Notes under the pieces: generated by a model
The model's input: only the letters and a program-made list of their open reading frames with translations
Database searches by the model: none
Told to the model about the DNA's origin: nothing
Virus record (IMG/VR): IMGVR_UViG_3300032011_000011
Span: 1 to 58,468 of that record
Source: a virus
DNA length: 58,468 bases
Reading direction: 5' to 3' (one strand)
In this document: one piece after another, positions 1-58,468 of the stretch
Numbering within the stretch: position 1 is the stretch's first letter
Layout: each line of letters opens with the position of its first letter
Program-made: the position numbers and the translations under genes

Positions 1-136
1 TTTCATTTTTATACTTTAATTTTCCTTCAATTCTTTTCTTTGAGTTAGATCTAATATCTCTATTAGTGATGCCTAGATAAGCTTTTTTCCTTTCTTGAAC
101 TCGTTGGTTCACTTTGTATAAAGGTTCAGCAGTCAT
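1..136 (-). CDS. Partial hypothetical protein, cut by left edge
   Basis: An open frame starts at an ATG at 136 and runs leftward off the window without a stop. The 45 visible residues begin MTAEPLYKVNQRVQERKKAY and are strongly basic (many Lys and Arg), which would suit nucleic-acid contact, but I recognise no family. It lies on the same strand as the following block, separated from it by about 310 non-coding bases. No clear Shine-Dalgarno precedes the ATG, so the start is tentative. Confidence 0.45.
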   Translation of the reverse strand, partial: MTAEPLYKVNQRVQERKKAYLGITNRDIRSNSKKRIEGKLKYKNE

Positions 137-445
137 GGTGATAAAAGAGTAGTAAGTAAATAGGGGGACTTACGAGTACATGCTTAGTGCTAGTCCTATG
201 GGAGGCTCAATCCAAACCTCTTGGAACTACTAACACTCCTCAATGGGAACCATAGTAAATATCAATGAGAGGCTATATGACTTTCACCAGTTAGTCCGAC
301 CAGTGAAATAGCGTCATTAGGCAGCATGGTGGCAGGGTAATAGGGAACCCAACTCCGCCCCAGTGTTAAGAGTGATTAGCGAGGTTACGAAGCCAAATGT
401 ATAGAAGGATTACTACATAGAACCAAACGATAAAAGAAGTCATCG
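137..445. other. Non-coding stretch with an imperfect hairpin
   Basis: No gene-length frame and no tRNA cloverleaf is visible. The clearest structure is at 273-320: ATGAC TTTCAC (277-287) pairs with GTGAAA (303-308) and GTCAT (313-317) around a four-base bulge, and CTA (273-275) can pair with TAG (318-320). A smaller GAGG/CCTC hairpin lies near 200-220. It could be an untranslated leader of the gene at 1-136, a small RNA, or a terminator-like spacer; nothing decides between these. Confidence 0.4.
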
Positions 446-967
446 TTAAAAAGGAAGATTGTCTTGTTCTTGACAGTGCTTATCCCATGGATGCACATAT
501 TTTTCAAATCTATCTAAGTCACTGTGCTTGGTTCTAGGGATCTTGCCACTAGCGGGTTTTAATTTTTCTTTGACATAATCCTGGAAAGCATATTCCATTT
601 CTTCACCCCACATCTTCATTGGATCTTCTTCTCGTTGGTACTGTATTAATAGCTTGATGACTTGAGCCATTGCTTTGTCTGCACCAACTGCTGCTGAAAA
701 GTTGTTTGCCTCTCTTGCCGATAAGCGATCTTGTTTAAGATTATGCATTAAAGATGAGATCATAAACGTTTTATCATCAGGATCTACTGCTTGAACTAAT
801 AGTTTTTTACCCTCTCTTACATATTCTCTTGCTTGTTGTGGTGAAACGTCATAGACAGTAGTTAATTGTTGAACAACATTATGACTTGGGTGTCCATCAG
901 CAAGAAGTGTAGCTGCTCGTTCATAGCGTACCTGTAATTGGTCTTTAGAGGCTCGTTTTTTTGTCAT
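446..967 (-). CDS. HTH / small-terminase-like protein
   Basis: A predicted helical protein of 173 residues starting MTKKRASKDQ. Residues about 10-60 (RYERAATLLADG...VYDVSPQQAREYVREGKKLL) look like the helix-turn-helix of phage small terminase subunits or related regulators, followed by a helical stretch (SAREANNFSAAVGADKAMAQ). I chose the internal ATG at 967 because the upstream ATG at 1009 would add an unconvincing tail buried in the previous gene. A better-placed TerS candidate sits beside the terminase at 19213, so this may instead be a DNA-binding regulator. Function is inferred only from residue pattern. Confidence 0.55.
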   Translation of the reverse strand: MTKKRASKDQLQVRYERAATLLADGHPSHNVVQQLTTVYDVSPQQAREYVREGKKLLVQAVDPDDKTFMISSLMHNLKQDRLSAREANNFSAAVGADKAMAQVIKLLIQYQREEDPMKMWGEEMEYAFQDYVKEKLKPASGKIPRTKHSDLDRFEKYVHPWDKHCQEQDNLPF

Positions 968-1169
968 TAGTTGGGATTGGTGGTGTGTAAGTAAAGTGAG
1001 TACATTCAAAAAATTTGCAGAAGTGGTCAGCTTCTCTTATATCAACAGTTCTCCATCCAAGTTGTTTTCCATAAACCATTATTTTCCCTTTATCATCTGC
1101 TGCTGACTCAGGTGGTAGGTGCTTTAGATCCATAGAAAAGATATCTTCCGAAGGGAAAAAAGTTTCCAT
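945..1169 (-). CDS. Hypothetical protein, 74 aa
   Basis: Small soluble protein with no recognised motif. It contains a CKFFEC pair of cysteines and ends in a basic tail. Its ATG overlaps the stop of the upstream gene by one base (TAATG), which implies translational coupling, and its 3' end overlaps the start of the HTH-like gene by 23 bases. It belongs to a compact leftward operon. Confidence 0.6.
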   Translation of the reverse strand: METFFPSEDIFSMDLKHLPPESAADDKGKIMVYGKQLGWRTVDIREADHFCKFFECTHFTYTPPIPTNDKKTSL

Positions 1170-1681
1170 TAGCCGCCTCCTTGTATATATTGATGAGCAT
1201 TTTCTAGTTGTGAATCAATGTACTTATTTATATCTACAAAAGCAGAATTGATATTTAATCGTTCAGCCATTGCAATTTCGTAAGCATCTGCACTTGGATA
1301 GTCTTTAACTTTTAAAGCAGTCGTACTAAGTAATTTCTTAGTTTCATTAAGTTCTTTTCTAGCTTTCCAAAGGTTTTGAACATATTTAATAACACGCTCA
1401 CTATTTTGTTTGAAGGTTGGCATCGGAGCTTGCCTTCTAATGGTCTCAGTGTTAGTAGGAATGTGCATTGGATAGCGTTCAATTAATAAATCCACTTCTC
1501 CCGGAGTGAAGTTAAATACATGGATCAGGTGTTCAGTAACATCTTCTAGTGTCCATTTAATTAAGTCACTGAAGGTATTAGTCATGATTGCCTCTACCTC
1601 TGCGTTGGTAGGTGTACCAGTCAGGAGCTGGCGAAGAAGCCTTTCGTCCTTCTTATCTGAATCAGTTTGGATGTAAGTCAT
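1169..1681 (-). CDS. Hypothetical protein, 170 aa
   Basis: No family recognised. The sequence is soluble, charged and predicted mainly helical, with two helix-rich sections (residues about 10-70 and 95-165). Its ATG overlaps the preceding tiny gene's stop in an ATGA junction at 1678-1681, and its stop overlaps the next ATG by one base. Coupling on both sides supports it being a real operon member. Confidence 0.65.
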   Translation of the reverse strand: MTYIQTDSDKKDERLLRQLLTGTPTNAEVEAIMTNTFSDLIKWTLEDVTEHLIHVFNFTPGEVDLLIERYPMHIPTNTETIRRQAPMPTFKQNSERVIKYVQNLWKARKELNETKKLLSTTALKVKDYPSADAYEIAMAERLNINSAFVDINKYIDSQLENAHQYIQGGG

Positions 1682-1785
1682 TGTATAAAAGAATCTTCTT
1701 CAAGTGGAGAGTAACCATTAAATTGATTAGCGTCAGGTAGTGTTACTTTGATTGGACTTAAATTGAAATATTGTTTTGAAGTCAT
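1678..1785 (-). CDS. Tiny hypothetical protein, 35 aa
   Basis: A 35-codon frame (begins MTSKQYFNLSPIKVTLPDAN) fills an otherwise empty gap exactly. Its ATG overlaps the upstream stop as ATGA (1782-1785) and its TGA overlaps the downstream ATG as ATGA (1678-1681). The double coupling, rather than homology, is the reason for calling it. No function can be given. Confidence 0.6.
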   Translation of the reverse strand: MTSKQYFNLSPIKVTLPDANQFNGYSPLEEDSFIQ

Positions 1786-2018
1786 AGCACAACTCGTTCA
1801 GGAATTAAGTTTTTAGCTTCTTTTTGAGAGTAGCTCCAGACGTGGCAAGTGTAGTTGCAGAGAAGATTAAAGTCTTCGTCATTTTTTAGTTCTTCTTGGT
1901 ATCTATCAATCAAGATTGTTCCTTCACGAGTAAATTCAATAAGGTTATCTTCAGGCACAACATTAGTTATGTGTGGAAGGAGAGCATAGGCTCTTTGAGC
2001 AAGTCCGTGATTAGTCAT
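1782..2018 (-). CDS. Hypothetical protein, 78 aa
   Basis: Small soluble protein with no recognised domain. It overlaps the upstream gene by eight bases and hands on to the 35-codon gene through ATGA. Residues 25-60 are acidic and probably helical (IDRYQEELKNDEDFNLLC). Confidence 0.6.
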   Translation of the reverse strand: MTNHGLAQRAYALLPHITNVVPEDNLIEFTREGTILIDRYQEELKNDEDFNLLCNYTCHVWSYSQKEAKNLIPERVVL

Positions 2019-2259
2019 TGTTTTTGTTATGAGGTTGTAGTTGGATTGACCATCCTTTTAAGGATGAAAGTTGAAAACCAATTTGTCCTTGTAAGGTTTC
2101 TTCATCACATGGCAGAACTTGAAGTACTGGTTCAAGAAGATTTTCGTTTGTAATTGAGAGGACTAGATCAATACATTTATATTGATAGCCTTGTTTGTTA
2201 GTTATTATTGCTCCTTTAAGAGCATCAATTGTAAGTTTTGAGTTAGGAGAAAGTTTCAT
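2011..2259 (-). CDS. Hypothetical protein, 82 aa
   Basis: Short protein with alternating hydrophobic residues (KLTIDALKGAIITNKQGYQY, LVLSITNENLLEPVLQVL), suggesting a small alpha/beta fold. No family is recognised. Its ATG overlaps the stop of the gene at 2256-2759 as ATGA, so it is probably translated by reinitiation. Confidence 0.6.
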   Translation of the reverse strand: MKLSPNSKLTIDALKGAIITNKQGYQYKCIDLVLSITNENLLEPVLQVLPCDEETLQGQIGFQLSSLKGWSIQLQPHNKNND

Positions 2260-2759
2260 TCTTCTACCTCTTCTGTTGTTTCTTTTTTCTTTAACTCGTC
2301 ATAAATAGCTTCTAATTTATTACTTTCCATTAGCCACACCTTACGTGTTCTTTCTTCGTCCCTTTCTAATTTTGGAACTTGATCGTCTAGTTCGACAATC
2401 TTTCTAAAAGTAGCTCTTTTAGCTTCACGTAACACCTCTAATGACTCTTCTAAGTTTTCACATAATTCTTGTTCTGGGTCCCACATCCCAAGAAATTTTG
2501 ATGCAAATCTTTTTTCTTTCTTGCCAATAGTTCCTCCAGCTTCAAATCCTACCTTTATGTCATTTAAGATTCCTAATGCGGCATCATGAGTAGTTGAATA
2601 TTGAGTTTTATATTTAAGATCACTTTTAACGTCATTTAACTTGCTTCTGACAGTAGCGTGTACTAAATCTGCCTTTTTGTAATCAGGATATTGATCTGCT
2701 ACTTCTTCTCTCCATTTGTAAAAGTAAGGAAGTTCTTTTTTTGGTGTAGCTGAAGTCAT
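2256..2759 (-). CDS. Hypothetical coiled-coil protein, 167 aa
   Basis: Highly charged protein. The C-terminal third (VLREAKRATFRKIVELDD through LEAIYDELKKKETTEEVEE) has the heptad-like spacing of a coiled coil. The N-terminus contains aromatic-rich ELPYFYKWREEVADQYPDY. No enzyme motif is visible. A scaffold or DNA-associated role is possible but unsupported. Confidence 0.6.
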   Translation of the reverse strand: MTSATPKKELPYFYKWREEVADQYPDYKKADLVHATVRSKLNDVKSDLKYKTQYSTTHDAALGILNDIKVGFEAGGTIGKKEKRFASKFLGMWDPEQELCENLEESLEVLREAKRATFRKIVELDDQVPKLERDEERTRKVWLMESNKLEAIYDELKKKETTEEVEE

Positions 2760-2787
2760 AGTAATAAATGCAAGTGTGTTAGTAAGA

Positions 2788-3147
2788 TCAGTATTCTTCA
2801 GGGAACATGATCGTTGTGTGGCAAAGGTTTATGTTGTCAGGGTCATTACCATAACCACTGGTGATAATCCAAATAGTTTTACCATCGAAAGCATTATCGT
2901 ATGAAGAAAGAAGTCTCCCTCCAGATTCATTTTTAAATGCATAATCGTTTAGGTCACTATCTTCTTTACAAAGATCGCCCCAATCTGTAGAAATGTGGCG
3001 ACTAATTAGTCTTTCTAAGATTTCACTTGGAACAGGTTTAATACCTTTAGTAGCAACAATTGTGCCGAACTTTTTTATGTGTGCCTCTGCATCTTTTAGA
3101 TAAGAGGGTCGAGGAATGTTGGCCTCTACTTTCTCAAAATGATTCAT
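2788..3147 (-). CDS. Plasmid/phage-type STDWGDL protein, function unknown
   Basis: 119 residues. The core STDWGDLCKEDSDLNDYAF, then GGRLLSSYDNAFDGKTIWII and the terminal TIMFPEEY, matches from memory a small family on plasmids and phages with the pattern (S/G)DWGDL...N...GGR(I/L)LS.Y...(L/I)W(V/I)IT...LPEEY. That family is often mislabelled as a restriction-system subunit and has no established biochemical role. Family membership is fairly clear; function is not. It overlaps the gene at 3144 by four bases. Confidence 0.6.
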   Translation of the reverse strand: MNHFEKVEANIPRPSYLKDAEAHIKKFGTIVATKGIKPVPSEILERLISRHISTDWGDLCKEDSDLNDYAFKNESGGRLLSSYDNAFDGKTIWIITSGYGNDPDNINLCHTTIMFPEEY

Positions 3148-3602
3148 TTCTTAGGCTCCCAGTATTTAAGAACTTTCTTGACATCAATTAAGGTCGCTGT
3201 TCTTTGTGCTTTAGATAGTTTCTTTAAAGCATCTAATTCTTTTTTACTTTGAGTTAGAGCTGACTCTTTTAGTTTTATCTCATTAGGAAAGTCATAAACT
3301 TCAGTGTGAGCATTGTAGAAAGCAGCAGTTTCTTCTTGATTAAAGAATTTTGTACCTGCTCCTTCTTCCTCTTCAATTGATAGGACTTGCTCTTTGAAGT
3401 AATCTCTAAGAGTATCTTTTCTATCTAGTAATACTTTTAGTTCGTCTTCTACTTGACGATACTCTCTGAATTTAGACTCTAGAAAATCTACTGGACTAAC
3501 TGTTTTTGATAAGTTTTTTCTAGGTCTTGCATTTTTAATGACTCTTGCACTGGCTGTTGTGAAGAGTTCTTTGTTTGCTTTTTTCTTAATTGATTTAGTC
3601 AT
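3144..3602 (-). CDS. Hypothetical coiled-coil protein, 152 aa
   Basis: The N-terminus is strongly basic (MTKSIKKKANKELF, KNARPRKNLSK). The remainder is Lys/Glu-rich with two probable coiled-coil stretches (FREYRQVEDELKVLLDRKD and ALTQSKKELDALKKL). It overlaps the next leftward gene by four bases (ATGA). No enzymatic motif is seen; the basic head suggests DNA contact. Confidence 0.6.
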   Translation of the reverse strand: MTKSIKKKANKELFTTASARVIKNARPRKNLSKTVSPVDFLESKFREYRQVEDELKVLLDRKDTLRDYFKEQVLSIEEEEGAGTKFFNQEETAAFYNAHTEVYDFPNEIKLKESALTQSKKELDALKKLSKAQRTATLIDVKKVLKYWEPKK

Positions 3603-3625
3603 AGTTTTAAAAGGTGAGTGTGTGT

Positions 3626-4375
3626 TTAAGAGCCAGTTAAGGCAAGAGTTGGGTTGGTTGAGCCAGTCTGCTTGTTGAGAGAGACTGATGATCCTGCGTT
3701 AGAACCATCGTTGTAACCTTCACCACCCATAGTGTATCGAACTGCTCTGCGTCTGCATGGATAATTTACATTTAGAAACTTTTGTACAGCACTACGATCT
3801 CTAGCGTTTTTGTTAATTAGGATTAGACCAGTAGTATTACTCTCTGGAATACCTTCTTTCTCTTGATCTTTTTTCTTCTGTAATAGTCGAGTCCTTACTT
3901 CATTAGAAAAGCCTTTCTTCCATTGATCTCTATATTTTGGATTAGATCCTGGATTTTCTTTCTTAGCTTGCCAACTAAGGTCTTCCATTGTTTCTAACAA
4001 GTAGTCACTATAAAGTTCGATCTGGAGCTGGTTTCCTTTTGTCGCTAGGATCTCTAACCTTTTCTTGTGGAAGGTGGAGTAGCTTGTCTTGTCTTCACGA
4101 GTAATAATTACAATCCCATTAAAGTACTTAGCTACTGCCTGAATAATGATGTTGTAGCTGGGATCTTGCTTACGAAACTTCTTACCGTAGTAAAAAGCTA
4201 TTACCTCATCTCTTTCAGGGTCATAGTCAGCAGTAACTTCAGTTGGTGCTACTCCGTACTCTCTGCATAGCTCTTCAAATTTGTGAAGTGCGTTGGTTGC
4301 CTCGTGCTCGTTATTACTCTTGGAGAGTCTCAACATCTTTGCGAGTTTGGACTTGATTGATTCAGTGTTAATCAT
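3626..4375 (-). CDS. DUF2786-like protein, 249 aa
   Basis: Residues about 5-45 (IKSKLAKMLRLSKSNNEHEA...KFEELCREYGV) match the pattern of DUF2786, a short helical domain found at the N-terminus of phage and bacterial proteins. It is followed by a second domain containing the NPKYRDQWKKGF segment that commonly accompanies it. The last 40 residues are Gly/Ser/Asn-rich and probably disordered. The family's molecular role is unknown. Its ATG overlaps the stop of the RHH gene upstream, so the two are probably co-expressed. Confidence 0.65.
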   Translation of the reverse strand: MINTESIKSKLAKMLRLSKSNNEHEATNALHKFEELCREYGVAPTEVTADYDPERDEVIAFYYGKKFRKQDPSYNIIIQAVAKYFNGIVIITREDKTSYSTFHKKRLEILATKGNQLQIELYSDYLLETMEDLSWQAKKENPGSNPKYRDQWKKGFSNEVRTRLLQKKKDQEKEGIPESNTTGLILINKNARDRSAVQKFLNVNYPCRRRAVRYTMGGEGYNDGSNAGSSVSLNKQTGSTNPTLALTGS

Positions 4376-4605
4376 GATTGTTTCTCCATGTATTCATAAA
4401 GGGCTAGTCGAATTACCTCAGGTCTAGTTACACCGTCGATACATAATTTGTCTATGGCAGCAGCTAGTTCATTTGGAATGCGAACTCCAAAAGTAGTTGA
4501 TAGTTGTGCTGGGTTTCTCTTTTTGTAATTCTTCTTTTTGTTGAAGTATGGTTTGTAGTCTGAATAGGGACTACTAATGTATTCATCAGAGGAGGAGTTG
4601 ATCAT
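4372..4605 (-). CDS. Ribbon-helix-helix (CopG-like) regulator
   Basis: Residues about 34-75 read STTFGVRIPNELAAAIDKLC, then GVTRPEVIRLALYEYMEKQ. This is the beta strand plus two helices of a ribbon-helix-helix DNA-binding domain, with the usual R.P.EL start and an RPEVIRLAL second helix. A Lys/Tyr-rich 30-residue arm precedes it. RHH proteins act as dimeric repressors, often of their own operon; the target is unknown here. Confidence 0.75.
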   Translation of the reverse strand: MINSSSDEYISSPYSDYKPYFNKKKNYKKRNPAQLSTTFGVRIPNELAAAIDKLCIDGVTRPEVIRLALYEYMEKQS

Positions 4606-4641
4606 TGGTATCTATAGGCTGTGGGTGTTGTGGCGAGAAAC

Positions 4642-4950
4642 TCAGGGTGATTCTCCTGAGTCAGGTACTAATCTATTTATTTCACTAACTATTAAATGTC
4701 TTGCAATACTTCCTAGAGTCAGGTTCATTTGATATCTAGGTAAAATTTCGTTTAGTTCTATTTGTTTATCACCTAGTGCGACGTTGATTGATAAGCTTTT
4801 GTTAGCAAGATTTTTAATTAGTTTTAATTTTTCTAATTCTTTAGGCGTTAATCTTATATTAATTTGATTTGATTGAGGCTTTACTTTCTTTGGAATCTTG
4901 CCTGTTTCTTTGCAGTACTCGAAATAGGCATGTTGCTGTTCTTTGTCCAT
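4642..4950 (-). CDS. RHH-like protein, 102 aa
   Basis: Contains QINIRLTPKELEKLKLIKNL, the strand-helix start of an RHH or MobC-like fold, then after about 25 inserted residues LTLGSIARHLIVSEINRL, which resembles the second RHH helix. It follows another RHH gene, so two adjacent small regulators are likely. The inserted segment (SINVALGDKQIELNEILPRY) is unusual for the fold, and confidence in function is moderate. Confidence 0.55.
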   Translation of the reverse strand: MDKEQQHAYFEYCKETGKIPKKVKPQSNQINIRLTPKELEKLKLIKNLANKSLSINVALGDKQIELNEILPRYQMNLTLGSIARHLIVSEINRLVPDSGESP

Positions 4951-4974
4951 GGTTTGTGTGAGTGTGTGAAGTGT

Positions 4975-5163
4975 TTATTGAAGGGACTTCCTAATCCAGG
5001 ACTGGAGTCTTGGCTCGCTGAAGGGGTGTGGTGACTCCTTAGCTTTCTTGAATCTTTGGATTAGTGCTGGGACTGATACAGAACCATCAGGGGGTAGCTT
5101 GCACTCCCCTAGTGCTCTGATCACTATGTCCAGCTCCTCTGGACTTAGTTCATTGAGACTCAT
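4975..5163 (-). CDS. Hypothetical protein, 62 aa
   Basis: The start was placed at the ATG at 5163 (MSLNELSPEELDI), which has an AGGA five bases upstream, rather than the TTG at 5175. The sequence is a compact helical protein with an LSPEELDIVIRAL helix and a basic C-terminus (RLQSWIRKSL). No family is recognised. It overlaps the upstream gene by 14 bases. Confidence 0.6.
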   Translation of the reverse strand: MSLNELSPEELDIVIRALGECKLPPDGSVSVPALIQRFKKAKESPHPFSEPRLQSWIRKSLQ

Positions 5164-5416
5164 TCCAGTCCTCAAGAGTTTTTCTCAGGTCAGGGTCAAC
5201 CATCTTCTCTAGCTTTTCCATGTCCTGATGAAGCTTTGTGTTAGCTAATTCATCTCTGATTTGTTTAGCCATACGTGCTGGAGTCATGCTCAAGTCTTGA
5301 AAGGCATATTGGATCAAAGCTTTTTGAATGATTTTCCATTCATTGACTGAGAATTGAAGTTCTAATTGTTCCTCGGAAGGTACAAAGTCTTCAGGAAATT
5401 GGAATTTCATTGGCAT
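5150..5416 (-). CDS. Hypothetical protein, 88 aa
   Basis: Predicted helical, acidic overall; the first 20 residues (FQFPEDFVPSEEQLELQFSV) precede a helix-rich body. Two starts are possible: the ATG at 5416 or the ATG at 5410, which forms an ATGA junction with the upstream stop. Neither has a convincing Shine-Dalgarno. Function unknown. Confidence 0.55.
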   Translation of the reverse strand: MPMKFQFPEDFVPSEEQLELQFSVNEWKIIQKALIQYAFQDLSMTPARMAKQIRDELANTKLHQDMEKLEKMVDPDLRKTLEDWNESQ

Positions 5417-5616
5417 TGTGCGTTGTATGCGTCAAGTGTGTAAGGCATCTTTGCCTGTTCTGCTTCTTGTTTGTTGATGACCTGCTGTAGGAGGTCTATC
5501 TTTTCGTCAGTTAGGCCAGCCACATACTCTTCGATTACTGATTCAAAGAGTATGTAGTCTCGTTTCATTGCTCTTGCTAGGAGGATAGAAAATTCCTCTA
5601 ACTCATCTTTAGTCAT
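5407..5616 (-). CDS. Hypothetical protein, 69 aa
   Basis: Small acidic helical protein (MTKDELEEFSILLARAMKRD) with no recognised family. It is followed by an overlapping gene on the same strand and preceded by a 30-codon gene, so it belongs to the same leftward transcript. Confidence 0.55.
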   Translation of the reverse strand: MTKDELEEFSILLARAMKRDYILFESVIEEYVAGLTDEKIDLLQQVINKQEAEQAKMPYTLDAYNAQCQ

Positions 5617-5620
5617 AGTG

Positions 5621-5713
5621 TTATGCGAGATAGTGAATAGCTAATGCTATCTCTATGCAAAGTACAACCTTTTTGAAAGGTGTCCAGCGATACTTAATAG
5701 AAGTTTCACTCAT
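5621..5713 (-). CDS. Tiny membrane-like protein, 30 aa
   Basis: A 30-codon frame (MSETSIKYRWTPFKKVVLCI then EIALAIHYLA) begins at an ATG that overlaps the upstream stop as ATGA and has a GGAGG eight bases before it. The C-terminal half is hydrophobic and could form a short membrane helix. The good ribosome site and the exact fit into the gap support it; its function is unknown. Confidence 0.55.
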   Translation of the reverse strand: MSETSIKYRWTPFKKVVLCIEIALAIHYLA

Positions 5714-6219
5714 GCCACTACCTCCAATGGAACTAGGTCATGGACTGCATCTTCACACTCGTCTTGCCACTCCCACACAAGGAACTCATAACCCATCTCA
5801 CATAACTTCTCATAGATTGCATCTGGTGGACCCCACGGAGTGTTGAAAGTTAGGTGAACTAAGTTACCAGCCTTTTGATAATCAACTTCAACGTCCCATA
5901 TGTCCCACTTGCAGCCCCAGTGCTTACACCTCCAGTCATACCAGCGATCATCTTGTCGGCCACTACTAGGCCAGTTCCAATGAATGGATTCTTCTCCACT
6001 AGCAAGCTTCATTACTTCCTTTTTAGGTAGCTCACCTTTAAGTGCCTTTGTCTCTCCAGTAGTGTCTCTTATAACTGATTCTGCTGGGATGTTAGGCCAG
6101 TCTGGTTCAGGTACTAAGTGATTGAAAGGCTTTTCATTTCTGAAGATGTTAGCCATCTCCTCCAACTTGTGAGGATTGTCGTGCGTGAAGGTTACTTCGT
6201 TTGTTATCCAATTAGGCAT
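5710..6219 (-). CDS. DUF1281/YubB-like ferredoxin-fold protein
   Basis: Begins MPNWITNEVTFTHDN and later has NHLVPEPDW, WYDWRCKHWGCKWDIWDVEV and FNTPWGPPDAIYEKL. This order (MPNW..N, P.P, W...HWG.KWD, T.W.PP) matches the YubB/Api92-like DUF1281 proteins of plasmids and phages. The role of that family is unknown. I chose the ATG at 6219, preceded by GGAG, over an upstream ATG that would add 36 unlikely residues. The protein is unusually rich in Trp. Confidence 0.7.
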   Translation of the reverse strand: MPNWITNEVTFTHDNPHKLEEMANIFRNEKPFNHLVPEPDWPNIPAESVIRDTTGETKALKGELPKKEVMKLASGEESIHWNWPSSGRQDDRWYDWRCKHWGCKWDIWDVEVDYQKAGNLVHLTFNTPWGPPDAIYEKLCEMGYEFLVWEWQDECEDAVHDLVPLEVVA

Positions 6220-6254
6220 GATTAAACTCCGATAGGTTTGCGTGGTGGTGAGAA

Positions 6255-6428
6255 TTAAGTGTTGAGTACATAGATTAGTCGGATGATTATTAGAGTTATG
6301 AGGACGTAATAAGTCCACATAATCCACATACCAACCTTGTTATGTTTAGACCCTCGTTTGTAAGGATGTACAGCTAGGTGAGGAGATCTATCCCACCCAT
6401 CAACCATGTAGTCTTTGGTGTCGATCAT
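6255..6428 (-). CDS. Small single-span membrane protein, 57 aa
   Basis: A 57-codon frame starts at an ATG at 6428 overlapping the upstream stop (TAATG). Residues 1-31 are polar and basic (HPYKRGSKHNK), followed by one clear membrane helix (VGMWIMWTYYVLITLIIIRL). The likely topology is N-in by the positive-inside rule. It was found by reading the gap between its neighbours. Function is unknown; a small phage inner-membrane protein is the simplest reading. Confidence 0.65.
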   Translation of the reverse strand: MIDTKDYMVDGWDRSPHLAVHPYKRGSKHNKVGMWIMWTYYVLITLIIIRLIYVLNT

Positions 6429-6658
6429 TAGTAGTTAAAAGATACAATTTCCCAGATACGACTAAACTCTTTTAGCCATTGTCGCTGAGCTTCGTTTAAT
6501 TCTGCGGTAGCTAGTAGGTCATCGGCTGATAGAGCCTCTAGCCCCTGTCTCTTGCAGTAATCCTTATGGAGGCTCGTTAGATAGTGGATTGTAGTTTCAG
6601 TTGGGTTAGTGATAGACATGAGTTGATGGATTACATGAAGGGTGTCAAGGTTAGTCAT
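6428..6658 (-). CDS. Hypothetical protein, 76 aa
   Basis: Small soluble helical protein (LSADDLLATAELNEAQRQWL) with no recognised family. It overlaps its upstream neighbour by four bases (ATGA at 6655-6658) and couples to the membrane protein downstream by TAATG. Confidence 0.6.
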   Translation of the reverse strand: MTNLDTLHVIHQLMSITNPTETTIHYLTSLHKDYCKRQGLEALSADDLLATAELNEAQRQWLKEFSRIWEIVSFNY

Positions 6659-7113
6659 TGTTCAGGCCATACAAGATGTTCTTCTATTTCAAAAGATTCC
6701 CTATATCCATAGCAGCCCTTCTCTATAACGACACCTTCTTTCCCTTTGTGAAATTCTCCAAAGAGTGTTCCCCATACGCTTTTGTCGGGATCATTTAATA
6801 CATAGTGTTCCCATGCAGAGTAGTCAGAAATATGCATTGGATAGTCTTGAATCTCACGGGGTAAGTACTGAGTTTCTAGAAAGTCACGGAAGACTTCATC
6901 AATTAATTGATTCCACTTCTCACCAGTAGGATCATTTCTTTTAAACTCAGCAATCTGGAAATCCCTGTGTGCCGAGTAACTGAGCATGAGTTGTTTTAGG
7001 TGAGATTCAGCATCTTCTCTAGTTCTATAAGTACAGAGAGTTGTTGTGTAGTTACCAGCAGGGTAATCTGACTCATCTGTAAAATATAGTTTTAGTGTGT
7101 AGACTTTATTCAT
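6655..7113 (-). CDS. Hypothetical protein, 152 aa
   Basis: Mixed alpha/beta sequence. The N-terminus (KVYTLKLYFTDESDYPAGNY ... YRTREDAESHLKQLML) resembles the strand-loop-helix modules of small phage proteins that carry a REDAE helix, but I cannot place it. Rich in aromatic residues near the end (CYGYRESFEIEEHLVWPEQ). Co-directional and overlapping neighbours. Confidence 0.6.
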   Translation of the reverse strand: MNKVYTLKLYFTDESDYPAGNYTTTLCTYRTREDAESHLKQLMLSYSAHRDFQIAEFKRNDPTGEKWNQLIDEVFRDFLETQYLPREIQDYPMHISDYSAWEHYVLNDPDKSVWGTLFGEFHKGKEGVVIEKGCYGYRESFEIEEHLVWPEQ

Positions 7114-7119
7114 AGTTGG

Positions 7120-7473
7120 TTACTCATCAGCAATAGTAATTACAGGGGCAAGAGTTTCTTTTAGTTCTCTGTTGTTATTCATTAGCCACATAGCCCCTCC
7201 GTCATTGCCTTCATCATCTTGTTGAGGGATGATCCATGTGCCATTTTCAAGCATGAGCATCAAGGGTCTCTTGTACCAGCCCAACTCTTCAGTATCTCTC
7301 TTGCTCATATAGTGCATCTTGACAATGCGTTGACCAAGTAGTTCAGGGGATAGTCGATTCTTCCACTTTTGACCAAGTGAGTTTTGAAACTTCTTCTGTC
7401 TCTCAAGGAGATCAGCTACTTCTGAGTTAGCATCTTTCTTTGTAGTCTTCTTGGTTGATTTCTTAGTAGGCAT
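7120..7473 (-). CDS. Hypothetical protein with basic N-terminus, 117 aa
   Basis: Starts with a Lys/Thr tail (MPTKKSTKKTTKKD) reminiscent of histone-like tails. A globular part follows with MLMLENGTWIIPQQDDEGND. The LENG.WI.P..DDEGN..GA. pattern recurs, from memory, in cyanophage hypothetical proteins of unknown role. It lies immediately downstream of the methyltransferase gene (two-base gap), so it may be co-expressed with it. Confidence 0.6.
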   Translation of the reverse strand: MPTKKSTKKTTKKDANSEVADLLERQKKFQNSLGQKWKNRLSPELLGQRIVKMHYMSKRDTEELGWYKRPLMLMLENGTWIIPQQDDEGNDGGAMWLMNNNRELKETLAPVITIADE

Positions 7474-7475
7474 GA

Positions 7476-8321
7476 TTAATAGAGGAGTGTGTGTAGTTGT
7501 TTGATACGTGCAAGAGGTACAGCAGCAGCTTGAGGAACTATGGAGTTACCTAAGCACTTAAGTCTGTCCATCCTGTTGGAAAACCCATCATCTCCTCTAC
7601 AAATGGTGGGTTGAGATACGTACCCTCTCCAGTCAGGTTCGAGTGTGTGTGGTTGAGTACTCCAGCAAGGCGTTTCTTCTTGGCTGCCTTCTCGTAGTTG
7701 GTGTTCTCCCCTGAGTCCTTCCAATCTCTGGCAGTCGGTGTTGGTAGCGTCAGTAGTGCTGCTAGTAGCGGTGTCCCTCCCTGCTTGAATGGGACTTTCT
7801 GTTCTATCTTCGTTGACCCTAGAGGGGTAGGCAATAAACCACAGTCTTTCTCTGAGGTGACAGGCTCCCACATCTTTTGCCGAAACAACCGACCACTCAA
7901 CATCAAACCCTGCTTTGGTAATTTCTTGGAGAATTTGCTGGAAAGTTTCCCCGTCTTTGTGAGAGATGAGATTTCTAACATTTTCAAAGAGGATGAACTT
8001 AGGTTGTATCTGCCGAGCCAATCGGAGGACGTGAAAAAATAGCCCACTTCTTGTGCCCTCTCCAATACCTTCTTGTCTACCTGCAATGCTGACGTCCTGA
8101 CAGGGAAAACCTGCTGTGATGACTTGGAATTGACCTTCTGTGGCGTTGAACTCGGTGATGTCATGGTGAATCGGTACGTTAGGAAAGTTTTTGTGGAGGA
8201 CTCTCTGACAGTAGGTGTCAATCTCTACAAATTGAGTAGTCTCGAAGCCTCCTACTAGGCGTTCAGCAGCGTAAGAAAAGCCACCTATACCACTGAATAG
8301 GTCTAGAACTTTAAGCGTCAT
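7476..8321 (-). CDS. dcm: DNA (cytosine-5) methyltransferase
   Basis: Transfers a methyl group from S-adenosylmethionine to cytosine C5 in DNA. All core motifs are visible in order: motif I VLDLFSGIGGFSYAAE (residues 5-20), motif IV with the catalytic Cys in GFPCQDVSIAG (about 90-100), motif VI ENVRNL (about 133), motif VIII HLRERLWFIAYP (about 175-186) and motif X CLGNSIVPQAA (about 256-266). At 281 residues the target-recognition segment between VIII and X is short. Phages use such enzymes to evade restriction or mark their DNA. The gene couples to the upstream ORF by TAATG. Another long frame is nested in it (7550-8221). Confidence 0.93.
   Translation of the reverse strand: MTLKVLDLFSGIGGFSYAAERLVGGFETTQFVEIDTYCQRVLHKNFPNVPIHHDITEFNATEGQFQVITAGFPCQDVSIAGRQEGIGEGTRSGLFFHVLRLARQIQPKFILFENVRNLISHKDGETFQQILQEITKAGFDVEWSVVSAKDVGACHLRERLWFIAYPSRVNEDRTESPIQAGRDTATSSTTDATNTDCQRLEGLRGEHQLREGSQEETPCWSTQPHTLEPDWRGYVSQPTICRGDDGFSNRMDRLKCLGNSIVPQAAAVPLARIKQLHTLLY
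7550..8221 (-). CDS. Frame nested inside dcm, GLLPTP...GFPTGWT protein
   Basis: A 223-codon frame on the same strand as the methyltransferase, shifted +1 and lying entirely inside it. It contains SSSSLKMLEISSLTKTGKLS, LPKQGLMLSGRLFRQ, DCGLLPTPLGS, LLTLPTPTARDWKDSGE and YLNPPFVEEMMGFPTGWTDL. From memory, phage and metagenome proteins with repeated (W/L)PTPTA and a terminal LNP.(F/W)VE..MGFP.GWT form a recurring family annotated as methyltransferase-associated or hypothetical. Here those motifs are the +1 reading of Dcm motifs VIII and X. It could be a true overlapping gene or a recurring shadow; I cannot decide from one sequence. The ATG at 8221 has no strong ribosome site. Confidence 0.4.
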   Translation of the reverse strand: MTPTVRESSTKTFLTYRFTMTSPSSTPQKVNSKSSQQVFPVRTSALQVDKKVLERAQEVGYFFTSSDWLGRYNLSSSSLKMLEISSLTKTGKLSSKFSKKLPKQGLMLSGRLFRQKMWEPVTSEKDCGLLPTPLGSTKIEQKVPFKQGGTPLLAALLTLPTPTARDWKDSGENTNYEKAAKKKRLAGVLNHTHSNLTGEGTYLNPPFVEEMMGFPTGWTDLSA

Positions 8322-8506
8322 TAGTCCTCTCCTCCTTGCTCATAGTCTCCTGCATTAATTCTTCTTTCAGTATTAGTTGTGGCGATCATATCCGCATGTT
8401 CTAGGTCGTAGTGGATACTGCTAGGGTCGGTGTATTCAGAACCAACCGCGTCATATTCCTCTTGATAGATCTTGGCGTAGATTGCTTCGGCGTTAGGCGT
8501 GGACAT
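8321..8506 (-). CDS. Hypothetical protein, 61 aa
   Basis: Small acidic protein (MSTPNAEAIYAKIYQEEYDA) without recognised domain, ending in EQGGED. Its stop overlaps the dcm start by one base, so dcm translation may depend on it. Confidence 0.55.
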   Translation of the reverse strand: MSTPNAEAIYAKIYQEEYDAVGSEYTDPSSIHYDLEHADMIATTNTERRINAGDYEQGGED

Positions 8507-8557
8507 GGTGTTTAGTGATAGGTTTACAAGGTGGTGGAAGTGGGTTACTTGACGGCG

Positions 8558-8767
8558 TTATACATAGTCAATCAAGGCGTAGAACCCCTCCCCACGAACA
8601 TAATCTTCTAGGTCTGTTATCAAACCATCAAAATCCTCTGACTCTGGCATGATTTCAATGAAAGCATTAACAGCATCTGCCCCGTAGGTTTTTCTGAGAC
8701 TGTCGAGGTACTCCCCCCTATTAGCGAAGCCCTGTTCTTTATATGTTGAATCTGGATAGTAGCTCAT
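8558..8767 (-). CDS. Hypothetical protein, 69 aa
   Basis: The start was taken at the ATG at 8767 (MSYYPDSTYKEQGFANRGEY) because the nine residues before it look unlike the rest. Acidic, probably helical; no family recognised. The 118-base gap upstream holds repeated GTTACA motifs and may carry its promoter. Confidence 0.5.
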   Translation of the reverse strand: MSYYPDSTYKEQGFANRGEYLDSLRKTYGADAVNAFIEIMPESEDFDGLITDLEDYVRGEGFYALIDYV

Positions 8768-8885
8768 GTTGGTGAGTTGTGAATAAGTGAACAATAACTA
8801 ATTTTTGGAGACGTTTTGTCGTTTTGTTGTAATCGTTTACAAGGGTGTATAAAATGTTACAAATTCCAGGAAAATGTATAATTTG
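8768..8885. promoter_or_regulatory. Gap with GTTACA motifs and inverted repeat
   Basis: Non-coding spacer between leftward genes. It contains ACAAATT (8859-8865) and AATTTGT (8880-8886) as a seven-base inverted repeat, and GTTACA twice (8856-8861, 8885-8890). The segment CCAGGAAAATGTA here recurs near 10974 in the divergent control region, where TGTAAC/GTTACA motifs also cluster. A shared operator for leftward transcription is a reasonable inference. Confidence 0.35.
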
Positions 8886-9119
8886 TTACACCCCTCCCCT
8901 CTGTTCGATAAAGGCAAAGGATAGGTCAAACAAGGCACCCTCCCCCCTTTGCTTGAGCTTGTGGAACTTGTAGAGATAGTCTCTACCTTTGATTGATTGC
9001 ATAAGGCGTTCTATCTCTTGCAGATCGTGAGAGTAAAAACTTTTTAAGACATTCTCTACTAATTGAACGTCATTACATGAGCCGCTGACCTTTGCTAGGC
9101 GTGTTTCTGATTTAGGCAT
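8886..9119 (-). CDS. Hypothetical protein, 77 aa
   Basis: Soluble, mildly basic protein (LVENVLKSFYSHDLQEIERL ... LYKFHKLKQRGEGALFDL) with no recognised motif. It has its own short upstream region with a plausible promoter at 9131-9160. Confidence 0.55.
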   Translation of the reverse strand: MPKSETRLAKVSGSCNDVQLVENVLKSFYSHDLQEIERLMQSIKGRDYLYKFHKLKQRGEGALFDLSFAFIEQRGGV

Positions 9120-9130
9120 GTTTTAGATGT

Positions 9131-9160
9131 TGTATAGGTCACCTAGTACGCTAGGTACAA
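9131..9160 (-). promoter_or_regulatory. Possible leftward promoter with palindromic operator
   Basis: On the minus strand TTGTAC (9160-9155) and TATACA (9136-9131) are 18 bases apart, a fair -35/-10 pair. The perfect palindrome ACCTAG-TACG-CTAGGT (9141-9156) occupies the spacer and part of the -35. A repressor there would block polymerase. It would serve the gene ending at 9119. Confidence 0.4.
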
Positions 9161-9184
9161 TTTAAAATGCTGATTTAATAGGCT

Positions 9185-9322
9185 TTATCTATTCCTTTGA
9201 TAGTCAGTCAAGGCACTTCCATAGTATGACTCTGACTCGTCCCACTCTTTCATTGTTTCCATTTCATCCTCAGTCAAAGGACACTCTAGAGACTCTTCAA
9301 AAGATAGTTTTTTAATAGGCAT
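9185..9322 (-). CDS. Hypothetical acidic protein, 45 aa
   Basis: The start was placed at the ATG at 9322 (MPIKKLSFEESLECPLTEDE). A longer version from 9382 would add a hydrophobic 20-residue lead with different composition, which I consider unlikely. The mature sequence is very acidic (DEMETMKEWDESESYY). No family recognised. Confidence 0.45.
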   Translation of the reverse strand: MPIKKLSFEESLECPLTEDEMETMKEWDESESYYGSALTDYQRNR

Positions 9323-9403
9323 AGTAAAGAATACAAAGGGATTAAGTGACCAATAAAGGACACTATGCAAGCCACTAAGCACTAGAGACCTGCATGGTAT
9401 CTA

Positions 9404-9865
9404 TTAAGGTCTTATTTCATAGAGCTTTTTAAAACCTTCTAACTTCTTTGGTGGAGTTAGTTCCAATTGATTAGCCATAGACTCTATTACATGATTTGGG
9501 ACTGTTCTAGACCGTTCTAGGTTCCTTTTAATGCAAGTTTCTTTGTCAGTATTTAAAAAGTAGCAAGTCCAATTAATCCGATTAGATAGACTAATTAAAA
9601 TTTTTCTATGTTCCTTTACTGTGTGGGTCGCGTCAACAATTACTGATTGACCTTTACTAATACTCTTAAAAATAGAGTCATGTAATACTCTTTCTATCTC
9701 TTTCCAGTCTCCTTGCTGAGTTTCATCTTTATATAACATCTTTCTTATGCTATCGGTTGAAATAATCACAGCATTCTTAAACGCTGCTAGATGTTTTGAG
9801 AAGGTACTCTTTCCACTGGCTGGCAAGCCAACAAGTAAAAAGCATTCTATAGAGTTATTATTCAT
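9404..9865 (-). CDS. P-loop kinase, polynucleotide-kinase-like
   Basis: An ATP-binding kinase of the AAA_33/Pnk 5'-kinase type. Walker A is FLLVGLPASGKSTFSKHL (residues 9-26), then ISTDSIRKMLYKDE (a D..R substrate-site motif), VIVDATHTVKEHRK (Walker B-like) and the arginine-rich lid CIKRNLERSRTVPNHVIESM. At 153 residues it is a kinase domain only; no phosphatase domain as in T4 Pnk is present. The likely role is phosphorylation of nucleic-acid 5' ends or a small molecule. It is followed four bases upstream by the gp88-like gene. Confidence 0.8.
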   Translation of the reverse strand: MNNNSIECFLLVGLPASGKSTFSKHLAAFKNAVIISTDSIRKMLYKDETQQGDWKEIERVLHDSIFKSISKGQSVIVDATHTVKEHRKILISLSNRINWTCYFLNTDKETCIKRNLERSRTVPNHVIESMANQLELTPPKKLEGFKKLYEIRP

Positions 9866-9869
9866 TGGT

Positions 9870-10727
9870 TTAAGCGATACAGAAAGACTGTTTTAACTCT
9901 TCTGTCATGTTTGGAACACGCTTGAAACGTAACCCTACAATGTATGTTTCGCCGTCTTTGTCTCCTACTCTCCAATCTGTTTTATCGCCGTCTAAAATTT
10001 TAAAGGTAACTCCATTAATAGTGATAGTTTCAGGTAGTGGCTTGTTACGTCCAATATCAAATGCTGCCGCATAATTCAACTTATTTTCCAATGCTGCCTG
10101 TAAAGTGTTGAACTTGCTGCCATGACTTAGTGTCAAGTGATAGCCCATATTATGGCACTTTAGAAAGTCTCTGTCTGTTCTTTTGGTGTAGTCATAAGCG
10201 TGTAAAGTATCTCCCACCCTAGACTCTTTGTTGTAGTCATAAGCGTTCAATATAGCTAATAGTACTGAGTCGTATCTGCCACAGTTTAAGTTAATGTTGA
10301 AATGCTTTAAGACATACTTACTGTCTGACTCTGTAATGTTTACGGCGATATTCTCCCAATGATAGTCACTAGTACCATTTAAACGTAAGCCTAAAAGGTC
10401 ATTATCTCTATTCTTAGAATAGAATCTTAAAACTTCGATAGTTAGCAGTCTTAAAAATAGATTTGGTGATTCTCTAAACGCTTTATCCCTTCTAGCTCTA
10501 CAAGCTAGCTTTCCTTTGAGATATGCAGGATTCCCAGCGCGGTTTAAACACACTAAAACGCATGAGCCGGCAGCAGGACAGGCTACCTTAGTTGGTAACA
10601 TATGTAACACCGCAGTTGGTGCAATACTGTCAGATTTTAAAACTTTAGGATTAGTGAGAGTTAGGACGTTAGAGGGATTAAGCTTGAAAGCTTGCTTAAA
10701 TTGTCTTAGATCGTTTGATAGTTGCAT
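9870..10727 (-). CDS. Gp88-like (DUF7227) protein
   Basis: 285 residues. Contains CPAAGSCVLVC (about 50-60, a Cys-rich CP.A..C...C cluster), LRLNGTSDYHWENI (about 113-126) and FKILDGDKTDWRVGD (about 242-256). The combination matches the gp88 family of phage and plasmid proteins, whose biochemical function is not established; the cysteines could bind metal. It is the first gene of the leftward block, 42 bases from a strong predicted promoter, and is therefore probably early-expressed. Start ATG at 10727. Confidence 0.65.
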   Translation of the reverse strand: MQLSNDLRQFKQAFKLNPSNVLTLTNPKVLKSDSIAPTAVLHMLPTKVACPAAGSCVLVCLNRAGNPAYLKGKLACRARRDKAFRESPNLFLRLLTIEVLRFYSKNRDNDLLGLRLNGTSDYHWENIAVNITESDSKYVLKHFNINLNCGRYDSVLLAILNAYDYNKESRVGDTLHAYDYTKRTDRDFLKCHNMGYHLTLSHGSKFNTLQAALENKLNYAAAFDIGRNKPLPETITINGVTFKILDGDKTDWRVGDKDGETYIVGLRFKRVPNMTEELKQSFCIA

Positions 10728-11443
10728 TGGTAAGTGCCTTTATTAGAAGGCTGATTGATTACTTATTAAATATAGGCGATGTTATTAAGTACATCAAGCA
10801 AGTACATAAAATAAAACAATTTAAAAAACACATACATCTATAGTTATTCGCTCAAGTTTTCCCCAGACTCTGCCGGTTTCCTTGTAAACGACTGCTACTA
10901 CTAGTATTCTGGCGATTTGGCCGGATTTTTCTCGTAATTAATACCATATAACGAGGCGAAAACAGGGCAAAACCAGGAAAATGTAACAATTTGCGGCAAA
11001 TCTTAACAATTGTGGCGAAAAAGCAGCTTAATACAGTTGTAACAATCGGCATAACTGCTTTACACACAGTTACGCAAGCTTAAAAACCTAGTGATAGCAG
11101 TGGATTTCAGGGTCAAGATATTTTTGGACACAAAATTGGACAAGTTGTTTCAATTTATTACGTTACAATTTGACATTTATTGCTCGATCTGCTCCATATT
11201 CTGTCAAGTTTTCCGGGGGATCGTTACATTCAGTTGTAAAAGTAGCGTCATATGTATCATTTGTCACTAGATTGTCACTATATCTTTCTTTTTTTGTATT
11301 TGCGTAGTATTGGTGGGGGGAGGCGCCAGATAGGTACCATTTTTTTTACCCCAAATTGGTCTTTTTAATGGTTTTTTTAGGGGAAACGTCGAAATAAGAG
11401 TAGTCAACTTAAAATTAGGTCTATATAGATAGTTTTTTATACA
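10728..11443. promoter_or_regulatory. Divergent control region, possible origin
   Basis: 716 bases separating the leftward and rightward blocks with no convincing gene. Visible elements: direct repeat AAGTACAT (10787-10794 and 10800-10807); TGTAAC/GTTACA motifs at 10982, 11038, 11162 and 11223; AACAATTTGCGGCAAAT followed by AACAATTGTGGCGAAA (10985-11020); TTGTCACTA twice, 11 bases apart (11261-11269, 11272-11280); a G-rich GGTGGGGGGAGGCGCC near 11311; and poly-T tracts at 11340-11380. Iterated short motifs in a divergent gap suit operators or a replication origin. Confidence 0.5.
10769..10797 (-). promoter_or_regulatory. Leftward sigma70-type promoter
   Basis: On the minus strand TTGATG (10797-10792), a 17-base spacer, then TATATT (10774-10769). 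This matches the consensus at four and five of six positions with ideal spacing. It lies about 42 bases upstream of the gp88-like start and would drive the leftward block. One copy of the AAGTACAT direct repeat overlaps its -35 side. Confidence 0.6.
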
Positions 11444-12856
11444 GTGGCCGTTTCTCCAGCTGATTTTGAGTTATATTCCCGTGTAACTGGTCGTCCGATG
11501 CCCAGATCGCCTCAAGAACAGATGGCGATGACCCCAGAAGTGTTTAAATTCACCCGTGAGTTCGGACGTGGGGCTCCAACACGACAAGAACCTGGTGTTA
11601 TTCAGCAAGTTGCAGGTGATTTAGGAAAATTAGCTATTTTAGGGGCTTTAGGGGGAACAGCTCATGGTCTTGGGCAGATATTAAACAAGGAAGATAATAT
11701 TTCTCCCGTTTCTGAGGCTGTAACGAGCGCTGTGGGGGAAATTCCGACTCGTGTTGGTCAAAAAGGATTTGTACGTCACCCAACACCACATAAAGAACCA
11801 ACTAGAGAAGTTGATCCATCAAAAATAGCTACTCTTTACGACTCAGTTGCGGCACATGACTTTGGAAGCCCTACAGATGATGGATTTGTCGAGCCTACTC
11901 GTGTTGGTCAAAAAGGGTTTGTACGTCATGAAAACTTACCTGAAGGGAATTTTGGAAATCAAAAAATACCTGTAAAAGATCCTCGTTCTAATAGGTTTGA
12001 AAGCATTAGACAGCAAGAAGAAGATCGTGCCGAGTTGGATTACATCATGTCAGGTGGTGCTGCACTAGATCAAGGTTTTCAAGATGCAATTGCATTAGAT
12101 GATGCAAGAGAATCAACCTTTGGTATACCAGCAGGTAGGCAAATAGGTAATATTGGTTCATTAGTTACAGGACCAGAAACTGTAATTGAGGCTTCTCCAC
12201 AGAAATCTCAAGGTCTTATCTCTGCTATTAAGCAAGAAGCTCAGGATTTCGACCATAACATCCCTTGGGGAGAAAGGGCTGACCAAGCAGCTAATTCAAA
12301 TTCTGCATTAGGAGCTGCAGGGGTAATGGCTGGAACAGTGGCTGAAAAAGGAGCTAAAGATGTAGGAACCAGAGTTAAAAAGATTGTTACAGGTGTACCA
12401 CAAAGTATTAATACAGTAAGAAATATAGCTTCTGATATTGGTGAAACTGTAACGAGAGAGGTAATTAATTCATCTATTATTCCTGATAACAAAATGCAGC
12501 CATCTAAGTGGGCTGAAGCCGCTAGATTAGCTGCTGGTTTTGCCCCATTAGGGGGAACAGGTGGTGTTGAAATAGGTAATGAAAGTGATTTAAGTGATAA
12601 TGCACAATTTGATGATCCTCAACAACAAAATGAACAAATTACTCCTGCTGGAATTAATAGACAAACTTCTGGACTAGGGTCTGATCCTGTTGAAGGTGAG
12701 ATGCAAACTATATCTCAAGCAGTCAATGATTTAGCTGCAAGTTTTGGACAAGGTTTAGCACATCTTTCTCCTAATGAAAGAGTTGACATTGCTCGTAAAA
12801 TGATTGAAAAAGATCTTCGTAACGATGGTTATCAAGGACCTATCAATTTTGGTTAA
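11444..12856 (+). CDS. Putative internal virion protein, 470 aa
   Basis: First gene of the rightward virion block, with a GTG start at 11444. It opens with SPADFELYSRVTGRPMPRSP and has an internal duplication: TRVGQKGFVRH occurs at residues about 103 and 152, with nearly identical DNA. A Gly/Ala-rich hydrophobic stretch (LGKLAILGALGGTAHGLG) lies near residue 70, and the C-terminus is soluble (SPNERVDIARKMIEKDLRND). No known domain. Position and composition suggest a structural or ejected protein; this is inference. Confidence 0.6.
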   Translation: MAVSPADFELYSRVTGRPMPRSPQEQMAMTPEVFKFTREFGRGAPTRQEPGVIQQVAGDLGKLAILGALGGTAHGLGQILNKEDNISPVSEAVTSAVGEIPTRVGQKGFVRHPTPHKEPTREVDPSKIATLYDSVAAHDFGSPTDDGFVEPTRVGQKGFVRHENLPEGNFGNQKIPVKDPRSNRFESIRQQEEDRAELDYIMSGGAALDQGFQDAIALDDARESTFGIPAGRQIGNIGSLVTGPETVIEASPQKSQGLISAIKQEAQDFDHNIPWGERADQAANSNSALGAAGVMAGTVAEKGAKDVGTRVKKIVTGVPQSINTVRNIASDIGETVTREVINSSIIPDNKMQPSKWAEAARLAAGFAPLGGTGGVEIGNESDLSDNAQFDDPQQQNEQITPAGINRQTSGLGSDPVEGEMQTISQAVNDLAASFGQGLAHLSPNERVDIARKMIEKDLRNDGYQGPINFG

Positions 12857-12859
12857 GCA

Positions 12860-13030
12860 ATGAATTACAATTCAACGACTCCTAAATTACCAGGAGACAT
12901 TATTGAAGGTATTGGAATGGTTCCTATAGGTGGACTTTATTTACTACGTGATGAGGATCTTCCTATCTCTGCTTATGATAGATTAGTTCCTAGAGAACAT
13001 CAAGAAACACCCTTTTGGTGGGAGATTTAA
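12860..13030 (+). CDS. Small hypothetical protein, 56 aa
   Basis: A 56-codon frame (begins MNYNSTTPKLPGDIIEGIGM, ends TPFWWEI) fills the gap after the 470-residue gene, three bases downstream of its stop. Gly/Pro/aromatic composition resembles its neighbours. No function can be assigned. Confidence 0.6.
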   Translation: MNYNSTTPKLPGDIIEGIGMVPIGGLYLLRDEDLPISAYDRLVPREHQETPFWWEI

Positions 13031-13032
13031 GC

Positions 13033-13497
13033 ATGGTTGTTGTTACCGATCTAAAGAAAGTAAAGAACGGACCGAAGGATAAAACCGCAGGTAAAGATGT
13101 TTATGAAGGTACTACTGGTTTTAATAAGGAACATCCATTTAAAAATGACGTTCTAAGACCAAATCCGTTATTAGCAAAACAAAAGGATAGCCCTGATTTT
13201 TATGACTTTTATAGGGATAGTACTACGTTTGGAGCAATGGCTCCTCTATCGCAACAAAAGATAGATGGTTTTGCCTCTAATCCATTTGCAAATTTTGATT
13301 TTCCTGTAAATAATCAAGCAGTTGATTATTGGACGGCGTTATATCATGATGGTGCAAAAAAAGGGTTGATATCTGTTGAAGATGAAGTTGGTACTTGGAG
13401 TGTTGCACACTTAGCATCACAACCTGCAAACTCTGGTGCGAGTACAATTAATCCTAATGAAGCCAATAAATTCCCGAGCCAAGGAGTAGCAATTTAA
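13033..13497 (+). CDS. Hypothetical virion-block protein, 154 aa
   Basis: Start chosen at the ATG at 13033 (MVVVTDLKKVKNGPKDK), with GGAGA ten bases upstream, not the TTG six codons earlier. Soluble, rich in Phe/Asn/Pro (FASNPFANFDFPVNNQAVDY). No recognised domain. Its stop overlaps the next ATG by one base, so the two are coupled. Probably structural by context. Confidence 0.6.
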   Translation: MVVVTDLKKVKNGPKDKTAGKDVYEGTTGFNKEHPFKNDVLRPNPLLAKQKDSPDFYDFYRDSTTFGAMAPLSQQKIDGFASNPFANFDFPVNNQAVDYWTALYHDGAKKGLISVEDEVGTWSVAHLASQPANSGASTINPNEANKFPSQGVAI

Positions 13498-14222
13498 TGT
13501 CAAATAGTTTTTTTAAACAGCTAATTCCATTAGTCACTTCACAGGTAGTTGCCGAACCTCTTATGCGTCTTACTGGTGATGCAATGAGTTCTTTTTTCGG
13601 ACAAAGATCACCTGGCATTACAGGTCCAAATGTTGGCGAAGGCCAAAAGGCTGGATTTGGTGGAGCTGTTAGGGATGCGGTATACAATACCGTTACTGAT
13701 CAAAAAGAAGGGGCATCTAAAGCAGGTTATGGAAAAGTTCCAAAAGCTGAGCGACTTAATATACGACCCCATGGTACTGAAGCAGGGAGATATATAACAA
13801 ACATTATGAAGCATTCAGAGAATCCTGTTATGGATTTTCTATATAGTTCTCCAGAAACCACTGCCACTGTTGCTGGTTTAGCTGTTCCAGCTGCAACTGC
13901 TGTAGGTGCTGGTTATGGGCTTAGTCAATTATTTGGCGGTTCAAAGCCACGTTCTGATTATGCTTTAGCTATTCAAGGTAATCCTTATTTAGGTAGTACT
14001 GGTAATGTGAATGTTGATGCTGCACAAGCATCTGCTTACTATCAGCAACAAACTGCTCAGATGAAGTTTGAACATCAGATGGCATTACAACAAGCACGTC
14101 TACAAGCACAAACCCCAGGTATTCAAAACTACGGAGGAGGAGTTTCTGGAAGTATTCCAGGAATTGATCAAGACTTAGCAACTGTTGGTCGTTCTATCTT
14201 TGGAACTGGCCTACGTGCATAG
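13497..14222 (+). CDS. Putative internal virion protein, 241 aa
   Basis: Has a hydrophobic Ala/Gly segment (TATVAGLAVPAATAVGAGYG, residues about 121-140) that could insert in a membrane, followed by a Gln-rich helical region (ASAYYQQQTAQMKFEHQMAL) and a Gly-rich tail. This architecture recurs in the next genes. No family recognised; an ejected or internal virion role is inferred from composition and location ahead of the packaging genes. Confidence 0.55.
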   Translation: MSNSFFKQLIPLVTSQVVAEPLMRLTGDAMSSFFGQRSPGITGPNVGEGQKAGFGGAVRDAVYNTVTDQKEGASKAGYGKVPKAERLNIRPHGTEAGRYITNIMKHSENPVMDFLYSSPETTATVAGLAVPAATAVGAGYGLSQLFGGSKPRSDYALAIQGNPYLGSTGNVNVDAAQASAYYQQQTAQMKFEHQMALQQARLQAQTPGIQNYGGGVSGSIPGIDQDLATVGRSIFGTGLRA

Positions 14223-14252
14223 AATTTATAATTAATAAAAAGCGTATTTGAT

Positions 14253-15122
14253 ATGAATTGGCAAGATGCATTTAAGTTGGGAGGAAGTGACGCTGCTAAC
14301 AGTCTTGCAAGTAGTTATTCACAATCTTCAGGTCTAGCGGACGCATTTAGCGGAAATAAATGGGTTAGTGATCTTGCTCGTAATTATCCGGCACCTTCAT
14401 CAACGGTTCCTGCTGATTTTTTTACATACAGTCCAGATAAATATTCAGGTATTGATTGGAATACAATGATTGCTAATCCTGATGTTTTAGAGGGTGTAGG
14501 TGATAGTTATCCAGATCTTTTTAAAAACGGAGTAGATTTTTTAAAAGACTTTACTAGTGATGAAAAAAGTCAATTTTTTGATGCACAAAAAGCTGCTGCT
14601 GGTTTACCTACTGATAAATCTCGTGAATCTTGGTACCAACAAGTTTCTCCGTCAGTAGGAATATACGGAGGATTAGGATCAGGATCAGGATATGGATATG
14701 GGTCAGTAGGGTCAGGAGCAGCTGCAATACAGGCAGCGAACACTCTAGGTGCTATGTATCCTCAAATGAGTCAGAAGAGTCCTGGTCTTAAAGATTATAT
14801 TGGAGCGGGTATGAGAATGGCAGGAGATGAACTTAAATATAAGGCTTTGTATGCAATTAATCCAGTACTAGGAGCTGTTGAGCAGTTCTACCCTGGTGGT
14901 GCTACAGAAGCATTTAAAGATGTTGGTAAAGTTACTGGTGCTGTAGGTAACAAGATATCTAAGGGAATTGGCAGTGTTGTTAAACCTGTTCAAGATTTCC
15001 TTGATGGTATTTTCTGTGACGAACGATTAAAAGTAGACATTGCACCATTAGAAAGCACAGAAGTTAACGACGAGTTAGCACAAATGGCATTCTTTGTGAA
15101 AGGTCTCCGTGAGTGCTCTTAA
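14253..15122 (+). CDS. Virion protein with truncated S74 chaperone start
   Basis: 289 residues. The first 250 are Gly/Ser/Ala-rich with SGLADAFSGNKWVSDLARN near the start and GLGSGSGYGYGSVGSGAAAI in the middle. The end, FCDERLKVDIAPLEST from residue 254, is the beginning of a peptidase S74 (intramolecular chaperone of endosialidase) domain, but the frame stops at 15122. The rest of the domain continues in the +1 frame at 15109. The residue before DER is Cys, where S74 domains normally have the cleavage Ser. Likely a virion protein that depends on the chaperone for assembly. Confidence 0.65.
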   Translation: MNWQDAFKLGGSDAANSLASSYSQSSGLADAFSGNKWVSDLARNYPAPSSTVPADFFTYSPDKYSGIDWNTMIANPDVLEGVGDSYPDLFKNGVDFLKDFTSDEKSQFFDAQKAAAGLPTDKSRESWYQQVSPSVGIYGGLGSGSGYGYGSVGSGAAAIQAANTLGAMYPQMSQKSPGLKDYIGAGMRMAGDELKYKALYAINPVLGAVEQFYPGGATEAFKDVGKVTGAVGNKISKGIGSVVKPVQDFLDGIFCDERLKVDIAPLESTEVNDELAQMAFFVKGLRECS

Positions 15123-15336
15123 GAAGTTAAAACAACTGGAGCCAATCCAGTTTAGATATAAAGAGGAGTTAGATCCGACGCAACCATTACGTGCTGGTTT
15201 CTCTGCTCAACAGGTACAAAAAGTAATACCTGAAGCAGTAAAAGAAGTTGATGGAATATTGATGTTGGATGGGAATGTTTTAAAGAATTATCTCCGCATG
15301 GCGAGAGAAGAGTTATTAGCTGAATCTTCTAAGTAG
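15109..15336 (+). CDS. C-terminal part of S74 chaperone domain
   Basis: Continues the S74 domain: KKLKQLEPIQFRYKEE, LRAGFSAQQVQKVIPEAV, VDGILMLDGNVLKNYLRM. These match the typical L..L.P..FR.K, GF.AQ.V....PE.V and D....LV....LRE pattern of the family. It overlaps the preceding gene by 14 bases in the +1 frame. It may be reached by +1 slippage at TCT-TAA-G, or start independently at the GTG at 15109. As a separate chain it would be a free chaperone of 75 residues. Confidence 0.65.
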   Translation: MSALKKLKQLEPIQFRYKEELDPTQPLRAGFSAQQVQKVIPEAVKEVDGILMLDGNVLKNYLRMAREELLAESSK

Positions 15337-15383
15337 TAGTCGATTTAAAATAAGCAATATATAAGAATTTAGTGTAGAGAATT

Positions 15384-16187
15384 ATGGTCGCTCAAGCAGC
15401 AATACCTATGGCAGGTAAGTTATTACCTTTTTTAACAAAAATAGCTACAAACCCAGTAGCAAGTTCAGCCGTTACAGGCGCTTTTATGGGTGGTGTACCT
15501 TCCTTACTGCAAGGTAATCTATTAAATGCATTAGGAGGTGGCATTGCAGGTGGAGCAGGAGGAGCAACTTTCGGTGGTATAGGAGGCAAATTAGTACCAG
15601 GAGCTACTGGACTTGCTGGTAGATTTATGGGTCCATCTACAACTGCGGCAGCGGCTGTAATACCAAGTTTAGCTGGGGCTGCGGCACCTGTTACTGCTGG
15701 TTTATTAGGAAATGCACTACTTGGCGGAGGCATTGGTAATTTAGGTAGACAAACAGCAGGAGCCGTAGGTGGAGCAGGTCAAAATACCGTCGGACTTCTT
15801 GGATATCATGCTGTAACTGGTGAGCCTTTATATGGAACAGCTGTACCTCCAGGGATGGGTCAGTATGGTGGAGTTCCTCCTGTTGGTGGTTCTGCTATGG
15901 ATGTTCTTCAACCAGGTGGTCCTGCAGGTGCTCAAAGACTTACAACACTTAAGAATGCAGAGACGATGGCTGATGCATTAAATGCTTACTTACCTACAGT
16001 TCGTAAGTTTAGTGAGCAAGCTAAGAAAGATGACTTTGAAAGAAATATGGCTGCTGCAGGTATTAGACAAAATATTGCAACAAATGCTGCAATGTTACAA
16101 GCTTCGCAGCAAGCTGGTTTAGGAATGGGTCTTACAGGGGCTCAACAAGCTGGGCAAGCTTTAGTTAACCAGTATTCTTATAGCTGA
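15384..16187 (+). CDS. Gly/Ala-rich hydrophobic virion protein
   Basis: 267 residues. The first 130 are almost entirely Gly, Ala, Leu, Pro and Val, with several potential membrane-inserting segments (ASSAVTGAFMGGVPSLLQGN, PSLAGAAAPVTAGLLGNALL). The C-terminal 90 residues are helical and charged (MADALNAYLPTVRKFSEQAK). Such composition is seen in phage proteins that are ejected and cross or line the cell envelope; here that is inference. Three bases separate it from the next gene. Confidence 0.55.
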   Translation: MVAQAAIPMAGKLLPFLTKIATNPVASSAVTGAFMGGVPSLLQGNLLNALGGGIAGGAGGATFGGIGGKLVPGATGLAGRFMGPSTTAAAAVIPSLAGAAAPVTAGLLGNALLGGGIGNLGRQTAGAVGGAGQNTVGLLGYHAVTGEPLYGTAVPPGMGQYGGVPPVGGSAMDVLQPGGPAGAQRLTTLKNAETMADALNAYLPTVRKFSEQAKKDDFERNMAAAGIRQNIATNAAMLQASQQAGLGMGLTGAQQAGQALVNQYSYS

Positions 16188-16189
16188 CT

Positions 16190-16918
16190 ATGACCACCCT
16201 AAATGAGTTTAAACAGTTAGTTGATGCCTATCGGTTAGGTGATTTAAAAGGACTTGACACTGCCTATAATCCGAATCCTACTGCAAATGGAAGAAACACA
16301 GATCTTAAAGATCCTTTGGTATATACGGATACTGAGTTAGAAGAGGAACCTCTTCCAGACGATTTAGTATATGTAACTCGTGGTAAAGGACTTGATAAGA
16401 AAATATATGTAGGTAATAAAGATAGGGAAATGAATTTTCTTAAAAGAGCGACATTAGGATTATTAGATGCATTTGTAGATAATACAAAAGTAGGGGATAA
16501 AGTATTTAGGGTTGATAACGATAGGCAAAATTTAATACCAAAAGATGAATATAACGCGAAAAGGTTAGCAGAACGCCGTCGTAAAGCAGATATAAGTGGA
16601 GATGCAGTCGCAAGTCCTGAGCAAACTCGTAAACATATTGAAAGTCAAAGGGTACGAGATGCTTATCTTTTTGAACAATTAAATAAATTAAATGACTATG
16701 AATTAGAACGTTGGAAGAATGCTTATCCTCAGTATGCAAAAATGATAAATGATGAAATATTTAAGAGAAGAATGCAAATTGAATATAATAGTCCTAGTGA
16801 ACTACAAAATAGACTAACCGCAGGTTTTGATACTCGTAATGCTGCTAAAGTTGCTGATGCTGAAGCATATCTAAAAATAGCGCAAGGTATGAAAACTGGT
16901 CTTGAGCGTTTTGTATAG
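16190..16918 (+). CDS. Hypothetical virion-block protein, 242 aa
   Basis: Soluble, highly charged, mainly helical in the second half (AKRLAERRRKADIS, QLNKLNDYELERWKNAYPQY). No hydrophobic segment and no known domain. It lies between the Gly/Ala-rich protein and the 11-residue-repeat protein, in the same direction and with little spacing, so it is probably part of the same assembly. Confidence 0.6.
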   Translation: MTTLNEFKQLVDAYRLGDLKGLDTAYNPNPTANGRNTDLKDPLVYTDTELEEEPLPDDLVYVTRGKGLDKKIYVGNKDREMNFLKRATLGLLDAFVDNTKVGDKVFRVDNDRQNLIPKDEYNAKRLAERRRKADISGDAVASPEQTRKHIESQRVRDAYLFEQLNKLNDYELERWKNAYPQYAKMINDEIFKRRMQIEYNSPSELQNRLTAGFDTRNAAKVADAEAYLKIAQGMKTGLERFV

Positions 16919-16966
16919 CTGGTTAACAATTCACGTTCAGTAGAATAGGAAAAAATATTAGTAATT

Positions 16967-19216
16967 ATGAGTAACGACGTAAAGCAAGTAGGTACTCAAT
17001 TTGCCAAGGATTATTTAAGTAGTGCTCAAAATAATGCTGTAGCTAAGTTAACAGCTGACGACGATGATACAGGAGGAGGTGCTTCAAATCTTACAAAGGT
17101 AAACGATCCTTCTTTGCAATCTCAAATTGCATTAATGGATATACAGAATACTCAACAACAGTTAAATTTAGAAACTGCTGCTGAATTAGATCGTATTCAA
17201 AGAGAGTTCTACACTGATCAAGATATTAGAAGAGGTCAGTCAGAAGGAACTCAAAGTCGATTAGGGCAAATGATGGGGGGAGAGCAACAACGTTTAAGTG
17301 CAAGAGTTGCAGGAGAAGAACAAAGAAGAGGAACAGCTGAGACAGGTTTACAACAGCGTTTAGGTGCAAGAGTTGCAGGGGAAGAGCAACGTGCAGGTAT
17401 TGAGACAACTGGAACACAACAACGTTTAGGAACAGCTGAAACAGGATTCCAACAGCGGCTTGGAATGGGAGAGCAGGGGTTACAACAAAGAATGGGAATG
17501 GCAGAATCTGGATTACAACAACGGCTAGGAACTGCAGAAACTGGAAGACAGCAAAGAATGGGAACTGCAGAAACTGGTTATCAACAACGTTTAGGACAAA
17601 GAGTCGCTGGACAAGAAAGAAGAGCTGATTTAGCAGAAACAGGTGCTCAGCAGAGGGCATCATCCAGAGTCACTGGTCAAGAGCAACGTGCTGGTATGGT
17701 TGAGTCTGGTTATCAACAACGTTTAGGACAAAGAGTTGGAGGCCAAGAAAGAAGGGCTGAATTAGCAGAGACAGGAGCACAAACCCGTGCTACTGAGCGA
17801 GTTAGAGGTGAGGAAGATAGAGGACGTATTGGAGCAACTGGTTTTGAGCAACGTCTCGGAACTGCAGAAACTGGTTTCCAACAACGTTTAGGAACAGCTG
17901 AATCAGGATTCCAGCAGAGACTGGGAATGAGAACAGCAGCAGAAGAAACTCGTGGAACAGAAAGAGTTAGAGGTGAAGAGCAACGTGCAGGTATTACAAC
18001 AACTGGATTACAACAGCGTCTTGGAACTGCAGAGACAGGCTCCCAAACCCGTGCTACTGAGCGAGTCAGAGGTGAGGAAGATAGAGGACGTATTACAACA
18101 ACTGGAGTACAACAACGGCTTGGAACTGCAGAAACTGGGTTACAACAACGTTTAGGAACAGCTGAATCAGGACTTCAACAGAGATTGGGAATGAGAACTG
18201 GAGGAGAAGAACAACGAGCAACTCGATCTTTAGAACAAAGAATAGGTGGAGAAGAGCAACGTCTTGGTATGAGAGTAGGGGGAGAAGAGCAAAGAGCATC
18301 TCGTGCTTTAGAACAAAGAATCGGTGGAGAAGAACAACGTCTTGGTATGAGAGTAGGGGGACAAGAAACCCGTGCTACTGAGAGAGTTAGAGGTCAAGTA
18401 GACATTGGGCGTATTGGCGCAACTGGATTACAACAGCGTCTTGGAACTGCAGAAACTGGTTTCCAACAAAGAATGGGAATGAGAACAGCAGCAGAAGAAA
18501 CTCGTGGAACAGAAAGAGTTAGAGGTGAAGAGCAACGTGCAGGTATTACAACAACTGGATTACAACAACGTTTAGGAACAGCTGAATCAGGACTTCAACA
18601 GAGACTGGGAATGGCAACTGGAGGAGAACAAACACGTGCTACAGAAAGAGTTAGAGGTCAAGAGCAACGTGCTGGTATCTCAACAACTGGACTTCAACAG
18701 AGATTGGGAATGACAACTGGAGGAGAACAAACACGTGCTACAGAAAGAGTTAGAGGTCAAGAGCAACGTGCTGGTATCTCAACAACTGGATTACAACAGC
18801 GTCTTGGAACTGCAGAAACTGGTTTCCAACAAAGAATGGGAATGAGAACAGGAGGAGAACAAACACGTGCTACCGAACGAGTCAAAGGTCAAGTAGACAT
18901 TGGGCGTATTGGAGCTACAGGTCTTCAACAACGTCTGGGAACTGCAGAAACTGGTTTTCAACAAAGAATGGGAATGCAAACGGGAGGACAAGAAACACGT
19001 GCTACTGAAAGGGTTAGAGGTCAAGAAGATAGAGGAAGAATTGCAGCTACTGGTTTAGAGCAACGTTTAGGACAAAGAGTTGGAGGTCAAGAGCAAAGAG
19101 CGACAAGAGAAACAGAAGGTCAGCAAATCAGGTCAACAGACTTGCAAAGAGAGATGTTCCGTCGCTATAAAGAAGCAAGAGATTATGGCCAAGCACAACG
19201 AGCTTACCGAGTATGA
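16967..19216 (+). CDS. Hendecad-repeat protein, 749 aa
   Basis: After a 97-residue N-terminal section, residues 98-732 are 57 consecutive units with the pattern R-L/A-G/T-x-x-x-x-G-x-Q/E-Q/E/T, e.g. RLGTAETGFQQ and RATERVRGEED. All are 11 residues long except two of 15 (RATRSLEQRIGGEEQ, RASRALEQRIGGEEQ). A period of 11 suits a long, very polar helical rod or a LEA-like flexible chain, with Gly conserved at position 8. The 17-residue tail is basic. The stop overlaps the next gene by ATGA. A role as an elongated internal or tail-length virion protein is inference. Confidence 0.75.
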   Translation: MSNDVKQVGTQFAKDYLSSAQNNAVAKLTADDDDTGGGASNLTKVNDPSLQSQIALMDIQNTQQQLNLETAAELDRIQREFYTDQDIRRGQSEGTQSRLGQMMGGEQQRLSARVAGEEQRRGTAETGLQQRLGARVAGEEQRAGIETTGTQQRLGTAETGFQQRLGMGEQGLQQRMGMAESGLQQRLGTAETGRQQRMGTAETGYQQRLGQRVAGQERRADLAETGAQQRASSRVTGQEQRAGMVESGYQQRLGQRVGGQERRAELAETGAQTRATERVRGEEDRGRIGATGFEQRLGTAETGFQQRLGTAESGFQQRLGMRTAAEETRGTERVRGEEQRAGITTTGLQQRLGTAETGSQTRATERVRGEEDRGRITTTGVQQRLGTAETGLQQRLGTAESGLQQRLGMRTGGEEQRATRSLEQRIGGEEQRLGMRVGGEEQRASRALEQRIGGEEQRLGMRVGGQETRATERVRGQVDIGRIGATGLQQRLGTAETGFQQRMGMRTAAEETRGTERVRGEEQRAGITTTGLQQRLGTAESGLQQRLGMATGGEQTRATERVRGQEQRAGISTTGLQQRLGMTTGGEQTRATERVRGQEQRAGISTTGLQQRLGTAETGFQQRMGMRTGGEQTRATERVKGQVDIGRIGATGLQQRLGTAETGFQQRMGMQTGGQETRATERVRGQEDRGRIAATGLEQRLGQRVGGQEQRATRETEGQQIRSTDLQREMFRRYKEARDYGQAQRAYRV
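17258..19162 (+). repeat. 33-bp in-frame tandem repeat tract
   Basis: DNA basis of the hendecads: 57 units, mostly 33 bases, two of 45. Larger blocks are also duplicated, for example the run starting GGAACTGCAGAAACTGG near 17860 recurs near 18440 and 18800. This indicates growth by unequal exchange of multi-unit blocks. Confidence 0.85.
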
Positions 19217-19698
19217 ACAAATGGATTAACGGACTAACTGATAAAGACCGAGAATCCTTTTTAGCTTTTTGCAAACAAACAGCTTCTCCCATACAGATTT
19301 ATCTCTACTCACGATTCCTTGGTTTTAAAGGAACAATTGTTGAGTGTGATGAATGGTCTAAGAAAAAATTTAAAAAACGTAATTTTAATATTCTATTAGA
19401 ACAAGAAATAGATCATATGCAAGAAGATATTTCAAAGTTACGTCAAGCAATTGATATGGGTATGGTTAAACAAGATATGGGTACAGCACGTATTGCAATG
19501 CTTCAAAAAGAATTGAGAGGCTCTATAAAACAAATAGGCGATGAAAAAGTATTAATGGATAAACAAGGCTTGATTCTTGCTGGTGCAGACAGAGCATTAC
19601 GTGAGATGTTAACTATTTTCCGTGATGATCCAATTGAAGGTCCCTTACAAGAAGCGTCAATGGGAGTTTGGACAAAAATATTACAGGAAGAAAGTTAA
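19213..19698 (+). CDS. Terminase small subunit candidate
   Basis: 161 residues. The N-terminal section (DRESFLAFCKQTASPIQIYL ... RFLGFKGT) resembles the helix-turn-helix of small terminases, followed by a coiled-coil section (LLEQEIDHMQEDISKLRQAI) that would oligomerise. It is immediately upstream of the large subunit, the usual position. TerS recognises phage DNA for packaging and delivers it to TerL. No strict signature is visible, so the call rests on position, size and helical layout. Confidence 0.65.
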   Translation: MNKWINGLTDKDRESFLAFCKQTASPIQIYLYSRFLGFKGTIVECDEWSKKKFKKRNFNILLEQEIDHMQEDISKLRQAIDMGMVKQDMGTARIAMLQKELRGSIKQIGDEKVLMDKQGLILAGADRALREMLTIFRDDPIEGPLQEASMGVWTKILQEES

Positions 19699-19722
19699 AG
19701 ATTTTTAGGCTATGCTACGTGC

Positions 19723-21246
19723 ATGGCAGGAACAAGTATTTATAGTGTTTATCGACGAACTGCGAGAGCAGCCGCTAAACAACAAGTTGTCAAAAAAACT
19801 TCTAATATTGATGTAGAGCGAGCACGAGAAGATTTTGCATACTTTTGTGATGTTGTAGGAGATAAACCACCAGCCACTCACCATAAAGAATGGCATAAAT
19901 ATTTGTGTACTGGAAAGGATAGTGAATGTTTAGTAGGTATTGGTGGACCCAATATTGATATCTTGGCACCTAGAGGAAGTGCTAAATCCACAATCCTTGG
20001 TTTATATACAGCTTGGACTGTTGGTATACATGCTCTTAATAAGCAACCATTAAAGGTTTTATATATTTCTTACACTGTTGATGTAGCAAGACCTAAAAGT
20101 GCAGCCATAAAAAGAATTATTGAAGAAAGTAAAACATATCGTGAAATTTTTCCCAGAGTGAAAATTGCTAAAGGTATTAATTCTAATGAGTATTGGAGTA
20201 TTGATTGGAAGTTTGCTGGAATTAAATCTACTGGAGAAGAAGAGTTTACTGTTTGTTGTGCAGGCTTAAAAGGTGCTGTGACATCTAAACGTTCTCATCT
20301 TTGTATTATTGATGACGCTATCAAAAGTGCTGATGATATTAAAAACAGAGATATTCGCCAAGCTATGCAGGATAACTGGAACTCAGTCATAGTTCCTACT
20401 ATGTTTGAAGGAGGTAGAGCTATTTGTTTAGGAACTCGTTTCCGTCATGATGATATTCATAACAGTACTTTTACTCCAGCAAATGATTGGGTTCAGATAG
20501 TCCAGTCTGCAATCACTGTTGATAAGGATGGTGAAGAAATTTCGTATTGGCCAGATATGTGGTCTTTAGATTATTTACGAGATAGACGACGCCAAGCTCC
20601 AGTTGCTTTTAGTTTTCAGTATCAAAATCAAATAATACAGACAAGTGAGTTATCCCTTTCTCCAGACTTGGTTGTTAAAGGAGCTATAGCAACTCAGTTT
20701 GATGCTATGGGTATTGGAGTTGATCTATCAGCTGGTATAAGAGAGCAGAATGATTTTACTGCTTTTGTAATGGGTGGAAGGATAGGAAATAAGATTCATG
20801 TGATTGATTGTAAAAGATTGAGAATAATGGGGAATTTAGAAAAGTTAGAAGCATTAATGGAAATGTTAGATGAGTGGGGAGTTATTCATAAAGATGGAGA
20901 TAATTACTTTCCTACAGGTAGTTCTATTCATGTTTGGTCTGAAGCTGTTGCATATCAGGCATCTTTAGAAGCTGACTTCAAACGTATCTGCTTAGGTGAT
21001 CAAGGACTGTATAACGTTCTTTGGCATCCTGTTAAAGGATTTCGAGGAGACAAAGTTGCACGCTTTAGGGGCATTATGGGTTTATTTGAGCAAAGAAAGA
21101 TTACTTTTAATAAGTATCGAAAGTTCACTGCATTAACAGATGAGATTGTCAATTTCGGTGTTAGCTCCCATGATGATTGTGTTGATGCTTTAGTTTGGCT
21201 TTGTAATGGATTAATGACCAGAGGAAAACTAGAGTTAGAGTATTGA
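19723..21246 (+). CDS. terL: Terminase large subunit
   Basis: The packaging motor: ATPase plus nuclease. Walker A-like APRGSAKSTILGLYTAW (residues about 85-101), Walker B HLCIIDDAIKSADD (about 195-208, with the DD pair), and a coupling segment CLGTRFRHDD. The nuclease half has VDLSAGIREQNDFTAFVMGG with the first acidic residue and ends with SSHDDCVDALVW, whose Asp residues are metal ligands. Length 507 is typical. Followed by an AbrB-like gene and the portal. Confidence 0.93.
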   Translation: MAGTSIYSVYRRTARAAAKQQVVKKTSNIDVERAREDFAYFCDVVGDKPPATHHKEWHKYLCTGKDSECLVGIGGPNIDILAPRGSAKSTILGLYTAWTVGIHALNKQPLKVLYISYTVDVARPKSAAIKRIIEESKTYREIFPRVKIAKGINSNEYWSIDWKFAGIKSTGEEEFTVCCAGLKGAVTSKRSHLCIIDDAIKSADDIKNRDIRQAMQDNWNSVIVPTMFEGGRAICLGTRFRHDDIHNSTFTPANDWVQIVQSAITVDKDGEEISYWPDMWSLDYLRDRRRQAPVAFSFQYQNQIIQTSELSLSPDLVVKGAIATQFDAMGIGVDLSAGIREQNDFTAFVMGGRIGNKIHVIDCKRLRIMGNLEKLEALMEMLDEWGVIHKDGDNYFPTGSSIHVWSEAVAYQASLEADFKRICLGDQGLYNVLWHPVKGFRGDKVARFRGIMGLFEQRKITFNKYRKFTALTDEIVNFGVSSHDDCVDALVWLCNGLMTRGKLELEY

Positions 21247-21274
21247 CGATTTAAACTAGTTATAACACTTTCTA

Positions 21275-21457
21275 ATGTCACCTAGTTATTACAACATTGA
21301 ACTAGAGCAAGATGCTTATGGTTCTGCAGTAATCCCTCTTAACGATGAAATCTGTCATGACATGGCTTTACAGCCTAATGAACGATTTGAAATTGAAATA
21401 GAGGATGACGTCATCACTTTGAGGCGACTCCATGCTGGTTACAACATTGAAGAATAG
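21275..21457 (+). CDS. AbrB/MazE-like small protein
   Basis: 60 residues. The core AVIPLNDEICHDMALQPNER then FEIEIEDDVITLRRL has the swapped-hairpin pattern of AbrB/MazE DNA-binding proteins: IP(L)...I...(L)..G/N...I....D.I.LR. Such proteins act as dimeric regulators or antitoxins. No toxin gene is adjacent; it sits between TerL and portal. It could be an autoregulator of the head operon or a structural adaptor that has borrowed the fold. Confidence 0.55.
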   Translation: MSPSYYNIELEQDAYGSAVIPLNDEICHDMALQPNERFEIEIEDDVITLRRLHAGYNIEE

Positions 21458-21476
21458 AACAAACTACTAAACACTC

Positions 21477-23753
21477 ATGAGCGATAGCAATACTAAATCC
21501 GCAATCGATTCTATCGTTAAGTCGGTTATCGAACGTGATGGTTCTGGTACAGCAGATACGATGCTGATCAACGCCCATTTATCTCAAATGAAGATGTTTG
21601 GGATAAGGCAAGGAGTTGAGTTCTTTCCACAACAAGATAATTTAGGTACTCAAAGATTTGATTTTATTCAACAGGTTATTAAATTTAATAAATTAGATGC
21701 ACGGCTTGATTCAATTTGGGATAGATTTTTAGCTTATGGAAAAGGTTTATTTTATATAAGACCTACAAGAAAAACTTATCGTATCTATTGGTTTGATAAA
21801 GATTCATATAGGACTTATTACACACCAGAGGGTGACTTAGAAGAGGTAATTATTATTTATGGGTACAAAGTTCGTTCTAAAAAGGGATTTAAAGGAGCTG
21901 GTTTAAATACAGATAAGCGTTATATGCGTTTACGTATTACTGCAACTGAGATTGAAGAGTTTCATAGTGAACAAGAAATAACTTTTGATCAAGAAAACGT
22001 TAGTTTTGCATCTCAGAACAAGAAAGTATTAGAAAACACTATGGAGTTTATTCCATGTGTTGAAGTATTTAACAATCCTGATGCTTTCGGAACGGATGGA
22101 GCTGGTGAATTTGAGTGGTTAGGTAATCAAATAATTGCTCATGATGAGATGGTTAAAAACATAAGGGCAAACTTATCGTTCTTTGGTAATCCAACTTTAT
22201 TATCTTCTCGTCCTAAGCAAGACATTGTTGAAAGTAGTTCAGATAGTGAAGTACAAAGACCAAGTATTTCAAGTCAATCAGGTTTTCAATCTAATTTTGA
22301 TTTATCAAGTTCGACGTTCAAGCAAGATCCAGTAACTAGAACGCAGCCAGGTTATATAGGTAAACCCGGTTCAGGTCTACGTGTTCCAAGAGTTATTGCT
22401 AATTTGGAGCCAGCAGATCGTGTTGGTTTTATTACACCTAATGCAGTTAGTACCGATCAGGCTAGGTATGCAGAACAACTACGTAGTGAGCTACGGTTGG
22501 CCTTAGGAGGCATAGATGACCTAAGTATTACAAATGTAACCGCAACGGAGATTAAATCGGCATATGGACGTGTCAGTGCTACTGCAAAGAAGAAATGCTT
22601 ACAACTGTATACTTATGGAATTTGTAAGGTTTTTGAATTAATACTTTTTCAAGAAGAACAAATATTTAGAAAGTCACTTGCTTTTGTTTCTAATATTAAA
22701 TATCCAATAGTTCCTGAAGATTTAACTGATGAAAAAGCAGTTGAAAAGTATGAAAAAGGAAAGATGAAATATGAGATTAAATTACAGCAAGCAGTTGATT
22801 TATCATTAGAAACAGGAGAGATACCAGATGGTGTTGTAGGACTGGCACCCGATGGAGATAGGACTATCCTATGGCGTTGGATGGGTCCTGTTTATGAAGA
22901 CACACCTCAAGATAAATTAAACCAATCTATCTTCACAAGAAACCTCCAAGAATTAGGCGTTGATAGCATAGAAGCACTGAAGTACCTATTTCCTTCTAAA
23001 ACTGACGACGAAATAGCAACGATGCTATCTGGTTATCCGTTTAGAATTGTAGGAGAGGTACAAAGAGCTTTCTCAGCTTTCATTGATTTAGCTAATCAAG
23101 AAATGAGAACGCCACATCCGCAGCAACCGAATTTACCGATGGCTGCAGATCCGAGATTAGATCTCACTCCATTTTTATATAAAACACTAGAGCAACTCCA
23201 GAAGGAATTAACTTATGCAGGACGCTACCGTAGCGCCGACCCAATCGGCACCCCAAGTATCCCAGACCCAGCCGACCAGCTACGTGGCTCCAGCGGCTCA
23301 GGCACCAGTGGCTCAGGCACCAGTGGTGGGTACAGCTCCCCAATGGGTGGCAACATCCCAGCCAATGGCGGCACCAGTTCCACAAGCGCAAGCGCAGATG
23401 GGGATAGCGGCTCCACAATACAGCCCTACACCGTCAAGTTACCAGGAATATCAGGCACCCCAACAGCAGGAGAGTCCATACAAGGAAGCCTTCAACAAGG
23501 TGGTCGGGCTCCTGAGTTCACCAGTCCAGTTCCCGTTCCAGGGTCAACAGTCGACTCAGACTCCAGCAGCAGGCCAGGTCAACTACGCTTCCCAACAGAC
23601 AACCCCATACAGCAACGCGGTTCAGCCGACCTCTATGCCTGGGACCGTGAGCAACCAGGATTACTCCAACGCCTCTTCCCAAACATCTACGGGGATAACA
23701 GCGGAGCAACTAGCGGCAAGCGGAGTAAGCGACGCAAGTCTTCAAGTAATTGA
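21477..23753 (+). CDS. Portal protein with long disordered C-terminus
   Basis: 758 residues. The large N-terminal body has FDFIQQVIKFNKLDARLDSI, RIYWFDKDSYRTYYTPEGDL and ADRVGFITPNAVSTDQARYA, the helical-core style of phage portals, and lies directly after TerL. The portal forms the dodecameric DNA entry ring at one capsid vertex. From about residue 580 the protein is Gly/Ser/Thr/Pro-rich and probably disordered, ending in a basic tail (KRSKRRKSSSN). This tail is encoded in the same DNA as the N-terminus of the next gene, out of frame. Confidence 0.85.
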   Translation: MSDSNTKSAIDSIVKSVIERDGSGTADTMLINAHLSQMKMFGIRQGVEFFPQQDNLGTQRFDFIQQVIKFNKLDARLDSIWDRFLAYGKGLFYIRPTRKTYRIYWFDKDSYRTYYTPEGDLEEVIIIYGYKVRSKKGFKGAGLNTDKRYMRLRITATEIEEFHSEQEITFDQENVSFASQNKKVLENTMEFIPCVEVFNNPDAFGTDGAGEFEWLGNQIIAHDEMVKNIRANLSFFGNPTLLSSRPKQDIVESSSDSEVQRPSISSQSGFQSNFDLSSSTFKQDPVTRTQPGYIGKPGSGLRVPRVIANLEPADRVGFITPNAVSTDQARYAEQLRSELRLALGGIDDLSITNVTATEIKSAYGRVSATAKKKCLQLYTYGICKVFELILFQEEQIFRKSLAFVSNIKYPIVPEDLTDEKAVEKYEKGKMKYEIKLQQAVDLSLETGEIPDGVVGLAPDGDRTILWRWMGPVYEDTPQDKLNQSIFTRNLQELGVDSIEALKYLFPSKTDDEIATMLSGYPFRIVGEVQRAFSAFIDLANQEMRTPHPQQPNLPMAADPRLDLTPFLYKTLEQLQKELTYAGRYRSADPIGTPSIPDPADQLRGSSGSGTSGSGTSGGYSSPMGGNIPANGGTSSTSASADGDSGSTIQPYTVKLPGISGTPTAGESIQGSLQQGGRAPEFTSPVPVPGSTVDSDSSSRPGQLRFPTDNPIQQRGSADLYAWDREQPGLLQRLFPNIYGDNSGATSGKRSKRRKSSSN

Positions 23754-24201
23754 TCATTTCGGTGCTGACGCTCCAGCAATTCTTAATGACTATGCTTGTA
23801 AGGTAGAAGATTCACTTATTAAAACTGATAGTCAGTTAAAGCAAGGTGTAGGTTTACTAAAACAGTTAAATGCTGAGCATAAGAAATATACAAAAATTCT
23901 TACTGATCCTAATGTTTTAGCAGACTATACAACAAAGTTCTTTGGTCCTAATGGTCCTCATCCTGTAACTCCTGCAGCACCTGCTCAAAGGCAACAAGCA
24001 GCGCCAACAGCTCAGAGAGTAGCTCCTCAACGTCCTGAGATGCCTATTCCTCCACAGCCTCAAGCTGCCGCTTCTCCAAGTGATTTCTGGAATAACTTCG
24101 GTTCTGCTGCTGATAGAGATCCTCAAAATGCATGGAGGTATCTAAGTGCTGCCCAGCAAAATCCTGAGGTCTTCCGTCAGAAGCTCCTTGTAATGGAATA
24201 A
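23215..24201 (+). CDS. Assembly/scaffold-like protein overprinting portal
   Basis: 328 residues with an ATG at 23215 preceded by AAGGA at good spacing. Residues 1-165 are Gln/Pro/Ala/Thr-rich and low complexity. From about 180 the sequence is helical and charged (ASLQVIDHFGADAPAILNDY, LIKTDSQLKQGVGLLKQLNA), then a Pro/Gln-rich linker and a terminal helix (NAWRYLSAAQQNPEVFRQKL). Position between portal and capsid and this composition fit a capsid scaffold or head assembly protein. The first 539 bases overlap the portal gene in another frame. Confidence 0.75.
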   Translation: MQDATVAPTQSAPQVSQTQPTSYVAPAAQAPVAQAPVVGTAPQWVATSQPMAAPVPQAQAQMGIAAPQYSPTPSSYQEYQAPQQQESPYKEAFNKVVGLLSSPVQFPFQGQQSTQTPAAGQVNYASQQTTPYSNAVQPTSMPGTVSNQDYSNASSQTSTGITAEQLAASGVSDASLQVIDHFGADAPAILNDYACKVEDSLIKTDSQLKQGVGLLKQLNAEHKKYTKILTDPNVLADYTTKFFGPNGPHPVTPAAPAQRQQAAPTAQRVAPQRPEMPIPPQPQAAASPSDFWNNFGSAADRDPQNAWRYLSAAQQNPEVFRQKLLVME

Positions 24202-24220
24202 TTTAAAACTTACTAAATAA

Positions 24221-24248
24221 GGGGTAGTTAGTTCTACCCCCTTTTTTT
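24221..24248 (+). terminator. Rho-independent terminator after assembly protein
   Basis: GGGGTAG (24221-24227), loop TTAGTT, CTACCCC (24234-24240), followed by CTTTTTTT. A perfect seven-base GC-rich stem with a U tract; the clearest terminator in the window. It would end or attenuate transcription coming from the terminase/portal genes. Confidence 0.9.
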
Positions 24249-24259
24249 CTTTAAAAACA

Positions 24260-24418
24260 ATGAATCAAGAGCTTGCACAAAGAGCAGTTGCATCTGCAGA
24301 AGAATATAAGAGACAGAAAGCAGCAGCTTTACAACCTAGTGGTCTTCAGATGGGTGCATTAGGAAAACCTGATGGATATATGCCACCTACAGGTTATTCT
24401 GCCTTTAACAGAGTTTAA
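24260..24418 (+). CDS. Small hypothetical protein, 52 aa
   Basis: A 52-codon frame just after the terminator. It opens MNQELAQRAVASAEEYKRQK, a clear amphipathic helix, and continues with a Gly/Pro-rich tail (GKPDGYMPPTGYSAFNRV). Similar short tails occur in the small genes at 54179 and 12860. Function unknown; possibly a minor virion component. Confidence 0.55.
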   Translation: MNQELAQRAVASAEEYKRQKAAALQPSGLQMGALGKPDGYMPPTGYSAFNRV

Positions 24419-24435
24419 ATATAAGCTTCAGTTTT

Positions 24436-25032
24436 ATGAAAGCTGTTATAGATACTATTAAAAATATTATTTCTCCAGAACAAAACTGGAGTAAGTTTTT
24501 AATGAAGATTATAGGTGTAGGAGTAGTAGCCGGTATAGGGTTTACAGGATATCAAATATACACTGGTTCCCAAGAAGAGGAAAAAGGACCCGATGATTCT
24601 ATTGAAGTTATCTTTGAGGAGAAACCAGAGAAGAAATTAGAAGTAGAAGAGATATTAAATGATTTAACTAGAAGTAATAGAGATATTAGTTCCGTATGGT
24701 TATATGACTGGCCTGATGCACGAAATATAGTACCTGTTTTTAATTCACCACGAAACTCTAGAGATCCTTTACCAAGCGGATATTGGATGCCTGGTGATGA
24801 AAGAGTTATTGGCAATTTTGTTCTTGGTTCTTGTACCAGATTGGATAGAAAGTTTCCTAATGCCGCTTGCCCCATTATGGGGAAGGAGGATGCATGGGGA
24901 GTTCTTGTAGTTGAGTATACTAAAGCTCCAGAAGATGATCCTTTGTGTATTTTGCCTCAGAAGTCATGTGTAAGACCTGCGAAAGTAGCTTCTATGAAAA
25001 TTAGTGAAACACTTTATTTATTACCTGATTAG
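24436..25032 (+). CDS. Membrane-anchored hypothetical protein, 198 aa
   Basis: Residues about 20-43 form one membrane segment (FLMKIIGVGVVAGIGFTGYQ) after a positively charged start, so the rest would face outward. An acidic linker (EVIFEEKPEKKLEVEE) is followed by a domain with four or more cysteines (GSCTRLDRKFPNAACPIMG, DDPLCILPQKSCVRPAK) that could form disulphides. No family recognised. It lies directly before the capsid promoter region. Confidence 0.6.
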   Translation: MKAVIDTIKNIISPEQNWSKFLMKIIGVGVVAGIGFTGYQIYTGSQEEEKGPDDSIEVIFEEKPEKKLEVEEILNDLTRSNRDISSVWLYDWPDARNIVPVFNSPRNSRDPLPSGYWMPGDERVIGNFVLGSCTRLDRKFPNAACPIMGKEDAWGVLVVEYTKAPEDDPLCILPQKSCVRPAKVASMKISETLYLLPD

Positions 25033-25053
25033 GCTAGGTAGTTATCAAACTTA

Positions 25054-25093
25054 TATAATCTAGTTTATTAAGTCTTGTTATAATTCTTATAAT
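25054..25093 (+). promoter_or_regulatory. Three TATAAT boxes upstream of capsid gene
   Basis: TATAAT occurs at 25054-25059, 25079-25084 and 25088-25093 within 40 bases. None has a strong -35 at 17 bases; the third has TTATTA. Clustering directly ahead of the most codon-optimised genes suggests a strong capsid promoter, possibly with a phage-modified or activator-dependent -35. Confidence 0.45.
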
Positions 25094-25114
25094 GGAATTT
25101 ATTTTCCAGTTCTA

Positions 25115-25152
25115 GAGGATTCATTCCTCAGGTATCAACAGCTTCGTGCTGT
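25115..25152 (+). promoter_or_regulatory. Two hairpins in capsid leader
   Basis: GAGG-ATTCATT-CCTC (25115-25129) and ACAGC-TTCGT-GCTGT (25138-25152) lie in the untranslated leader 17 bases before the capsid ATG. The ATG itself has no Shine-Dalgarno. The structures may stabilise the mRNA or expose the start site. Confidence 0.5.
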
Positions 25153-25168
25153 ATAACCAAAACGTCTA

Positions 25169-26317
25169 ATGTTTATAGATAACGATTTCCCGAAACTTCT
25201 CGGAGCGGAATTGTATCGTCCCCATCCAGCTTACATCGTGGAAATGGCTTCCGAGCCAGTAGTAGTACATGATTTTACTAAGCAGCCTGGTCAGACTGTA
25301 CAGCTAGACCGCTACAGATTCTTCGGCAATCCTGGAACAAAGACTAGCCGTGAGCGTACTCAGGATCAAACCATAGGTACAGCTAACAGCAGATCTATTG
25401 TCAAGGACAAGGTTCTTGTATCTCTTCGTGAGTACACAGGCCCAGCCGATCCAAACAACACAAATCTTCCTAGCACATTCAAGATTGCTAGAGAGACCTT
25501 GATGACAGCACAGCGTTTGCTGCTTGATACTGGGAACCTTAATATGTTCCACCAGTCAATCGGTAGTTTAACTCTGTTAGATGACTACCGTCGTTGGAGA
25601 GATAGAGTCTTCATTGATGAACTCTTTAAGAGTGAGTCAAGAGGCCAATCTTCTGATTCACAAGGTGGATACTACTATCCAAACGGAAAAGCAAAAACAA
25701 ACTCAACTACTCTTACTGCATACACAGCTACAGAATATGCTTCTGAGCGCTTTAAGTTCAACGTAAAAACTGACCTTTTAGAAGTTGTAAAGAGTTTACG
25801 TAAGCGTCACGTACCTGTCTTTGAAGACGGATACTACAGATGTATCGCTGACCCTTCATTCATGAAGGATCTACGTGCAGACCAAGGCTTCCGTGAAGTT
25901 GCTCGTTACCCTGGAATGCCTGGACAAGGTTCTCCTTTGATGGGTGCTGGACAACCTAACCAAGCTATCTACGCTGGTGGTCAATTTGGCCAAGCCCAGT
26001 TTGTAGGTGGAGAGCCAGTCATGCCAAGCGGTTTCGTGTTCGAGGGAGTAAGATTCTTTGAGTCTACAAACTTCCCTGCTAAAACTATTACTGCTGATAT
26101 CGGTGATGGTAATGGCGCAGGTTCCAAAACTACTCCTGCTGGATTGTTCTTCGGTCCTCAGGCTATCGGTGTAGGTATTGGTGGTCCAAACGCTCAAGTT
26201 CTAATTAATAACAACGACGACTTCAGCAGATTTATTATTCTGATCTGGCAGTTGTACGCTGGTTTTGCGAACTTGAACAAGGACTTCATCACTACAGCCT
26301 TCACAGTGGCTGAGTAA
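25169..26317 (+). CDS. Probable major capsid protein
   Basis: 382 residues, located after portal and assembly protein. Codons change visibly here toward C-ending, GC-richer synonyms, as expected for the most abundant virion protein. Segments include VEMASEPVVVHDFTKQPGQT (a strand-rich N-terminus), TLMTAQRLLLDTGNLNMFHQ, LLEVVKSLRKRHVPVFEDGY (spine-helix-like) and a C-terminal FGPQAIGVGIGGPNAQVLIN. An HK97-type fold is likely for a tailed phage but is not proven by a motif. Own promoter region and downstream partner at 26331. Confidence 0.78.
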   Translation: MFIDNDFPKLLGAELYRPHPAYIVEMASEPVVVHDFTKQPGQTVQLDRYRFFGNPGTKTSRERTQDQTIGTANSRSIVKDKVLVSLREYTGPADPNNTNLPSTFKIARETLMTAQRLLLDTGNLNMFHQSIGSLTLLDDYRRWRDRVFIDELFKSESRGQSSDSQGGYYYPNGKAKTNSTTLTAYTATEYASERFKFNVKTDLLEVVKSLRKRHVPVFEDGYYRCIADPSFMKDLRADQGFREVARYPGMPGQGSPLMGAGQPNQAIYAGGQFGQAQFVGGEPVMPSGFVFEGVRFFESTNFPAKTITADIGDGNGAGSKTTPAGLFFGPQAIGVGIGGPNAQVLINNNDDFSRFIILIWQLYAGFANLNKDFITTAFTVAE

Positions 26318-26330
26318 GGAGGTATAACTA

Positions 26331-27152
26331 ATGGCAACTTACAAATCTTCCGCTGGAGCTATTCTTCAGCCAGGTAACCAGATCAACCGTCTGTCCTCAT
26401 ACAACGATGAAGGTGTATTTGGATGGCCTGGGGTTGAAGCATTTGAACTTATCGGTTATGCAAAGGTATCTAACCTTGCAGCTGCTAAAGCTTCATACAA
26501 GAGCTTTGACTTAACAGTTCCTTCACCAGATCGCCGTGTAGGTGATCGTGTACGTAATGACCGTACAAGCCTCGTAGTACAAGCTGACGCAGCGCGTCCT
26601 GCATATGTCTATGGTGCTTCTATTTGCGTTGCACAAGATGTACCATCTGCTGCACAGGACAGAGCAGGTTTTCCTGCAGCCCCTGTAACAGCTGATCTAC
26701 TTGGTACCAACACTGAGGTTCTTCTTCTAGGACCTGACAATGGTGGTAATCCATATGGTATTCCTGCAGCTCCTATTAATGGATTGAAAGCAGCTTCTGC
26801 AAGTCTTTCTATTGGTGCTTCTGGAATTGCTCAAGGTACATCTGACACAACAGATGGAAACCTACCTTTCCTCAGAGTGATCGGTACATCATATACGCAA
26901 GCTGATTTTGCGGATGCAATGATGTATCAGACAACTTCTGATCTTACTTTCAAGGTTTACAACGTAAACGCTACTACTAACACAACACCAACTGGTGATG
27001 GTGTTTATATTAGCCAAGACGATTCTGACGCTGGTCGCGAAGCATACATCGTATGTCGCGTGAACTATCTACGTCCTGCTGCTGCTGTATCTTGGAATGA
27101 TGTTCAAGGCTTTATTGACTTTGCATCACAAGTAGGTGGAAACGACGAGTAA
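26331..27152 (+). CDS. Head-associated structural protein
   Basis: 273 residues, 13 bases after the capsid gene, preceded by AAGGAGG, an excellent ribosome site. Shares the optimised codon use of the capsid gene, so it should also be abundant. Sequence is beta-rich and Ala/Thr/Gly-rich (KSFDLTVPSPDRRVGDRVRN, EVLLLGPDNGGNPYG). A head decoration or minor capsid protein is the most likely role. It is followed directly by a terminator. Confidence 0.65.
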   Translation: MATYKSSAGAILQPGNQINRLSSYNDEGVFGWPGVEAFELIGYAKVSNLAAAKASYKSFDLTVPSPDRRVGDRVRNDRTSLVVQADAARPAYVYGASICVAQDVPSAAQDRAGFPAAPVTADLLGTNTEVLLLGPDNGGNPYGIPAAPINGLKAASASLSIGASGIAQGTSDTTDGNLPFLRVIGTSYTQADFADAMMYQTTSDLTFKVYNVNATTNTTPTGDGVYISQDDSDAGREAYIVCRVNYLRPAAAVSWNDVQGFIDFASQVGGNDE

Positions 27153-27175
27153 TATTTCTTACTCTTAAGAGAATC

Positions 27176-27202
27176 AAGCGGGTCCTTGTGGCTCGCTTTT
27201 TT
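27176..27202 (+). terminator. Rho-independent terminator after capsid pair
   Basis: AAGCGGGTC (27176-27184), loop CTTGT, GGCTCGCTT (27190-27198), then TTTT. Nine pairs including two G-T pairs, followed by a U run. With the terminator at 24221 it brackets the capsid expression unit. Confidence 0.88.
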
Positions 27203-27235
27203 CTTGTCTATACTTAATAAGATTTTTAACTTGTT

Positions 27236-27328
27236 ATGCAATTTATTACAATGATGTTAATTGTTGGTGTTACTTTAACTATTTTTGGAATGTTTATGAA
27301 TAATTCTCATCCAAACCATCCAAAGTAA
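27236..27328 (+). CDS. Tiny membrane protein, 30 aa
   Basis: A 30-codon frame starting MQFITMMLIVGVTLTIFGMF, almost wholly one membrane helix, then a polar tail (NNSHPNHPK). It sits between the terminator and the HhH gene. Similar tiny membrane frames occur at 46327 and 5621. Supported by hydrophobicity only. Confidence 0.45.
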   Translation: MQFITMMLIVGVTLTIFGMFMNNSHPNHPK

Positions 27329-27382
27329 AGTTGAAATCAAAGGTAGACACTGGTATGCTAATCAGAGGTTAACAATCAAGTT

Positions 27383-27823
27383 ATGTTGTATCAGTACAGA
27401 CCTACAGGTGGTTTAGTTGAAGTTGTATCTCAACATGGCGAAGGAGTTATGATGTGCGTAGATGCACAAGATGAAGTCATATATGCGGATGAGACAGATT
27501 TAATCCCCCAATTAGATGCTACTAATGAGAAGATTAGGACAGAAGAAAGACTTACTGCAGAATTAAAAGCTGAAGGAGCTAGTCCAGATAAGCCAACACC
27601 CCGTGAAAGTTTTCCAATTGATGTTCGTGTAAATATTAATACAGCGAGTGCTCGCCAGATAGCAGATGCATTGCCTGGAGTAGGTTTAAAGACTGCAAGA
27701 GATATAAAAGATTTACAAACGACATGTTCTGGAGAGCGTTTTCAAAAGCTAGAACAACTACGTTCAATTAAACGAGTAGACTGGGATACAATTTTTGGTG
27801 AAAATCTCGTGCGTGTGGATTAA
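27383..27823 (+). CDS. Helix-hairpin-helix protein
   Basis: 146 residues. Residues about 80-120 carry VNINTASARQIADALPGVGL then KTARDIKDL, a ComEA-type double helix-hairpin-helix (INTAS...L..LPGVG...A..I) that binds DNA backbone non-specifically. The N-terminal 40 residues are a small beta domain (GGLVEVVSQHGEGVMMCVDA). Its place right after the head genes suggests a DNA-contacting connector or head-closure protein; a regulatory role is an alternative. Confidence 0.7.
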   Translation: MLYQYRPTGGLVEVVSQHGEGVMMCVDAQDEVIYADETDLIPQLDATNEKIRTEERLTAELKAEGASPDKPTPRESFPIDVRVNINTASARQIADALPGVGLKTARDIKDLQTTCSGERFQKLEQLRSIKRVDWDTIFGENLVRVD

Positions 27824-27909
27824 AAACGTTCGTTCTGATGGTTGGAGAGGGGACGATGGGGAGAACCTATATAAAGTAAACTAGGGAAAGGATTACCTGT
27901 TATTAGTTA

Positions 27910-28389
27910 ATGAAGCTTGATACTTTTTTAAAGTCTAAGGTTAGGTGGCACTTAGGCTATAACTTAACTTCTGTACCTGCTGGTGACCAAGGTCGTCTTG
28001 AAGAAGCGTTAGATAATATTCAAGATTCTTATTGGTATGACAAAATTGTTGAACAAGTTAGTCGTTGTGATGAAGCTGAAAAACGAACTGATATGACAGG
28101 AAGTGTGAACAATTTTTCACCTCCTAAAGGTCGTATTGAAAGTATTGCTGGAGATGTTGATCGTACAATTTCAACTTCGGATTTTAAAGATACGTTAAAA
28201 ACTTGGACACAAATTTATTTATATGAGACAGATAGATTAGCTCTTCATTTATATGTACCAAACTATAGAAATCCAGAGCAGGCTAGATATAGATTTAATA
28301 GAGAAGGTGCTGAATTTATTCAAGCATTACCTGGTCCAGCTGATGTAGCTGTAGGTACCAGACTTGTTTTAGAAACTAATTATCGATAG
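27910..28389 (+). CDS. Putative head-tail connector protein, 159 aa
   Basis: No domain recognised. The N-terminus is helical (MKLDTFLKSKVRWHLGY, QGRLEEALDNIQDSYWYDKI) and the C-terminus more beta-like, a layout and length common for connector or head-completion proteins. Located after the capsid unit and before tail genes. The assignment rests on position. Confidence 0.45.
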   Translation: MKLDTFLKSKVRWHLGYNLTSVPAGDQGRLEEALDNIQDSYWYDKIVEQVSRCDEAEKRTDMTGSVNNFSPPKGRIESIAGDVDRTISTSDFKDTLKTWTQIYLYETDRLALHLYVPNYRNPEQARYRFNREGAEFIQALPGPADVAVGTRLVLETNYR

Positions 28390-28431
28390 TGTTTTCCCTG
28401 TTATTCTTAGTAATAGGTCAACTAAAATTTC

Positions 28432-28776
28432 ATGGCTATAACTTATTTTCAAGACACTATTTTTCAAACTGATAGTGCTTTATCAGCTATTGGTGTTGGT
28501 ACCGCTTTACGAGTAGCTGTAAACAATACTTTTAACACAAAAGACTATACTCTTATGGTTACTGTTGCCACCATAAATACTAATGTAAAAGTTAGTTTAG
28601 AAGGAAGTATTGATGGAATAAATTATGCAGAGATTATTGAAGAAAAGACAATAACTGCTAATGGGAATTATGCTTACAACGTTGCAAATACTCCTGTTAG
28701 ATGGATTAGGCCAAGATTTATTTCAGAAACTGGAGGAACTGATGCCACTGTAGTCTTCAGTGTAGCGGCTTCTTAA
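28432..28776 (+). CDS. Beta-rich structural protein, 114 aa
   Basis: Alternating hydrophobic residues throughout (YTLMVTVATINTNVKVSLEG, WIRPRFISETGGTDATVVFS) indicate a single beta-sandwich of the kind used by minor virion proteins. KVSLEGSIDG.NY resembles domains that measure deviation from a baseline in other virion sandwiches. One base separates its stop from the next ATG region. Confidence 0.55.
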   Translation: MAITYFQDTIFQTDSALSAIGVGTALRVAVNNTFNTKDYTLMVTVATINTNVKVSLEGSIDGINYAEIIEEKTITANGNYAYNVANTPVRWIRPRFISETGGTDATVVFSVAAS

Positions 28777-28777
28777 A

Positions 28778-28948
28778 ATGTCTATACGTCCTACTACCAA
28801 GTTAGGTTATAGAGAAGGAATAAGACCTCACCGTTGGAGAGTAAGAAATCCCTATGAAAGAGAATATGGCGGTGGTGAAAAATTTAGTAGTTCGAGAGAG
28901 CCAAGACGATATGCAGGAACTAAATTAGGAGTTGATTTAAGATCATGA
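28778..28948 (+). CDS. Small basic protein, 56 aa
   Basis: A 56-codon frame beginning MSIRPTTKLGYREGIRPHRW, rich in Arg, Gly and Tyr and predicted disordered. Its TGA overlaps the next ATG as ATGA (28945-28948). Found by reading the gap between annotated-size genes. Function unknown. Confidence 0.55.
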   Translation: MSIRPTTKLGYREGIRPHRWRVRNPYEREYGGGEKFSSSREPRRYAGTKLGVDLRS

Positions 28949-29121
28949 GAATGGCTGCTATCGGTTCTATTATTCCAAATTACAAAGCTGCTCCCCATGG
29001 CATAGGTTATTCAGATAAAGCTGTAAGACCACAAGATTTAGGAGTTTGGGAGACATTTGAGACTATGTCAAATTGGGAAACTTTTCCTCGTGATTGGACT
29101 CATGTACAGAGTTACTTTTAA
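28945..29121 (+). CDS. Small hypothetical protein, 58 aa
   Basis: A 58-codon frame (MRMAAIGSIIPNYKAAPHGI ... DLGVWETFETMSNWETF) with repeated W-E-T-F. Translationally coupled to the preceding gene by ATGA. Its 3' end overlaps the -35 of the promoter at 29118. Function unknown. Confidence 0.55.
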   Translation: MRMAAIGSIIPNYKAAPHGIGYSDKAVRPQDLGVWETFETMSNWETFPRDWTHVQSYF

Positions 29122-29146
29122 CTGTAAAAAACTCTTCCGTTATAAT
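29118..29146 (+). promoter_or_regulatory. Sigma70-type promoter before tail-fibre region
   Basis: TTAACT (29118-29123), a 17-base spacer, then a perfect TATAAT (29141-29146), 28 bases upstream of the GTG at 29174. Best promoter match in the rightward half. It would start a tail/fibre transcript independent of the capsid unit. Confidence 0.65.
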
Positions 29147-29173
29147 AGATTTTAAATCTACTAGTAAATAAAC

Positions 29174-29959
29174 GTGTCAAGCAGTAGTTCAAATAAACAG
29201 CCATTAATGGTAGATCGTCCAGCGACAACATCTACCCTCGTAACTGTTGCAGCTGGTCAGAGTTTTGGTACAAGTTTTACGCCAACAGCGGTTGGTAATG
29301 CGGTAAAAGTTTTTGATGCAGACTCTTCTTTAACAGATACGTCTATTAGTGGTGCATATATTGATGAGATCTGGTTCCAATACGGGAAACATGAAGTTGA
29401 ATTTATGGCGCCTAGTGCTGGAACTTTAGGTACTTATTCTGCTAATACAACAACTTGTACAGTTACTATTACTGCTGGTCACCATATAAAGGTAGGACAG
29501 GAAGTTAAATTAGATTTTACAACTTATAGCGGAGGAGCTGTACCTGTTGATAATACTTTTACTGTTATTAAGACAACTGCTACAACTTTTGATGTAACAA
29601 TACCTTCTCAAGGTGCTATTACTGGTAACGTTACTGTTTATCAACCCACTTTATTTTGTTTTTATTTAGTAAGTACTGGAACTGTTACAAATACAAACCA
29701 ATTCTTCCCATTATTTACTGCGAGTATTGATTCTGTAGCTTCTAAACAAAATTATAGTTTAACTTTAAATGAAGATCTACCTTTTATTAATCATCCAGTA
29801 GTTCAAGCAGGTTCTAATTTTGTTACTGCAAATAATGAGGTAGCTCCAAAACAACGTGGTCTTATGTTAAAAAGAGGTCAGGCTTTATACGTAGCAGCTA
29901 ATGGGTCTACGGCATTAACAACTGGTTTCTATTGTAATCTTCAAGGTGGTTATTATTAA
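29174..29959 (+). CDS. Virion protein with HxLxxG beta module
   Basis: 261 residues from a GTG start. Residues about 95-165 (TVTITAGHHIKVGQEVKLDF, NTFTVIKTTATTFDVTI) form one copy of a beta module that recurs three times in the next protein. The flanking parts are beta-rich (FYLVSTGTVTNTNQFFPLFT, AGSNFVTANNEVAPKQRGLM). Probably a tail or baseplate component. Confidence 0.6.
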   Translation: MSSSSSNKQPLMVDRPATTSTLVTVAAGQSFGTSFTPTAVGNAVKVFDADSSLTDTSISGAYIDEIWFQYGKHEVEFMAPSAGTLGTYSANTTTCTVTITAGHHIKVGQEVKLDFTTYSGGAVPVDNTFTVIKTTATTFDVTIPSQGAITGNVTVYQPTLFCFYLVSTGTVTNTNQFFPLFTASIDSVASKQNYSLTLNEDLPFINHPVVQAGSNFVTANNEVAPKQRGLMLKRGQALYVAANGSTALTTGFYCNLQGGYY

Positions 29960-29964
29960 AGATA

Positions 29965-32265
29965 ATGCCTTTTGGCGCGAAAGGATTTAGTAATCCATCT
30001 AAATTAGGTTTTAATACTAAATTTTCAAGGAAATTTGAAGATGAGGATCAATTTAATAAACCTGCAAATTGGGAAAAAGATAGTCAGCCTTTTGGTATAG
30101 CTAGGAAAACAAAAAATTATAAAAATAGTGAAGTTGCTTTTTATAATACTGATTCTTTATGGTCTCGTTGGAGAAGAGGTTATGAATTATATACTGCAAC
30201 TCAAAGTTTTTTAGGTTCAACTGCTTCTGAAAGAAGTAAAAGAGGAGATTATCGAGTTTATTTTACTTTTCAACAGTATCCAGGTGTATTTATACCTGCT
30301 CGTATCTATACTTTTCCTTCTGTAAATCAAGAATTAGGTGAGCAACTAGTAGGTATGAGAGATACTGATGCTTTTAGTTTTTATGAGCACGGATTACCGA
30401 TCTTGGCGGTTAGATACTTAGGAAATGTGGCTAGTGGAACTTATAATCAAACAGGTACTACGTTGGTAATTACAAAGCAAGATCATGGTCTATATCCAGG
30501 AGAGAATGTCTATTTAGATATTCAATCTGGAGGAGGGGTTGATGCCACTTTAACTATTGTTAGTACAACACAAAATACATTTACAGTTACAACTTCAGCA
30601 GCAAATGTCAGCGGAAATCTTAATTATTATTTATCGACTACTTTTGGGGATTCGCGTTGGACTGCTATTAGAGTTCGCATTCGCTATATCCCTACAGACG
30701 TTACTCTCTTTGCAGGGGAACGTTTAGCAGATAGGATAGTTGAAAAAGATCCTGGTATCAGCTCTACTTATGCCAGAGTCGGTTCTACTGTTACAGTTAC
30801 ATGTAGTTCTGCTCATGGTTTATCTACAGGGAATAAAGTATATCTTGATATAAGTACTGGTAATGTTTTATCTGGAAGATATACAATTACTGTTTTAAAT
30901 ACAACAGAATTTACTGTAACTACTATAGGTAGCGGTAATACTAATGGAAATTTAATTTTAAGTAGATTATTACGTGGTCGTCGTTATGATGATTATGTTG
31001 GGTATACAGTTACGAGTATAGATGCTTCAAATAATGAGATAGTTTTTCAAAGAAAAGATAGTTATGGAGCTACTACTACAAATAGTATTACAAAAACAGT
31101 TGTACCTGCTCATCGTGGTTTTGCCGTTGGGAGGTATTTAACGACAGAATTACGTTGGCAATGCTCTTGTCAAGATTTTTCACGTCGTGATAGTTACGAT
31201 TTATATAGTGAATTAACAAGAGAACGTTTTCCAACAACCTCGGTACGTTCAATTAAACCAGGTCAAGTTTTACAACCTGATGGAACTTATAGCGATGAAA
31301 GAGATATTCCAGGTACATTTAGAGATTTAGGTTTTGTTACTATTAATAATTTTTATCAGCTACCTGAATATGAAGATACAAGTGGAAATGATACAGCTAA
31401 TTTAATGTATTACCAATTACGGTGGTGCAAGCATATTTATGCCGCCATGTTTGCTTTGAAGCATGACGAAGGTAACGATCCTATTAATTTAACAGGGTCT
31501 TATCTTCAAAATGGTCCAAATATTACTATTGATGCTGTTGGGCATAATTTAGAAGTAAATACTAAAATTGAAATAACTTTTATTAGTGGAAATGCTGTAT
31601 CTGGTGAATATACGATTACGTCTGTACCTACTTTAGATAGTTTTGTTGTTGTTTATCCTTTTAGCAACTTAACAAGTGGCTATTGCACGATTAGTAACTT
31701 AAAAAAACATGACTACGTAGGTGCTTGGTTAAATGAACCAAGTGATAAACCAATTGGAGAGGGTTTAGAACGTTTTGAACGTAAATTTGAGAAAGAAAAA
31801 GAAAAATTACAGGATGCAGTAGAGACTTTATTACTTGTTAAACAAAATACTCGTTGGAGTGGTCAAAAAGAAATTATAGGTAATCGTGGATTACCTCAAT
31901 CAATTGCGGATTTCGATCCATCTTTTCTTGCAATGACACTTACAGATAGTGTGAAGCGAGATGCTGATGGGAAGTTAAGTAGATCAGGTAAAGCAGCTAA
32001 TTTAACAAATAGAATGATTACCTTGGTTAATAAGTTATTTAATAAAGTACCTAATTTATTACAGGACGTAAAACTAGGTATTATTAACAAGCCTCTAGAT
32101 GAGTATATAACTGATTTTGAATCAGGGTTAATTGATGGAGGGGAATATGTAAGTGGACAGCTAACGGAAGATACAGCTACTGTAAGTATTATTGATTCTT
32201 CAACATATTCACCTTTAACAGATCAAGATACTGTTGTAGATGCTGATCTTTATATTAATATCTAA
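29965..32265 (+). CDS. Large virion protein with three beta modules and CxC/CxH site
   Basis: 766 residues. Modules of about 65 residues occur near 155-225, 270-335 and 510-575, each with the pattern HGL..G..VYLDI......YTI.....FTV......GN. Between the second and third, CSCQDF (about 398) and WCKHIYAAMFALKHD (about 490) form a CxC...CxH set like a SWIM zinc finger, with about 85 residues inserted. The C-terminus is helical (LERFERKFEKEKEKLQDAVE). Likely a tail or baseplate protein; the metal site is inference. Confidence 0.6.
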   Translation: MPFGAKGFSNPSKLGFNTKFSRKFEDEDQFNKPANWEKDSQPFGIARKTKNYKNSEVAFYNTDSLWSRWRRGYELYTATQSFLGSTASERSKRGDYRVYFTFQQYPGVFIPARIYTFPSVNQELGEQLVGMRDTDAFSFYEHGLPILAVRYLGNVASGTYNQTGTTLVITKQDHGLYPGENVYLDIQSGGGVDATLTIVSTTQNTFTVTTSAANVSGNLNYYLSTTFGDSRWTAIRVRIRYIPTDVTLFAGERLADRIVEKDPGISSTYARVGSTVTVTCSSAHGLSTGNKVYLDISTGNVLSGRYTITVLNTTEFTVTTIGSGNTNGNLILSRLLRGRRYDDYVGYTVTSIDASNNEIVFQRKDSYGATTTNSITKTVVPAHRGFAVGRYLTTELRWQCSCQDFSRRDSYDLYSELTRERFPTTSVRSIKPGQVLQPDGTYSDERDIPGTFRDLGFVTINNFYQLPEYEDTSGNDTANLMYYQLRWCKHIYAAMFALKHDEGNDPINLTGSYLQNGPNITIDAVGHNLEVNTKIEITFISGNAVSGEYTITSVPTLDSFVVVYPFSNLTSGYCTISNLKKHDYVGAWLNEPSDKPIGEGLERFERKFEKEKEKLQDAVETLLLVKQNTRWSGQKEIIGNRGLPQSIADFDPSFLAMTLTDSVKRDADGKLSRSGKAANLTNRMITLVNKLFNKVPNLLQDVKLGIINKPLDEYITDFESGLIDGGEYVSGQLTEDTATVSIIDSSTYSPLTDQDTVVDADLYINI

Positions 32266-32267
32266 GT

Positions 32268-32699
32268 ATGGCTGTACAAATTTTATCTAGGCGTTCCAGT
32301 GTATTACATGACCGTCCCTTCCCTACCCGTCTTGGCACTGCTGAGTTGGCTATTAATAACAATGCAGGTCAGCCCGGACTCTTTTTCGCTGATAATACAG
32401 CTTCTCCTGCTACAGGCTTAGTAAAAGTTGGACCTATATCTGTAGGTACCACTACTCCTAATGCCGTGGCTGCAGGTTTTACTGGGAATAGTAAAGGTGA
32501 ATCTTGGTTAGACACTAATAGTACGCATATTTTAAAGGTTTATGACGGTGCTAATTGGCAAATGATAAAAGCAGTAGCTTCGATTTCAGCAGGTGTGCCA
32601 GCAAATCCAGTTGATGGACAACTCCATTACAATAAAAGTACAAACAAATTAGTTATTTACGACTTAACTGCTAGTGCTTGGGTAAATATTGGACCTTAA
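32268..32699 (+). CDS. Fibre-type protein, 143 aa
   Basis: Starts with VQILSRRSSVLHDRPFPTRL then GTAELAINNNAGQPGLFFAD, the R(R)S...G.A.LA.N...PGLF.AD pattern found at the N-terminus of phage fibre and hyaluronidase-like proteins. It ends with PVDGQLHYNKSTNKLVIYDL, another common fibre motif. Short length suggests an adaptor or accessory tip protein. Confidence 0.6.
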   Translation: MAVQILSRRSSVLHDRPFPTRLGTAELAINNNAGQPGLFFADNTASPATGLVKVGPISVGTTTPNAVAAGFTGNSKGESWLDTNSTHILKVYDGANWQMIKAVASISAGVPANPVDGQLHYNKSTNKLVIYDLTASAWVNIGP

Positions 32700-32941
32700 C
32701 TTTTAGCTAATAAATGATCAAGTATTCTATCCAGTTTTGTATGGACAGCTTGCATCTCTCGTAGAAAATCTTCTTTCAAAACGTAGTCATGAATTACTTC
32801 ATTTTTTAGTTTATCAAGATTACTCTCTATGTTATAAAATCTTCTATCTAATTTCTTATTAAATTTCCCTAAAGCTTGTGTTAAGCCAGCAAAAACACCA
32901 ATACTTCCAGAAATAACAGCAGCGATCAGTTCTACTTCCAC
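32696..32941 (-). CDS. Membrane plus coiled-coil small protein, holin-like
   Basis: 81 residues on the minus strand inside the rightward tail block, GTG start, AGGT ten bases upstream. Residues 5-22 are a hydrophobic helix (LIAAVISGSIGVFAGLTQAL), followed by a long charged coiled coil (KLDRRFYNIESNLDKLKNEV). The layout resembles small phage membrane proteins of the holin/spanin or XhlA type. It overlaps the convergent gene's stop by four bases. Function is uncertain. Confidence 0.6.
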   Translation of the reverse strand: MEVELIAAVISGSIGVFAGLTQALGKFNKKLDRRFYNIESNLDKLKNEVIHDYVLKEDFLREMQAVHTKLDRILDHLLAKS

Positions 32942-33010
32942 TTTTACTACCTTTTTCTTTATTCTAAAGGGTTTTTACATTTTAAAATATTAAATAGTTA
33001 AGAGATAAGT

Positions 33011-33541
33011 ATGGCAACAGGATATGAACCAAATGTAGAGGGTGCTATTACGGTCTTAATTGATTTAATGACTGCTAATAACTTTACAATGACTCGTCAA
33101 CCCTATGAACCTAATTATCGAGGGTTAGTAGACGCAATTATTGATGTAAAAGATGGATTTCCTGTTTTTTCACCGACTCGTGTCGGTTTTGACGTTACAG
33201 CCTTTGAATCTGTAGCAGATGGTGATGCTGTTTACATGAGATCTAGTGATGGGAAAGTTGGAAAAGCTAGTGCTGCAAATGGATCTCTTGAAAATGCACA
33301 TGTTGTAGGTTTTGCAGATGCTGCGGCTTCTTCTGGGAGTGACGTTAAAGTTTTAGTAGCTGGAATGAAAACAATCTCTGGAATTGATCCTGGAGATTTG
33401 TATTTTTTAAGTCCTACAACTGCTGGAGCTATCACAACAACTGCACCCACTGGTTCTGGACAAGCTGTTACAAGAGTTGGAGAAGGAGCTACGTCTACTT
33501 CTTTTAGTATTTATGTTGAACCTCCAGTGAAGTTAGCATAA
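33011..33541 (+). CDS. DUF2190-like virion protein, copy 1
   Basis: 176 residues. YEPNYRGLVDAIIDVKDGF, then FESVADGDAVYMRSSDGKVG and VVGFADAAASSGSDVKVLVA. The AVY.RSSDGKVG.A....VVGFA pattern is that of small beta-barrel decoration or fibre-associated proteins like DUF2190. The next gene is a diverged copy. Position among fibre genes suggests a fibre or capsid decoration. Confidence 0.6.
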   Translation: MATGYEPNVEGAITVLIDLMTANNFTMTRQPYEPNYRGLVDAIIDVKDGFPVFSPTRVGFDVTAFESVADGDAVYMRSSDGKVGKASAANGSLENAHVVGFADAAASSGSDVKVLVAGMKTISGIDPGDLYFLSPTTAGAITTTAPTGSGQAVTRVGEGATSTSFSIYVEPPVKLA

Positions 33542-34002
33542 TGTCTGGAACAAGTAATTATCAACCATATGAGCCTAATTCTCTTGGATTTACAGAAGCT
33601 CTTATTGATTTAAAGGATACATTAGCTGGTAGAACTGTTTATTCTGTTGCTGGCTTTGAATCTCTTGCCTTTGAGAATGTTACTCAAGGACAGCCCTTAT
33701 ATGCAAGGAGTAGTGATGGAAAGTTAGGTTTAGCCAGAGCAGCTGGCACTGCGGATGAAGCAAGAGTTGTTGGTTTCGCACAAACTAGTAAATCGGTAGG
33801 TGAAACAGTTAGATGTTTAGTTTTTGGTACTTTAGCGACTTCAGGATTGGATGCTGGAGAACTTTATTTTCTTAGTACGGGTTATGGAGGTATAACAACT
33901 ACTCCACCTTCTGGATCAGGACAATATATGACAAGAGTTGGTGAGTCAATATCAGGTGCTTCTTTGCACGTAAGTTTAGAACCCCCAGTTAAGGTTGGTT
34001 AA
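33541..34002 (+). CDS. DUF2190-like virion protein, copy 2
   Basis: 153 residues, starting in the stop of the previous gene (TAATG). Shares with it YEPN..G...ALIDLKD, FES.AF....GQPLYARSSD, GKLGLARAAGTADEARVVGF and the ending S..LEPPVKVG. It lacks the first 30 residues of copy 1. The two arose by tandem duplication and may form a hetero-oligomer. Confidence 0.6.
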   Translation: MSGTSNYQPYEPNSLGFTEALIDLKDTLAGRTVYSVAGFESLAFENVTQGQPLYARSSDGKLGLARAAGTADEARVVGFAQTSKSVGETVRCLVFGTLATSGLDAGELYFLSTGYGGITTTPPSGSGQYMTRVGESISGASLHVSLEPPVKVG

Positions 34003-34011
34003 AATTAAGAC

Positions 34012-35241
34012 ATGGCAACAAGAAAATCTCTAGTAATAGTTAGTGGTCTGTTTCAGGAGTTAAATACTTCTTCAGATAAATTAGATCTTGGTGGTAATTC
34101 ATCAAGTGATATACCTGAGGGTACTAATCTTTATTACACAAATGCACGAGCTAGAGGCGCTGTTTCTGTTACAGATTCAGGTGGCTTAGGTAGTTTAGCT
34201 TATAACAACAGTACAGGTGTTATTACATACAATGGACCATCTACTTCAGATGTTACAAGTGCCATTTCTGTCGCTAGTGGATCTGGTTTAACGATTAGTT
34301 CTGGAGAAATAGGTACAAACGCTATACCTAATAGTCAATTAGCTAATAGTTCCGTAACTGTTGGTAGTACATCTATTAATTTAGGTGCTACAGCATCAAC
34401 ACTTGCTGGACTGACTTCATTAACAGCTACTACTCTTTATTCAGGAGTAGCTGATGCTGCAAACTCAATATCAATAGCTAATGGAAATATAGTTTTTGAA
34501 GGATCAACTGCTAATGGTTATGAAACAATTTTGACAGCAGCGGATGCAACTGCTGATCGTACTCTTACATTACCAAATGAGACAGGTACTCTTTTAACGA
34601 CAGCTTCTACTATTACCCCAACAGTTAATTCTTTAACTATCGGTAGTACATCTATAACGTTAGGAGCCACCGCATCAACAATTGCTGGTTTAACTTCATT
34701 AACAGCTACGACTCTCTATGCAGGAACTGATGGTGCTGCTAACGCAGTATCTATAGGAACTTCTGGTTTAGTTTTTGAAGGTTCAACAGCAGATGGTTAT
34801 GAAACCACTATTAATGTTTTGAATGCAACTGCTGATAGAGCAATTAATTTCCCTAATGCTGGTGGAACTGTCGCTTTATTAAGTTCGTTAAGTGTTGCAG
34901 GTGGCTCAGGACTTACATATAACTCATCTACAGGTGCATTTGGCACCAGTTCTATTCCTAATGCTCAATTAGCAAACAGCACGGTTACAATAGGTAGTAC
35001 ATCTGTTGCTTTAGGAGGAACAGCTTCAACAATTTCAGGGTTAACTTCATTTACTTGTAACGCCATAGTTACTAATGATAATGGTTTTAGGATTAGAGAT
35101 AATTCTGACAATACAAAGCAATTAGCTTTTGAATGTTCGGGTATATCGGGTAGCACCACTCGAACGTTAACGGCACCTAACGATTCAGGGACAATCTCTA
35201 CTGAAAGTTTTGCCACCGCAATAGCAGTTGCATTAGGATAG
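34012..35241 (+). CDS. Tail fibre protein with long repeats
   Basis: 409 residues. DIPEGTNLYYTNARARGAVS is a classic fibre N-terminal motif. A module of about 100 residues containing GSTSINLGATASTLAGLTSL, then VFEGSTANGYET, TADRTLTLPNETGT recurs two and a half times, as expected for a trimeric beta-helix shaft. Ends without an S74 domain, so assembly may rely on the small neighbours. Confidence 0.75.
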   Translation: MATRKSLVIVSGLFQELNTSSDKLDLGGNSSSDIPEGTNLYYTNARARGAVSVTDSGGLGSLAYNNSTGVITYNGPSTSDVTSAISVASGSGLTISSGEIGTNAIPNSQLANSSVTVGSTSINLGATASTLAGLTSLTATTLYSGVADAANSISIANGNIVFEGSTANGYETILTAADATADRTLTLPNETGTLLTTASTITPTVNSLTIGSTSITLGATASTIAGLTSLTATTLYAGTDGAANAVSIGTSGLVFEGSTADGYETTINVLNATADRAINFPNAGGTVALLSSLSVAGGSGLTYNSSTGAFGTSSIPNAQLANSTVTIGSTSVALGGTASTISGLTSFTCNAIVTNDNGFRIRDNSDNTKQLAFECSGISGSTTRTLTAPNDSGTISTESFATAIAVALG

Positions 35242-35245
35242 TCTT

Positions 35246-35644
35246 ATGTCAACCCAAGTACAATTCCGAAGAGGCACTACAGGTGAAACTGGTAGTTTTA
35301 TTGGTGCTGTAGGCGAAGTTACAGTTAATACTTCTCTTAATACATGTGTCATACATGATGGATCAACTCCAGGTGGTTTTTCTTTATTAAGAAGTGATGG
35401 AAGTAATGCCTCATTACTAGCAGGATCAGCAGGAAGCCCTACTTTAAGCTTTGTGGGTGATACCAACACTGGATTATTTTCTGGTGGTCCTGATCAGGTA
35501 GGACTATCTACTGGAGGTAGTGCTAGGCTTACAATAGACTCATCGGGTGTTGTTACTTTTTCAGGAAATGTATCCATTAGTGGAGACTTATCTGTAACAG
35601 GATTATACCCAGACAACCTCGCTCTCATTGTCGCTCTAAGTTGA
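35246..35644 (+). CDS. Fibre protein with RRGTTGE start
   Basis: 132 residues. VQFRRGTTGETGSFIGAVGE and TVNTSLNTCVIHDGSTPGG are the typical N-terminal module of phage fibres (RRGT...GE...T....VHDG.T.GG). Followed by GSPTLSFVGDTNTGLFSGGP, a fibre shaft motif also present in the 1202-residue fibre. Short form; maybe a fibre tip or adaptor. Confidence 0.65.
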   Translation: MSTQVQFRRGTTGETGSFIGAVGEVTVNTSLNTCVIHDGSTPGGFSLLRSDGSNASLLAGSAGSPTLSFVGDTNTGLFSGGPDQVGLSTGGSARLTIDSSGVVTFSGNVSISGDLSVTGLYPDNLALIVALS

Positions 35645-35645
35645 T

Positions 35646-35987
35646 ATGGCAAATACCTTCAAACAAGCTACAAAATCCAGTCTCGTTACAGATGCTATTA
35701 GTTCGACTAATACAAATATTCTTACTACTGGAGGCTCTTCTACGCTTATTCTTCTTAGTACTCTGGTCGCTAATAAGACATCGTCGAGTGTAAATATAGA
35801 TCTTTATATAGTCCCTAATAGTGGTGATGCTGTGTATCTTTTAAAAGATGTACCAGTACCAGCAGGATCTTCTTTAGAATTTATAAGTGGGAGTAAAATT
35901 ATTCTAGAGTCTAGCGATGTTTTAAGAGCTAGATGTAATACAGGAAGTGCTGCAGACATCACTGTTAGCTACTTAGATCAAACTTAA
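35646..35987 (+). CDS. Beta-sandwich virion protein, 113 aa
   Basis: Regular strands: TLILLSTLVANKTSSSVNID, VYLLKDVPVPAGSSLEFISG, KIILESSDVLRARCNTGSAA. The L.D.PVPAGSSLE...G.K..LE..D.LR pattern is, from memory, a small phage virion protein found among fibre genes and described as tail-associated. One base separates it from the fibre gene upstream. Confidence 0.6.
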   Translation: MANTFKQATKSSLVTDAISSTNTNILTTGGSSTLILLSTLVANKTSSSVNIDLYIVPNSGDAVYLLKDVPVPAGSSLEFISGSKIILESSDVLRARCNTGSAADITVSYLDQT

Positions 35988-35991
35988 AATT

Positions 35992-36306
35992 ATGGGATTA
36001 ACACTTGTCGGTGATATTGCTTCTCTCCAGGCTCAATTTACAGCCATAAAAGAAGAGATTGATAAACAATTTGATAAAACTATATTAAATTTAGAAGAAA
36101 CTAGTTGGGCAATTATTCGTAAAAAAAGAGATTTCTTATTAAGAACTACTGATTGGACAATGATTCCAGGTTGCACTGTAGATCAATCAGCTTGGGCCGC
36201 CTATAGACAATCATTAAGAGATGTACCTCAAACATATCGAGTTGAGGGTTACGATGCTGTTAGATGGCCTACACAGCCGTCTACAAAAGGACCTAATACT
36301 GATTAA
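35992..36306 (+). CDS. Tail assembly chaperone-like protein
   Basis: 104 residues. RKKRDFLLRTTDWTMIPGCT then WAAYRQSLRDVPQTY and RWPTQPS match the conserved (R..LL..TDWT...D...WA.YRQ.LRD.P.....WP) segment of phage tail assembly chaperone proteins of the Phage_tail_APC type. They usually sit next to fibre genes, as here, and help fibre attachment or folding. Confidence 0.7.
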   Translation: MGLTLVGDIASLQAQFTAIKEEIDKQFDKTILNLEETSWAIIRKKRDFLLRTTDWTMIPGCTVDQSAWAAYRQSLRDVPQTYRVEGYDAVRWPTQPSTKGPNTD

Positions 36307-36359
36307 GTCTGTATAAGGGCAGAATACAATAGAAGATAATAAGTTATTAAACACTAAAG

Positions 36360-39300
36360 ATGTATATTGGGAATGATCTTCAGGTTGCCTATCCTAGTTA
36401 TAAAATAATTGATGATATCAGTTCAAGTTTTAATGGCAGTAATACTTCATTTGCTTTACAGGTAGGCGGTTCAACTCCTGTTCCTTTTCCTATTAACACA
36501 CAACAGGTAATGATATCTGTTAATGGTGTTATACAGGAACCTGATCCTACTGGCAGCGCTGGTTTTAAATTACAAGGTTCAAATATAGTATTTAGCTCTG
36601 CGCCAGCTAATGGCCATGCTTTTTTTGGAGTAATTAATGCAGGTGCTGATTATGTATCTGCAGGTGCAGATTTTCCAAATGGTACTGTTGGTTCTCCAAG
36701 TCTTACTTTTACTAATGATCTAGATACAGGATTTTATCGAGTTGGCTCTGGTTCTGTAGGTTTTAGTTCTAACGGTGTTTTAACTTCAAATTTTGATGGT
36801 AATGGTTTAACGATAACTGGTACCTGTACTGCTACTACTTTTAGTGGTAATGGTGCTTCTATAACTCATTTAGATTTAGCCGATGCAACTAACACTGGAA
36901 CAATACCTGTAGCAAGACTTGGTTCAGGTGCAACTTCTTCTAAATTTTTAAGAGGTGACAACAGTTGGCAGACAGTTAGCGGAACAACAATCAATAACAA
37001 CTCAAACAATCGAGTTATTACTGGTTCAGCATCCAGCAATACTTTAGAAGCTGAGGCAGACCTTACTTTTTCAAGTGGCAAGCTTGATATTGGTGGTAGT
37101 GATACTGTAAAACTAAACCTTATAGGAGCTAATAACCCAACAATAGATTTTAAAGAGGGTAGTACTCAAAAGGGTTATCTTCGATGGAATGCTAGTGGAT
37201 ATATGCAGTGGAAAAATGATGCAGATTCTTCAGAAATAAGACTTAAAGATGATCTTCAATTTAGTACTGATGGTTCAACTTTTTATTCAATTTTAAATAG
37301 TAATAGTAATTTAAATGCAAGTAAATTAACTTCTGGAACAGTAGGAACAGCTCGTCTTGGTAGCGGGAGTGCCTCATCGTCAACTTTCTTGAGGGGCGAT
37401 GGATCGTGGGCTGCTGCTGGTGGTGGTACGACTTCTACTAGTAATCAAAATTTATACACCTCCTCCGCTGGAAATAGTGATGGTGGTACATATAACATCT
37501 CTCTTGGATATCAATCAGGTAATGCTTTAGCTAGTGGAGGCAATTATAACATTAGTTTAGGAAGAGAATCTGGTAAAGCTATAACTACAGGTGACATGAA
37601 TGTTGCTATAGGATATACCGCTGGATATAACATTACAACTGGTGGTAGTAACATAGCAATTGGAAATTATTCTATGCTTAATAATTCCAATACAGGGAAC
37701 TTTAATGTTGGTATAGGAAGTAGTGCATTAAGGAGTTTTACTAGTGGTGAAGATAACGTTGCTATTGGACAAGATGCTGGTTATAACCTAACGAACGTAT
37801 CTAATAATGTTCTCGTAGGAAAAAACGCTGGATATAGCTCTACAACTGGCACCCAGAACGTAATTGTTGGTAATTATGCAGGAGCAATGGGTTCAACTGC
37901 TAGTCAGAACAGCTTTTTTGGATATCAAGCAGGTACTGATGTTAGTACTGGAACTTATAATACTTGTATAGGATATCAAGCTGGAAATCAAGGATCAAAT
38001 GATATAACATCTGGTTCTAATAATACTGTAATTGGTCATGCAGCTTCAGCTTCAGCTTCAACTATATCTAATGAAATAACTTTAGGTAATACATCTATAA
38101 CCAAATTCCGTATTCCTGGAATTAACTTTGTATTAAAAGATAACGGTGGGACACCTACTACTGGTCAAGTATTAACAGCAGACGGAAGTGGCGAAGGTTA
38201 TTGGGCTGCTGCTGCTGCTGGTGTTTCTTCAGATGCTCAGTACAACACTGTTGGTGGTACCAACGCTGGAAATAGCTTTAGTGGTACATCTGCACTTTCT
38301 AACACCTTGTTCGGTTATAACGCTGGAACAGCAATAACATCTGGTGATTTTAATACGGTAGTAGGTAAAGGCGCTGGTATGGCTATAACAACAGGCTCAT
38401 ACAATACTACAATTGGTGAGGGTAGTGCACTTAATTTAACTACAGCTCTTTCCAATGTTGGGTTAGGACATGGCACACTTAACACGGTACAAACTGGAAA
38501 TGAAAATACAGCACTAGGTACTTTAGCTGGACAAAGTATAACTACTGGACAATATAATATCTGTGTCGGTGGAAATTCCTATGGACCTACGACAGGTCAA
38601 GGCAATATTGGAATAGGTAGACTTACAGGTCAAAGCTTGACTACTGGTAATTGGAATATATGCATTGGTCATGCTGCTGGGAATACGCTTACTACAGGAA
38701 CAAATAATATTCTTCTCGGTGAATATTCTGCTCCAAGTTCAGTTACAGTTAGTAATGAAATAACGCTTGGAAATACGTCTACAACCAAGTTTAGAGTTCC
38801 TGGACTTAACTTTTCAATCAAAGATTCAACGGCTACTGATAATTATGTTTTAACAGTTGATGCAAATGGTGACGCTGGTTGGGAAGCTGCTGCTGGTAGT
38901 GTCAATTCAGATGCTCAGGAAAACACGGTTGGAGGTACAAATGCAGGAGATAGTTTTAGTGGCACATCTGCAACTGAGAACACTTTGTTTGGATATGACG
39001 CTGGAACAGCAATAACAACTGGAGATTGCAATACATGTTCTGGACACTCATCTGGAAAAGCTTTAACAACTGCTTATAATAATACTGCAATTGGTCATGA
39101 TGCTTTAAAAACTGGAACAACTGCTAATAATAATACTTCAATTGGTCATACAGCTGGAGAATATATAACTACTGGAACATACAATGTTAGTTTAGGATCT
39201 AGTGCAGGTTCCAACGTTACAACTGGATCTTACAATCTTTCTATGGGGTATATGAGTGGTAAGTGTACTACTGGCTCTTATAATATTGCTTTTGGTTTTA

Positions 39301-39968
39301 ATACGATGTACCAATCTGCAGATGGACCTAGTTATAATGTAGCTATTGGTTATCAATCAGGATATTATATCAGTGCTACTGGAGGAGGAGATAACGGTAA
39401 AGGTAATACGTTTGTAGGACAAAATTCAGGAACAGGTGTGACTACAGGTCATAACAACTTATTATTAGGTTTCAACGCCGGATATAGTGCAAACCCTGCT
39501 GGTTATATTTCAACTGGTAGTGACATAGTATGTCTCGGTGATAACAGTATTACTAACTTGTATTGTGCTGATACAACTATATCCTCATCTGATAAACGAG
39601 ATAAAACAGACGTTACTGACTTTACCCACGGTTTAAAGTGGATTGAACAGTTAAAACCAATAACCTATAGATGGGATAAGAGAACTTGGTATAGCGAATA
39701 TAACGAAGATGGTACTGTTAAAACCGAAGGTACTCCAGACGGTTCAAAGAAAAGAGCACGACAACATATTGGTTTCTTAGCACAAGATGTACTAGCAATA
39801 GAACAAGCTGATGGCTTTGCTAGTAAGAAAGACGACATGCTCATAGTCAATCTAAATGAAGATGACACAGCTTATGGTCTTAAGTATGAGAGGTTAGTAC
39901 CAGTTCTCGTTAACGCTATTAAAGAATTATCAGCAAAAGTAACAGCTTTAGAAGCTAAAGTAGCATAA
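36360..39968 (+). CDS. Large tail fibre with S74 chaperone domain
   Basis: 1202 residues. N-terminus DDISSSFNGSNTSFALQVGG is a virion-attachment module shared with the fibre at 57240. The shaft has tens of TG..N..IG..AG repeats (e.g. TGDMNVAIGYTAGYNITTGG), likely a trimeric left-handed beta-roll. The C-terminal 130 residues are a peptidase S74 domain: SSSDKRDKTDVTDFTHGLKW, LKPITYRWDKR, HIGFLAQDVLAIEQADGF, LVPVLVNAIKEL. S74 folds the trimer and cleaves itself before SD. It is the probable receptor-binding fibre. Confidence 0.85.
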   Translation: MYIGNDLQVAYPSYKIIDDISSSFNGSNTSFALQVGGSTPVPFPINTQQVMISVNGVIQEPDPTGSAGFKLQGSNIVFSSAPANGHAFFGVINAGADYVSAGADFPNGTVGSPSLTFTNDLDTGFYRVGSGSVGFSSNGVLTSNFDGNGLTITGTCTATTFSGNGASITHLDLADATNTGTIPVARLGSGATSSKFLRGDNSWQTVSGTTINNNSNNRVITGSASSNTLEAEADLTFSSGKLDIGGSDTVKLNLIGANNPTIDFKEGSTQKGYLRWNASGYMQWKNDADSSEIRLKDDLQFSTDGSTFYSILNSNSNLNASKLTSGTVGTARLGSGSASSSTFLRGDGSWAAAGGGTTSTSNQNLYTSSAGNSDGGTYNISLGYQSGNALASGGNYNISLGRESGKAITTGDMNVAIGYTAGYNITTGGSNIAIGNYSMLNNSNTGNFNVGIGSSALRSFTSGEDNVAIGQDAGYNLTNVSNNVLVGKNAGYSSTTGTQNVIVGNYAGAMGSTASQNSFFGYQAGTDVSTGTYNTCIGYQAGNQGSNDITSGSNNTVIGHAASASASTISNEITLGNTSITKFRIPGINFVLKDNGGTPTTGQVLTADGSGEGYWAAAAAGVSSDAQYNTVGGTNAGNSFSGTSALSNTLFGYNAGTAITSGDFNTVVGKGAGMAITTGSYNTTIGEGSALNLTTALSNVGLGHGTLNTVQTGNENTALGTLAGQSITTGQYNICVGGNSYGPTTGQGNIGIGRLTGQSLTTGNWNICIGHAAGNTLTTGTNNILLGEYSAPSSVTVSNEITLGNTSTTKFRVPGLNFSIKDSTATDNYVLTVDANGDAGWEAAAGSVNSDAQENTVGGTNAGDSFSGTSATENTLFGYDAGTAITTGDCNTCSGHSSGKALTTAYNNTAIGHDALKTGTTANNNTSIGHTAGEYITTGTYNVSLGSSAGSNVTTGSYNLSMGYMSGKCTTGSYNIAFGFNTMYQSADGPSYNVAIGYQSGYYISATGGGDNGKGNTFVGQNSGTGVTTGHNNLLLGFNAGYSANPAGYISTGSDIVCLGDNSITNLYCADTTISSSDKRDKTDVTDFTHGLKWIEQLKPITYRWDKRTWYSEYNEDGTVKTEGTPDGSKKRARQHIGFLAQDVLAIEQADGFASKKDDMLIVNLNEDDTAYGLKYERLVPVLVNAIKELSAKVTALEAKVA

Positions 39969-40006
39969 AATGGTTTACAATATAAGTATCAAATAATTTT
40001 AATCAG

Positions 40007-40264
40007 ATGGCTGAAAGAACTGCAGATGAAGTTGCACAAATTTTCAAAGCAGCAGGTGATAGTGTTACTTTGATAAATTCTGACACAGCTAAAGAATCTA
40101 ATGAAACCGAGCAAGAGTGGAAGGATCGTATTAAAAGAAATACTGATCACTTAGAGCTTATTAAAGCCTATAAAAAAGAAGATGGAACAACTTCAATATG
40201 GACATCAGAAGATTTTACTGCAATAGATGCAGCGGTTACTGCAGGTAAAGCGCGTATAGCTTAA
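40007..40264 (+). CDS. Fibre-accessory small protein, 85 aa
   Basis: Acidic helical protein (MAERTADEVAQIFKAAGDSV ... EQEWKDRIKRNTDHLELI). Directly follows the fibre, and the closing part (SIWTSEDFTAIDAAVTAGKA) resembles small proteins next to marine phage fibres. Likely a fibre assembly helper; no firm family. Confidence 0.5.
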   Translation: MAERTADEVAQIFKAAGDSVTLINSDTAKESNETEQEWKDRIKRNTDHLELIKAYKKEDGTTSIWTSEDFTAIDAAVTAGKARIA

Positions 40265-40351
40265 ATTAGATAAAAATAGTTAATAAAATTAAGATAGATT
40301 AGGAATAAAGTTAAGTACTCATACAATTAAACAGAATCTACAGGTATTAAA

Positions 40352-40573
40352 ATGCAAAAGATAATTAATGTACTTTCTATTACGGCTTTCGTTATATCTG
40401 CTTCCATTGCTGGTACTGGTATTTACGTATATGCAAATAAGGATGCACTCATAGAAAGTGCTAAGGAAAAGCTTATGAAACAAGCAGGAGAAGCAGCAGC
40501 TGGAGCAGTATTAAAGAATTTACCAACTTCATCCTTGCCTAGCTCTACAGGATTAGCTATACCTCCTTTCTAA
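40352..40573 (+). CDS. Small membrane protein, 73 aa
   Basis: N-terminal membrane helix (INVLSITAFVISASIAGTGI) followed by a Lys/Glu/Ala helix (SAKEKLMKQAGEAAAGAVLK). From memory, cyanomyoviruses carry proteins of this layout just before a gene like the next one. Its stop overlaps the next ATG (TAATGG). Confidence 0.6.
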   Translation: MQKIINVLSITAFVISASIAGTGIYVYANKDALIESAKEKLMKQAGEAAAGAVLKNLPTSSLPSSTGLAIPPF

Positions 40574-41391
40574 TGGAGAAAATTCCTGATATAACCATCG
40601 GGACTAATATACATATTAGAAACCCTCAGGTAGCTCGTATACCTGAGTTTTATTTTCCCTTAACTTATTCAACTCCTCAATCTCCTCCCGTCAGTCTTCT
40701 TTTAGGTACTCCAATTATTGATTTACCTGGTTGTGTTGAATATAACAGGGCAAATAAAGAATCAAAAAATTTAGTTGATGATGATCCAAAAGGTAATGTA
40801 GTTTTATGTGATGGCTCGATGCCAAGTTTTAATTCGATTGATTTTGAGCCTGAACAAATAGTCCCTACAAAAAAAGCTAAAGTACCTGTTATACCTAATA
40901 CTGAAACTCCAAAAAAAGAAGAAAAAAAAGAAAAAGATAGTAATGAGGATTCACTTAATTCTCCTAATACAGAGGATTATGATATTAATTCTGCAAATAT
41001 TATCTGCCCACCTAGAGAAGCTCCTGTAATAGGAACTTTAATTGAGGGAGGAAAAAGAGAAATTAGTGGCTATGAGATTCAAAACAATAGATGTGTAACT
41101 CTTTATGAAGAAGTACCTATTATTAATCAAGTTGTGGCAGCGTTACCTAGCACAGGAGCCGTAACAACTACTGCATCTATTGCGGTTGTTGCGACTTCAT
41201 CTGCCCTACTTGCCAAACCCCTAGCGGATATTCTTCTGAAGGTGATAAAACCGACGATAAAGACTTTAATGAAGAAGATTCAGAAGTTGAGAGGGAAGCC
41301 TCCGAAAGTGGAGTCTCGAATGGAACGGATTCTTGCTCAGAGGGATCGGAATCGGGCAATACGGACTTTACGGACTGCTCTGAAGAAATAG
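40573..41391 (+). CDS. Cyanophage conserved protein with membrane segment
   Basis: 272 residues. Three parts: a beta-rich N-terminus (FYFPLTYSTPQSPPVSLLLG), an acidic disordered linker (KKEEKKEKDSNEDSL), and a C-terminus with a hydrophobic helix (GAVTTTASIAVVATSSALLA) and strongly basic tail (KTLMKKIQKLRGKPPK). The VTTASIAVVATSSALLAKPL region recalls proteins conserved in T4-like cyanophages. The 3' 215 bases overlap an antisense gene. Function unknown; possibly virion-membrane. Confidence 0.6.
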   Translation: MEKIPDITIGTNIHIRNPQVARIPEFYFPLTYSTPQSPPVSLLLGTPIIDLPGCVEYNRANKESKNLVDDDPKGNVVLCDGSMPSFNSIDFEPEQIVPTKKAKVPVIPNTETPKKEEKKEKDSNEDSLNSPNTEDYDINSANIICPPREAPVIGTLIEGGKREISGYEIQNNRCVTLYEEVPIINQVVAALPSTGAVTTTASIAVVATSSALLAKPLADILLKVIKPTIKTLMKKIQKLRGKPPKVESRMERILAQRDRNRAIRTLRTALKK

Positions 41392-42025
41392 TATGTTTAT
41401 GTTGTTGAATAACATTTACATTCTGCACAACAATATCTGCACAAATAGAAGCGTAAGGTGACTTGGGATGAAAAGTTACACCTAATTTTGTCTGCTCTCC
41501 ACAATGTTTTAGTCTTGCCATTTCAAAATCTAAACGTTTATTAGCTAATAACTGTTCATTTAAATTTGTTTGTGTTGCCGCTGCTTTAAGACATCCTCTT
41601 TGTAAACGTCTATCAAGTGGTACGGATAAAGTAGCAGATAAACCTAAACTAATGTTGCTATTTTGTTTTTGTCCTGTTCTTGTAGGCATATAGTAAAGAA
41701 CATCTCCAGGATTTGCTAAATTACCATCAACATCAGTAGATGTATCGTATACCGGGTCGTTATAATATTCTTCATATGGTGTCTTAAAAGAATGTAGACC
41801 AGTCAAAAACGGCGTAAAATTAAGCGTAGGTCCTTGGCATGACACGCCTCCACCATAAGTATTAGTTATATATGGACCTTGTAAAACTTGGATGGCCTGG
41901 TTAGTCACTGACCCGGAACTATTGGCTATAGGATTAGCAGTAGCTGATACCCCACCTACTGTTTCTGCTTTTGAGGTATATAAAAAATTATTAGCTCCAA
42001 TTAATAGTATTAATAGGTACCTTAT
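41177..42025 (-). CDS. Exported cyanophage conserved protein, AUA start
   Basis: About 282 residues. Opens with IRYLLILLIGANNFLYTSKA, a signal peptide, then SVTNQAIQVLQGPYITNTYG, NISLGLSATLSVPLDRRL and KSPYASICADIVV, which match from memory a cyanomyovirus protein (SVTNQA..I.QG...GGG..C.G....TPF). The only ATG in frame lies 36 codons upstream inside the previous gene. I place the start at the ATA at 42025-42023, overlapping the upstream TAA as ATAA. The last 70 residues are Ser/Glu-rich and overlap the gene at 40573 in antisense. Confidence 0.6.
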   Translation of the reverse strand: MRYLLILLIGANNFLYTSKAETVGGVSATANPIANSSGSVTNQAIQVLQGPYITNTYGGGVSCQGPTLNFTPFLTGLHSFKTPYEEYYNDPVYDTSTDVDGNLANPGDVLYYMPTRTGQKQNSNISLGLSATLSVPLDRRLQRGCLKAAATQTNLNEQLLANKRLDFEMARLKHCGEQTKLGVTFHPKSPYASICADIVVQNVNVIQQHKHTISSEQSVKSVLPDSDPSEQESVPFETPLSEASLSTSESSSLKSLSSVLSPSEEYPLGVWQVGQMKSQQPQ

Positions 42026-42447
42026 TGACTGAAAGTTGAGACTGTGTCTGTCATGCTCGTCATTTCTGTCGTACGATTTATTATGGTTTGATTGACCATC
42101 CCTGGTTGAGATAGGGTTGTGGTGAATTGCCATGATTGGTCAGGATTTTTTACAGAAAAGTTCGGTACATTATTTGCATCTAACGAACTCCATGTTGTTG
42201 TCACACCATCCATGGTATTACTTACCGAAGTTGATGGCGGTAATAGCGTAGCACCATCAGCTTTTATATTCGTTCCTGTGACTGTATATTCCCATCCAGT
42301 TTGATAGTCTATTGAATTTATAACCTCTGTGACTTTTGTAGTCGTCTCAGTATGGCTGGTCATAGACCCGGATTGGAAATTAGGGACCACAGGGACTGCA
42401 TTTGCACCTGTTGGTAGGAATAAAAACAACCCTAAAAGCCATTTCAT
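42022..42447 (-). CDS. Exported cyanophage conserved protein, 141 aa
   Basis: Signal peptide MKWLLGLFLFLPTGANA (residues 1-17, cleavage after ANA). The mature part has GWEYTVTGTNIKADGATL, TTWSSLDANNVPNFSVKNPD and QPGMVNQTIINRTTEM. These are conserved, to my memory, in T4-like cyanophages, always beside a similar gene. Beta-rich; secreted or virion-surface. Two bases separate it from the gene at 42450. Confidence 0.65.
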   Translation of the reverse strand: MKWLLGLFLFLPTGANAVPVVPNFQSGSMTSHTETTTKVTEVINSIDYQTGWEYTVTGTNIKADGATLLPPSTSVSNTMDGVTTTWSSLDANNVPNFSVKNPDQSWQFTTTLSQPGMVNQTIINRTTEMTSMTDTVSTFSQ

Positions 42448-42449
42448 AA

Positions 42450-42959
42450 TTAATCAACTACGACTTCTGAGACGAATTGTCCAGTTGCGGTGGTGCCAGC
42501 TCCTCCAGCTGTCAGTGTCATTACACCTGCAGAAGTAATTGTTCCTGCTAAAGTCCCTGCTACACCTCCAGATTGAGTAGTTGTATTACCATAGGAAGGC
42601 ATGTCGGCAACAACTCCACTGGTCACGTCCACACCACTCCCTATTGCTGCAATTCCGTCTCCTTGAAGAAAACTTTCCGAAAATGAGAACGCCGACCCGG
42701 CGGTATTGACTTCATAAGTTCCAGATTTCATGGTTGCAGCAGCAGTAGCTGATCCATGAGTTAAACCACCGAAGACATCACTGTTTCCTGTACCTACCTT
42801 TATGTTGGTACCAGAAACGGTATAAGTACTTCCGATACGTTCTGCAGCTGTTGCTGCACCATTAACTGTGAGCTGTGTTGAAGTACTGAGTCGATGTGTT
42901 AAATCTGCACGAGCACTTGAAGCACTAAACAATATTATTATCGGCAATAATTTCCACAT
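42450..42959 (-). CDS. Exported cyanophage conserved protein, 169 aa
   Basis: Signal peptide MWKLLPIIILFSASSARA. The mature part has STSTQLTVNGAATAAERIGS, YTVSGTNIK (same motif as its neighbour) and a Gly/Thr-rich C-terminus (GTLAGTITSAGVMTLTAGGA). First of three exported proteins transcribed leftward from a divergent control region. The shared YTV.GTNIK motif suggests the two genes are ancient duplicates. Confidence 0.65.
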   Translation of the reverse strand: MWKLLPIIILFSASSARADLTHRLSTSTQLTVNGAATAAERIGSTYTVSGTNIKVGTGNSDVFGGLTHGSATAAATMKSGTYEVNTAGSAFSFSESFLQGDGIAAIGSGVDVTSGVVADMPSYGNTTTQSGGVAGTLAGTITSAGVMTLTAGGAGTTATGQFVSEVVVD

Positions 42960-42986
42960 TTGACTAAGTAATTAGTGTGTTATTTT

Positions 42987-43027
42987 CTAAGTTTACTAAA
43001 GGGTAAACTTAGTAGGTATTGCTACTA
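42987..43027. promoter_or_regulatory. Two adjacent perfect inverted repeats between divergent genes
   Basis: CTAAGTTTAC (42987-42996), spacer TAAAGG, GTAAACTTAG (43003-43012): ten perfect base pairs. It is followed at once by TAGTAG-GTATTG-CTACTA (43010-43027), one base before the ATG at 43029. In DNA these are operator-like dyads in the divergent gap; in RNA they are hairpins at the ribosome site of the rightward gene. Confidence 0.7.
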
Positions 43028-43028
43028 T

Positions 43029-43499
43029 ATGATGACTGAAGATGTGACAAAGTCTCCTAAGACACCATCTGCAAAAGATGATTCAAAAAAGAACGTTTTT
43101 ACAAAAATAAAAGAAGGTATTGATGATAAAGAAGAACAGTTAGTAATTTTGTCTACATTTGTGCGTCTGGGAGTTGTTGTTTGGAGCGGATTTATCATTT
43201 CTTTAAATTACATTACTTTGCCTGCATTTGGCGAACAAGCACCTAAAGATATAACTTTTGTAGCCTCAGTTTTTACCGGGGCTCTCGCTAGTTTTGGCCT
43301 TCAAACAGCATCTAAAAAAGGTGATGGAACGATGAAAATGGATAACAAAAAAGGAGGTGGTTTAGGTGATATTAGTAGAGCAGATTTTGAACGTTTAATT
43401 GAAAAGATGTCACAAGTAGGTCCGACTCAGACATTGCGTATTGAGCAAGCGCCTATTAAAATTACTACAGTAGATAACAAGACCTCTATCAAGTCTTAA
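43029..43499 (+). CDS. Two-span membrane protein, holin-like
   Basis: Start placed at the ATG at 43029 (MMTEDVTKSPK); the longer GTG version would run through the inverted repeats. Residues about 43-62 (LGVVVWSGFIISLNYITLPA) and 74-92 (ITFVASVFTGALASFGLQTA) are membrane helices flanked by charged segments. The cytosolic tail binds nothing recognisable. Location just ahead of the endolysin suits a holin; cyanophages also carry non-holin proteins of this form. Confidence 0.55.
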   Translation: MMTEDVTKSPKTPSAKDDSKKNVFTKIKEGIDDKEEQLVILSTFVRLGVVVWSGFIISLNYITLPAFGEQAPKDITFVASVFTGALASFGLQTASKKGDGTMKMDNKKGGGLGDISRADFERLIEKMSQVGPTQTLRIEQAPIKITTVDNKTSIKS

Positions 43500-43523
43500 A
43501 TTTGAATGTATAGGAAGAGCAAC

Positions 43524-44054
43524 ATGAATTGGACAGCTCTCGGATTAGGTGCCTTTCTTGGAGTCTCAAATATTGGCTTGATGGGCTCTTTAATAAGCAA
43601 GGGCAGCTTACCTGTTGTTGATTTTCCAGTAGGTAGTTATACATCGTATGAGATGGAAGCTACCAAAGATGGTTACAAGATTAGATATAACGCCAATGAT
43701 CCAAAAGTAATGATAAAAACAGAGAATGTTGTTAAACCTGCTAGTGGATTATTTAACAAAGGTGTTACAACTGTTGATTTGTATGAAGAATATACGATGA
43801 ATGGGAAAGTTCATTTAGAGGGTGGTGACAACGCTTCTAAGCTTACAGCTAAAGAAATAGCGTGTATTAAGGCAGAAGGAGCTGGTGGCTCTACAGGAGG
43901 TGTTATAGGAGCTTCTGTAGGTGCTCAAGCAGCGCCTGCACTTTCAAATATTCCTATAATCGGATGGGTTGCTAGTGGATGGGCGACAATGTTTGGGCAA
44001 AAAACAGGGGCTAATCTTGGTGGAGATATAGCCAAAGCGATAGAAGGCTGTTAA
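43524..44054 (+). CDS. Cyanomyovirus-type conserved membrane protein
   Basis: 176 residues from the ATG at 43524 (AGGA upstream). MNWTALGLGAFLGVSNIGLM is a signal anchor; PVVDFPVGSYTSYEMEATKD and GYKIRYNANDPKVMIKTENV are near-identical, from memory, to proteins of T4-like cyanophages. The C-terminus is Gly/Ala-rich with IIGWVASGWATMFGQKTGAN. Strong pointer to a marine picocyanobacterial host. Function unknown; predicted membrane-linked. Confidence 0.75.
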   Translation: MNWTALGLGAFLGVSNIGLMGSLISKGSLPVVDFPVGSYTSYEMEATKDGYKIRYNANDPKVMIKTENVVKPASGLFNKGVTTVDLYEEYTMNGKVHLEGGDNASKLTAKEIACIKAEGAGGSTGGVIGASVGAQAAPALSNIPIIGWVASGWATMFGQKTGANLGGDIAKAIEGC

Positions 44055-45214
44055 TGCCTATATTTCATCTTTCTGAAGCGGGTTTAGAGTTTATCCGTCT
44101 TTTTGAGGGTGCATATTTATCATCCGAAATAGTCAGTAGTTTAGAAAAAGAAGTTTCAGAATTAGTAACGGCTCCTATAAATCAAAATCAATTTGATGCT
44201 TTATTCTCATTTGCGTCAAATATGGGAATTGAACTTCTTTCTAATTCAAAATTACTAAAACGTATAAATGAGCTAGAAAACCCTTCTGAGGTTGCTGCAG
44301 AAGAATTGCATAAATGGAACAAAGAAGGTAGTAAGGTATTTCAAGGGCTTTCTAGGAGGCGTTCAGCAGAGTTAGAGCTGTTTTGCCATAAACCACCTGA
44401 ATTTAAATGGGGTTGGGCATCTATAACATCTAAATGTCACACATATTTAAAAAAGCGTCCTGTACCTATTGGTGAACTTTCCTCTGATGAAACAGCAAAA
44501 ATTTGTTCAAAACGTTTAATTCGACGTTGTCGTGTTATTGAAAGAACTGAAGGCCATACTTATTTAGAACTTGGCTTTGGTTTAGGAAAATGGTGGGTAG
44601 TAGATAAACATTGGGAAGGTTTGAAAACAGAAGTACGTATTTATCCATATACAAAAACTAATGATCTTTTACATTTAAGAGATTTTCCATATATGCATAG
44701 GCCAGAAGAAGAAAGTAACGGATGGGGGATTAGTCAATGTTGTGCTGTTGCCATGTGTTTAAAATACTTTGATGCCCCTGCTATTAATTGTATTAATGAC
44801 TATATCAATATCGTTAATAAGTACGGAAGATTAAATTCTCGTCGAAATCACATAAAAGCAATGAATACTTTTGGTTTTTCAGCAACGTTTAATCATGTAA
44901 CTGCTTCTGAAGACATAAAAGATAATATTAAACAAGGTTTACCAGTCATAGGAATTATTGCAGGACGTAGTATTCGCCAAGTAGGAGGTATGGCTCACAG
45001 TGTTGTTATTACTGGATACGATGACACTAATTGGTTAGTTCAAGACCCTTTTGGTGAATTAGATTTAACACTAGGTCGATACAAAGACAGGGGTGCTGAT
45101 GCTGGTAGAAATGTTTTTTACAATCAAGAGTTGTTGAATAAACGCCTTTCTGTAGGAGGAGGTGTAGATGGTTGGTGTTGGTTAAATTTTCGTAAATATG
45201 TATTTAAAGATTAG
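44054..45214 (+). CDS. Endolysin: shortened GH24 plus C39 peptidase
   Basis: 386 residues. The N-terminus has the lysozyme motif FIRLFEGAYL with the catalytic Glu, then NQNQFDALFSFASNMGIELL and GLSRRRSAELELF of GH24. The segment normally between them (with the Asp/Thr and GYG.T) is missing, about 35 residues. The C-terminus is a C39-type cysteine peptidase: ISQCCAVAMCLKYFDAPAIN (Cys), GGMAHSVVITGYDDTNWLVQ (His) and DPFG (Asp). The peptidase would cut peptidoglycan cross-links and probably does the work. Starts in the stop of the previous gene. Confidence 0.8.
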   Translation: MPIFHLSEAGLEFIRLFEGAYLSSEIVSSLEKEVSELVTAPINQNQFDALFSFASNMGIELLSNSKLLKRINELENPSEVAAEELHKWNKEGSKVFQGLSRRRSAELELFCHKPPEFKWGWASITSKCHTYLKKRPVPIGELSSDETAKICSKRLIRRCRVIERTEGHTYLELGFGLGKWWVVDKHWEGLKTEVRIYPYTKTNDLLHLRDFPYMHRPEEESNGWGISQCCAVAMCLKYFDAPAINCINDYINIVNKYGRLNSRRNHIKAMNTFGFSATFNHVTASEDIKDNIKQGLPVIGIIAGRSIRQVGGMAHSVVITGYDDTNWLVQDPFGELDLTLGRYKDRGADAGRNVFYNQELLNKRLSVGGGVDGWCWLNFRKYVFKD

Positions 45215-45258
45215 GTAAGGTTATTCTCCTAAGTGGAGTTATTTAAACAAACTAGATC

Positions 45259-45459
45259 ATGGCTGACGAAACTAAATCTTTAGAAGATCAATTAAAAGAT
45301 CAAAGAACCGAAATAGAGACTAATATAAGACAAACTGAAACTCAGTTAGGTAGACTTAAAGAACAGTACTTAAAAATTCTTGGAGCTCTTGAATTTGCCG
45401 CAATTCAAAAACAAGAATCTGAAGATACAGACATTAAGTCTGAAGATTTAGTCTCTTAA
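45259..45459 (+). CDS. Coiled-coil protein, 66 aa
   Basis: Almost entirely one charged helix (LEDQLKDQRTEIETNIRQTE, QLGRLKEQYLKILGALEFAA) and an acidic tail. No family. Small coiled-coil proteins of this type recur near lysis genes in cyanophages. Confidence 0.55.
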   Translation: MADETKSLEDQLKDQRTEIETNIRQTETQLGRLKEQYLKILGALEFAAIQKQESEDTDIKSEDLVS

Positions 45460-45463
45460 GAAA

Positions 45464-45685
45464 ATGTTAGGTGAATTAAATAGAAATCGATATAAAGCTT
45501 TAGAATTACTAGCCGAACATGTAAAAGCACCTTCTCGTGAGTTATCTCTTGATGCCATTATTTGTGACATCAATGATGAAGATTTACGTTGGGTAACAAA
45601 TAAAGTTCATTATTATTTGCTTAAACTTTTAGAAGACGCTGACTATGATCCAGCGGAAGAAGAGGTTATTGAGACTATAAATTAA
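45464..45685 (+). CDS. Hypothetical protein, 73 aa
   Basis: Helical acidic protein (RYKALELLAEHVKAPSRELS, WVTNKVHYYLLKLLEDADYD), four bases after the coiled-coil gene. No recognised domain. Same direction as the lysis genes. Confidence 0.55.
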   Translation: MLGELNRNRYKALELLAEHVKAPSRELSLDAIICDINDEDLRWVTNKVHYYLLKLLEDADYDPAEEEVIETIN

Positions 45686-45737
45686 AAAATATACAAGTTT
45701 ATGCAGATTACAGTTTTGACAAGGATGCAGAGTAAAT

Positions 45738-46148
45738 GTGTATCATTGTGAGCAAGATCTTCTAGCTAATTTAGTTGTTTTATCGTCAAAAAATGCTCGA
45801 AAAGAATTTAGAAATCATATTTTTGCAGCTTGGGAATGGAAATGTGCTTACTGTGATAATAAATTAGATGATTTAAGTGCAACGATTGATCACATAGTTC
45901 CTAAATTTAAAGGGGGACATAACGTTAAATCCAATATGTGCTGTTGTTGTTCTTCTTGTAATAGACAAAAAGGTTCTACTTTTTTAGAAGAATGGTATAC
46001 ACCTAGTTTTGCTTTTTATTGCAAAAAAAGATTTGTTAAAATAAAGAATTGGATGGAGCAAGAACCAAGCTCTATTAAACTATTATTAGCAGATAAGGCA
46101 CACCCTTACATAGCAAATGACTTCTACATCGGATGGGTACCAAGTTGA
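45738..46148 (+). CDS. HNH endonuclease
   Basis: 136 residues from a GTG. Contains CAYCDNKL, ATIDHIVPKFKGGHNVKSNM and CSSCNRQKGS: the CxxC-DH-N-CxxC-NR.K set of HNH nucleases, with zinc-binding cysteines at both ends and the catalytic His in DH. HNH enzymes cut DNA; in phages they act in packaging or as homing/selfish nucleases. Standing between lysis-region genes rather than next to the terminase suggests a free-standing homing-type nuclease. Confidence 0.85.
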   Translation: MYHCEQDLLANLVVLSSKNARKEFRNHIFAAWEWKCAYCDNKLDDLSATIDHIVPKFKGGHNVKSNMCCCCSSCNRQKGSTFLEEWYTPSFAFYCKKRFVKIKNWMEQEPSSIKLLLADKAHPYIANDFYIGWVPS

Positions 46149-46311
46149 CCCACAATCAAAATCTTTTTTAGACGAATATGTAAAAAATCCTGAACGTTGG
46201 ATAGGTGATCGAATTGAGCAAGACGTACCAGCGCCAGGTGATAGTGCCTTAAAAGGAACTGTACGTAATGATATTAAAGGTAAAGTAGATGCTGGTGTTA
46301 TACGAATTTAA
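46117..46311 (+). CDS. Hypothetical protein, 64 aa
   Basis: Overlaps the HNH gene by 32 bases. Contains SKSFLDEYVKNPERWIGDRI and a GTVRNDIKGKVDAGVIRI end, soluble and mildly acidic. No family known to me. Confidence 0.5.
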   Translation: MTSTSDGYQVDPQSKSFLDEYVKNPERWIGDRIEQDVPAPGDSALKGTVRNDIKGKVDAGVIRI

Positions 46312-46326
46312 ATAAGACTCCTACAT

Positions 46327-46443
46327 ATGACTTTAATTTCATTTTCTTTTATTATTTTTTTTATTACAACCTATTGTTTTAGTATGTTTCACTTGAAACA
46401 AGACTCGCATTTACATAATACAAAAGTAGTTAGGAAAAGATAG
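46327..46443 (+). CDS. Tiny membrane protein, 38 aa
   Basis: A 38-codon frame with a strongly hydrophobic first half (MTLISFSFIIFFITTYCFSM) and a basic C-terminal tail (NTKVVRKR). Positioned in an otherwise empty 198-base gap. Supported by hydrophobicity and position only. Confidence 0.45.
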   Translation: MTLISFSFIIFFITTYCFSMFHLKQDSHLHNTKVVRKR

Positions 46444-46509
46444 ATTAATTGAGTTTTACTTGATCTTCAATTTATCGCTGGTAATATAATTGTAAGGTTT
46501 TAGCTATTT

Positions 46510-46725
46510 ATGGACGCAATCGAGCTTCCAATGGACGTTGAATTTCAAATTCATGCCACTGCATTAGCGATTCAGCAGTTAGATCGTGATGATTTAGAAG
46601 AAGCTTTTATCGAAATGCTCCATCAAAGAGCGTTAGACCGCCAAATGTTCTTTGGTGTTCTAAAAGATCACGGCATTGATGCCGACATTAAATTCAACAT
46701 CTCCACTGTGGGACAGGTTTCTTAA
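46510..46725 (+). CDS. NblA-like phycobilisome-degradation protein candidate
   Basis: 71 residues, two helices. IELPMDVEFQIHATALAIQQ, LDRDDLEEAFIEMLHQRALD and RQMFFGVLKDHGI align with the NblA pattern EL....EF........(V/I)..(L/M)(S/D)RE/D....(E)..(L/F)(V/I)E(L/M)..Q.....(R).(M/L)(F/Y)...LK. NblA triggers degradation of phycobilisomes, and some cyanophages carry it to redirect amino acids. Length is typical (about 60-70). Similarity was judged by eye. A TATAAT at 46485-46490 may be its promoter, with TTGATC 19 bases upstream. Confidence 0.5.
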   Translation: MDAIELPMDVEFQIHATALAIQQLDRDDLEEAFIEMLHQRALDRQMFFGVLKDHGIDADIKFNISTVGQVS

Positions 46726-46730
46726 ATACT

Positions 46731-47114
46731 ATGGCTACTCGCACTATTGAAGGCACTATAGACACATTTAGTGTCGATACAGGCTCTGAAGTTACTTATC
46801 TTGGTGCTACGTCATCAGGAAATCCAGGAGAGGCTATTAGAGCTTTTCGTGTTAACCCAGGTGGGACTGGGAACATTATTGTAAAACTTGATAAAACCAG
46901 TGGTGTTAATACTATGGAAGTATTTCAAGAAGATGCCTATGGAGGAAGCAGTGCTGCCACTGGATATAAAGTTTTTACAAATATAGCTAAAGACGGTAAA
47001 GGCAAAGGCGCTGTTGGTACAGCTGTTACTAATGCTGCAAAGAATTACGTTGTGTTGCTTACTTTAGATGGTTATTCTGAAGTCAGTTACAACGGAAGCG
47101 TTGACGTCCCATAA
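46731..47114 (+). CDS. Beta-rich structural-like protein, 127 aa
   Basis: Alternating polar/hydrophobic strands (TIEGTIDTFSVDTGSEVTYL, GNIIVKLDKTSGVNTMEVF) and Gly/Thr/Ser-rich, like a small virion sandwich. No family recognised. Ends 47 bases inside the next gene's frame. Confidence 0.5.
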   Translation: MATRTIEGTIDTFSVDTGSEVTYLGATSSGNPGEAIRAFRVNPGGTGNIIVKLDKTSGVNTMEVFQEDAYGGSSAATGYKVFTNIAKDGKGKGAVGTAVTNAAKNYVVLLTLDGYSEVSYNGSVDVP

Positions 47115-47847
47115 GAAGGAAAAAGTAAAACAAACTTGGAAACAGCATCCTTTTCTTACTTGGAAAGGAATAGAATTAATAAAAAGTTATTATCCTGCTC
47201 GTACTCATATTGGTATGGGTAGGTATGCCACGTATAAGGATTATGGAGAAGATATTTGGCGTATTGGGTATGGAAGTAAGAAATTAGGCAAAAGGTGGCT
47301 AGGAGCCAATGATGTAGCTACTGAAGAAGAAATTGATCAGCAATTAATAGAAGATTTAAAGGAATTTTCTGATCTTGTTTCTAAGTACATCTTTGCCCCT
47401 TTAAATACAAATAGAAAGGCTGCTTTACTAAGTTTTGCTTTCAGTATTGGTATTAGCTCTTTGAAAACCTGTCGTCTTTTAAATTTAATTAATAATTTTG
47501 CTAGTAAAACTGAATTAATTAGAGAATGGAGTCCTTATATCAATCGGTTGTGGTTTTCAGGTGGAGATCTGCTGGTAGCTCAACGTCGTATGGAATTAGA
47601 TACATATCTGTCCCCTGACAAGACAATTCCAACGTTTGTTCCTCATCACTGTCATTTAAAGAAATGTTTATTGAATCTCCCTGAGACTTATACTGGGGCT
47701 CCCAATCAAGTGAAAGCCATTGAATATCTTGAGAAAAAGTTACTTCAGTGGGATTCTTCTGGTGAGGTGTTACGACGATTTTTTCGTTATTGGTCTGAGA
47801 CGCCACGTGGTCTAGGATCTCCCCAGCGGCGAAAGGGTCTCGACTAA
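47068..47847 (+). CDS. GH24-like lysozyme, cyanophage type
   Basis: 259 residues; the ATG at 47068 overlaps the upstream gene by 47 bases, and a TTG at 47101 is an alternative. Contains WKGIELIKSYYPARTHIGMG, YGEDIWRIGYGSKKLG and LNTNRKAALLSFAFSIGISS, the lysozyme fold pattern (LI...., IGYG, N...ALLSF.FN.G). The usual EG after LIK is replaced by SYYP, so activity may be altered. C-terminal AIEYLEKKLLQWDSSGEVLR and FFRYWSETP recall cyanophage lysozymes. The last 308 bases overlap an antisense gene. Confidence 0.6.
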   Translation: MVILKSVTTEALTSHKKEKVKQTWKQHPFLTWKGIELIKSYYPARTHIGMGRYATYKDYGEDIWRIGYGSKKLGKRWLGANDVATEEEIDQQLIEDLKEFSDLVSKYIFAPLNTNRKAALLSFAFSIGISSLKTCRLLNLINNFASKTELIREWSPYINRLWFSGGDLLVAQRRMELDTYLSPDKTIPTFVPHHCHLKKCLLNLPETYTGAPNQVKAIEYLEKKLLQWDSSGEVLRRFFRYWSETPRGLGSPQRRKGLD

Positions 47848-47914
47848 GCATATCAATTGCGTCCATAAGTTTTAAATCATCAGTGTAGCCTTCTACAATG
47901 TCTTTGTAATTCAT
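47540..47914 (-). CDS. Hypothetical protein antisense to lysozyme end
   Basis: 124 residues: MNYKDIVEGYTDDLKLMDAI, then LSRDPFAAGEILDHV and an acidic C-terminal part. Starts in the stop of the DUF1599-like gene (ATGA) on the same strand, which supports translation. About 300 of 375 bases overlap the lysozyme-like gene in the opposite direction. The region after about residue 60 is probably constrained by the lysozyme frame. No function known. Confidence 0.5.
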   Translation of the reverse strand: MNYKDIVEGYTDDLKLMDAIDMLSRDPFAAGEILDHVASQTNNEKIVVTPHQKNPTEVTFSQDIQWLSLDWEPQYKSQGDSINISLNDSDEEQTLELSCQGTDMYLIPYDVELPADLHLKTTTD

Positions 47915-48216
47915 GATTTGTCTCCTTCTTTGTTTAAACCTATTTTAAGCAATACTAAATATCCAATCAAATCTTGTATTACATCTTCATCTGTTGCTAT
48001 TAAACCAGCTCCTTTTTTTATTCGGTTTAGTTTGTCATCAATTCTTACAAGTAACTGTTCTACAGCGCTAGATTTACTAAAAATCCTCGAAGGATTCATT
48101 GCAGAGTCACCATATTGTTGATTTTTATAAAGTAATAGCTCTTTTATGTCATCACATACACAAGCTATTTGTAGTTGTGTTTCAGTCATTGCAGAATTGG
48201 TATTGTCTGTATCCAT
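47911..48216 (-). CDS. DUF1599 / nucleotide-modification-associated domain
   Basis: 101 residues. IKELLLYKNQQYGDSAMNPS then AVEQLLVRIDDKLNRIKKGA and DVIQDLIGYLVLLKI match DUF1599 (also called nucleotide modification associated domain 1): K...YGDS....., RIDDK..RI, D...DL.GY..L. The helical, MazG-like fold suggests binding of a modified nucleotide or nucleotide precursor. Co-transcribed with a Dam-like methylase gene upstream. Start might be at the internal M (MTETQ). Confidence 0.72.
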   Translation of the reverse strand: MDTDNTNSAMTETQLQIACVCDDIKELLLYKNQQYGDSAMNPSRIFSKSSAVEQLLVRIDDKLNRIKKGAGLIATDEDVIQDLIGYLVLLKIGLNKEGDKS

Positions 48217-48234
48217 GAACTTTTAGTTTAACCT

Positions 48235-48861
48235 CTAGTTAATTACTTTACCAATGTGTGAAAAGATTTCTACAAATTTATCAGTTTGTTGAAATCCAAA
48301 CTCTAATTTGGGTAAGTATATAAAATATCCCCAAAACATAGGTGCTTTTAATGTAAATAAGTCTTTCCCATGTATGGTGTTTGCCCTTTGATAAGGAATA
48401 CAAACTGGATAATCCCACATTTCTGGTAATATTCTCATCATTTCGGGATATGTAGTAAAAAATAAGGCTTCAGGTATATTTCTTAGTTTCCATTCTCTTA
48501 AAAGACGTTGAAACCAAATAATAGAAGGTGCTTTTGCTGCGCCACCAGCTCTTTTACTCCATCTCCATGTACCTCTTTGTTTACTAAAAGAACATCTTCC
48601 ATATGTAGGAGGAAATAAATATGTTTTACCTGTCCATGGGTCTTGCATATTTAAACCATCTTCTTTTAATGTATATACTTTTTTTGCTCTTAAAAATTGT
48701 GCATTAGCATTGTGTGTTGAACAAGGATCGAGATCAATATCCCCTAGCAATGCACTTATGTAAGGTATGTAATCTGCTGGAGTAAGCCAATCATCCTCAA
48801 TATGAAGGATTCTTCCAAGAATAAATTTATATTGTTTCCACGATAACGGTTTCTTTGTCAC
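48235..48861 (-). CDS. Dam-like phage N6-adenine methyltransferase
   Basis: 208 residues. WLTPADYIPYISALLGDIDL then DPCSTHNANAQFLRAKKVYT and KEDGLNMQDPWTGKTYLFPP match the phage DNA N-6-adenine methyltransferase (Dam) family: W.TP..Y......DIDLDPCS...AN..A...YT..EDGL...W.G. The catalytic (D/N)PPY is here FPPTYGRCSF, so the first position is Phe and a Thr is inserted. Either a diverged active site or loss of activity. A WFQRLLREW helix follows. Confidence 0.6.
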   Translation of the reverse strand: MTKKPLSWKQYKFILGRILHIEDDWLTPADYIPYISALLGDIDLDPCSTHNANAQFLRAKKVYTLKEDGLNMQDPWTGKTYLFPPTYGRCSFSKQRGTWRWSKRAGGAAKAPSIIWFQRLLREWKLRNIPEALFFTTYPEMMRILPEMWDYPVCIPYQRANTIHGKDLFTLKAPMFWGYFIYLPKLEFGFQQTDKFVEIFSHIGKVIN

Positions 48862-49259
48862 ATTTGAAGAAGTCCTGTTTGCTCTTCATTAGTTTTAAAA
48901 TGAAAAAGTTGTATATCATCTTTATCTTGAAGTATAAATAATGCTTCTTTTTCTGGATCAAGAGATTCTGCTATCGATATTGCTTTTCGTAAGTGCTCCA
49001 CTCCGTGTAATTCTTTGTTATTTGCATCGTTTACTGCTTTTATTAATAAATCTACGGTTAAATAAAACATACTTTCTTTATCTTTTTTTTGAGGCATAAA
49101 AATCATTGCACCAGGTCCTTCATTTTTATAAAATTTCTTATAATATTCTGCTTGATCAGCCACTATTCGTTCAATTGATAGCTTTAATAGTTTTTCTTCT
49201 GTCTCTCCTGTTGTTGTTCCCAACATTTTTAAGAGTAATTTGTTACGCCTGCTTGTCAT
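48858..49259 (-). CDS. Hypothetical protein, 133 aa
   Basis: Soluble helical protein (KLLKLSIERIVADQAEYYKK ... VEHLRKAISIAESLDPEKEA) with no known family. Overlaps the Dam-like gene by four bases, so they are probably translated together. Confidence 0.6.
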   Translation of the reverse strand: MTSRRNKLLLKMLGTTTGETEEKLLKLSIERIVADQAEYYKKFYKNEGPGAMIFMPQKKDKESMFYLTVDLLIKAVNDANNKELHGVEHLRKAISIAESLDPEKEALFILQDKDDIQLFHFKTNEEQTGLLQM

Positions 49260-49878
49260 TAGATTCTCCTGATACTTTAGTGTAACTCGCTTCCTCTGAT
49301 TTGACAGGTTTAATTTTTGGTACAGATTTTATATGTTTCCCTAAACCAGATTTTTTTAAAGTTTCTAATAATTTAGGTAAGGGTTTATATAGGACAACAG
49401 CCTTCTGCATATTACCTATTTTTTTAATGAGTTTTCCATTTTCATCTCTGAGTTTTGTCAATTCTTCTTGTCTTATTAAGTATTCTGCTACACATCTATA
49501 ACGTCTTTTTTCAGATAAATTAATTTCAGGATATCTATCACAAATCGTACTAGTTCTCATATCGCTGAATGTTAAACGTATTTGGTCAGCTAAAGATAAT
49601 CCCAGCATTAGATCTGTAGTACTAGTTTCATATCCTCGAATTAAATCTAAATATCTACGGAGATCAGAAGTTTTAAAGCTTCCAGAGGGAGGTATAAACA
49701 TTTCTACTTGTTCTATTAACGAAGGCATTAAAAATTTTTTATAATTATCTATTGTTACTTTCTCAATATTTAATTCCGTAAAACGGTAACTTTGATAGAC
49801 TTTAGGGGTATTTTCAGCTGGTTCGTAATCTGTGTTTTCTAGGACATGCAACCAATCCTCAGTGTTAATTATTGTCAT
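49243..49878 (-). CDS. Hypothetical protein, 211 aa
   Basis: Contains FKTSDLRRYLDLIRGYETST and a helix rich in charged residues (YLIRQEELTKLRDENGKLIK). Ends in a basic, Lys/Pro-rich tail. No recognised enzyme motif. Part of a four-gene leftward set with overlapping ends. Confidence 0.6.
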   Translation of the reverse strand: MTIINTEDWLHVLENTDYEPAENTPKVYQSYRFTELNIEKVTIDNYKKFLMPSLIEQVEMFIPPSGSFKTSDLRRYLDLIRGYETSTTDLMLGLSLADQIRLTFSDMRTSTICDRYPEINLSEKRRYRCVAEYLIRQEELTKLRDENGKLIKKIGNMQKAVVLYKPLPKLLETLKKSGLGKHIKSVPKIKPVKSEEASYTKVSGESNDKQA

Positions 49879-50228
49879 TCAAGGATGCTGTCTTCTTTGA
49901 TCTTAGCTGATTTTTTGTATTCGTCCCATTGTCTCTTGTGGTCAGTCATTAGAGTCTGAATAAAAAATTCTCGAAGTTTACTTATTTTAGGTTTAAAATT
50001 TAAATATAATTCTTTTTTAGTCTTATTAGACATCCATAAAGACTCAGCTAACATTTTTTGACTATCAGTAAGTAAAGTATCTTTTAAATCTTTCGTGGAC
50101 ATATCCTCTATAAGTTCGCTAAACTCCGTAAGGAAAGGATATTGTTTGCTATGAAGAGACCCATCACTTATGCCGAATTGTTGTTGATTTTGATTTTTAT
50201 TCCTTTTGGTTATGTTGGAGTCCAGCAT
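49875..50228 (-). CDS. Hypothetical protein, 117 aa
   Basis: First gene of the leftward set ending at 47540. N-terminus Asn/Gln-rich (TKRNKNQNQQQFGISDGS), then helical and basic (SNKTKKELYLNFKPKISKLR). Its ATG is about 55 bases from the divergent gene at 50284. No family known. Confidence 0.55.
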   Translation of the reverse strand: MLDSNITKRNKNQNQQQFGISDGSLHSKQYPFLTEFSELIEDMSTKDLKDTLLTDSQKMLAESLWMSNKTKKELYLNFKPKISKLREFFIQTLMTDHKRQWDEYKKSAKIKEDSILE

Positions 50229-50283
50229 TTACACGGGTTTGTCACAGATAGAATCAGTATAGAAATAAAACAAAAGTGAGTAA

Positions 50284-51513
50284 ATGGCTACTGAAGATAA
50301 TTCTAGAATAGGTGCTACTGTCGTTTATGATTCTCCACATGCTCTCGATGCTGCAAGGAGATACAAAGAACAGATAGCTGGTCAATTAGATTATTTAAGA
50401 AAAGGTCGTCCTTCTTCTCCTGCCGAACAAAAACTTGGTTCAATAGATACTAAATTTTTAGCAGCAACTTTAGGTAAGGGTTCTCTTCCTCAAAATTATG
50501 GTACTTCTTTACCATCTGGAACTACTACATCTAGTGATTGGTTAGGTAATTTTTATGCAGAAAACAATATTGGAGGTCCTGGAGGTAATCTAGATACAAG
50601 AGCAAGAAATTACTGGGAAAACTCAGCAGCAGATAAAGGTATATATGAGACTAAAAAAATTATTGAAGGTACTGCTAAAAATGAAGGAACATGGGGTACA
50701 CGTACTCCTGTGTCTGGGGGTATTAAGACTGATCCCTTTTTAAAAAGGTCTGGTGGAGATTATCTAGGTTGGCATCGGAATAACCCAGTCAATATGAGTG
50801 GTGCGTTAGATGATGATTCATGGGTTAAAGGCGCATATCAATCTTTATTAGGTAGAGAAGCTGATGATGCTGGTTTAGCCCACTGGAAAGGAGCTTTAGC
50901 TAGTGGTCAAAGTAGAGATGATGTTGTAGCAAATTTTAGAAAACAACCTGAATATAGAGACAAATTTATTGGCGAAGCTTATAGAAATTTATTAGGTCGA
51001 GATGCGGATGTAGGAGGTAATGATTATTGGAGTAAAGCAATGGAAGGAGGTCAATCTGAAGATTCTGTAATTGCCAATATAAAAAGAAGTGATGAGTTTG
51101 GTAGACAACAGCAAAATTCAATGCGTGATGCAGTTTCAACAAAAAATAATCTGGATTTAATGAATGAGGCTTATAACGAGCAAATATCTTCATTAGGTAG
51201 ACGGAGGCAAGAAGCACAAGATGCTGTTCAAAAACAATATGGAACTACACCAGATTATTCTCCTTTATTAACTACAGATCCAACTATTTACACTCAAGAT
51301 CCAGAAGCATCACAATTAGCCTCAATTAATTATTTAGCAAGTCAAGATCCTTCTAAAGGTTCTCCAACTATTTGGGGACAAGCATTAAGAGATGCCAGTG
51401 CTAAGGCAATAGGAAGTATTGATATTGAAGGTCTTGTTTCAGGTTTTTTTGATGCAAGAAAAGCTAATAAGAATGCTCAACAATCTTTAGATAACTATGT
51501 AAATTATTTTTAA
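50284..51513 (+). CDS. DUF4214-containing virion-like protein
   Basis: 409 residues. Two adjacent DUF4214-type repeats: VKGAYQSLLGREADDAGLAH and WKGALASGQSRDDVVANF (about 180-215), then EAYRNLLGRDADVGGNDYWS and SVIANIKRSDEFGR (about 230-270). DUF4214 is a helical repeat common in large secreted and surface proteins. N-terminus HALDAARRYKEQIAGQLDYL is a helix; the rest is flexible. It resembles the early rightward virion block in style. Probably structural. Confidence 0.65.
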   Translation: MATEDNSRIGATVVYDSPHALDAARRYKEQIAGQLDYLRKGRPSSPAEQKLGSIDTKFLAATLGKGSLPQNYGTSLPSGTTTSSDWLGNFYAENNIGGPGGNLDTRARNYWENSAADKGIYETKKIIEGTAKNEGTWGTRTPVSGGIKTDPFLKRSGGDYLGWHRNNPVNMSGALDDDSWVKGAYQSLLGREADDAGLAHWKGALASGQSRDDVVANFRKQPEYRDKFIGEAYRNLLGRDADVGGNDYWSKAMEGGQSEDSVIANIKRSDEFGRQQQNSMRDAVSTKNNLDLMNEAYNEQISSLGRRRQEAQDAVQKQYGTTPDYSPLLTTDPTIYTQDPEASQLASINYLASQDPSKGSPTIWGQALRDASAKAIGSIDIEGLVSGFFDARKANKNAQQSLDNYVNYF

Positions 51514-52187
51514 GGAGCTAACGTACCAAAATCAATACTTGATGAAACACCTTCATTAACTTTTTCAAAATTTGTTTTCTCTGTAATTGTTTTATTTATT
51601 AATCCCCAGTCAACGTCAGTAACATTTATACTAATTGAATAAGTAGTTTCTAAATATCTAATATCATTTGTAATTAAAAATAAATATTTACCAGGGTCTA
51701 GAGTTGTTACAGGATAATCATTCTCAAGTGTTTCACTTTCATCATCTAAATAATCAATTGCAGCTTCTTTTGCTACATAACCTGAGTCATTTATTGGTAA
51801 TTCTTCTCTTCTAGTTCTTTCAAATATTTGATAAAAAGCTACTAATGTATTTTTATTTGTATTTTGCTCATAAGAAAACTGGCTAAAGTTCTGTGTAAAT
51901 TGTACTGACCTTGGTTTTGTTAATTCTATTTGATAAAAAGTAGTCTGTTTACGTGATAAACCACCATGAGAGTTTTTTATTTCTACTGTTCTAAAAATTG
52001 ATGTAAAGTCTCCAAGATCTATCGGATCATAGATACTATCTCCAGTATTTGCTGGTAAAGGATCAGAACCAAAATAAGAAGTAGGTCCATATGCAGTAGG
52101 ACCTGCTCCTCCAGTTGGATAAGATTCCACTGTTCCTAGATTGTAAAAACCTGTATTACTAGGAATTGTTGTTAGATACCGTGACAT
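51510..52187 (-). CDS. PPC-like beta-sandwich structural protein
   Basis: 225 residues. TFYQIELTKPRSVQFTQNFS and TTLDPGKYLFLITNDIRYLE then TYSISINV show the pre-peptidase C-terminal (PPC) like sandwich: F.I.L..... L.PG.Y.F.VTNDIRY...Y.I.I. From memory the TNDIRY form is typical of cyanomyovirus virion proteins. Overlaps the convergent DUF4214 gene by four bases. Confidence 0.6.
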   Translation of the reverse strand: MSRYLTTIPSNTGFYNLGTVESYPTGGAGPTAYGPTSYFGSDPLPANTGDSIYDPIDLGDFTSIFRTVEIKNSHGGLSRKQTTFYQIELTKPRSVQFTQNFSQFSYEQNTNKNTLVAFYQIFERTRREELPINDSGYVAKEAAIDYLDDESETLENDYPVTTLDPGKYLFLITNDIRYLETTYSISINVTDVDWGLINKTITEKTNFEKVNEGVSSSIDFGTLAP

Positions 52188-52506
52188 ACTCCTTTGCTAA
52201 GCCAGTGAAGAGACTATTAGTTCTTCCTGATTTATTATATAATTCTTCCATTATTCTACTCCGTTCAGGATATACACCTTCTTCTTCTTTTGTAGCATAA
52301 TTGTGATAATCAAGAGCAATTTCTAAGTGATTTAATCTAGCTGCAGCTTCTTCCTTTGTATCACACCATGCTCCGATTGTGGTATTCCCATCAAGTACTA
52401 TCATTGGTGCATAATTTTTTTCTTTTAAATGATAATTACTCTGAACTACTTGACTCTTTTTCAGAGTTATTTTTTCTCTCTTTGTAGTGTTTGAAGATGT
52501 TGTCAT
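52159..52506 (-). CDS. Hypothetical protein, 115 aa
   Basis: Basic N-terminus (TTKREKITLKKSQVVQ), then YAPMIVLDGNTTIGAWCDTK and EEAAARLNHLEIALDYHN. No family known. The first 71 bases overlap the end of the upstream gene; an internal ATG (MIVLDG) is an alternative start. Confidence 0.5.
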   Translation of the reverse strand: MTTSSNTTKREKITLKKSQVVQSNYHLKEKNYAPMIVLDGNTTIGAWCDTKEEAAARLNHLEIALDYHNYATKEEEGVYPERSRIMEELYNKSGRTNSLFTGLAKEYVTVSNNNS

Positions 52507-53647
52507 GAGTAAGTTTAACGCACTGTAGTTTTGTAGGGGATGACTCGTTTTCGAGTTCTTTGATTGTAAGGTGCAAAGGGTTACAACAAAAAGGTTTACA
52601 AGATTTTTTTGTAAAGATCCTGTATTTACCTGTATAACCGCGACTCAACCAAAAAGCAACTCGCGATGCTGATTGAGTTTTACCACTATGGAATGGAGAA
52701 GGAAAATATGCAACTGACTCACTTCCATTTTTCTTTGTTGAACCATTCCAAGCCCAACATTCATTATCTTCACCAATATCAACTTGGTCCCAAAAACGTT
52801 TAATTTGCCAATGCCAACGAAAATCAAAATTACGCACATCAATAGTGCATCGATCATTTTTTATTTCTTTCATACAATCTAAGCACTCTCCCATAAGGCC
52901 AAAATTACCTTTATGTGTTGTAGATCCTTTCGCATGCCAAGGACATTCATAATTATTTTTCATGTGATAATTCAAATTAAATTCATCCGCTTCTGTAGAA
53001 TACTCTGTAGTCAACTTTTTATATAAAGCTGCAATATTCTTCCAAAGAAGTTGTTTATCAGGATTTTCATTGACGTCTTCAGGAATATAAGTCTCATAAT
53101 TACAAATTCTTCTGACAGTTTGATAAGGAAGTCTGTAAGTCTTTGATAATTTTAAACTACTTATGCCTGACTCACTTTCCTGTCGCAGTTTACTTATTAA
53201 AGTGTTATTAATGCCTGTTTTATTTCTTTCATTGTTTTCTTTTGCTACATCTGCCCTTGTTCCCCAGTAATAATGAGATGGATTTAGACAATATTGAGAC
53301 TCACAAATAGACCGACGAACAATAATTGGTTTTAAAGGATCAGGATCTTGCCCAGCCATAGCTAAAAGCAAAGGACGTGCATCTCGACCCCTGTAAGAGA
53401 GTCGAACCTTTTTACTAGTGGTAAAACCTTGAAATATTGTGTGATTACATTGATCACGCCGCTTCAAACACCAGCATTTGTCTTTTCCACGTAGCTGTAA
53501 AGCTATTTGAAAGGCTTTTACAAAGGTAATTTTGTCATTTGGTGTAAGAGAGGTAGCTAAAAAAGCATCCATTTTAGGAAAAACAGTTAGGGTGCAAGGT
53601 GTTCTACACATTAAACCTCTTCTGGCGCAATGGCAATCATTGAACAC
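52436..53647 (-). CDS. Zinc-rich HNH/HTH DNA-binding protein
   Basis: 403 residues with 20 or so cysteines. Two HNH_3-like half modules: CWCLKRRDQCNH...ICESQYCLNPSHYYWGT (about 59-130) and ECWAWNGSTKKNGS...ASRVAFWL...CKPFCCNPLHL (about 300-365). The HNH catalytic pair is partly replaced. Between them KLRQESESGISSLKLSKTYR and LPYQTVRRIC form a helix-turn-helix. It could be a homing endonuclease or a regulator derived from one. Ends in a Ser/Glu tail. Start taken at 53647. Confidence 0.6.
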   Translation of the reverse strand: MFNDCHCARRGLMCRTPCTLTVFPKMDAFLATSLTPNDKITFVKAFQIALQLRGKDKCWCLKRRDQCNHTIFQGFTTSKKVRLSYRGRDARPLLLAMAGQDPDPLKPIIVRRSICESQYCLNPSHYYWGTRADVAKENNERNKTGINNTLISKLRQESESGISSLKLSKTYRLPYQTVRRICNYETYIPEDVNENPDKQLLWKNIAALYKKLTTEYSTEADEFNLNYHMKNNYECPWHAKGSTTHKGNFGLMGECLDCMKEIKNDRCTIDVRNFDFRWHWQIKRFWDQVDIGEDNECWAWNGSTKKNGSESVAYFPSPFHSGKTQSASRVAFWLSRGYTGKYRIFTKKSCKPFCCNPLHLTIKELENESSPTKLQCVKLTHDNIFKHYKERKNNSEKESSSSE

Positions 53648-53924
53648 CCAAAATCTAATTTTTTTTCCCTTATTTATTTACTTCTAAGGAGGAGAGGGTT
53701 AGGTACGTGACTGTAAGTTATCTTATCTTCACTCATGTACCTATCCCTAACGCTTACGTACTTAAGATAAAAGCCTATATTTTTTAAGTTTTTGGGTGTT
53801 TATACCAAAACCATTGCAATGAAAGCTATTAAGAGAAAATCGCATAAAAAAAGTAGCTTCTCCCTACCGTTTTTAAGGGTATTTTTTTGTTTTTAATGTT
53901 TATTGAGATTTTCGAAGGTTGAGG
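53648..53924. promoter_or_regulatory. Intergenic stretch with repeated GTTAGGTNCGTGACTGT
   Basis: GTTAGGTACGTGACTGT at 53698-53714 recurs with one change at 53924-53940. TAGGTACGTGA (53700-53710) also pairs with TCATGTACCTA (53733-53743), 10 of 11 bases, giving a long hairpin. The second copy overlaps the stop of the small gene at 53925. The strand of function is unclear; it lies upstream of the leftward HNH/HTH gene, so autoregulation is possible. Poly-T runs elsewhere, otherwise nothing. Confidence 0.45.
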
Positions 53925-54095
53925 TTAGGTGCGTGACTGTTCAAATAATTCTGCGTATGTTTGAGCTTCGTCAAAGGAGTGGGTATAACGACACATGGCG
54001 TCATTAAGGCAACAGACACGATGCATTTGGTGTCCATTTCTGGTTAAAGTTTTAATAGTTGTCCCATTAGGAAAGTTAATCAAAATAATAGGCAA
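53925..54095 (-). CDS. Small hypothetical protein, 56 aa, TTG start
   Basis: A 56-codon frame from TTG at 54095: MPIILINFPNGTTIKTLTRN, then GHQMHRVCCLNDAMCRYTHS and FDEAQTYAELFEQSRT. Residue composition and the EAQTYAELFE helix look protein-like. No ATG is available, so the start is uncertain. It lies on the same strand as the HNH/HTH gene. Function unknown. Confidence 0.45.
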   Translation of the reverse strand: MPIILINFPNGTTIKTLTRNGHQMHRVCCLNDAMCRYTHSFDEAQTYAELFEQSRT

Positions 54096-54178
54096 TTATC
54101 CAGTGTTATTATTATAAAAACTCTGATAAAAATAAAGGTAGTTATAGCTTTATAATTAATAAAACTAGGTAAAGATTA

Positions 54179-54409
54179 ATGTACGGCGCAGGATTCGACC
54201 CAGCAGGCTTAGATATGGCGGATTTGGGTGATCCTCGTCGTCAAGAAGGTTTACCAGGTGGTTATTCAAATCAAGGTCAAGCAGTTAGTGCTCCTTATGC
54301 AGAAGCAAATATGCGAGCTGCTGAAAAGACTAATCCTATGAATGCCATTTCACAAGAACCTGGTATTACTGATCAGGTTGATGACTTTTTATCCCGTATT
54401 GGAGCTTAA
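54179..54409 (+). CDS. Hypothetical protein, 76 aa
   Basis: Gly/Pro/Asp-rich, probably disordered (GLDMADLGDPRRQEGLPGGY) with an Ala-rich helix (APYAEANMRAAEKTNP). Resembles the small genes at 24260 and 12860 in style. Two bases before the repeat gene. Likely a minor virion component. Confidence 0.5.
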   Translation: MYGAGFDPAGLDMADLGDPRRQEGLPGGYSNQGQAVSAPYAEANMRAAEKTNPMNAISQEPGITDQVDDFLSRIGA

Positions 54410-54411
54410 TC

Positions 54412-55017
54412 ATGAGATTTGCATTTGGTGATTCTGGCAGTTTTTTAGATGCTGTAAAGGATGGTTTACTTGGAGCTGCGTTTAATAATGATTTTGGTGG
54501 AGGAGTTGTAGGAAGAACTGGAGCTTGGGACCCAACGAAAGGAGTTGTTGGTACTGCGTTTAATAATGATTTTGGTGGAGGAGTTGTAGGAAGAACTGGA
54601 GCTTGGGACCCAACGAAAGGAGTTGTTGGTACTGCGTTTAATAATGATTTTGGTGGAGGAGTTGTAGGAAGAATTGGAGCTTGGGACCCAAGGAAAGGAG
54701 TTGTTGGTACTGCGTTTAATAATGATTTTGGTGGAGGAGTTGTAGGAAGAATTGGAGCTTGGGACCCAAGGAAAGGAGTTGTTGGTACTGATTCAGCAGC
54801 AACAAACTTTATTAAAGAAGGAGGTGTTGCAGGGTTAACTACTGGTCATAATCCGCTGACAGGAATTGTTGGAGATAGAAATCCTTTTGGTGATTTCGGA
54901 GGAGGATTAGGAGGTGTCGTCGGCGGTTTAGTTGGTAAAGGAGGCGAGTCAAAAGGTGTAAGTGGATTAGGTGGTTTTAGACCAGCTGGATTTATTGGGA
55001 GTTTGTTTGGAGCTTAA
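54412..55017 (+). CDS. Gly-rich repeat protein, 201 aa
   Basis: Residues about 22-126 are four copies of a 26-residue unit: FNNDFGGGVVGRTGAWDPTK GVVGTA. Copies differ only at two positions (T/I, T/R). The rest is Gly/Val-rich (GDFGGGLGGVVGGLVGKGGE). No known domain. The stop is followed by an ATG two bases on. Likely a structural or internal protein, in a block like the one at 11444-16918. Confidence 0.6.
   Translation: MRFAFGDSGSFLDAVKDGLLGAAFNNDFGGGVVGRTGAWDPTKGVVGTAFNNDFGGGVVGRTGAWDPTKGVVGTAFNNDFGGGVVGRIGAWDPRKGVVGTAFNNDFGGGVVGRIGAWDPRKGVVGTDSAATNFIKEGGVAGLTTGHNPLTGIVGDRNPFGDFGGGLGGVVGGLVGKGGESKGVSGLGGFRPAGFIGSLFGA
54478..54789 (+). repeat. Four 78-bp tandem repeats
   Basis: Units begin GCGTTTAATAATGATTTTGG at 54478, 54556, 54634 and 54712. 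The units are near-identical: units 1 and 2 agree and units 3 and 4 agree, the pairs differing at two positions, which indicates very recent duplication. Confidence 0.9.
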
Positions 55018-55019
55018 TT

Positions 55020-55853
55020 ATGACTTGGGCTCATAAAGTAAATTATTCATCACAAGAGGCTTTAGATGCTGCTAGGGCAGCAACGCAGAATAAATATAAA
55101 AGAATGTTTAGTAAGCAAATTGAAGAAGCTGCGAGGCGGGGTGAAACAGCTTTAGATGCTATGGATTTTTCTCTTTGGCATTCACGGGTTGCAACTCCTG
55201 ATGATAATGCAGAATATCGATGGGCTTTTGAACCTTTAGGAACAAACATAGCACCTTGGAGAAAGTGGGGAGGTGGGAATAAAAAATCGTCAGGAACAAA
55301 TGCTACAAGAATGGCTTCAATAGGTAAGATAAAAGCAGCACTTGGTGATACGAGTCCAACTGTAAATAGATCTTTTGCACCAGACGCGAATGTTAATAAC
55401 TATGTAAATAGAAATTTCGCTGACATGCTTGGTTTAACACCAGTTACTAATTCTCTCAGCTCACGATTGAATGCTACGCAAGGCAAACTTATGCCTTCCA
55501 ATCCAAGTTATAGAGGTGTAGGTGCTAATCCTAGTTATGGTGTTCCTTCACTAGGTAGTTTTGATAATGTTTCATCTTTTAGTAATTTCACAGGTGGTTT
55601 ACCTTCATTTGATCAAAGCTCTATAGAACATTCTTCTTTATCCGATCCTTCTAGTGTTTCTTCGTCTTTCAGAGCAGCGGGTGACGCTTTTGGTAAGTCT
55701 GGAGGTGGTTCAGGTGTACCTTTTGCCGATGAAATACCGATACCTTTAGCTTTATCTGTAGATAATTCTTCTCCTTCTTCTTCTTCTTCTTTTAGTCCTC
55801 ATAATTATCTTGTAATAGGAAGAAGTCCTTATTCTCGTAGTACTTATTATTAA
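55020..55853 (+). CDS. Hypothetical virion-like protein, 277 aa
   Basis: N-terminal helix ALDAARAATQNKYKRMFSKQ echoes the ALDAARRYKEQ start of the gene at 50284, so the two may share an N-terminal module. Second half is Ser/Gly/Pro-rich and probably disordered (SSIEHSSLSDPSSVSSSF). No domain known. Probably structural by neighbourhood. Confidence 0.55.
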   Translation: MTWAHKVNYSSQEALDAARAATQNKYKRMFSKQIEEAARRGETALDAMDFSLWHSRVATPDDNAEYRWAFEPLGTNIAPWRKWGGGNKKSSGTNATRMASIGKIKAALGDTSPTVNRSFAPDANVNNYVNRNFADMLGLTPVTNSLSSRLNATQGKLMPSNPSYRGVGANPSYGVPSLGSFDNVSSFSNFTGGLPSFDQSSIEHSSLSDPSSVSSSFRAAGDAFGKSGGGSGVPFADEIPIPLALSVDNSSPSSSSSFSPHNYLVIGRSPYSRSTYY

Positions 55854-55855
55854 TT

Positions 55856-56062
55856 ATGGGTGACACAGATTTTCCAGCAGTAATGGCAAATTGGGGGAAT
55901 GCTAGGGATTTAGCATCTCAATGGCAAGGTCGTTCTAAAGGAAGCTCTTCATACGTCGAGAGTGGAACAGGCATACCTACTAGTGGTGAACATATTGAGT
56001 ATGAATCAGGTGAAGGTTCTATAGAAGATCCTTGGTATACAGAAAGGAGAGAGTTCTTTTAG
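55856..56062 (+). CDS. Hypothetical protein, 68 aa
   Basis: Small, acidic, with Gly/Ser-rich middle (SKGSSSYVESGTGIPTSGEH). Two bases after the previous stop. No recognised family. Confidence 0.5.
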   Translation: MGDTDFPAVMANWGNARDLASQWQGRSKGSSSYVESGTGIPTSGEHIEYESGEGSIEDPWYTERREFF

Positions 56063-56118
56063 GTAGTAGATTTTTAGAGCGTAAAATTATATATAAAGCG
56101 CTAAGTTTAATAAAGTAG

Positions 56119-57192
56119 ATGACACAGACTAAAGCTGAATTATTACAAACCAAAAATCAAGGAGATATACGTCTTGGAGATGCTGATTCTTCACATTATG
56201 TAGGTTTTAAAGCGCCAACAACTGTAAGTGCTAATAAGGTATGGACTCTTCCTGCAGCTGACGGAAGTGCTAATCAAGTATTAACAACTAATGGTTCAGG
56301 AGTTTTAACTTGGGCTGCTGGTGGTGGTCTTTCTTCAGATGCACAGTTTAACACTGTTGGCGGTACAAACGCAGGAGATAGTTTTACTGGAACAGATGCA
56401 AATTATAATACGTTGATCGGTTATGACGCTGGAACAGCAATAACATCTGGTGATAATAATACTGTCTTTGGTTATAAAGCAGGGGAAGCTATAACAACTG
56501 TTAGTCGGAACAGCTTTTTTGGATATCAAGCAGGTAGATATACCACTGGTTATAATAACACTTTCATAGGTGAGAATTGTGGTCAAGGATCGTCTGGATC
56601 TACTACTTCTTATAATGGTACTGGTCTAGGTAAAGGTGCATTATATAGTTCAACTACTGGTGGTGGTAATACATCAATAGGCATGAACTCAGGATACGCA
56701 GTTACTACTGGTTATGACAATACGTTGATTGGTTATCAAGCTGGTAATACGCTTACAACAGGTAGAAATAACATTTGTATTGGTTATGAATCTGCACCGT
56801 CAAGCAATACAGTTGATCATGAAATAACGTTTGGAAATTCATCTATATCAACTTTACGTTGTCAAGTAACAAGCATTAGTGCCTTATCTGATAGGCGTGA
56901 TAAGACAGATATTAATACTTTAGATTTAGGATTAAACTTTATAAATGCTCTTAATCCAGTAAAATTCAAATGGAATTCAAGAGAAGGAATATTAAAAGAT
57001 GGTAGTTATGAAGCAGGTTTTATAGCTCAGGACTTTCAGGAATCACAAAAAGACTTTAATGCTGAATACCTTAATTTGGTATTAGATACAAATCCAGAAA
57101 AACTAGAAGCTGCTCCAGGTAAATTAATTCCAATAATGGTCCAAGCCATTAAAGAACTATCCGCAGAAGTCCAAGCATTAAAGAACTCATAG
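56119..57192 (+). CDS. Tail fibre with S74 domain
   Basis: 357 residues. Begins with a short coiled start, then HYVGFKAPTTVSANKVWTLP AADGSA, a module found also in the next gene; a shaft of TG..N..IG..AG repeats; and an S74 domain: SALSDRRDKTDINTLDLGLN, LNPVKFKWNSREG, AGFIAQDFQESQKDF, LIPIMVQAIKEL. The S before D is the expected cleavage residue. Lacks the N-terminal SSSFNGS attachment module, so may bind another fibre. Confidence 0.8.
   Translation: MTQTKAELLQTKNQGDIRLGDADSSHYVGFKAPTTVSANKVWTLPAADGSANQVLTTNGSGVLTWAAGGGLSSDAQFNTVGGTNAGDSFTGTDANYNTLIGYDAGTAITSGDNNTVFGYKAGEAITTVSRNSFFGYQAGRYTTGYNNTFIGENCGQGSSGSTTSYNGTGLGKGALYSSTTGGGNTSIGMNSGYAVTTGYDNTLIGYQAGNTLTTGRNNICIGYESAPSSNTVDHEITFGNSSISTLRCQVTSISALSDRRDKTDINTLDLGLNFINALNPVKFKWNSREGILKDGSYEAGFIAQDFQESQKDFNAEYLNLVLDTNPEKLEAAPGKLIPIMVQAIKELSAEVQALKNS
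56831..56957 (+). repeat. 127-bp perfect direct repeat, copy 1
   Basis: Identical to 58342-58468, over the end of the shaft and the start of the S74 domain. The base just before differs (T here, C in copy 2). Confidence 0.93.
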
Positions 57193-57239
57193 ATTAGCCA
57201 CTTTAGAATAGAACAAATTATTAGTAGTTGTATAACTAA

Positions 57240-58468
57240 ATGGCTTACATTGGAAGACAGTTGGCACGAGGAGAAAATAGACTCTTCGATGATATCTCTA
57301 GTAGTTTTAATGGAAGTACCACAACTTTCAATTTAACTGTTGCATCGGTTGCTACCTCTACTGCAACTCCATACCAACTCTTTGTGAGTCTTGGCGGGGT
57401 GATGCAGAAACCTGGTACAGACTTTACGACAGCTGGTAATCAAATAACCTTTACGACTGCTCCAGCAGCTGGAATTTCCTGTTGGATTATGATGCAGGGA
57501 GATTCAATTGATCAAGCTGCTATTCCTGACGGTGTAGTAACTGCAAGCAAAATAGCGAATAGTGGTGACTTTGCATTTCCTGCTGACATCCGTTTAAAAG
57601 ATGGTGATGGCTCACATTATGTAGGTTTTGAAGCGCCAACAACTGTAAGTGCTAATAAGGTATGGACTCTTCCTGCAGCTGACGGAAGTGCTAATCAACT
57701 ATTAACAACTAATGGCTCAGGAGTTTTAACTTGGAGTACTGTTGCTGCTGGTGGTACTACGGTTACTAATGCTTATTCCTTAGTAAGTAGTAATGCTGGA
57801 AGTGGTGGTTCTTATGTCGTTTCGCTCGGAGAAGAGGCAGGAGAGAATCTTAACACTTTAAATAATTATTATAACATCAGCATAGGGAATCAGGCTGGTT
57901 ATACAGCTAACGTCAATTGGGGACATATATACATAGGTAAGCAAGCTGGTAAGTTTCTTACAGGTGGTAACATTTGTATTGGATACGAAAGTGGAGTAGG
58001 AGTTTCTGGATCTAGTACTGCAAGTTCCGTAACTGCTATTGGTAAATTTGCACTTAAAGCTATAACAACAGGTGGTCCTTGTGTAGCTTTGGGTAGTTAT
58101 GCTGGATGGAAATTAACCTCAGGTATTAATAACGTAATAATTGGAGATCAGTCTGGGTACAACGTTACTACTGGTGCTAGTAATACATTTTTAGGAGAAG
58201 CAGCTGGACATTCTACAACAACTGGAACTGATAATATATGTATAGGAAAGTATGCATATGGACCTACAACAGGAGCAAATAATATTCTTATCGGTACTGG
58301 TTCTACTTTATCAGCCCAAACAGTTTCTAATCAAATAACGCTTGGAAATTCATCTATATCAACTTTACGTTGTCAAGTAACAAGCATTAGTGCCTTATCT
58401 GATAGGCGTGATAAGACAGATATTAATACTTTAGATTTAGGATTAAACTTTATAAATGCTCTTAATCC
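57240..58468 (+). CDS. Tail fibre with S74 domain, cut by right edge
   Basis: Opens at the ATG at 57240 with MAYIGRQLARGENRLFDDIS and SSFNGSTTTFNL, the attachment module of the fibre at 36360. It then has the VGFEAPTTVSANKVWTLPAA module and IG..AG shaft repeats, and reaches SALSDRRDKTDI before the window ends. No stop within the window. The last 127 bases are identical to part of the previous fibre gene. Confidence 0.8.
   Translation, partial: MAYIGRQLARGENRLFDDISSSFNGSTTTFNLTVASVATSTATPYQLFVSLGGVMQKPGTDFTTAGNQITFTTAPAAGISCWIMMQGDSIDQAAIPDGVVTASKIANSGDFAFPADIRLKDGDGSHYVGFEAPTTVSANKVWTLPAADGSANQLLTTNGSGVLTWSTVAAGGTTVTNAYSLVSSNAGSGGSYVVSLGEEAGENLNTLNNYYNISIGNQAGYTANVNWGHIYIGKQAGKFLTGGNICIGYESGVGVSGSSTASSVTAIGKFALKAITTGGPCVALGSYAGWKLTSGINNVIIGDQSGYNVTTGASNTFLGEAAGHSTTTGTDNICIGKYAYGPTTGANNILIGTGSTLSAQTVSNQITLGNSSISTLRCQVTSISALSDRRDKTDINTLDLGLNFINALN
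58342..58468 (+). repeat. 127-bp perfect direct repeat, copy 2 at window end
   Basis: Identical to 56831-56957 and runs exactly to the last base of the window. Consistent with an assembly that stopped where two paths share a 127-base word. Confidence 0.93.

Follow-up and report, generated by a model that had tools for sequence, protein, structure and literature searches.

Two overlapping frames at a phage methyltransferase locus

The window, by which we mean the complete 58,468-nucleotide stretch analysed here, is a 58-kb virus record (IMGVR_UViG_3300032011_000011) that contains phage genes for a terminase large subunit, a virion structural protein and an endolysin. On its reverse strand, positions 7476..8321 hold an ORF of 281 amino acids with an ATG start, here termed alpha, which is predicted to encode a Dcm-type cytosine-5 methyltransferase. 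In a Pfam search alpha matches PF00145 over residues 3-178 (E 9e-50), and it also matches phrog_363 (E 1.2e-73). Motif positions, together with hhalign for motif X, assign to this ORF motifs I-VIII and X, including motifs I, IV (PCQ, within GFPCQ at 8097..8111), VI (ENV), VIII (RERLWFIAYP, 7824..7853) and X (DRLKCLGNSIVP, 7533..7568). Motif IX is absent from frame 0 in an hhalign comparison with the conventional IX-X profile, and sits instead in the +1 frame.

That frame carries a second ORF, beta, nested within alpha on the same strand (7550..8221, 223 amino acids), with TTG as its first possible start and an open frame from 8224. An earlier note on this DNA had placed an open frame at this position and had listed in it the motifs GLLPTP, LPTPTARDWKDSGE and LNPPFVEEMMGFPTGWTDL. 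The ORF coordinates bear out that placement and all three motifs are found, with GLLPTP as the +1 reading of the motif VIII codons (RLWFIAYP) and MGFPTGWTDL on the codons directly preceding motif X (DGFSNRMDRLKCLGN), both as the note had it. Read from its start, beta passes close to alpha motif IV with the +1 reading QQVFPVRTSALQ, at the position of QLTLFxEDSPAKTS in relatives, and continues through a conserved segment, LPKQGLMLSG (7892..7921, reverse strand), which appears as WPRSGMMRNG in relatives. Two cassettes follow on the same strand, the first (7754..7837) starting LLPTPLGS and the second (7622..7753) starting LTLPTPTARDWKDSGE.

The protein family to which the earlier note had referred does exist, as beta matches phrog_1008, labelled 'DNA methyltransferase', with an E-value of 1.5e-19, and beta relatives reach E 1.8e-30. 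Alpha gives a weak match to the same family (E 0.068), located towards motif X. Beta has no match in Pfam or NCBIfam, and when its full alignment was searched as a profile against the PDB, chance matches alone were returned. AlphaFold models of beta alone are of low confidence, with pLDDT 58 for the window protein (54 rows) and 61 for the protein of locus L150 (114 rows), and a Foldseek search with the window-beta model gave no match below E 1.

Elsewhere in the window, on the forward strand, a 758-aa virion structural ORF (21477-23753) is overlapped for approximately 540 bases by a long ORF in a different frame (23215-24201), the true start of which may be later.

Motif IX and the division between the frames

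The C-terminal segment of beta (TYLNPPFVEEMMGFPTGWTDL, 7559..7621, reverse strand) lies in +1 over the alpha segment that precedes motif X. Its profile (lnPxfvEwlMGFPxgWT) aligns with conventional motif IX (RxLTPRECARLQGFPDxF) at 88% in hhalign (E 3e-6), and 20 column-shuffled versions of the same profile reach at most 3%; frame 0 aligns to the conventional IX-X profile mainly via its motif X end. By this profile comparison, the +1 sequence LNPPFVEEMMGFPTGWTDL is identified as methyltransferase motif IX. The earlier note had missed this identity of MGFPxGWTDL, which is the source of the likely function.

Rearranged relatives agree with a beta C-terminus that is motif IX. In L178 (a Streptomyces plasmid), L179 (an Embleya plasmid) and L091 (mycobacteriophage Alma), alpha goes no further than motif VIII, and the cassettes, motif IX and motif X are all in the +1 ORF, while in L176 (Gordonia phage CheeseTouch) IX and X lie in frame 0 and the cassettes are still in +1. 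A profile of the IX-X segments of split relatives matches plant DRM cytosine-5 methyltransferases over IX-X (E 0.008). None of the loci examined has I-VIII, the cassettes, IX and X together on one chain in a single frame. A mixed arrangement from an indel is seen at L107:1453-2263, where alpha does not extend past motif VIII, +1 holds motif X and the third frame holds a motif IX reading (SFVEEMMGYEIGWTDL). In L069 and L073, frame 0 of the Dcm is broken near the N-terminal third and the +1 frame is open, which may reflect sequencing error or decay.

We propose, with a probability of roughly 0.86, that a single DNA segment at this locus encodes both chains of a two-polypeptide cytosine-5 DNA methyltransferase. 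Alpha, in frame 0, would supply motifs I-VIII and X, and beta, opening near motif IV in +1, would contribute a conserved N-terminal part, at least one LPTP cassette and motif IX. Beta would be translated by internal initiation in the window phage too, would pair with alpha to form one active enzyme and would provide, through its cassettes, the target-recognition surface; such an enzyme would probably serve to shield phage DNA from host restriction by marking it. Since the nested frame would be the second methyltransferase half, carrying motif IX, phrog_1008 can be read as the family of the beta subunit.

In many relatives, beta has a ribosome-binding site and a start of its own within the alpha gene. 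Where the +1 frame opens within the Dcm gene, a +1 start codon is preceded by a Shine-Dalgarno match of 6 nt or more in 22/62 viral loci (mean of 3.6 and maximum of 8 in shuffles) and in 14/57 genomic loci (mean of 2.0 and maximum of 7 in shuffles), as illustrated by clostridial examples in which acaaaggagagttttt-ATG leads into MSEQ..EQLTLFPxDSPAS. The same scan found no Shine-Dalgarno sequence at the beta start of the window, nor at a candidate internal ATG start (MTSPSS..., 8147..8164, reverse strand); at the position of this ATG (8164), ATG is present in 25 of 46 related loci and ACG in 15, which only mildly supports its conservation as a start. These observations bear on programmed frameshifting, an improbable reading in which a ribosome would slip from frame 0 into +1 to produce one chain with I-VIII, cassettes and IX. 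The window's own +1 start without a Shine-Dalgarno sequence would suit such a slip, and a single +1 shift would complete one chain in the split relatives L178, L179 and L091. However, pairs of Shine-Dalgarno sequence and internal start are enriched, the +1 constraint starts well upstream of motif VIII, and frame 0 is open through to motif X, which a slip ahead of the cassettes would not require.

The distribution of beta was established on loci retrieved with the nested protein itself. In the viral set (the best 80 of a longer list) beta is read in +1 relative to a Dcm in 80/80 loci. Scanning genomes with the beta alignment and the pattern [WEY][LM]MG[FY]Px[GE][WH]T yielded 264 loci, and in 79/80 of the best 80, which were kept, beta again lies in +1 of a Dcm, the other being cut by a contig end. 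Among these best 80 of 264, motif X is in the alpha ORF in 78 and in the beta frame in one (L223), and the loci come from Proteobacteria, Actinobacteria, Firmicutes, Bacteroidetes, Planctomycetes, Spirochaetes and others, with one archaeal MAG. The earlier note had suspected that the family was itself the +1 frame of Dcm genes, and had named members away from any Dcm as the observation that would contradict this; the suspicion holds for 159 of the 160 beta-seeded loci, and no member away from a Dcm occurs among the 80 viral and 80 genomic loci. The same distribution argues against beta being a separate protein of other function, for instance in regulation or counter-defence, whose overlap with the methyltransferase would be incidental. 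In favour of such a protein, beta alone does lack a confident fold and a Pfam match, but it possesses the motif IX that is missing from alpha, it is fused to motif X in the split relatives and no beta was found away from methyltransferase genes among the beta-seeded loci, so that we regard this reading as very unlikely.

Constraint on the two frames

The first viral set was fetched with nested-protein patterns, one of which, FVEEMMGF, is itself part of the nested frame, and the analysis of the region between motifs VIII and IX was therefore repeated on a second viral set (again the best 80 of a longer list) fetched with the Dcm alignment and the N-terminal patterns GFPCQD and FSGIGG only. A +1 ORF matching the nested family is present in 80/80 of these Dcm-seeded loci, and the frequent in-frame stops among close Dcm homologues that the earlier note had listed as contrary evidence are not seen. 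Between motifs VIII and IX, divergence at frame-0 codon positions 1, 2 and 3 is 0.45, 0.27 and 0.27, and at motif IX it is 0.42, 0.18 and 0.22, as compared with 0.23, 0.15 and 0.60 before the nested gene and 0.27, 0.15 and 0.59 after it. The VIII-IX pattern is characteristic of protein coding in +1, in that the substitutions sit on the +1 wobble base. In a windowed profile of the beta-seeded set, position-3 divergence has by codon 109 dropped from approximately 0.6 to 0.3-0.4, and it is back at 0.5-0.65 right after the +1 stop; the very low value of 0.05 at the FVEEMMGF site in this profile partly reflects retrieval bias. From VIII to X, the amino-acid sequence of frame 0 is under little constraint.

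Stop codons were assessed by shuffling synonymous codons in the nested span. With the Dcm protein of the window kept, 6.8 stops are predicted in +1 and 0 are seen, and the third frame has 17 stops over the same span. Across 79 genes, keeping the alpha protein predicts 6.6 +1 stops per gene and 0 are seen, the nested ORFs having been chosen as open frames, while keeping the beta protein predicts 8.0 frame-0 stops per gene, with 0 seen. In the VIII-IX region of the Dcm-seeded set, the expected totals are 197 stops in frame 0 and 81 in +1, and neither frame contains any. Since the shuffles predict stops and none are seen, both frames are actively kept open. As a control we used 71 conventional M.HhaI-like viral genes, which have a mean of 13.4 +1 stops, with 0/71 open in that frame, and a position-3 divergence of 0.55-0.58 over their whole length. 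Related loci are not independent, so that probabilities multiplied across genes are not meaningful, and the argument rests on the control family and the shuffles.

The divergence pattern, the shuffles and the conventional control together identify the nested frame as a real overlapping gene, and by these sequence measures the +1 frame of the window is a selected protein-coding gene; the question raised in the earlier note, whether it was an overlapping gene or an annotation shadow, is thus decided in favour of the former. That Dcm codon constraint alone keeps the +1 frame open and apparently conserved, with no protein made, is highly implausible given the missing stops, the drop in position-3 divergence and the closed +1 frames of conventional enzymes, even though some common motifs are forced by the Dcm (LTLFAVDFPAKTS, for instance, is the +1 reading of motif IV codons) and public phage records are inconsistent, some having only the +1 ORF called (L088, L089 and L090, the last being Vibrio phage 1.236.O) and some only the Dcm.

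Target recognition and relation to known systems

Between the conserved N-terminal part of beta and motif IX lie 1-8 units of approximately 30-45 residues each, starting LPTP or WPTP. Clustering with blastp gives about 38 cassette clusters that have at least two different left and at least two different right neighbours, an approximate count given that the automatic cut put N-terminal sequence into a few of the units. Modular exchange at the usual site of the target-recognition domain, in the only frame that is constrained at the amino-acid level there, suggests that recognition is held by beta, and the cassettes are thus probably its target-recognition part. This assignment is not backed by the precedent of M.EcoHK31I, because the target-recognition domain of that enzyme was predicted in the larger subunit (PMC3404938), whereas here frame 0 is weakly constrained from VIII to X and beta carries the shuffled LPTP cassettes. 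Somewhat better than even, in our estimate, are the odds of the broader reading that a large class of cytosine-5 methyltransferases across phages and bacteria has the entire unit for recognition, made up of shuffled LPTP cassettes and motif IX, on a separate protein read wholly in +1 of the catalytic gene, such that cassette recombination would change DNA specificity and frame 0 would need only to stay open. The +1 proteins of L108:1622-2740 and L167:1658-2989 contain a KTTIEHWFRRD/KTTIDHWLRSD...YP stretch, similar to stretches that are presumably present in other phage DNA methyltransferases.

In M.EcoHK31I, the small subunit was reportedly found by Lee, Kam and Shaw in 1995 to be encoded in an alternative frame inside the gene of the large subunit, a nesting that the small subunit of the window would share. 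M.EcoHK31I consists of two polypeptides, the larger with motifs I-VIII and X and the smaller as the only place of motif IX (PMC3404938), which is the same motif division as in the window. It differs in belonging to a restriction-modification system. Judged by motif division and the reported nesting, the window locus is a further case of the M.EcoHK31I kind. M.AquI is likewise a natural two-polypeptide cytosine-5 methyltransferase, and its division into I-VIII and IX-X is seen in L178, L179 and L091, but the window departs from it in keeping motif X on the larger chain and in having all of beta inside the alpha gene. The ShiLan domain, a hidden HNH endonuclease in the alternate frame of a phage methylase gene (PMC11855218), resembles the present case in that the alternate frame of such a gene encodes a protein, and differs from it in being a homing insertion of patchy distribution and not an enzyme subunit. 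At L137:1658-2599, the +1 protein runs past motif IX into an HNH/zinc-finger-like stretch (RHHPDYSRP...LCPPCH...CAHCGKEF), with frame 0 open to motif X, an extension reminiscent of that hidden HNH (PMC11855218).

The label of phrog_1008, 'DNA methyltransferase', is silent on the family being the +1 partner of Dcm. For the related phage and bacterial genes, beta is mostly either left without annotation or listed as having no known function. A general description of the arrangement was not found in the open-access literature searched, the partial coverage of which makes this weak evidence; on that footing, the generality of the arrangement, the identity of a hypothetical family as the beta subunit, the evidence for two-way selection and the cassettes are apparently new. 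Under the two-polypeptide reading, a recurrent 'hypothetical' family would become the missing half of a common enzyme, alpha expressed alone would be without motif IX and probably without recognition, and pipelines that call a single frame would miss one subunit. The loci would also constitute a large natural collection of genes coding in two frames, one altered by cassette exchange and the other obliged to stay open, useful for the study of overlapping-gene evolution.

Follow-up and report, generated by a model that had tools for sequence, protein, structure and literature searches.

The virus contig analyzed here (58,468 bases; the whole of this stretch is referred to as the window) appears to encode a portal-like protein and a second protein, P2, in two frames of the same 539 nt, and comparison with relatives indicates that the overlap is real and functional. 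The two genes quite probably form a true dual-coding pair among the head-assembly genes of S-EIVl-like phages, with P2 started internally and serving as a scaffold, and with a single origin of the overlap. As judged from the sequences, the stretch of DNA serving two genes is unusually long, and the overlap is absent from the annotation of the sole isolated relative found.

The portal-like gene (21477-23753, + strand, 758 aa) has an ATG start and encodes a conserved core to approximately residue 600, followed by a Gly/Ser/Pro-rich tail. The gene of P2, a probable scaffold (23215-24201, + strand, 328 aa), likewise starts with ATG and lies in the +1 frame relative to the portal gene; its N-terminal 178-179 residues are overlapped and approximately 150 are free. 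The dual-coding region (23215-23753, + strand) is defined by the ORF map together with comparative evidence. A preliminary description of this DNA had reported two + strand frames sharing 539 bases, with the second continuing about 450 bases past the portal stop; the coordinates proved exact, and the continuation measures 448 nt among the window ORFs. This is the sole out-of-frame overlap longer than 50 nt among the + strand ORFs encoding >90 aa in the window. The upstream neighbor is the terminase large subunit gene (19723-21246, + strand), and downstream lies the major capsid protein gene (25169-26317, + strand; phrog_1357, 3e-15).

Portal Protein and Probable Scaffold

The portal identity of the 758-aa protein is well supported. 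The gene is located downstream of the large terminase gene, the virion structural family phrog_20475 was matched in 38/38 aligned portal members, and two portal families were matched in some of them (phrog_64 in 20/38, best 6.1e-06; phrog_104 in 15/38, best 0.0041). The top 27 Foldseek matches in the PDB were phage portal, portal-tail, tail-complex or T7-particle entries, with low TM scores and a poor portal model (pLDDT 41), and the nine matches at E ≤ 0.001 obtained with this model were all phage portal, portal-tail or tail entries. No Pfam family was matched by the portal-like protein, and no PDB sequence match was better than E 1.5.

P2 is likely, though not proven, to be a capsid scaffold because it is predicted to have a disordered front followed by a long helix and a cluster of C-terminal helices, and its gene lies between the portal and major capsid genes. 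The model built from 76 sequences has low overall confidence (pLDDT 61, pTM 0.33), and residues 1-160 are mostly of low confidence except around a predicted helix at 88-100. This helix falls within residues 88-111 (PYKEAFNKVVGLLSSPVQFPFQGQ; 23476-23547, + strand), the best conserved stretch of P2 in the overlap. The helical region (23701-24186, + strand) comprises predicted helices 163-168, 173-182, 186-230 and 232-243, a linker, and helices 288-301, 303-313 and 317-324; the long helix 186-230 and the C-terminal helices 288-324, with short breaks, are predictions at the same pTM of 0.33. As a scaffold, P2 would consist of a flexible N-terminal 160 residues with one helical motif, the long helix, and a C-terminal cluster that may bind the coat protein. 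The shared segments of both proteins are of low complexity, as had been noted, and that of P2 is predicted to be mostly disordered.

The earlier characterization of P2 as a scaffold-like assembly protein is borne out by position and predicted architecture but not by a sequence match to a known scaffold. Pfam gave no match for the window copy and one sub-threshold match for the S-EIVl copy, and PHROG gave marginal matches (best 0.0025) to undescribed families, each in at most 3/76 members and none naming a scaffold. The PDB yielded neither a sequence match nor a fold match at E ≤ 0.001. Homology to the T7-like scaffold of the phage P-SSP7 was dismissed, as hhalign of P2 against P-SSP7 gp9 showed no significant similarity (probability 0.15%). 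It is somewhat unlikely that the dual-coding pair is real while P2 has a role other than scaffolding, such as that of a minor head, ejection or chaperone-like protein. Such a role would fit the lack of a match to any scaffold family, and disordered Q/P/A-rich segments occur in other phage proteins too; the location between the portal and capsid genes and the predicted helical C-terminal region argue against it. A 198-aa protein (24436-25032), also encoded between the portal and capsid genes, may be the other possible scaffold; it was scanned against PHROGs only and had no match.

Conservation among S-EIVl-Like Phages

Synechococcus phage S-EIVl (KJ410740) was the sole record in the phage collection matching the portal, P2 or capsid protein. 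The window virus appears to be an S-EIVl-like phage, and a cyanobacterial host is suggested because S-EIVl is the only match in that collection. The S-EIVl portal (AHV82224) and P2 are 51% and 46% identical to those of the window, respectively, and the gene order, ATG position and phase are the same. In the S-EIVl record, 59840 is the last position of AHV82224 and the annotated gene that follows, AHV82225, starts at 59863, so that, unlike in the ORF call of the window, the second gene starts after the portal stop. An uninterrupted frame starting with MQDATVQS, at the same position within the portal gene, runs into AHV82225 and gives a full-length P2 of 325 aa, compared with 133 aa for annotated AHV82225, and an overlap of 554 nt. 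The S-EIVl annotation appears to lack the N-terminal part of the second gene, leaving the overlap unrecorded.

Portal queries against viral contigs gave 543, at least 598 and at least 599 matching stretches, and the best 80 of each were examined; a P2 query added 28 viral-contig matches and a genome scan three loci. The resulting 185 loci include that of the window itself, an identical contig, S-EIVl and some contigs represented twice, and two of them begin inside the overlap, leaving the start readable in 183. An ATG occurs at the same portal codon in 183/183 readable loci, and the P2 frame is open past the portal stop in 178/178 loci with a complete portal gene, with overlaps of 509-641 nt and 160 complete P2 proteins of 314-367 aa. 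An enlarged set of 255 loci, less 87 duplicates, two without the start and one unrelated phage, provided 165 distinct overlaps, in which the ATG is present in 165/165 and P2 is open in all 160 that have a complete portal gene. Homologues keeping only one frame, which the preliminary description had named as evidence against dual coding, were not encountered (P2 frame closed in 0/160 distinct overlaps, covering the most similar relatives only); more remote relatives without the overlap could exist outside the best-80 sets. The terminase gene was found upstream of the portal gene on the same strand in 156/185 loci (not in the rest, many of which are cut short), and the capsid gene was found downstream of P2 on the same strand in 139/160 loci with complete P2 but not in the remainder.

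Dereplication of 155 complete genes at <93% nucleotide identity retained 77 sequences, 37 in clade A (that of the window) and 40 in clade B (that of S-EIVl). The start site and phase are fixed across these two clades, although the portals are only 51-57% identical between them and the P2s 38-49%.

Several other features were observed in these genomes. Relative to the window terminase, the S-EIVl terminase (locus L002 2535-5075, equivalent to KJ410740.1 54080-56620) has an insert of ~340 aa between positions matching window residues 194 and 208 (CLVGDTMV...HNFIANGFNVLNC), which we take from its motifs to be intein-like; the window terminase lacks it. The S-EIVl major capsid gene (L002 9314-10438, + strand) has a GTG start, is 70.5% identical to that of the window, and is not annotated as capsid; instead, AHV82227 lies on the opposite strand over most of the gene and AHV82228 over its end. 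In the window, 36360-39968 and 56119-57192, located 16 kb apart, both match the tail-spike/virion structural families phrog_4636 and phrog_23837. Three contigs from Bacteroidetes or unnamed bacterial MAGs (QQUU01000043.1, QQUU01000104.1 and RFNU01000069.1; L183, L185 and L184, respectively) carry S-EIVl-like portal genes and are probably phage contigs misbinned into bacterial MAGs.

Probable Start Site of P2

A Shine-Dalgarno sequence (AAGGAA, 23202-23207, + strand), formed by Lys-Glu codons of the portal gene, is located 7 nt before the P2 ATG, which itself consists of the portal Tyr580 codon TAT (23214-23216, + strand), supplying the AT, and the G that follows. The good ribosome site noted previously recurs throughout the relatives, as a Shine-Dalgarno core (AGGA, GGAG or GAGG) is present in 183/183 loci, matching the constancy of the ATG. 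Among the 16 conserved Tyr columns, Tyr580 alone is TAT throughout the 77 sequences; in the others, TAT makes up 5 to 82%. The Lys-Glu codons at the Shine-Dalgarno site read AAGGAG in 40, AAGGAA in 24 and AAAGAG in 13 of the 77, and AAAGAA, used at 43/65 other portal Lys-Glu pairs, occurs in 0/77. The P2 start site appears to be selected for because both codon choices differ from those in the rest of the portal gene, and we infer initiation at the internal ATG. Ribosomes on the portal message would translate frame 0 to 23753, and other ribosomes would initiate independently at the Shine-Dalgarno sequence and ATG inside the portal gene (23202-23217), yielding the 328-aa P2 in the +1 frame. Such an internal start may supply many scaffold copies per dodecameric portal.

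The GenBank start of AHV82225 at 59863, past the portal stop, would imply that only the C-terminal half of P2 is translated and that the open frame upstream is incidental. A shorter product is possible in the 100/147 complete distinct P2 genes that have an ATG within -60 to +150 nt of the portal stop, but this stretch contains no ATG, GTG or TTG in 33/147 genes, for which the usual start codons are excluded, and only GTG or TTG in 14/147; the window P2 has no Met around the portal stop. In general, a short P2 is disfavored by the strong purifying selection on the P2 frame across the overlap and by the conserved upstream ATG and Shine-Dalgarno sequence, and we regard it as very improbable. A programmed frameshift that would fuse the portal to P2, whether or not P2 is also started separately, is equally hard to credit: with a one-base frame offset over >500 nt, a shift anywhere in the overlap would give a fusion, but the P2 ATG and Shine-Dalgarno sequence appear to be selectively maintained, and conserved residues in the alignment of relatives persist close to the portal's own C-terminus.

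Selection in Both Frames

Divergence was estimated from disjoint close pairs, 18 in clade A and 20 in clade B. In the portal frame, the proportion of four-fold sites that differ drops from 1335/3526 upstream (0.379) to 133/1438 in the overlap (0.092) in clade A and from 1907/4829 (0.395) to 145/2062 (0.070) in clade B, a 4- to 6-fold decrease (Fisher p = 1e-102 and 2e-189, respectively, with sites treated as independent). Clade B also shows reduced four-fold divergence in the portal columns that immediately precede the overlap, 500-594 (0.12-0.14 compared with ~0.45); the other two + frames there hold 4-10 stops per sequence, and one minus frame is stop-free in 10/40.

Single changes were classed by their effect in both frames, with neighbors in both codons unchanged, against an expectation of all possible mutations. 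Portal-altering changes in the overlap occur at 34.7 per 1000 expected when silent in P2 and at 4.6 when P2-altering in clade A, and at 39.2 and 3.3 in clade B; per opportunity, portal-altering/P2-silent changes thus exceed those altering both proteins 7.6-fold and 12-fold, respectively. In the upstream control, where nothing known is encoded in the P2 frame, the corresponding rates for changes silent or altering in the P2 frame are 4.6 and 5.0 (clade A) and 3.6 and 4.0 (clade B) per 1000 expected. No stop-creating change in either frame was found inside the overlap among the counted changes, whereas upstream portal-silent changes to P2-frame stops number 85 in clade A and 42 in clade B, with a rate that matches that of other portal-silent changes in clade A and is approximately one third of it in clade B.

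The pooled selection ratio, from a dual-frame comparison of the kind that had been proposed as a check, is 0.104 for P2 (0.079-0.132) and 0.178 for the portal tail (0.138-0.227), compared with 1.096 (0.905-1.363) for the P2 frame in the upstream control (transition weight 2; intervals from a bootstrap over pairs). With transition weights of 1 and 4, the ratios are 0.086 and 0.125 for P2 and 0.149 and 0.214 for the portal tail, and the control varies with the weight from 0.84 to 1.42. Changes altering both proteins are few in all five segments of the overlap. P2 is the more constrained frame overall, and the portal frame is more constrained in alignment columns 750-800 only, corresponding to portal residues 702-736 (23580-23684, + strand). 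The two-frame substitution counts indicate that both proteins are under purifying selection along the overlap, in agreement with the initial view that both frames are coding.

Synonymous divergence could instead be lowered by high GC, by DNA signals or by the structure of the RNA, with no second protein involved; the overlap is indeed GC-rich, and clade B shows milder suppression upstream too (columns 500-594). We give this almost no credence, as none of these causes would distinguish P2-silent from P2-altering changes, whereas among portal-altering changes in the overlap the P2-silent ones are ~10 times more tolerated, with little or no sorting upstream. An RNA or DNA element is likewise rejected, as the portal alignment of 77 sequences contains no run of ≥12 nt with every position ≥93% conserved.

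Frame Openness and GC Content

The openness of a frame in a single genome is not rare and is weak evidence for coding; strong evidence comes from the comparison with relatives. When the window-identical copy (L003) is shuffled without changing the portal-tail amino acids, the P2 frame is stop-free in 31.6% when the tail's own codons are used and in 9.4% with the codons of nine long window genes, a set that includes the upstream part of the portal gene itself. Shuffles that preserve the P2 amino acids instead leave the portal frame free of stops in 1.3% (own codons) and in 0/20,000 (nine-gene codons). Chance openness of the P2 frame is ruled out by the comparative evidence, for which the single-genome shuffles alone are insufficient.

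In the window, GC content is 0.56-0.58 in 300-nt intervals in or nearly in the overlap, compared with 0.32-0.41 just upstream. The overlap is richer in GC than the portal-only and P2-only parts in 37/37 clade A and 40/40 clade B sequences (77/77 dereplicated), with values of 0.586, 0.376 and 0.459, respectively, in clade A and 0.614, 0.448 and 0.520 in clade B. The GC content expected for one protein only with portal-core codons is 0.465-0.476 in clade A and 0.512-0.554 in clade B, and the observed values are 6-12 points higher. The GC island had been attributed to the constraint of two frames; amino-acid composition accounts for part of it, and the remaining 6-12 points plausibly fit dual coding.

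Origin of the Overlap

The overlap may have arisen once, before the clades split, through the flexible end of one gene extending over the other. Measured against the codon usage of their own portal cores, 61/77 sequences show the better codon fit in the portal frame, which mildly favors an older portal frame; this is weak evidence because the sequences fall into two clades and are not 77 independent cases. When the window copy is scored with nine window genes, the fit of P2 is marginally better (-1.674 compared with -1.692). The P2 ATG is located where the conserved portal core ends, which would equally suit a portal tail grown over P2. The preliminary description had the assembly protein overprinted on the portal gene, a direction that goes further than the evidence: the codon fit is mildly on its side, yet P2 is the more constrained frame and the ATG site suits either direction, and both directions of overprinting are compatible with the evidence. 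The sole candidate outgroup retrieved from the phage collection via the portal, P2 or capsid was S-EIVl, and a terminase search reached remote phages with ordinary portal junctions.

A more speculative and rather unlikely extension is that the portal tail and the scaffold N-terminus, both flexible, touch during procapsid nucleation, one of these ends being a novel peptide born over the other before the clade split. If true, two interacting surfaces would evolve in one stretch of DNA, inseparable by recombination.

A Second Long Overlap in the Window

A C5 cytosine methyltransferase gene (7476-8321, - strand; PF00145, 9e-50; phrog_363, 1.2e-73) contains a nested ORF in its +1 frame (7550-8221, - strand) that matches phrog_1008, named DNA methyltransferase, at 1.5e-19. 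A scan of viral contigs with the nested protein gave 474 related stretches, of which the best 80 were taken, and 86 methyltransferase loci were compared (the window, L257-L260 and L264-L344, with some contigs represented twice). In 85/86 loci, matches to the two proteins keep the same phase with respect to each other, and the open frames overlap by ≥500 nt in 81/85 (maximum 963) and by less in L273 (144), L286 (464), L322 (315) and L343 (297). A motif and length filter was passed by 36/85 loci, of which 25 were distinct and gave nine pairs. In these pairs, methyltransferase-altering changes inside the nested ORF occur at 51.3 per 1000 expected when nested-silent and 9.7 when nested-altering, compared with 15.2 and 10.4 outside, where counts are few (8 and 15), and no stop was created inside the nested region. 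Methyltransferase four-fold sites differ at 152/608 inside and 126/279 outside the nested ORF. Some relatives have an early stop in the corresponding nested stretch, and the nested start codon is putative. Most of these loci were picked by similarity to the nested frame, which inflates conservation but should not give rise to the sorting of changes. The methyltransferase and nested frame are a second long dual-coding candidate, apparently under two-frame purifying selection and unrelated to the portal/P2 overlap; one narrow literature search found nothing on it.

Significance and Comparison with Known Systems

The phage lineage in which two head-assembly genes share >500 nt is matched by at least 598 stretches of viral contigs and offers a natural, many-sequence case for studying two proteins that evolve in one DNA. 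The S-EIVl group also gains a scaffold candidate that is testable in an isolated phage. Moreover, annotation can hide long overlaps, as the record of the isolate removed the portal/P2 overlap, and the methyltransferase overlap supports this warning.

The scaffold of phage P22 encircles the portal and attaches to coat protein via a helix-turn-helix (PMC12005531). The P22 scaffold gp8 forms a nucleation complex with the portal gp1, with 250-300 scaffolds and 12 portal subunits, and the available portion of that source makes no mention of a portal-scaffold gene overlap (PMC12005531). The helix-turn-helix coat-binding domain is that of P22, and no sequence or fold match of P2 to the P22 proteins was found.

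In P-SSP7, the scaffold gene directly follows the portal gene and has a separate start where portal coding finishes: the last base of gp8 is also the first of gp9, an overlap of 1 nt compared with 509-641 nt here. P-SSP7, HTVC023P and two environmental phages have at most 25 nt of possible overlap with the following genes. These are loose comparisons rather than proven outgroups because the portals do not align significantly (hhalign against P-SSP7 gp8, HTVC023P gp31 and one environmental portal).

In the titles and abstract openings retrieved on S-EIV1, portal-scaffold overlaps and long phage overlaps, there was no apparent description of the portal/P2 overlap. Long gene overlaps are familiar in small RNA and ssDNA viruses. 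According to the available part of a survey by Schlub and Holmes (PMC7017920), 84% of the overlaps annotated in viruses are shorter than 50 nt, and the longest one reported as identical and shared between viruses measured 185 nt, with sharing judged by sequence identity. The portal/P2 case is likewise a gene overlap, in a dsDNA phage, but it spans >500 nt, occurs in phages that have diverged strongly, and is missing from the annotation of the isolate.
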